Of a DNA stretch of 20,618 nt, positions 1 through 20,618 are shown piece after piece. Within the stretch, counting starts at the first letter, position 1. The number at the start of each line of letters is the position of its first letter. The notes under the pieces were generated by a model that saw only the letters and a program-made list of their open reading frames with translations, did no database searches and was not told where the DNA came from. The DNA comes from a virus, in the IMG/VR virus record IMGVR_UViG_3300022841_000079, positions 1-20,618 of that record, one strand, 5' to 3'. Made by a program: the position numbers and the translations under genes.

Positions 1-977
1 TTGATAGTACCTACTACTTGAGAAATAGTAGAGACTTCAGGGTTTGGTACACTTAACTTTAATTTACCAGTAGAAGACCGAAATAGTATACAACCTACAA
101 CAGGATTTAATATTTCTGCAATGTTAGCTGCATGATCCTTGTCTGGGTAAATCGTACCGTTAAATTCATGACGTAGAATATTACGAGTTGTAATCTCCTG
201 TTTTTCGTAAATTTTACCACCAACTTCTGCATTAGCTCTAACCACTTGATTTGCAACTAAAATTGCTGTTTCAAAGCTATTCAAGTCTATGTCGCTAAGG
301 GACATACCCGGCCCAAACTCGGCATCTAATAGATAGTCTAATAAAACCAATACAGTGTTATTGCTGAATACTCTTGAAGTAGACAGTACACCATTTGTTA
401 TAGTTCTGATCTTCTTACCTTGTACATAGTATGCAACGTTAGGCTTACCTTGGTACTGCGGTTCGTCCCTATTCATCTTAAAGAATTCGGTAGAATAAGC
501 TAGATTATTAAAGGTAGCGGTCGATAATCTACCCAATGTCGAAGAAGACAAGGTACTATTTCCCGACTTATTTACATAGCTCTTATAATAAGCTTTATAC
601 TTAGTATCGTCAAATGTAACATCATCAATGTCTGCCCAAACTACCTTAGACAATTCAGCAGAGCTGAGTACATGCTGGGTAATAAGTGTTTCATTCCTAT
701 CACCATTGAAAGCTGTCAAATCACCAAGTGCTGTTTCATTTGAAACGGTTGGTAACTTAAATGTACTGCTTGTGTTTGTAAAAACATTAATTGGATTGCT
801 GATGCGACAATAACCGTATACTATTGGAATTGGGTTATTTGACCCTGATACCCTTACATTCCTTGTCGCCGCCCTATCTTTGGCGGCTTCCCTCATCTTT
901 TTCGCTTGTTCTTGTTGGTATACTATTGAGGCAGCTGTAAATAAAATCTGAAGAATGATGATTGTTTCTACACTCAT
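1..977 (-). CDS. Tail tip / host-specificity protein, J-like (N-terminal part, cut by window edge)
   Basis: An uninterrupted frame runs from an ATG at 977 to the window edge (325 codons), so the C-terminus is missing. The N-terminus has a hydrophobic helix (about residues 5-19), a charged helix rich in Q, K, R and A, then NPIPIVYGYCRIS at about 48-60. A 'P-I-V-Y-G-x-x-R' stretch after an N-terminal helix is typical of lambda gpJ-like central tail tip proteins, which cap the tail and contact the host receptor. Later there are hub-like segments such as LLDYLLDAEFGPG. Position supports the role: it is the last gene after tape measure and minor tail genes. Its ATG overlaps the stop of the preceding gene (TAATG), implying translational coupling. 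The family call is by motif and synteny; receptor-binding parts lie outside the window. Confidence 0.75.
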   Translation of the reverse strand, partial: MSVETIIILQILFTAASIVYQQEQAKKMREAAKDRAATRNVRVSGSNNPIPIVYGYCRISNPINVFTNTSSTFKLPTVSNETALGDLTAFNGDRNETLITQHVLSSAELSKVVWADIDDVTFDDTKYKAYYKSYVNKSGNSTLSSSTLGRLSTATFNNLAYSTEFFKMNRDEPQYQGKPNVAYYVQGKKIRTITNGVLSTSRVFSNNTVLVLLDYLLDAEFGPGMSLSDIDLNSFETAILVANQVVRANAEVGGKIYEKQEITTRNILRHEFNGTIYPDKDHAANIAEILNPVVGCILFRSSTGKLKLSVPNPEVSTISQVVGTI

Positions 978-1531
978 TATGTAGTACCCCCCCATTTGAT
1001 TGTTGCTTCGTTAGTAGCATTATATGCATAGTCCATAGAGGTATCCGCCGGGTAATAAAGTTGTTGGTTAGAAGAGTTTGTAGACCTCTCAGTTACTTGC
1101 TTTAACTTCGTTAAAGGTCCTGAACTCTGTACTACTACCATGGGTGAATTAGCATTAGTAGACCAGCTAATTTTGCTTACTTTACCTACATAAACAGGTA
1201 AGTATTCCCCTATAGGCGAACCTAGCTCAGTGTCGATAAATCCACATAAAACTTCAATTGGAATACCTACGCTTTGACTATCAAAGAATTCGCGGTAAAT
1301 GCCTGTGACGTCACCTAACTGTATCTCAAATAAATCCCTTGATATTTCTGATTCTGCTTTTGGTGGTGAGATTGAAGCTAAGCCGCCATCAGCTGAGTAG
1401 CTGAAACTACTATACTCAATATCATATGGTGCATCTGTAACACCAAAAGAATTACCTACCTTAACTAAAAAGTAGGCAATCATTGTAGGGTTATTTATTG
1501 CAGATAAAAGTGTTTGACTCACTTGTAGCAT
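977..1531 (-). CDS. Minor tail / tail hub protein
   Basis: The 184-aa protein has features of the DUF2163 / lambda gpL-like tail hub group: FDSQSVGIPIEVLCGFID at about 83-100, then a domain ending in the QQLYYPADTSMDYAYN region and a tryptophan-glycine C-terminus. Many phage hub proteins carry a similar 'Q-x-x-x-P-x-D-x-x-x-x-Y' run before a final IxWG. The start at 1531 overlaps the preceding gene by 13 bases and has AGGA about 10 bases upstream, inside that gene. It lies between the small protein at 1519-1800 and the J-like tip gene, where lambda places gpL/gpK/gpI. I see no NlpC/P60 peptidase motif. Role as tail tip component is inferred from context and loose similarity. Confidence 0.6.
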   Translation of the reverse strand: MLQVSQTLLSAINNPTMIAYFLVKVGNSFGVTDAPYDIEYSSFSYSADGGLASISPPKAESEISRDLFEIQLGDVTGIYREFFDSQSVGIPIEVLCGFIDTELGSPIGEYLPVYVGKVSKISWSTNANSPMVVVQSSGPLTKLKQVTERSTNSSNQQLYYPADTSMDYAYNATNEATIKWGGTT

Positions 1532-1800
1532 CTTGTATCCATCCTATATAAATTAAAAAATTGTTTATCTTTACAAAAGCTTCTGACTTTCCTAAAGCCA
1601 ATCTTTGTAACAAACTTATTTAAATCGATGTCATCAAAAGGCTCTACGCAGTAAACAACAGGATAGTTGTTTTCTATGCAAAGTCTCTTGATTTCATCTT
1701 TGTATCTTCTTAAAACTGATTTTGTAGCAGGGACATAGAAATAAGAATAGCACATTGGCATATCCTTATCTCCTGTCCATTTAATAACAAACTCTTGCAT
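1519..1800 (-). CDS. Small conserved-looking tail-module protein, possible GNAT-like fold
   Basis: Unrecognised 93-aa protein. I chose the ATG at 1798-1800 (protein starting MQEFVIKW), which sits 4 bases after the TAA of the preceding gene. An in-frame TTG at 1818 would add six residues but lies inside that gene with no Shine-Dalgarno sequence. The protein is dense in aromatic and charged residues, with four cysteines, a YSYFYVPATK segment and a C-terminal KFVTKIGFRKVR...FFNLYR pattern. The latter resembles the last strands of GNAT acetyltransferases ('GF-x-x-x' followed by a short strand), but no acetyl-CoA loop (RxxGxG/A) is visible. It may be a morphogenesis factor rather than an enzyme. 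Its place between hub genes suggests a role in tail tip assembly or modification. Confidence 0.6.
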   Translation of the reverse strand: MQEFVIKWTGDKDMPMCYSYFYVPATKSVLRRYKDEIKRLCIENNYPVVYCVEPFDDIDLNKFVTKIGFRKVRSFCKDKQFFNLYRMDTRCYK

Positions 1801-1804
1801 TAAC

Positions 1805-2407
1805 TTAAATTTTTTCAATAAACTTTAAAGTTGCCGACTGAATAACGCCACTCTCATATGTAAACACAGAGTTTTCTGGTTCATTTAAAACAGTAGCTAG
1901 TATATCCGTAGCTAGCACTGTAGTAGTGCTAGCTAGTAAAGTAGTTAATGAGGGTGAAATCTCTAGTATCGAAACACCAGAGTTAACCTCTACACTATTT
2001 TTAGTAACGTATATCTTGTTATGGTTTGAAAATCTAATAAAACGGCCTGCTGGTATTTTATAACTACTATTAGAAGTGATAGTTATACTAGAGGATCCAG
2101 CATTATACTGGCCAACATTTGTGATTACTGTTGCTATTTCTGTTTTATTATCTGTATAAAGATGCTGCGGTACTTCAATAGTGAAGGGTATAGAGGCTCC
2201 ATACGTTAACCAATTAGCCATGAGGTCAGCATGAAGTGTATCTCGCTGACCCCCTGATACAGTAATAACAAATTCAAATCTTTGAGCATTCTTTTTAACA
2301 ACTTTGCGTCTTAAGTTTAGCGAATCAAATGTCAGTGTTGCTTCATTCGAAGTAATCGATAAAGGCGTTAAATAAGGGTATTTCCCTAAAAATTCATATG
2401 TACTCAT
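1805..2407 (-). CDS. Minor tail protein downstream of tape measure
   Basis: 200-aa protein whose ATG overlaps the tape measure stop (TAATG at 2405-2409). This slot in siphovirus genomes holds the distal tail or lambda gpM-type protein that links tube tip to the hub. The N-terminal half (about residues 20-85) contains a beta-rich region with a 'F-E-F-V-I-T-V-S-G-G-Q-R' strand and a 'W-L-T-Y-G-A-S-I-P-F' stretch, of the kind found in proteins modelled on tail tube folds. The second half is Thr/Ser-rich and probably beta-sandwich. No catalytic motif is seen. The C-terminal strand ends with a run of basic/hydrophobic residues. Function is assigned from position and general character only. Confidence 0.6.
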   Translation of the reverse strand: MSTYEFLGKYPYLTPLSITSNEATLTFDSLNLRRKVVKKNAQRFEFVITVSGGQRDTLHADLMANWLTYGASIPFTIEVPQHLYTDNKTEIATVITNVGQYNAGSSSITITSNSSYKIPAGRFIRFSNHNKIYVTKNSVEVNSGVSILEISPSLTTLLASTTTVLATDILATVLNEPENSVFTYESGVIQSATLKFIEKI

Positions 2408-5400
2408 TATGTTAATATCCTCTTTTCCATAAAGTTGTTTCTAACCATATCAGCAATTTGCGGACTCATCATTAGAATCTCCCTACGAGTTTGTTGGCTA
2501 ATATCACCAGTAATATTGATACTAACTTGTTGTTGACCATTTGAAGATCCACCTTGCATTGCAGCAGCTACGCGAGACTGTTGAGCTTGGTTAAGAATAA
2601 CCTCTCCAGCGTGAGCGATAACAGGAGTTGCTTGACCGTAATTACCCGGAACCACACCACCATCAGCAAACGCTTTTAGCTTAAAGCCCATACCGCCTGT
2701 AGAAGCAGGGGCGATACTGTAGCTGGTACTAGCGAGTGAGGAGGTAGCTGCCCCTGCGGAGAAGCCTGAGTAGATAGACAGTCCTGTGCTAATTAAGCCA
2801 AGTATACCTGAGCCGCCGCCGCCGCTGCCACCGCCAAGAATAGACATTAAACCATCAAACATACCGCTTAATGATTTGCTTAATTCAGGAAATAAGGTAC
2901 TAAAGCCATTCTTTAAGCTATCAAATGCAGAAGAAAGCTTATCCGTTACTACTGCAACCAGAGAACTCTTTTCATCATCTGCCTTAATTGAACTAAGTTT
3001 TGATTTGACATCGTTAACATCTTGCGTAACTGTTGGATTATCAACTGTACCCGTTGGTTTACTGGAAGCCGCACCACCAAATACTCCGCTGATTAATCCC
3101 CCAAAGCCACTACCCGCACCCATCGCGTTATCTGCGCTACCTGAGAAAAAGGATTCTAAAGGTGCTGTAAGTACACTAAACAAACCTTCAGTAAATCCAC
3201 TCACTGTAGTCTCAGTAATTTTACTTGTAATAGAGTTTAGAAGGGAATCACCAAAAGTACTAAAGTCACTTTCGCCTTTAATCAAACTTAGCAAGTTTGC
3301 GCTAAAGTCTGACTTTAAACCACCTACTGCATTTGTACCTATTTCTTTTGACTTAGTTGACCTAGCGTCATCACGAATTGCTTTAAGGAGTTCTGGTGTA
3401 GGTTTCATGTACTGCACAAGTTGGTTAGTAGTTACCTCATTAAGGTTATCTAATGCTTTTTGTGTGTACTCTTGAACCTTACCTGAGCGTAGTAACTGAT
3501 CATCTGCACTCTTTTGAGCTTGTAACAAATCCGTAATTTGTTTATTTAGCTTTATGACTTCTTGAGATGTTAACTTACTGAAATCATACCTATTCAAGTC
3601 ACCACCAGTTGCAGCAGCAAGGTTAGACATGTTAACACCACCACCTTGAGCAAAAGCAGGAAGACCGGCATTAATGCGCTCGAGTAGATTACGGTTATTA
3701 GCTGTTGCTTTAGCATTAACAACATATTCACCGTTAGATAGTCTGGCTAATATAGAGTCTGAAGTACCATTACCGGGACCGGATATAGCTCCACCTGTGG
3801 CAAACTTTTTAAGGTTGGATGTTGCAAAGCTAGCCACCTTATTAGCGTCCGAAGGCTTGCCCGGGTTTACTGCACGGTTTAATGTGCGTGATATTTCTGA
3901 AACGGTTTTTAACGCATTTACTTTATCAGCTGATAATTTTTTATAATTTAGATATTTAGGTAACGCAGTTATGTTAGCATCAATTGAACTACCTAGTAAC
4001 CCAGGATCAGACAAGTAACCAATATTATCGTAGACATCTCGGCCCGTATATTGTAACCAGCCCCTACCCCTGAAGTCCCAACCATCTTGTGCAGTTAGGT
4101 TACCAGCGCCAACTTTCATGTATTGAAAACCTAGAAAATCTTTTACCAGTAATTTACTAAGGTAATCATCTCTTTCAGTTACAGGTTTATCTTTAAACTT
4201 TTTATCGATATCTCTGAAGAAAGAAACAGCCCAAACACCTTTACTCTTATCAATACCATGTTCTTTATACTTTGCAAGTAAAGTTCTATATTTACTACTA
4301 AATAAACCAGTACCATCACCAGTATCTTCTGTAAGTTGACTTAGATCTGCACCCGCCTCTTTTTGGGCAGTACCTAATCCAGCAGCTAACGATAACTTCG
4401 TCTTAAAACCAAAGTCGCCCAATGAATTTATTAAATTTAATTGATTGTCAGTAAAGTCAGGGTCAAGATAAGGAAAAGAAACTTCTGTTAAATTAGGGTT
4501 CTTAGGTTTACCGACAACACCACCTTCTGCAAAAGCGGGAAGACCACCGTTAATACGTTCTAAAAGTCCACGGTTACTTGCAGTTGCCTTAGCATTAACT
4601 ACGTATTCACCATTAGACAAACGAGCAAGAATAGAGTCAGAAGTACCAGTACCGGGACCAGAGATTTTACCGCCAGTGGCATAGCCTTCTGGCATTATTA
4701 ATCCACCACCTGTACCACCTTGACTAGAGCCAAATGAAAAGAAATCCTTAACAGTAGCTTTTAAAGCATTAAACTTAGCTTCAATAAATGCAAAAGCGGT
4801 ATCTAAAGCAGAAACAATTGGGGAGATAACATCAGTTGCTAAGAATGTTTGGAGCTTAGAACCCCAAGAGCCTTCTTCACCAAAGAAAATATTCCAAAGT
4901 AAGAAGCCACCAGCAGCAATACCTAGTGCAGCAAGAATAACAGGGGCGGAGAGACCTGCAGCAATAGTCGCTAATAACGAACCGACAGCAGTTGTTACAA
5001 TACTTACACTGGGAAATAAAGCACCGAGTAATAAGGTGCTTAATGCTAATCTAGTTAGAACAGCTTTAATAACAGGTAATGAAAAAGCAGCTAATAACCA
5101 AGCACCACTTGCAATAATCTTGCTAGCGGCAAAGGCGGCAATAGTACTAAAAGCCATTGCTGTACCAATAATTGTACCGAGCTCAACACCAGCACGAGTA
5201 AGCGGGTCTTTTACACCAAAGGCGTTTAAGGCCGCCTCTGATAGGTGACCACCAATAAGTGTACCTGCTAAACCGCCAGCAATAGAGAATGACCCACGGA
5301 AAGCACCACCCATCTTCTGACCAAGTGTTTTAGCTTTTCCTACTTCTTTAGCTTCTGTTTCAGGGTTAATTAGGCTAGGTAAGAATAGTCTTAACGCAAT

Positions 5401-7587
5401 TGCTTTAGAAATTGCTAATAGAATAGGGGTTAACTTTCCACTTACTACTGCGAGGGTTAATCCACCAAATATTAGGCCAGCAAGGAATCCGGGGATATCG
5501 CCACCAACCCAACCAGAGATACCTGCACCGGCGAGTACCTTGTTACCGAAGTCTGAGATTAAAGTATAAATCTTACTCAGGGCTTCGCTTAATCCCTGAT
5601 CACCAATAACTAGTTTTATAATAGCACCAGTTATAACTAAATTACGGAAACCTTTACTGAGAGCAAAAGCAAGTGCTAAAGAGAAAATATCGGCAAGCTG
5701 TAGCTCATTTTCTTTTGTAGCCCCAAGAAAAGCTTGAGACATCACCCTACCAATAGTAGTACCGATAGAGTCTAGTATTTTACCCGGTGTCTCAAATCCA
5801 AGCAAACCGCTAGAAGCCTTTTTATTGAACTCGTCAGTAGCGTCAGTAACACTTGATAATGAACTCTCAATTACTGCTTTTGCTGCTTTAAGTTTTTCTG
5901 TACCAACACCTTCGATATTTACCTTATCAATAAAACCAGTCATACTTAGCTTTAACTGAGCAGTGTCTAGTTTAAGAAAACCAGCTATGACTCCAACTAA
6001 GCCTAGTAACCGAGGAATCAAGCCCTCACCTATAGCAACAGTAACCGCATTAAATGATATACGTAAAGCGTTAAATTCATTATTAGCTGCTAGTTTGTTA
6101 TAGATATCAAGTAATCCGCTAGTACCGTTGTTTACCTCTTTAAACAACCTTTTAACTAACTCGCTTTTCTTAGCGTTTTCTGTTAACTCACCTAAGCTAT
6201 CATTAATACGTTTAACGTAGCTGTTTACTTCTTTAAGAACACCCGTATTTGCGGATACACCAATTTTAATTGAAATATCTTTGAAAAGCTTATTGAACTC
6301 AGTGCGTAGTCCTGTAAATATGTCAAATACATAAGCCTTAAACTTCTCAAGGTGAGGTTTCACCATATCGAGGAGCTTACCTGCCCACATAGTAATATCT
6401 TCAATTAAATCAGGCCAGTAAGAGTTCCCGACTACAGCATCCCAAATATTATAAAATATATCTTTAACTGCTTGACCAAACTTTGAAATGAGTGCTAGTA
6501 CTGTATCTAAACCGGGTAAGAAATCAGAAAGTTTCATAGCATAGGCTTTAACTGAACCACTAATATCTATACGAGAAAGAGCACCTCGTATATCAGATAT
6601 AATAGTGTCAGTATCGATAGTGATATCAGGGAGGAAAGAAATTGCCTTCCCTGCATACTCATTAAATAGCTTACCAATATCGAGAAGTATTAAACGTGCA
6701 TTATCGTAAAATAATGCAATATTAAATAAGCCCTTAGCTACTGAGAATTCTAGACCATCAGCGAAGTTAAGGAAGCTCTGCGTAATTGACTGTATACCTT
6801 TAACAAGAATCTTAGAGACCCCTGATTGACGTATCATCTTATCTTGTGTAATGGCAATAGCATCACCTAAGTTAGAGAACGCGCCGTTAAGCGTATTAAC
6901 TTGTCTTGAAGCTGCTCCACCAAAACCATCAGCTGCTTCCGCTACACTTTGAAAAGCTTTGTAGAATTTTTCAAAGGTCAAATTACCTTTTTCACTCTCT
7001 TTTCTCAATGCGCCCATTGATATACCCATAGCATCCGCAATTTTAGTTAGCGGGATACCTGCGTCAGTAATTTGGTTGAGTCGTTCAGCGGTTAGACGAC
7101 CTTCTGAAGCCATTCTTTCAAAGGCTACAGCAACTCTATTTAGTTCTACGTCACCACCACCTACGGCGGCAACGGCATCAGAGATATTCTGAATACCTCT
7201 TTCAATTTGTGCTTGACTAGCAAAGGCTCTACTACCTGTTGTAGCAAGTCTTGCGTATGCGTCAGTTAATGCCCTAACGCTATAGGGGGTAGCAGCAACA
7301 ATCTTTTGTACGGCACTAAAGGCTTGTACTGCCCTAGTTGTACTGCCTGTAGCTGTAACGAGTCTAGCATTTAATGTCTCAAAGCTAGCTGCTGTTCTGA
7401 TAGCGGCGGTTCCGATAGCAGCAATAGGTAAAGCGGCAAAAGCTACTTTAGTTGCAGTTGCTAATCCACTAATTGATTTGTTGATACTTTCCGCGCTGGT
7501 TTGTACCGACTTTAGTGATGATTCTAGTTTCTTTAAATCTACCTGTGCTTGCGAGGAATCCGAACGGACTTGAATTTGAACTGCCAT
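2407..7587 (-). CDS. Tape measure protein with embedded GH19-like cell-wall hydrolase
   Basis: 1726 aa. Residues ~1-245 form the tape measure N-terminal domain (AASFETLNARL; ASEGRLTAERLNQI; QVNTLNGAFSNLGDAI). Residues ~640-900 hold many hydrophobic helices, as expected for the part that enters the inner membrane. Residues ~1024-1262 resemble GH19 chitinase/muramidase: a KEAG segment with candidate catalytic E1077, then DGWDFRGRGWLQYTGRDVY at 1168-1186, matching the family's 'GDG-W-x-Y-R-G-R-G-x-I-Q-x-T-G-R-x-x-Y'. This domain is bracketed by two 54-aa repeats. A Gly-rich linker (about 1586-1594) and a typical C-terminal ADGGVVPG...IAHAGEVIL segment (about 1641-1664) follow. The protein sets tail length and probably opens peptidoglycan during DNA entry. 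Start: AAGGAG 8 bases upstream, just after a terminator-like hairpin. Confidence 0.93.
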   Translation of the reverse strand: MAVQIQVRSDSSQAQVDLKKLESSLKSVQTSAESINKSISGLATATKVAFAALPIAAIGTAAIRTAASFETLNARLVTATGSTTRAVQAFSAVQKIVAATPYSVRALTDAYARLATTGSRAFASQAQIERGIQNISDAVAAVGGGDVELNRVAVAFERMASEGRLTAERLNQITDAGIPLTKIADAMGISMGALRKESEKGNLTFEKFYKAFQSVAEAADGFGGAASRQVNTLNGAFSNLGDAIAITQDKMIRQSGVSKILVKGIQSITQSFLNFADGLEFSVAKGLFNIALFYDNARLILLDIGKLFNEYAGKAISFLPDITIDTDTIISDIRGALSRIDISGSVKAYAMKLSDFLPGLDTVLALISKFGQAVKDIFYNIWDAVVGNSYWPDLIEDITMWAGKLLDMVKPHLEKFKAYVFDIFTGLRTEFNKLFKDISIKIGVSANTGVLKEVNSYVKRINDSLGELTENAKKSELVKRLFKEVNNGTSGLLDIYNKLAANNEFNALRISFNAVTVAIGEGLIPRLLGLVGVIAGFLKLDTAQLKLSMTGFIDKVNIEGVGTEKLKAAKAVIESSLSSVTDATDEFNKKASSGLLGFETPGKILDSIGTTIGRVMSQAFLGATKENELQLADIFSLALAFALSKGFRNLVITGAIIKLVIGDQGLSEALSKIYTLISDFGNKVLAGAGISGWVGGDIPGFLAGLIFGGLTLAVVSGKLTPILLAISKAIALRLFLPSLINPETEAKEVGKAKTLGQKMGGAFRGSFSIAGGLAGTLIGGHLSEAALNAFGVKDPLTRAGVELGTIIGTAMAFSTIAAFAASKIIASGAWLLAAFSLPVIKAVLTRLALSTLLLGALFPSVSIVTTAVGSLLATIAAGLSAPVILAALGIAAGGFLLWNIFFGEEGSWGSKLQTFLATDVISPIVSALDTAFAFIEAKFNALKATVKDFFSFGSSQGGTGGGLIMPEGYATGGKISGPGTGTSDSILARLSNGEYVVNAKATASNRGLLERINGGLPAFAEGGVVGKPKNPNLTEVSFPYLDPDFTDNQLNLINSLGDFGFKTKLSLAAGLGTAQKEAGADLSQLTEDTGDGTGLFSSKYRTLLAKYKEHGIDKSKGVWAVSFFRDIDKKFKDKPVTERDDYLSKLLVKDFLGFQYMKVGAGNLTAQDGWDFRGRGWLQYTGRDVYDNIGYLSDPGLLGSSIDANITALPKYLNYKKLSADKVNALKTVSEISRTLNRAVNPGKPSDANKVASFATSNLKKFATGGAISGPGNGTSDSILARLSNGEYVVNAKATANNRNLLERINAGLPAFAQGGGVNMSNLAAATGGDLNRYDFSKLTSQEVIKLNKQITDLLQAQKSADDQLLRSGKVQEYTQKALDNLNEVTTNQLVQYMKPTPELLKAIRDDARSTKSKEIGTNAVGGLKSDFSANLLSLIKGESDFSTFGDSLLNSITSKITETTVSGFTEGLFSVLTAPLESFFSGSADNAMGAGSGFGGLISGVFGGAASSKPTGTVDNPTVTQDVNDVKSKLSSIKADDEKSSLVAVVTDKLSSAFDSLKNGFSTLFPELSKSLSGMFDGLMSILGGGSGGGGSGILGLISTGLSIYSGFSAGAATSSLASTSYSIAPASTGGMGFKLKAFADGGVVPGNYGQATPVIAHAGEVILNQAQQSRVAAAMQGGSSNGQQQVSINITGDISQQTRREILMMSPQIADMVRNNFMEKRILT
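3640..3801 (-). repeat. Tape measure repeat, copy B (C-terminal side of GH19-like domain)
   Basis: Encodes residues 1263-1316, beginning ATGGAISGPGNGTSDSILAR and ending PAFAQGG. The six differences from copy A are K/A, T/N, S/N, G/N, G/A and E/Q. The pair flanks the hydrolase domain exactly, suggesting the module duplicated around, or moved in with, the enzyme. Confidence 0.9.
4519..4680 (-). repeat. Tape measure repeat, copy A (N-terminal side of GH19-like domain)
   Basis: Encodes residues 970-1023, beginning ATGGKISGPGTGTSDSILAR and ending with a PAFAEGG. It matches copy B at 48 of 54 residues while many third codon positions differ, so protein sequence is conserved more than DNA. Such GPGTGTSDS...LSNGEYV...A modules recur in tape measure C-termini. 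Confidence 0.9.
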
Positions 7588-7608
7588 TCTTCTTTCTCCT
7601 TAATAAAA

Positions 7609-7656
7609 ATGCCCTAGATGAAAACCCCTTTAATAAGAGATCACCATCTAGGGCAT
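7609..7656 (-). terminator. Terminator-like hairpin between gp10-like gene and tape measure gene
   Basis: A perfect 12-bp inverted repeat, ATGCCCTAGATG at 7609-7620 and CATCTAGGGCAT at 7645-7656, encloses a 24-base loop. On the minus-strand transcript the second arm is followed at once by TTTTTA and then by the AAGGAG ribosome site of the tape measure gene. This is the form of an intrinsic terminator, but the long loop and missing G/C-rich core make it probably leaky. It could lower tape measure transcript relative to the upstream genes, or be a stem for RNA processing. On the plus strand no T-run follows. Confidence 0.6.
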
Positions 7657-7660
7657 AAGA

Positions 7661-8008
7661 TTATTCTTCTAAATAATCAACAACAGGGTCTTCGAGTTCA
7701 CCTATTGCAATTAGTGTTTTCTCAATAAAGAACGAAGGCGCTTGCCTTGAATGTCCTTTGTTAAGAATACCGATGTAGGGAGCATCATTATCGATAATAC
7801 CGATAACATCCCCATTACTACTATTTTTTTCAAACTTATAAACCCATCTGCTTCTAGCATAACCCGTATCAATAGGGGTTACTCTTGCTAAAGCCGCTGT
7901 AGCAAATTCAGTGCGATCAATTACGCTATCGTTTGCAATTTCTTTGACTTCTTCTTTTAATTTTTCTAGTTCTTTTTTGAAGTCAACTTTCACACTTAAA
8001 TTTGCCAT
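7661..8008 (-). CDS. HK97 gp10-like tail completion / neck protein
   Basis: 115 aa. After a charged N-terminal helix (about residues 9-27), TPIDTGYARSRW at 44-55 and NDAPYIGILNKGHSRQAP at 74-91 match the HK97 gp10 family pattern 'P-x-D-T-G-x-x-R-x-x-W ... N-x-x-x-Y-x-x-x-x-x-x-G-x-S-x-Q-x-P'. Members usually lie at the head-tail interface and are encoded among the connector genes. Here the gene sits between the GT chaperone and the tape measure gene, an unusual slot, so it may have another role in tail assembly. GGAG of the GT stop region (TGGAGTAACT) serves as ribosome site; the gap to the upstream stop is two bases. The gene is followed by the terminator-like hairpin. Confidence 0.7.
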   Translation of the reverse strand: MANLSVKVDFKKELEKLKEEVKEIANDSVIDRTEFATAALARVTPIDTGYARSRWVYKFEKNSSNGDVIGIIDNDAPYIGILNKGHSRQAPSFFIEKTLIAIGELEDPVVDYLEE

Positions 8009-8010
8009 AG

Positions 8011-8630
8011 TTACTCCAGTATAGGTTTCCAGTTTTTATCTCCACCAACAGCACCTTGTAGCATACGCATAAAATTAGGATCAATACCTTTACTCTTGCT
8101 ACCGCCTTCTAATGCTTTAAGTGATGGGAATATTTCACTCGCCTTTTTCTTAACGCCTTGAGCATTAAGTAGTAATGAAGTCCTATAATCTTCTTGCCAA
8201 CCCACAGGTCTGATCTTGAAGAACTTGAACCAACCTAAGAATTCTTCGTAAGGCATTGCTAGCACGTCTGATACAGACATACGCAGGCTATACGCTAACT
8301 CATAGATAGCTTGTTCTTCCTCAGTTAGTTTCCCGATTCGGCAACTTCTGTTGGTTGACCACCCATACCTGAGAACCTAACAATTTCAGCACCTAGCTTA
8401 CTTAGTTCATCAAGTGGGAATGAATCAATTTCACTATCTTTCATCTCGCCAGCGCCTTCAACAGCGAAACGAATCATTACTCGCAGGGTGCCTAGCTCAT
8501 CACCTTCTTTTTGTTTCTTTGTTACTTCTTGGATTTTCATAATCTCAGAAACAGCTAGCTTCTTAATAGTGACCTTATCTTCCATAAAGTCTACTTCTTT
8601 TCCCATGTTCTTACCAATTAAATGTTTCAT
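8011..8630 (-). CDS. Tail assembly chaperone GT, made by programmed -1 frameshift
   Basis: The G frame (8630 to 8325) and T frame (ending at 8011) join at slippery GGGAAAC (8328-8334). A -1 slip there replaces the G stop by CTA ACT GAG..., giving a fusion of 206 residues: 101 of G, 16 junction residues starting LTEEEQAIYELAYSLR, and 89 of T. The T part contains PYEEFLGWFKFFKI and RPVGWQEDYRTSLLLNAQG, resembling gpT-type segments ('GW-x-x-D-x-R'). In lambda, gpG and gpGT coat the tape measure protein and recruit tube subunits, at a ratio set by slip frequency. An ATG at 8278-8280 inside the T frame has no Shine-Dalgarno sequence, so separate start of T is unlikely. Position directly upstream of the gp10-like and tape measure genes supports the role. 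Confidence 0.8.
8325..8630 (-). CDS. Tail assembly chaperone G
   Basis: 101-aa zero-frame product. Acidic, helical protein with KLAVSEIMKIQEVTKKQKEG and a C-terminal SFPLDELSKLGAEIVRFSG segment, as in many siphovirus gpG-like chaperones ('...L-x-x-L-x-x-x-v-x-x-f-s-G'). Its start at 8630 has TAAGGAAA about 8 bases upstream. The stop TAA (8325-8327) directly follows the slippery heptamer, so most ribosomes should end here and a minority continue into T. The last residues (VAESGN) come from the heptamer itself. No other function fits this location between tail tube and tape measure genes. Confidence 0.78.
   Translation of the reverse strand: MKHLIGKNMGKEVDFMEDKVTIKKLAVSEIMKIQEVTKKQKEGDELGTLRVMIRFAVEGAGEMKDSEIDSFPLDELSKLGAEIVRFSGMGGQPTEVAESGN
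8328..8334 (-). promoter_or_regulatory. Slippery heptamer GGGAAAC for -1 frameshift
   Basis: Read on the minus strand in the G frame as TCG GGA AAC TAA, the site is G GGA AAC, the X XXY YYZ form, differing from lambda's G GGA AAG only in the last base. Slippage by one base gives GGG AAA CTA, which enters the open T frame. The stop codon comes immediately after the heptamer, which can increase pausing. I did not identify a downstream pseudoknot. Confidence 0.85.
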
Positions 8631-8641
8631 AACTATTTTCC

Positions 8642-8878
8642 TTACTGTTTATTATCAATGAATAGATGTTTATTATTTTCCTGAAATTCATCAAGTACTT
8701 TACCAAGAGTATGAAGCACTGATAAGGTTTCAATAATTTCCTTACCTACCGAGCTATCATTCTCAAAATCTTTTAAACGTTCAAATGATTTACCAATACT
8801 AATATCGATAGATCGCTTCATATGTCGGAAGGTAGTCTTCATAACAAATGATTTACTAAATGGTGGTTTACTGTCCAT
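8642..8878 (-). CDS. Small protein of unknown function in tail module
   Basis: 78 aa, unrecognised. It is hydrophilic and probably helical, with an ISIGKSFERLKDFEND stretch and a C-terminal helix (ETLSVLHTLGKVLDEFQENN). No membrane segment, cysteine pair or catalytic motif is visible. The ATG at 8878 has AGGA about 8 bases upstream (TATAGGACAGTATT). It lies between the tail tube gene and chaperone G, a place where some phages have an extra small tail assembly factor. The gap of 11 bases to the next gene holds that gene's ribosome site. The gene follows the 150-base gap that carries the inverted repeat, so it may be the first gene of a sub-transcript. Confidence 0.65.
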   Translation of the reverse strand: MDSKPPFSKSFVMKTTFRHMKRSIDISIGKSFERLKDFENDSSVGKEIIETLSVLHTLGKVLDEFQENNKHLFIDNKQ

Positions 8879-9035
8879 AATACTGTCCTATATATAAGAG
8901 AATTACACCTATAAGTATCATTATAATAATATATAAAGTATAACCTATAGGTGTAAAGAAAAGCAACCGGAGGGCGGAAAGAGTCTTCTTCTTTAACGTC
9001 CCCTGGTATAACTCTATGATTCTATTAAGATTTAG
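8868..9035 (-). CDS. Possible small membrane protein without a standard start codon
   Basis: In the gap between tail tube and the 78-aa gene, one frame is open from an in-frame TGA at 9060-9062 to a TAA at 8868-8870. The listed span begins directly after the tube gene's end. It reads as a basic amphipathic start (RIIELYQGTLKKKTL) followed by a hydrophobic stretch (LRLLFFTPIGYTLYIII, then MILIGVILLYIGQYYG). No ATG, GTG or TTG occurs before a TTG at 8964-8966; the only ATG (8919-8921) gives a 17-residue hydrophobic peptide. Its end overlaps the next gene by 11 bases, like the real 13-base overlap at 1519-1531. It could be a small holin-like or tail membrane peptide, or a chance frame in AT-rich DNA. 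Confidence 0.25.
   Translation of the reverse strand, partial: LNLNRIIELYQGTLKKKTLSALRLLFFTPIGYTLYIIIMILIGVILLYIGQYYGQ
8903..8956. repeat. 11-bp perfect inverted repeat in the tube/chaperone gap
   Basis: TTACACCTATA at 8903-8913 pairs with TATAGGTGTAA at 8946-8956 across a 32-base AT-rich loop. No T-run follows either arm on either strand, so it does not look like a terminator. Read on the minus strand, each arm carries a TATAGG or CTATAGG core, and a third TATAGG lies at 8887-8892. It could be a protein-binding site, an RNA stem or a promoter element. The rest of the gap (8957-9031) shows a short purine-rich tract and nothing else I can name. Confidence 0.5.
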
Positions 9036-9562
9036 CTTTGAGTCGTAGGACCAAAGAAATCACCTAAAATAGATAGAGTCAAAGTAGCTTGGTTAGCGTC
9101 TGTTAGCTGTGGGCTAACTAAGATTGCTTCAACTTTACCAACAAAGTAGAAGTTAGAGTTAGCAACAGTAGCTAGACCAGCAGAAGTTAAGGCTGTAGGC
9201 TTAGCGTTTAGTAATGAAAACTGGAACGCATAAACGTTACCGTCACCAACCAAAGCGCCTAGTGTAGTACCGGGTGCCCAGTCAGCAGGGATGTAGTTAA
9301 TGGTCATTTCTAATGAAGGAGCATCAGCTTGACCTTGGATCTGGCTAGATGTCTTCTGACCGTAAACGGGTACGTTAACGATGTTAGCGGGTGTACCGAT
9401 TTGTGGGAATTCACGAACGTTCTTGATTTCAGTGAAACCAGTAGTTGCGAATAATGCTTCTAACTCAGCAACTGTATCGACAGTTGTTAGGTCAGTAATT
9501 GCAGTAGTACTTACTGCTAGCGCAGAAAAGATACCTGCGCCGATGGATGTAATGTGAGCCAT
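9032..9562 (-). CDS. Major tail tube protein
   Basis: 176 aa. The sequence is beta-rich with FTEIKNVREFPQIGTPANIVN near residues 43-63, a PSLEMTINYIPADW segment at about 81-94, and a C-terminal QATLTLSILGDFFGP. These fit the siphovirus tail tube fold, whose subunits stack as hexamers around the tape measure protein: the 'G-x-P-x-x-I-x-V' and 'E-x-T-I-x-Y' segments are common in this group. It lies between the tail terminator gene and the chaperones, as usual for the tube gene. The ATG has GGAG about 10 bases upstream. It has more GC-rich, regular codons than its neighbours, like the capsid gene, consistent with high expression. Confidence 0.85.
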   Translation of the reverse strand: MAHITSIGAGIFSALAVSTTAITDLTTVDTVAELEALFATTGFTEIKNVREFPQIGTPANIVNVPVYGQKTSSQIQGQADAPSLEMTINYIPADWAPGTTLGALVGDGNVYAFQFSLLNAKPTALTSAGLATVANSNFYFVGKVEAILVSPQLTDANQATLTLSILGDFFGPTTQS

Positions 9563-9566
9563 TGTT

Positions 9567-9968
9567 TTATTCTCCGTATTTCTTAAAAGTGATTGAATAG
9601 TCGCCTCTGTAGATTGAACTATTAATCTTGTCTATGCCAAGCGGTATTAATGTGCTTGGTCCAAATTGCGTTCCATTAGTTAAAGTCTTACCCTGAAAAT
9701 AATCATTGATTATATCAGCTAACTCGTATAGGTCTTTATCTCCGGCATTATTATCTACAAAAATAGATAAAACCATTCTGCCAGAAAGCTGTTTCTCTAA
9801 ATTATGTGAATTTAGAGTAGCGACACCCGGAATTATTGTAAGGCGAATATACGGTAACTGAGTACCGATATCTCCTTGATAATTCTCAGGAAATACTCTT
9901 ATTCCTAGATTTTCCCAAAGATTACTTGCAAAAACACCATAAATATCTTGTCTAATTTTATTAAACAT
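9567..9968 (-). CDS. Tail terminator protein (gpU-like)
   Basis: 133 aa. A mixed alpha/beta protein with an N-terminal helix, FPENYQGDIGTQLPYIRLTI at 26-45, SGRMVLSIFVDNNAGDKDLYE, and a helix LADIINDYFQGK, ending with a beta hairpin (RGDYSITFKKYG). The order helix - 'lP-x-i-x-l' strand - strand - 'D-x-x-x-L-x-x-I-x-x-x-f' helix is that of tail terminator proteins, which stop tube growth and join the tail to the head. The gene directly precedes the tail tube gene, the usual place. It starts with a TAATG overlap on the stop of the upstream gene. Assignment rests on pattern and position. Confidence 0.65.
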   Translation of the reverse strand: MFNKIRQDIYGVFASNLWENLGIRVFPENYQGDIGTQLPYIRLTIIPGVATLNSHNLEKQLSGRMVLSIFVDNNAGDKDLYELADIINDYFQGKTLTNGTQFGPSTLIPLGIDKINSSIYRGDYSITFKKYGE

Positions 9969-10312
9969 TATGTTGTCCTTCCAATCTTAAAAGTTGTTAC
10001 GTAAGCATTCCCTGATAGAACAGAACAGTTATAGGTAATACCGTCAATCTCAACCGTGGTATAAGCATTAAAATTAACGCCACCTGTCTTTACCGTAAGA
10101 GATAAAAAGGTTGAAATTGTATTACCGATTTCTGATTTAGTAGTTTCAACAAAACCCTTGGTTGTATAGACGTTTGATTGTGCAACAATCTCGCCTACAG
10201 TGAAATCAAAGGATGTTACTGTTTTATTAGTGAATTTAGCCGTAACAGCTAGAGCATCTAGTTTACTAAAAGCTTTGTCTACAGCAAGTTGTAGTTTAGC
10301 TTTTGATACCAT
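9968..10312 (-). CDS. Head closure / connector protein (putative)
   Basis: 114 aa, not recognised by family. It has an N-terminal helix (AKLQLAVDKAFSKLDALAV) followed by beta strands and ends in an EIDGITYNCSVLSG...FKIGR segment, reminiscent of small beta-barrel head-tail joining proteins (SPP1 gp16 or lambda gpFII type). Position between the DnaT-like adaptor and the tail terminator suggests the head closure function. TAATG overlaps join it to both neighbouring genes, so the connector genes appear translationally coupled, suitable for making similar low amounts. Confidence 0.55.
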   Translation of the reverse strand: MVSKAKLQLAVDKAFSKLDALAVTAKFTNKTVTSFDFTVGEIVAQSNVYTTKGFVETTKSEIGNTISTFLSLTVKTGGVNFNAYTTVEIDGITYNCSVLSGNAYVTTFKIGRTT

Positions 10313-10812
10313 TAGTTAGATCTCCACCATGAATTACCTGAAGCAGAGGCTACAAGTAACGGTTTTAAGAATTTCCTTGCGGTATTCGGAACCAAGGGTG
10401 GTGGCATATAGTCTGAGCTATTATCTTCGATTGCAATAGAACCGATTTTAATTTTCTCAAATGTTTGTGCAGTATTATCAAGTAAATTTTCATTGGCAAG
10501 TAAATGATTAGCCATTTCAAAAACAGCTAATTTCATTCTTTTAGGTATTTCACCTATGCCAATATTTACTCGCTGTCCTAACTTAGTGTCAAGGTAGCTA
10601 GCACTAGTACGAGGCCATGCAAGACTTTGGGTGGAACTGACAGCAGCCCCTATAAATTGATTTTCATCAAGTATGAGAGTTGCAGTCACTAAGGCCGACT
10701 CCTTGTCATCAGCATCAGCAGAGTTCCATGAACTCGCATCAATGCGGGTATCAAAGTAATCTTCTGCTTCACTGACGGTTACATATGAGTTTACATTAAG
10801 AGTTAGTGCCAT
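10312..10812 (-). CDS. Head-tail adaptor, DnaT-like family
   Basis: 166 aa. SYVTVSEAEDYFDTR at 9-23, W29, a DKESALVTATLILDE helix at 36-50 and SLAWPR at 63-68 form the signature of phage proteins labelled 'DnaT-like ssDNA-binding', which are in fact head-tail adaptor (gp6/gp15-like) proteins encoded after the capsid gene. Helix 'E-I-P-x-R-x-K-x-A-x-x-E-M-A' at about 88-101 is also typical. The protein would sit as a ring under the portal. Strong ribosome site AGGAGGAA lies 5-6 bases before the ATG. First gene after the major capsid gene, so it probably starts the connector set. Confidence 0.8.
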   Translation of the reverse strand: MALTLNVNSYVTVSEAEDYFDTRIDASSWNSADADDKESALVTATLILDENQFIGAAVSSTQSLAWPRTSASYLDTKLGQRVNIGIGEIPKRMKLAVFEMANHLLANENLLDNTAQTFEKIKIGSIAIEDNSSDYMPPPLVPNTARKFLKPLLVASASGNSWWRSN

Positions 10813-10830
10813 CAGTTCCTCCTAAAGGTA

Positions 10831-11922
10831 TTAAGCGTGTAGAATAGGGAGAATGCCTAAATTCAATGCATCCATCTTACGTGCCCATGAACCGGCAGTG
10901 CTGTAGGCACTATTGGTAGCAAAAGCAGCAGTAGAACCAGCCCAGTCGTAACCCATTGGATGCATTACGAAACCGTAACGATACCAAATAGAGGTAGAAC
11001 CACCACCAGTGTAAGAAGCCGCATCACGGTCAACTTCAACAGGGGCAGGCATAGCGATTGGGGAGAAAGCAATAGAACCGGGCTTAACGATGAAGGTAGT
11101 CTTAACAGACTGAGCATTCACGTTAGCAGAAGCAGCTAAGTTACCTTGGTCAACACGGCTAACAACTAAACGGAATTTTCCACCGAATACAGTTTGGAAG
11201 CTTAAGTTGCCGTCCATTACAGTAGTGGTATCAACTAAGTTAGCAGCACGTAGTTCAGCTAGCACTTCTGGGCTAGTAACCATGTACATAAAGTCAGGCT
11301 CATTGTCCTTGTAAGCCATGCCGATAGCTTGGAACAAGCGTTGGCCACGAGCAGCACCGATAGCGGTAGCATCAAATAACTTACGCTCAGTAGCAGCGTT
11401 AGAAGCGGCGTCACCGAATACGCTAGCAGCGTTGATGTCAACGAAAGCGCCAACACTTGAGGTATCAGCATCAGTGCTAAAACCTACGATACCAGCACCA
11501 CGGCTAACTTCGTATGAAGCAACACCCTTAAGGATTGATACAACAGCGTTAGATTCGTCAGTACCACGTACTTCAGCAAAGTCACGAGCAATCTTCAATA
11601 GACCGTCTTCTTGTGAGATTACTTGCTGTAGGTTGACTTGTTGTGAACCAAAAGTACGAACAGACTTGATGTAGTCGGCGATTTCGGTAGATACGTCAGT
11701 GTAAGTACCGTTAGCTGCGTTTGTTAGGCTTGCTACGTTGATGTTAGCAACCAAAGGTTTGTACCAACGGAGTTGGCCAGTGAAGCTCTCGCCAGTAGTA
11801 GAGATGCGAGCATCAGTACCGACTAGGCCAGTAGAGTTTAATTTCTTAGCGGTTGTGTACGCTTCGTCAGAGTAGGCACTGATAGCAAGTGCTACGTTCT
11901 TAAATAGAGTATGGTCGATCAT
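10831..11922 (-). CDS. Major capsid protein
   Basis: 363 aa, beginning MIDHTLFKNVALAISAYSDE. It lies immediately after a scaffold gene, has a strong AGGAG site 9 bases upstream, and uses more regular, GC-richer codons than most neighbours, as expected for the most abundant virion protein. Segments that fit an HK97-fold coat protein are a central spine-like helix region (SQEDGLLKIARDFAEVRGTDESNAVVSILKG, about 103-133), and a C-terminal A-domain-like region ending with GFVMHPMGYDW. No long N-terminal delta domain or fused protease is seen; scaffolding is provided by the separate upstream gene. I assign it mainly from position, length and overall character. Confidence 0.88.
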   Translation of the reverse strand: MIDHTLFKNVALAISAYSDEAYTTAKKLNSTGLVGTDARISTTGESFTGQLRWYKPLVANINVASLTNAANGTYTDVSTEIADYIKSVRTFGSQQVNLQQVISQEDGLLKIARDFAEVRGTDESNAVVSILKGVASYEVSRGAGIVGFSTDADTSSVGAFVDINAASVFGDAASNAATERKLFDATAIGAARGQRLFQAIGMAYKDNEPDFMYMVTSPEVLAELRAANLVDTTTVMDGNLSFQTVFGGKFRLVVSRVDQGNLAASANVNAQSVKTTFIVKPGSIAFSPIAMPAPVEVDRDAASYTGGGSTSIWYRYGFVMHPMGYDWAGSTAAFATNSAYSTAGSWARKMDALNLGILPILHA

Positions 11923-11946
11923 TTTTAAATTCTCCTAGAATTAATT

Positions 11947-12594
11947 TTATAAATTAAAGTTTCCTAATTTGCCAGTTGCTGCCAACTGTAACATTTCAGT
12001 AGTTGTCATTTGTGACATCTTTTTATTGGGGTCTAACTTAGGTGTGCCTGACATTCCGCCAGCGCCAGTGCCTGAGTTAGTCTTGGTTTTAAACAAGAAG
12101 GTATTGTCTTCATCTTTTGAAAACGCATTAACAAACTCTTTAATGGATGCACCTGACTTATGAATCCAAGCTCCGGATTCCGGGTCTTGAACTAACTGAT
12201 CAACCACATCACGATACGCCATTTGTTGTGAGCGATCATTTCTGAAGTCTAATCCGGTGAGAGCATCACGAACAGCGGCATCACGAGATAATGAAGTATT
12301 ACGTTCCTCAGCTAAGCGTAAACGCTCTTTGAGTTCAGCCATTTTCATCTCAGCTACTTCTTTATGTTTACCTTCAGCTTCCATAGCAGACAACTTTTGT
12401 TGCTTCTTTTCTTCTTCAAGGTTTACACGTAGTTTCACAGCTTCATCACGTTCTGCGTATGCCTTATCTAGACTTGCCTTAACTTTAGAAAGACGTTCCT
12501 CAACCATTTTTTCAAGCAAAGCTTCAGTGTCTTTGTTTGATGGGTTTGAATCATCTTTTTTGTTAAGATCTAGATTATCGTTTAAGTCACTCAT
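11947..12594 (-). CDS. Capsid scaffold protein
   Basis: 215 aa from the ATG at 12592-12594. A GTG at 12615 would add seven residues (MPKENKT), but the AAGGAAA encoded there is the ribosome site for the later ATG, so I take the shorter form. An acidic, low-complexity start is followed by a long coiled coil (about residues 20-105, rich in E, K, A and L) and a short basic/hydrophobic C-terminus (TTEMLQLAATGKLGNFNL), the typical build of phage scaffolds that use the C-terminus to bind coat. It is between the MuF-polymerase and capsid genes. No protease motif is seen, so it is probably released or cut by a protease encoded elsewhere. Confidence 0.82.
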   Translation of the reverse strand: MSDLNDNLDLNKKDDSNPSNKDTEALLEKMVEERLSKVKASLDKAYAERDEAVKLRVNLEEEKKQQKLSAMEAEGKHKEVAEMKMAELKERLRLAEERNTSLSRDAAVRDALTGLDFRNDRSQQMAYRDVVDQLVQDPESGAWIHKSGASIKEFVNAFSKDEDNTFLFKTKTNSGTGAGGMSGTPKLDPNKKMSQMTTTEMLQLAATGKLGNFNL

Positions 12595-12663
12595 TGTTTT
12601 ATTTTCCTTCGGCACAGCCGTGTTTTAAGTTTTTTCCTGAATTACAAATTCTAGGGGGTTTTG

Positions 12664-14706
12664 TTATGGACCGATTCCATAAAAATCATAACCGGGTCTA
12701 ATCGGCGCTAAAATCTCTTCTCTAGTCAAAGCATTAGCTGGGTTTAGTAAGCCATCTTCAATGGCTCTTTTTACTAACAGATCATAACTCTTTCTTGACA
12801 TTCCTTCTCGGCGTAGTTGCTTAAGCGTATTTAATAGTGTATCACTATCAAGTGAATCTGCATAAATAACCCTTAAGGCATCTTTAGCTTTTTGAGCATT
12901 ACCGATGTTTGTAAAGAAAGCGTCATGAATTGTAGCTGTAGGTGTATTGCTTCTCGCACCCCATAAATGGAATTGCCGAACAATACTGGCGTCATTCATA
13001 TGATTACCATTAACACCCATACCGATTCCCGCTCTGTTTAGACTAGCTTTTCCTAATAATGTCGCATCTTCTGCTTTTGCTTCATAAATGTTCCTAACCA
13101 TTCTACCTGTTATAGGGTCTTTGAATTCAATACTTGTTTGAATCTTAGGACGGTAGCGTTGGTACAGCACTTTTTTATCGAATGTAACCCAAGGTATATC
13201 TACTTTTTGAGTTTCATCAACATAAATCTTTGCTGCTTCTTTCCAGAACTGAACGAACTTCTGAGTAATGGGTGCTCTTTCAGCAAGCTTCCTTGACATA
13301 ATCTCGGATACTTGTCTGAATTCTTGAGGACCGATTAGACCTACTCTCGTATTTGAGAGTTTATCCACGAAGGCTTCAACATCAGGGTGAACGTCCCTAG
13401 CTGCAGCAAGTAACTCTCGTCCCACGGGGACTTCGTTTTCTAGTACATCTATCAGTTCACGTTTTAACTGTTTTAGACCATATACAGTGTTATCTGCACC
13501 AATACGGTCAGCGTCACGTATTAACTTATCAATTTGATTGTTAACACCACGCAATTCTTCTCTTGTAATTACGGTATAACCTTTCTTTTGAAGGATACCC
13601 GCAAATTTAGCTTCAATGTTAGCGGCTTGTGTGGCTTTACCAGCACCGTAAAATGAAACCATATTTTGTGCTTTTGCTGCTTTCTGTAAATCAGTCCATT
13701 GAATATTAGCATCAGCTAGCTTATCAATCATCTGAAATTCAGGATCACCAACGGTGTCCATAGCAACAAGGTCATACAACCTGTTCTTTTGTGTAGTAGG
13801 TACTACGTTAGAGTTTAGTGAAATACTTCTATCTCGTGTGCTTAAACCAATAATCTGAGCACCGCTTGAAGAAGCGTCATTCTCAATCATTAGCTTTGTG
13901 CGATATGTACTTAACTTTTTAGCATCCGTAAAGTTACCGTTAACATGATCATAGACTCGTGCATACTCAAGAGCTAACCTTGACATCTTAGGTACTTCTT
14001 CAGCTTCTAATCCTACAATAAGAGGATGTTCAAGAAATTCCCTTATACGGCGATCTCTCTGAGTCTTAGACAACAGTAACCTACCAAGTGATAAAATATC
14101 AGCTTCATTCTTTTCAAAGATAGCCAACCTACCCGCATTAGATAGAGCTTCTGTAGCCGGACCGATCAACGAGCCTGTTTGAACAGCTAGCTCTTTCAAC
14201 TCCTGCAACCCAAAAGGCTGAGAGACAGCAGAGTTGAGGAACGGTCGAACAACTTCACCTCCGGTAGGGGTAAGGTATCCCTGATAGTAAACGCGTCCCC
14301 TGCCATCAATCTGGGCTACTACTGTGAAGGGCTTACCTCGTTGATTGTGGTACTTTACAGTTTGCATAAAACCGTAACCTTGATCACCTCGTTTTATGAT
14401 AAGTTTTCTGAACTCATTAATCTCATCATACTTAGCAGAGTTACCTCGTGGGTCTCTAAAGCGTACAAGATCATCCATAAACGAAGCAAAATCAAGATCA
14501 GTTTCGTACTCAACACTCATAGTGTGATTTAGCATCCTAGCAAAGTCTTTATCTACTAATACCTTATCATAGTTACCAGAGGCACGTCTTGTAATAATAC
14601 TGATACCTGTGTTTTTACCTCTTGCATCAAAGTAAGTCTTTTGACCTGCTTTAACAAATAGTTTATCACGATTATTAGTAATACCAAATCGTTGAGTGAG
14701 TAATAT
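12664..14706 (-). other. RNA polymerase catalytic domain of the MuF fusion
   Basis: Covers residues ~800-1479. Key codons: D933 at 14305-14307, D1076 at 13876-13878, K1144 at 13672-13674, Y1152 at 13648-13650 and D1394 at 12922-12924. Beyond the motifs, flanks align in order with T7: LALEYARV before motif A (T7 FCFEYAGV) and VVPTTQKNRLYDLVA after it (T7 ETVQDIYGIVA). The interval between motifs B and C (241 residues against 172 in T7) is longer, and it is where T7 has its promoter specificity loop. Confidence 0.9.
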
Positions 14707-17103
14707 TTGTCGATTCTTCGATTGAAGCTCCAGCATATCCTTATCAACAATGAGAACTTCTCTTGATATTGTGTCTTTCCAAGCACCTGTAGCTCTACCT
14801 GTTTCGAGGTCAGTAACACTTCGTCTTGATTTACCTCTCAGCTGTATCTTGATCTTTCCTTGCTCTTTTAAAAGCTGTAGGATATCAGAACCGTCTTTGT
14901 GGTAGTCAGCGAGTGTAGATTTATACGATGGGAAAGGTAATTTCCAATTGTCTCTTAGCGTCTTACCAATATTAATAGCGATAGAATCGTAATCAGTAGC
15001 CTTACCGTCTGCAACACCTGCTAGAATCTTTGAAAGGAGATCAATAGCTTGTTTGTCATTTAAAGTTTCATCAAGAAAATTATTTACGTATTTATTCTTT
15101 AAGCTTCTTGCTGATATTTCAAAGTCAATTATTTTTCTGATTTGTTCTTTGCTTGATGTTAATTGCTTATCGATATCTAAAAAATCTTTAACAGAGTTTA
15201 TTTTCTGTTTGATTTTCTTGAATACCTCAATATCATCTAACTCTCGGATATATAATGCTTTAGCACCGGGTATATTTGTCTTAATCCAGTTATGTATTTT
15301 ATCGTTAACGTCAATATTACTAGGCTTAAAAAAGTAGGTACGTAACGGCGACCTACCACGGTAGTAGACTGAGCGTGCTAGCTCTCTACCAAAGTCTCTT
15401 GACCAGTTGTCAATAAACCTTTGATTACCGAGTTGATTCTCAACTAAATCTTGGAAAGAGAAGTAGCGCCCTTGAATCTGTACCTTCGCCTCTTCACCAC
15501 CAAGGTATTTAGCAAACAGTTCTGCTCGTTCTCTTGACCGTCTATCGAGGATGCGAGATACGTTGGCTACACTAAACTGCTGTTCAGCTCTTGAGACCTT
15601 AATGAAGTCATCCCACTGTGTCTTGTCCTTGGCATAACGCTCAAATAGAATACGTAGATTCTCTACAATAACTGATTGATTATTTACACTAACCTGATCT
15701 TCAAGGCTCTCAGCAAAGTCTCTAATAAATCCTTTTTGGTCTTTTGTTAGCAACTTAGAGTTGTCAAGGAAGTCCAATCGTTCTTGATAGACAGACAGGT
15801 CAGGGTCATAAAGCAGTGTAGACTTAACTTCACCTGTAAAGGGATCAAACGACTGATTACGTTCATCAAATTCATTGTTAGCTCGCATACGGACGCTACG
15901 TTTACCGGCTAAAGTTGTACCTCTAAAGTCAGTTAAGGACATAGCTTGACGAATATCATCAGAGTCAGCAATATAGAGAGCTCTTAATTGTTTCTGATAA
16001 TCTGTACTCCGAAGAAGATCGTAGGGTCGCTTGATGCTTAGTAACTTATTACCATCATTGTCAATCTTACTAATAGCCGCTTGTCGGTTAGGGAATACTA
16101 ACGTCCTAGCATTATCTAGTTGACGTAATGCAGCAATGCTAATACCACGGCCTTTAGCGGTAAAGAACTCTGTTACTTTAAGAGTACCTGCTTGGAAGAG
16201 CGTTGCAGCTTCTTCTGAACCAAGGTGTTGGGTTTGAATACCCATGGTCTGTCTTAATAGCCAAGTAGAGTAATCCTCAACATTAGGTGACTTACCATTA
16301 AGCTGGTTAGCAGCTACTTCTTGTAGCTTACGCTTTTTAAGTCTCTCTGAGTCAGTCTTTAGTATATCTTCTTTAGTCTTTAAAACGGGGACCAACGCTG
16401 ATCGGCAATTCCAGTGAAGAGGTGGTCTATATCGAACGTCCTCGAGAGGGAATACTTGACCATCGAGACTGGAACAGGTAGTACTTGTTCGAGCGTCAAG
16501 TACAGCAGTAAAACGATATCCATAAATAATGTCCTTGTTTCTTTCCATCACCTTATCGATAGCCACAGCTTCAGTACGGGTAATAGCGGTTCTCACAAGG
16601 GATTTAACTTGTGATTCGGTTAATTTGGTTGTCTCTATAACACTTTCAATGATCTGCTTTTGTGATAATTTATTTGCTAAACCATCTCTAACTTTACCAT
16701 TAATTCTATTTAATTCACCAGAACCAATAGAATTAAAATGATCTTTTAAGCTTTTTGATACTTTGATGTTTGGACCAATGATATCAATTGCTGTTTCAGC
16801 AGCAGAAGGTTTTATAACCTTAAAGAAGCTACCTGTAGATTTCTGTAAGTTGTTAGCATGAAAAGAGGAAGCTGCACCAGCAAAATCATTTACGCTATTA
16901 CTTGCAATACTGTTTATTTCTTTCATTGCGCGAGTAATCTCAGGCTTCATATCTGCTCGGATATTGCGTACTAGAAGATCTCTAAGCCTTTTCTGGTGTC
17001 TGCGAATACCGCGAGAGACATTAGTTTGTGTTTCTAACTCGTATAGCCTTGTATCAGCTAAATGCTGTACAATTCTATCGTAGAGATCATCGTTAATAGC
17101 CAT
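12664..17103 (-). CDS. MuF minor head protein fused to T7-type single-subunit RNA polymerase
   Basis: 1479 aa. Residues ~1-330 are a Mu gpF/SPP1 gp7-type head protein: RTAITRTEAVA (171-181), D203 to C210, LDGQ (213-216), PPLHWNCR (227-234) and a trailing YSTWLLRQ...LG segment (278-330). Residues ~800-1479 have the single-subunit RNA polymerase motifs: DGRGRVY (933-939; T7 DWRGRVY), motif A DASSSGAQ with D1076 (T7 D537), motif B K1144/M1148/Y1152/G1153 at the exact spacing of T7 K631/M635/Y639/G640, H1368/D1371 (T7 H784/D787), and motif C HDAF with D1394 (T7 D812). T7 R627 is replaced by Q1140. Both catalytic aspartates are present, so activity is likely. The gene lies between portal/lipoprotein and scaffold. 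Inferred role: a polymerase carried in the head and delivered with DNA to transcribe early genes. Residues ~330-800 are unassigned. Confidence 0.92.
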   Translation of the reverse strand: MAINDDLYDRIVQHLADTRLYELETQTNVSRGIRRHQKRLRDLLVRNIRADMKPEITRAMKEINSIASNSVNDFAGAASSFHANNLQKSTGSFFKVIKPSAAETAIDIIGPNIKVSKSLKDHFNSIGSGELNRINGKVRDGLANKLSQKQIIESVIETTKLTESQVKSLVRTAITRTEAVAIDKVMERNKDIIYGYRFTAVLDARTSTTCSSLDGQVFPLEDVRYRPPLHWNCRSALVPVLKTKEDILKTDSERLKKRKLQEVAANQLNGKSPNVEDYSTWLLRQTMGIQTQHLGSEEAATLFQAGTLKVTEFFTAKGRGISIAALRQLDNARTLVFPNRQAAISKIDNDGNKLLSIKRPYDLLRSTDYQKQLRALYIADSDDIRQAMSLTDFRGTTLAGKRSVRMRANNEFDERNQSFDPFTGEVKSTLLYDPDLSVYQERLDFLDNSKLLTKDQKGFIRDFAESLEDQVSVNNQSVIVENLRILFERYAKDKTQWDDFIKVSRAEQQFSVANVSRILDRRSRERAELFAKYLGGEEAKVQIQGRYFSFQDLVENQLGNQRFIDNWSRDFGRELARSVYYRGRSPLRTYFFKPSNIDVNDKIHNWIKTNIPGAKALYIRELDDIEVFKKIKQKINSVKDFLDIDKQLTSSKEQIRKIIDFEISARSLKNKYVNNFLDETLNDKQAIDLLSKILAGVADGKATDYDSIAINIGKTLRDNWKLPFPSYKSTLADYHKDGSDILQLLKEQGKIKIQLRGKSRRSVTDLETGRATGAWKDTISREVLIVDKDMLELQSKNRQILLTQRFGITNNRDKLFVKAGQKTYFDARGKNTGISIITRRASGNYDKVLVDKDFARMLNHTMSVEYETDLDFASFMDDLVRFRDPRGNSAKYDEINEFRKLIIKRGDQGYGFMQTVKYHNQRGKPFTVVAQIDGRGRVYYQGYLTPTGGEVVRPFLNSAVSQPFGLQELKELAVQTGSLIGPATEALSNAGRLAIFEKNEADILSLGRLLLSKTQRDRRIREFLEHPLIVGLEAEEVPKMSRLALEYARVYDHVNGNFTDAKKLSTYRTKLMIENDASSSGAQIIGLSTRDRSISLNSNVVPTTQKNRLYDLVAMDTVGDPEFQMIDKLADANIQWTDLQKAAKAQNMVSFYGAGKATQAANIEAKFAGILQKKGYTVITREELRGVNNQIDKLIRDADRIGADNTVYGLKQLKRELIDVLENEVPVGRELLAAARDVHPDVEAFVDKLSNTRVGLIGPQEFRQVSEIMSRKLAERAPITQKFVQFWKEAAKIYVDETQKVDIPWVTFDKKVLYQRYRPKIQTSIEFKDPITGRMVRNIYEAKAEDATLLGKASLNRAGIGMGVNGNHMNDASIVRQFHLWGARSNTPTATIHDAFFTNIGNAQKAKDALRVIYADSLDSDTLLNTLKQLRREGMSRKSYDLLVKRAIEDGLLNPANALTREEILAPIRPGYDFYGIGP

Positions 17104-17105
17104 TG

Positions 17106-17504
17106 TTACTCTTTCTTAAATAAACTAATAATAAACTTAATACCGTTACCTATTCCAGAAAAGAATTCTGAAATAGATTTCCTAGTTCCTGTCCATATCT
17201 CCATTGGAGAAGGCAAAATCCATCCAAGAATAATAAGAATAATAGCCCAAGGGGGTAAGTTTTGGATGGATACCTGAGCAGCCTCAATAGCGTTTTCTGA
17301 CTGGCTTAATTTACCAATGTCATTTGCTTCAACTTTGTTTTCTTTAACTTCACCTACGATAACGCCTGTTTGCTTATTTTCTTTACCTATTTGAGTATTA
17401 GCAGCTACATTAGTACCACCACCCATTCCCGGTATAAATGCAGATAATGCAGAACACGCTGTCAGGGATAATGTGAGTAATATAATAGCTAATACTTTTT
17501 TCAT
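17106..17504 (-). CDS. Lipoprotein with C-terminal membrane segment (spanin-like)
   Basis: 132 aa. Residues 1-17 form a lipoprotein signal: MKK, a hydrophobic core and lipobox LTAC with C17 as the lipidated residue. Then comes a soluble, Asn/Glu/Lys-rich stretch of about 65 residues and a hydrophobic PPWAIILIILGWILPSP (84-100), followed by a basic amphipathic tail. Lipobox first and membrane helix near the C-terminus is the plan of unimolecular spanins (T1 gp11 type), which link outer and inner membranes at lysis. Its location inside the head operon, two bases before the MuF-polymerase gene, is odd for a lysis gene. It could alternatively help entry of the polymerase, or act in exclusion of other phages. 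Strong AGGAG ribosome site; its stop is close to the next start. Confidence 0.7.
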   Translation of the reverse strand: MKKVLAIILLTLSLTACSALSAFIPGMGGGTNVAANTQIGKENKQTGVIVGEVKENKVEANDIGKLSQSENAIEAAQVSIQNLPPWAIILIILGWILPSPMEIWTGTRKSISEFFSGIGNGIKFIISLFKKE

Positions 17505-19106
17505 TTAGACTCCTTTTGTTAGAGTTGTTTTTAGGTTCTCAAGAATACTAGCATCAATGTTAGACGCATTAGTACCTACAAGCGGGTCTGTTTGAATCTC
17601 AGAAACACCTTCGTCATCATTGTAGTCAATTGGCAGAATATCATTCTGTTTAGCAATAGCAATAAAAGTAGAACGTGGGATAATACCTTGCTGATACCAA
17701 TCTGTAATTAGTCGCATCCAATCAGCACCCATAGGTGTTGGATTAAAGTCAGCACTCAAAGTAAAATCTACATCCGATTCATTTAAGCCTAAGCCATATT
17801 TCCAATTTAACATAACAGTAATAACTGACTGCATTGTCTTAGAAATCTTGTTGTTTAACAGACCCAATTGTGCTGTTTGTGCAGCATTACGGATCTCGAG
17901 AGCTACACCGCTCTGTCCACTACCTTCCGGTGATAACATACGGATGCCCATCTTAGCCATTTCTTCAACAGTAGCTGATATAGCGTTTTCCATATCAGAT
18001 AATGAGCCAGTAGGTGTTTCAAGCGCCTTGATAGAGTCTTCTTTGCGTAGGTGAATCCACGAACCTAGACCTGCACCAACGATATCATCAAACTGCTCAT
18101 CAGTCATATCAGACATAACAACAGGGGTGTATGTTGCTGCACCATATAGTAAATGGTTACGGCGGGATATCTTATTGTACAATGATACTTCACGGTCTAC
18201 AAGGGGTTGTAGGGCAGGTTCAATAGGGTCTACTTGACCGTTTAAAGGGAAGGCCGGAATATATGGGATTCTTTCACCTTGCATTAGGGGTTTTTGCGTA
18301 CTAATTAAGGACCAATCTTGAGTAGTTAATGACTGAATATACTGCGGACTTAAGTTACCGTTGATCACATCAACAGTGTCATTCGTATCTCTACGCTGAT
18401 AAGTATCAGTAACAAAATAACCCTCTTCATCGAGATAGTAGTGGCTCACTGTGTCTACATAGTCAGGATGAAACGGATTACTATCATAGTTAGGCATATA
18501 GTACCGCATAACCAGACTAGTTAATGTCTCAGCATTACTAAAGCGACCCTTACCCTTACGCCAATTAATAACGTTTTCAGCCTTGACAACCATAGCATAG
18601 GGGCTAATCATGTCACGCTGTTCAGGGGAAAGTTCATCGTAATTATCTACTTCAGGATGATCAACAATAATCCACGCACGAGATGTCTGTAGTTCTTCCC
18701 AGATAGCTTCATCAAGAAAAGATAGCATAGGTATACCGTCAGCACTAAAGTTATTCTTTAACCAAGACTCAGCACCTTCAGGTACACTATCAGGTAGTGT
18801 TAGTTGAGGCGGTTTACGCAATAGTCCACCCACGAGCACCTTAGCATATTGGGATACTAGACCCGGTAACTCTGCCTCTGCACGATAGAAGTTGAATTGC
18901 TCCTGTGTCATCTTAGGGCTAAAAGGCAATAACAAATTCTTGTAGGTGTAAACATCGAGAATGTCATCGTAAGCTTTTGCTTGAGCTTGTCCATTTAGGA
19001 CAGCCCGTGATCGCTTCCAGAGGGTGCGTAGAGACTCATAAGAGGCTGAAGGATCACCAACAGATTTTGTTGCCGCCTTAGTTGTAGTAGTTGTTAAGTT
19101 CGCCAT
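17505..19106 (-). CDS. Portal protein (DUF4055-like)
   Basis: 533 aa. Central family features: YESLRTLWKRSRAVLNGQ (23-40), a YKNLLLPFSPKMTQEQFNFYRAEAEL run at about 55-80, and VSQYAKVLVGGLLRKPP at 84-100, matching the DUF4055 portal pattern 'Y-x-x-R-x-x-x-x-N-x-x-x-x-x-x-x-x-G-x-x-F/L-R-K-P'. Further features are the wing/stem region LVDREVSLYNKISRRNHLL, a GSWIHLRKEDSIKALETPTGS segment, and a stem-helix-like SGQSGVALEIRNAAQTAQLGLLNNKISKTMQSV near 390-420. Portal dodecamers form the DNA channel and anchor MuF-type proteins, here encoded two genes later. Ribosome site AAGAAGA before the ATG is moderate. Stop is immediately followed by the ATG of the lipoprotein gene. Confidence 0.88.
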   Translation of the reverse strand: MANLTTTTTKAATKSVGDPSASYESLRTLWKRSRAVLNGQAQAKAYDDILDVYTYKNLLLPFSPKMTQEQFNFYRAEAELPGLVSQYAKVLVGGLLRKPPQLTLPDSVPEGAESWLKNNFSADGIPMLSFLDEAIWEELQTSRAWIIVDHPEVDNYDELSPEQRDMISPYAMVVKAENVINWRKGKGRFSNAETLTSLVMRYYMPNYDSNPFHPDYVDTVSHYYLDEEGYFVTDTYQRRDTNDTVDVINGNLSPQYIQSLTTQDWSLISTQKPLMQGERIPYIPAFPLNGQVDPIEPALQPLVDREVSLYNKISRRNHLLYGAATYTPVVMSDMTDEQFDDIVGAGLGSWIHLRKEDSIKALETPTGSLSDMENAISATVEEMAKMGIRMLSPEGSGQSGVALEIRNAAQTAQLGLLNNKISKTMQSVITVMLNWKYGLGLNESDVDFTLSADFNPTPMGADWMRLITDWYQQGIIPRSTFIAIAKQNDILPIDYNDDEGVSEIQTDPLVGTNASNIDASILENLKTTLTKGV

Positions 19107-19153
19107 TAATTGTCTTCTTTCATATAAGCATAGATAAGGAGACCTTTAGGCCC

Positions 19154-19888
19154 TTACACGTTTTCTTTTTCAAACATCTTGACTAAGCGCCCTACAATGT
19201 CTGAGCGAACCACATCGTCTGATGTGAATCTAATAATTGGGATATCGATGTTGTTGCGATGGCATAGCTCTACCAAGCGTAATACACCAGAGCCATTAGA
19301 GGTGTCTGACTGAGCAGGGTCTCCACACAATACCATCTTGGAGTTTTCACCAAGTCGAGTTGTAATAGCTTTTAATTCTTCTAATGTTAAGTTCTGACAT
19401 TCATCAACAATAACAAGAGAGTTTTCATAGCTACGTCCCCGAATAGTCTCTAGGGGCTGGACTTCAATAACATTCTTTGATGTTAAGTACTTGTAGAATC
19501 CCATACCAAAGTTCTTTTCTAGAACACTAGTAATAGGTAACAACCACGGTGCCATCTTATCTTGTACGGTGCCGGGGAAAGCACCAATACTCTTGCCCGT
19601 ACCTACGTTGGAACGGCTTAATACGATCTTTTCATATTTTCCTGAAAGGAACAAGTTAGCTATTTGGGAAGTACTACAGTATGTCTTTCCTGTACCTGCA
19701 CTACCAATAGTTACCGTAATAGGGTAATTTCGAATAGCTTGTAACAGCCTCTCTTGCTTACCGTTCATAGGTTCAATGTGGAATTGTCTTGGTGTTCTTG
19801 GTTTTTGTTCTACTTGAACACCCATATCACCCAACATACGCTGGTCTTCCACACGGTCACGTCTTGTCATCTTTCGAGTTCTTGGCAT
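19154..19888 (-). CDS. PhoH-like P-loop ATPase
   Basis: 244 aa. Walker A is GSAGTGKT at 62-69; Walker B is LVIVDECQN at 158-166 with D162/E163; a GDPAQ motif at 189-193 and an R-rich RGRSYENS stretch precede/follow, as in PhoH and the related superfamily I helicase-like ATPases. A basic N-terminal extension of about 40 residues precedes the core. PhoH-like genes are common in marine phages; their function is not known for certain, though an RNA-related role has been proposed. It sits upstream of the portal gene where terminase often lies, and no terminase is seen here. Ribosome site AAGGGG is 7 bases before the ATG. Size is typical for phage PhoH. Confidence 0.92.
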   Translation of the reverse strand: MPRTRKMTRRDRVEDQRMLGDMGVQVEQKPRTPRQFHIEPMNGKQERLLQAIRNYPITVTIGSAGTGKTYCSTSQIANLFLSGKYEKIVLSRSNVGTGKSIGAFPGTVQDKMAPWLLPITSVLEKNFGMGFYKYLTSKNVIEVQPLETIRGRSYENSLVIVDECQNLTLEELKAITTRLGENSKMVLCGDPAQSDTSNGSGVLRLVELCHRNNIDIPIIRFTSDDVVRSDIVGRLVKMFEKENV

Positions 19889-19910
19889 TAAGTCCCCTTG
19901 TTAGCTTAAG

Positions 19911-20204
19911 TTAATTACTATAGCGGTTAGTCCATTTAACCCAGTATGCCCAATATGCAGCACTGAGTTTCCCTTTTTGAATGTCTTGTTTGTGTCTAGC
20001 AAAGAAAGCATCTCTCCTAGACTTATCGGATTCACCCTCACCAGCTTTAGGGGGTGATCCGCTAACACCTTGAGCACCAAAACGAATTAGTCTTATGGTC
20101 TCGCCTACTTTTGCTAACACAGCGTGAGACTTCTCAGGGTGATTAGCTGTTCGTTTAGGCTTGTTATAACCTGCAAAGGTTTCACCTTGGTACTCAATTG
20201 TCAT
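19911..20204 (-). CDS. Small conserved phage protein with RFG...ARH...AAYWA signature
   Basis: 97 aa. GYNKPKRTANHPEKSHAVLAK (12-32), IRLIRFGAQGVSG (37-49), a KAGEGESDKSRRDAFFARH run (53-71) and KGKLSAAYWAYWVKW (77-91) make a pattern I recognise from many T7-like and marine phage genomes, near structural genes. The function is not known to me. It is small, basic and rich in aromatic residues at the C-terminus, so a nucleic-acid binding or capsid-associated role is possible. Start is preceded by GGAG 7 bases upstream. It precedes the PhoH-like gene by 22 bases, and follows a structured 108-base non-coding stretch. Confidence 0.75.
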   Translation of the reverse strand: MTIEYQGETFAGYNKPKRTANHPEKSHAVLAKVGETIRLIRFGAQGVSGSPPKAGEGESDKSRRDAFFARHKQDIQKGKLSAAYWAYWVKWTNRYSN

Positions 20205-20312
20205 ATTAATCTCCGAAATAAGGACGGGACTCTCACCCGAATCTGGTTACGTTTATCCAGTGTTACCCGATTCACAGTTTTACGTACTGCAAACGAACCT
20301 AAGGTAGGTTAA
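20205..20312. other. Non-coding gap with several short inverted repeats
   Basis: Between the 55-aa gene and the 97-aa gene. AACCTA/TAGGTT (20296-20301 and 20305-20310) makes a perfect 6-bp stem with a 3-base loop. Further stems are CTGG/CCAG (20243-20246, 20257-20260) within GAATC/GATTC (20239-20243, 20269-20273), and CGGG/CCCG (20225-20228, 20236-20239) with a 7-base loop. The last lacks the T-loop signature, so this is not a tRNA. It may be an RNA structure, weak terminator or promoter region. No long T-run is seen. Confidence 0.4.
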
Positions 20313-20480
20313 TTAGTAATAATGGTGAGTACGGTTGTACACCTTAATCCAATAATCTAAGTCATGTTGTGACATCATTGTTTTATCTCTTAGGAATAAC
20401 TCTAGCTTAGCCTGCGCATCAGACTCAGTTGCAAGAAAATTTCCAATAACCATTAAGTATTCTTTTAGTATCTTGAGCAT
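20313..20480 (-). CDS. 55-aa hypothetical protein
   Basis: The frame starts with an ATG that overlaps the stop of the upstream gene (TAATG at 20478-20482) and ends at TAA 20313-20315. The product begins MLKILKEYLMVIGNFLATES and ends DYWIKVYNRTHHYY; it is helical with a mildly hydrophobic start and a His/Tyr-rich end. No domain is recognised. The exact TAATG coupling, used five times in this window, is the main reason to regard it as real. It is probably a small accessory protein upstream of the head module. Confidence 0.6.
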   Translation of the reverse strand: MLKILKEYLMVIGNFLATESDAQAKLELFLRDKTMMSQHDLDYWIKVYNRTHHYY

Positions 20481-20617
20481 TACTTTTTCTGAACAAATGA
20501 ATAAAGCTCATTAGCTTTTGTAACAATATCACCAAAGTTATACATTTGTGGAGTGAACTCAGCAAGGTCTCCTTGGGTAGCCTTGGTGTTCTTTAGTACT
20601 TGCTGATACATAACTGT
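20480..20617 (-). CDS. Partial hypothetical protein (C-terminal end)
   Basis: An open frame enters from the window edge and stops at TAA 20480-20482. Its 45 visible residues, including ATQGDLAEFTPQMYNFGDIV and a lysine-rich end, are hydrophilic with no recognised domain. An in-frame ATG at 20609-20611 could be the start, but with only seven bases before it no ribosome site can be judged, so this is treated as truncated at the 5' end. Confidence 0.5.
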   Translation of the reverse strand, partial: TVMYQQVLKNTKATQGDLAEFTPQMYNFGDIVTKANELYSFVQKK

Positions 20618-20618
20618 T

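Follow-up and report, generated by a model that had tools for sequence, protein, structure and literature searches.

A 20,618-nucleotide stretch of viral DNA from IMG/VR (the window) encodes, at 12664–17103 on the minus strand, a MuF head protein joined to a divergent, complete single-subunit (T7-type) RNA polymerase. We propose, with a probability of about 0.78, that this fusion is a virion RNA polymerase that is injected and fires a conserved early element, P_E, to make a second phage polymerase, RNAP2. Virion RNA polymerases have been described in N4-like podoviruses, giant phages of the phiKZ type, crAss-like phages and a single group of Thermus siphoviruses. If the proposal is true, the fusion represents a further design, in which an enzyme of the T7 class is borne by a portal-associated MuF protein, and early transcription in these phages is free of the host enzyme.

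Architecture of the fusion gene

The fusion gene is a single frame of 1479 codons without an internal stop. At the N terminus, Phage_Mu_F (PF04233) matches residues 133–237 (E = 3e-10; 41.2 bits against a cut-off of 29.6) and PHROG 241 (head morphogenesis) matches residues 47–331 (E = 1.5e-50). In the C-terminal part, PHROG 414 (RNA polymerase) matches residues 913–1166 (E = 1.7e-23) and RNA_pol (PF00940) matches residues 1060–1433 (E = 7e-5), the latter at 22.2 bits against a cut-off of 22, which is marginal when taken alone.

The protein can be divided into three parts, all encoded on the minus strand. The MuF (gp7-like, portal-proximal) domain comprises residues 1–335 (16099–17103), based on PF04233, PHROG 241 and a match to gp59 of Pelagibacter phage Kolga. 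It is followed by a middle region, residues 336–510 (15574–16098, approximate boundary), that is modelled as mostly helical and for which no family match was found. The single-subunit RNA polymerase module spans approximately residues 511–1479 (12667–15573) based on profiles and the structural model, with its N-terminal boundary inferred from T7 spacing. Within this module, DGRGRVY (residues 933–939; 14287–14307) aligns with T7 DWRGRVY 421–427, and motif A, ENDASSSGAQ (13855–13884), aligns with T7 FDGSCSGIQ such that D1076 corresponds to D537. These are followed by motif B, K1144-x3-M1148-x3-Y1152-G1153 (13639–13674; T7 K631/M635/Y639/G640), by H1368/D1371 (12991–13002; T7 H784/D787) and by motif C, H1393-D1394 (12922–12927; T7 H811/D812). 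A sequence-only reading of the window had described the uninterrupted frame, the N-terminal MuF signature including D203 and C210, and the polymerase motifs in this order, and all of the residues that it named are found at the positions it gave. The PF00940 search that it proposed does return a match, but one too close to the cut-off to carry the assignment by itself.

The gene is placed between the portal gene and the scaffold and major head genes, all on the minus strand. The upstream portal protein (17505–19106; PHROG 145, DUF4055) is separated from it by a small lipoprotein with similarity to Rz-like spanins (17106–17504). Downstream are a head scaffolding-like protein (11947–12615; PHROG 206) and the major head protein (10831–11922; PHROG 247). 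The MuF gene adjoins the portal gene in the head module of the window, of roseophage DSS3_VP1 and, judged by ORF order, of a genome from a sister clade (L131). An Rfam scan of the window returned no match. The window is 100% identical to bases 51110–30493 of a 59,528-bp contig (G001). An assembly error or chance fusion is ruled out by this 59.5-kb contig and by many uninterrupted homologues; the joining of the two parts is not due to chance because all closed homologues carry both MuF and polymerase.

Fold and conservation of the polymerase half

A PDB search with an HMM built from the polymerase half recovers T7 RNA polymerase (E = 1.7e-8), with motif A (D1076/D537), the H784 block and motif C (D1394/D812) aligned. 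In a profile–profile comparison with T7, SP6 and phiKMV enzymes (hhalign) the match is 98.5% with E = 1.6e-15; the motif B block is unaligned in this comparison and was assigned by its K-x3-M-x3-YG spacing and its invariance. We modelled residues 281–1479 with AlphaFold2 using 52 aligned homologues (pLDDT 78, pTM 0.73). The model predicts a palm/fingers fold like that of T7 RNA polymerase for the C-terminal part. T7 RNA polymerase is the best Foldseek match (E = 3.4e-18), and all 50 PDB matches listed are single-subunit RNA polymerases, either T7 or mitochondrial. The model also matches phage polymerases, with N4-type virion polymerases further down the list at about 1e-11. Thus, in the comparison with T7 and N4 enzymes for which the sequence-only reading had called, the T7/mitochondrial fold comes first and the N4-type enzymes are weaker.

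The residues named in that reading are invariant in nine aligned full-length homologues, except G934 of DGRGRVY. Across 62 diverse homologues, D933, R935, R937, Y939, D1076, K1144, M1148, Y1152, G1153, H1368, D1371, H1393 and D1394 are invariant, and these include the aspartates, lysine and tyrosine on whose conservation the earlier claim had been staked. The T7-type catalytic set (D537/D812, K631, Y639, H811 and H784) is matched by D1076/D1394, K1144, Y1152, H1393 and H1368. The dN/dS of the fusion gene is approximately 0.05–0.1 where dS is measurable and, judged from these ratios, the gene is under strong purifying selection. Conservation relative to DSS3_VP1 is stronger in the polymerase core (58.7%) than in the MuF part (41.5%).

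Relatives and spread

Among 50,697 phage records, the whole protein was found only in roseophages DSS3_VP1 and DSS3_PM1 (49% identity over the full length) and in EBPR siphovirus 1 (28%). The record labels are "head morphogenesis", "minor head protein-like protein" and "head protein" plus an intron-split "hypothetical protein", and in all three records the fusion is unrecognised as a polymerase. The two roseophages belong to the Naomviridae (Noahvirus), and the host of DSS3_VP1 is Ruegeria pomeroyi DSS-3. Fusions of this type are also common in IMG/VR, where they form two deep clades, both abundant: a window-like clade (clade 1) and a sister clade, 31–33% identical in the polymerase. Two IMG/VR searches returned 437 and 147 relatives among candidate stretches, counts that refer to contigs, many of them near duplicates, and not to independent events. 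All closed ORFs from these searches comprise MuF, middle region and polymerase (1450–1550 aa), and frames that lack MuF begin at contig ends or after an intron. The fusion-bearing phages appear to be a widespread and overlooked group of aquatic bacterial viruses. One pair of 74,179-bp contigs, a metagenome-bin contig assigned to Gammaproteobacteria and an IMG/VR phage contig (L131/L132), has 100% protein identity. Because of the same size and the identical protein, the bin contig is probably a binned phage genome and not a prophage.

Pelagibacter phage Kolga provides an informative relative without the fusion. Its portal protein is 48% identical to that of the window, and its MuF protein gp59 (L469:45152–47053) matches window residues 1–335 at 32% but carries a metallopeptidase-like C terminus (HEFAHH) where the polymerase would be. 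Kolga encodes a T7-like polymerase, RNAP2, but no MuF–polymerase fusion.

Introns and insertions

Group I introns occur in five MuF–polymerase genes (L040 13179–13405, L209 9467–9733, L210 11187–11463, L211 7257–7542 and L181 12210–12416). Four of these, in EBPR siphovirus 1, L209, L210 and L211, are at motif B codons, and that of L181 is elsewhere in the gene. In EBPR siphovirus 1, the intron falls short of the Rfam gathering score (E = 1.7e-8) and is accompanied by an HNH endonuclease gene, and the exons join as ...KAAKAQNMV/TFYGAGERTG, the sequence of intron-free relatives. Six other genes (L200, L201, L202, L203, L205 and L207) carry an insertion, in frame and roughly 230 aa long, shortly past motif B; inspection by eye of L203 and relatives revealed no intein features in this insertion. 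RNAP2 matches are split or lie within longer frames in G015, G017, G029, G033, G037 and G045, which suggests that RNAP2 genes may also contain introns or insertions.

A second polymerase with its own predicted promoters

DSS3_VP1 and the long contigs from both clades also encode RNAP2, a T7-like polymerase of the orthodox kind with about 690–790 aa. It is present in all eight window-clade records of at least 55 kb, DSS3_VP1 included, and in 15 of 15 sister-clade contigs of at least 56 kb; no record of 55 kb or more lacks it in the two sets searched first. RNAP2 matches the T7 group with E = 1e-75 but the MuF polymerase with only 1e-8 to 5e-10 (hhalign). Based on this weak mutual match (blastp E = 8e-4; hhalign 1e-8), we ruled out that the MuF polymerase is a recent duplicate of RNAP2.

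A search for repeated intergenic words revealed candidate promoters for RNAP2. Three window-clade contigs (G001, G002 and G003) each contain five copies of ACCAGGGGACGYTAAAGA or close variants on the coding strand at matching positions. In each, the first copy is directly downstream of RNAP2 and none is ahead of it. The copies are intergenic, save one in G002 and one in G003 that overlap small doubtful ORFs. This word resembles the SP6 promoter, ATTTAGGTGACACTATAGAAG. The window holds one of the five copies of G001, the predicted RNAP2 promoter ACCAGGGGACGTTAAAGAAG ahead of the late genes (8988–9007, minus strand). DSS3_VP1 has eight copies of the candidate promoter AATAGGKTRCGTTAAAGA, and sister-clade genomes have five to six copies of CCCCGTTAAATTAACC. 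These words are most simply read as RNAP2 promoters of about 20 bp that change with the enzyme.

A conserved early element, P_E

The early region contains a conserved AT-rich promoter-like element, P_E, that differs from the RNAP2 promoters. Its window-clade form reads AAAAAGTGAGAAAAATGACGTATCTATAATGA and occurs in one or two copies; the two copies of DSS3_VP1 differ from it by four changes. In several genomes of this clade it directly follows a hairpin terminator. The sister-clade element is GCGSN8GTATCTTATATGA, which is kept even in a genome with 63% G+C. We scanned IMG/VR by the P_E DNA pattern alone, and 82 of the stretches recovered encode RNAP2 as well. All 125 P_E copies in them (125 of 125) are upstream of RNAP2 and on its strand, at distances of 829 to 7,324 bases (median 2.35 kb). 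The fusion is encoded in 23 of the 26 contigs of at least 45 kb that were fetched by P_E alone, and the other three are records of 46–54 kb in which RNAP2 is present. Kolga, with its MuF protein, related portal and RNAP2, has no P_E beyond the level found in shuffled sequences. No RNAP2-type promoter is found between P_E and RNAP2 in the mapped genomes with one exception, at position 41842 of G011, where it lies between P_E copies.

A hairpin-DNA promoter as in N4 seems less likely for P_E, whose core showed no hairpin. In the sister clade, a variable hairpin follows P_E in 55% of cases, compared with 19% in shuffles; no such excess occurs in clade 1. Several other elements were observed in the early region. 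Between early genes of G002 (L220:4337–4391) lies a sequence resembling a hammerhead ribozyme, whose core reads CTGATGA...GAAAC...GTC; it matches Rfam RF00008 with E = 1.6e-4, short of the gathering score. Elements that resemble pseudoknots, namely CTCCCTGCCAGCGGGAGTATAATCTAGCTGGC and variants in which changes compensate each other, occur at about 1820–1910 in G001 (L212), at L220:6160–6215 and at equivalent sites, and are followed by TTTTTTATCAAA or similar just 5' of RNAP2. Other hairpin terminators share the ending TATCAAA.

In the strongest rival to our reading, RNAP2 is made by the host RNA polymerase from P_E, much as the early genes of T7 are read by the host enzyme; a packaged and active fusion would then pull the genome in or transcribe something else. 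In its favour, the clade 1 element contains a perfect sigma70 -10 hexamer, TATAAT, which the host enzyme could read, and Kolga manages with RNAP2 and without the fusion. However, P_E has no recognisable -35 at 16–18 bp and its conserved upstream block is too close, the sister clade has TTATAT and keeps the element the same even at 63% G+C, and the conserved footprint is nearly continuous over 25–36 nt. Moreover, the early region shows no excess of sigma-70-like matches over shuffled sequences. We therefore regard transcription of P_E by the host as unlikely.

Proposed role of the fusion in early transcription

We suggest that one or a few copies of the protein would dock through the MuF domain to the portal within the procapsid, as SPP1 gp7 does. 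Procapsids contain one or two copies of a MuF protein bound by the portal, and delivery of the C-terminal cargo at infection is considered likely (PMC6316719, PMC5576092). The T7-type polymerase would enter the cell with the DNA or just ahead of it, initiate at P_E and read the early cluster of 1–7 kb, making early proteins and RNAP2. RNAP2 would then transcribe the replication and virion genes, the fusion included, from its own promoters of about 20 bp. The analysis establishes the fusion, its predicted fold and conserved active site, purifying selection, co-occurrence with RNAP2, and the two promoter-like classes with their placement; packaging, injection, activity and the assignment of each element to a polymerase are what we infer. 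That a MuF-tethered polymerase starts early transcription had been suggested by the sequence-only reading, and this role gains support from the presence of RNAP2, the separate early element, its absence from Kolga, the invariant residues and the fold.

Several observations count against this reading. The link between P_E and the fusion could reflect descent alone because they co-occur within one phage lineage, and the absence control is a single phage, Kolga. One RNAP2-type promoter lies amid P_E copies in G011, PF00940 is matched marginally and the assignment of motif B relies on spacing. A protein of 1479 aa would have to pass through the long tail of a siphovirus, and the MuF cargoes known to date are toxins or other enzymes.

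Alternatively, the polymerase could be active late, in the producing cell, with MuF anchoring it at the packaging vertex, for example to couple transcription or DNA handling to packaging. The location of the gene in the late structural block, 3' of RNAP2-type promoters, is consistent with this. Yet RNAP2 already covers the late genes, in N4 and P23-45 the virion polymerases are particle components that do their work when the next infection begins (PMC4496689, PMC10770324), and P_E and RNAP2 would be left without a phage reader, so a late role is improbable. We give almost no credence to the idea that the C-terminal half is an enzymatically inactive relic serving only as an internal head protein, for despite its low similarity to known polymerases and the marginal PF00940 score, its catalytic residues are invariant across two clades that are 31–33% identical, it is under strong purifying selection and introns are inserted at motif B.

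Unusual DNA chemistry was also considered. G001 (L212) encodes a dATP/dGTP diphosphohydrolase-like protein (6279–6968), a dCMP deaminase (9765–10154) and a ClpP-like protease (17345–18001), and its nucleotide-enzyme genes hint at altered nucleotide pools. Replacement of thymine by uracil was rejected as a general reason for a private polymerase: dCMP deaminase is present in the window clade but absent from six sister-clade genomes. Outside DSS3_VP1 itself, the dTMP phosphatase family of the DSS3_VP1 type turned up in just one genome, which is of the sister clade.

Comparison with known systems

The sequence-only reading knew of no fusion of this kind, and we likewise found no report of a MuF–RNA polymerase fusion in the literature searched, which lacked the description of DSS3_VP1. 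The general idea of a virion RNA polymerase that starts early transcription is not new, as N4 packages such an enzyme and that of P23-45 is fused to the tape measure protein (PMC10770324). We lean towards regarding the fusion as an independently evolved class of virion RNA polymerase: MuF-tethered and T7-type, using a double-stranded, non-hairpin promoter (P_E), handing over to a T7-like RNAP2 and independent of the host enzyme. If so, MuF cargo gains a constructive role beside that of toxins. The two predicted promoter classes probably supply new promoter/polymerase pairs, and DSS3_VP1 on R. pomeroyi DSS-3 offers a culturable system for studying the passage of a polymerase through a long tail and its takeover as the genome enters.

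MuF/gp7 proteins with C-terminal effectors, such as SPP1 gp7, MuF polymorphic toxins (PMC5576092) and polyvalent proteins (PMC5512222), share with the fusion a MuF domain, a gene directly downstream of that for the portal and a variable C-terminal cargo. A polymerase cargo was not found in the searched parts of these surveys of MuF toxins and polyvalent proteins. The fusion does not resemble a MuF polymorphic toxin: its C terminus is an RNA polymerase in place of a toxin domain, and a scaffold-like gene comes next where a toxin would have its immunity gene.

Compared with the T7/SP6-type RNA polymerases (Autographiviridae), the fusion polymerase has the same fold and the same motifs A, B and C in order and spacing, but it is far more divergent than RNAP2 of the same phages (E = 1.6e-15 versus 1e-75 to the T7 group) and is fused to a head protein. 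As in N4, a divergent single-subunit polymerase, packaged in N4 and predicted to be so here, would serve early genes that include the next phage polymerase, and the N4 circuit resembles the one proposed (PMC4496689). In contrast to the fusion of 1479 aa with its N-terminal MuF domain, the N4 virion polymerase (Schitoviridae gp50) is a podovirus protein of about 3500 aa that carries an encapsidation region of its own at the C terminus and uses hairpin promoters. Membership of the N4 group is ruled out at the sequence level, as hhalign gives a probability of 0.3% against an N4 profile of two sequences only; the match to PHROG 2166 is weak.

In P23-45, a virion polymerase fused to the tape measure transcribes pre-early genes, including that of a non-virion polymerase, from AT-rich promoters, and relatives without the fusion are also without the early motif (PMC10770324). 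The fusion-bearing phages share with it a long tail, an RNA polymerase joined to a structural protein of the virion, a second non-virion polymerase and early promoters, here predicted, that are AT-rich and distinct from those of the second polymerase; here too, a relative without the fusion lacks the motif. However, the P23-45 enzyme is of the two-barrel, cellular type (DxDxD) and N-terminal on the tape measure, whereas here the polymerase has a predicted T7-type fold and is C-terminal on a MuF portal-associated protein, with a separate tape measure gene. Judged from profiles and the model, the fusion polymerase is a divergent single-subunit RNA polymerase that belongs to neither the N4 nor the P23-45 group, and by analogy it is predicted to work like the virion polymerases of both.
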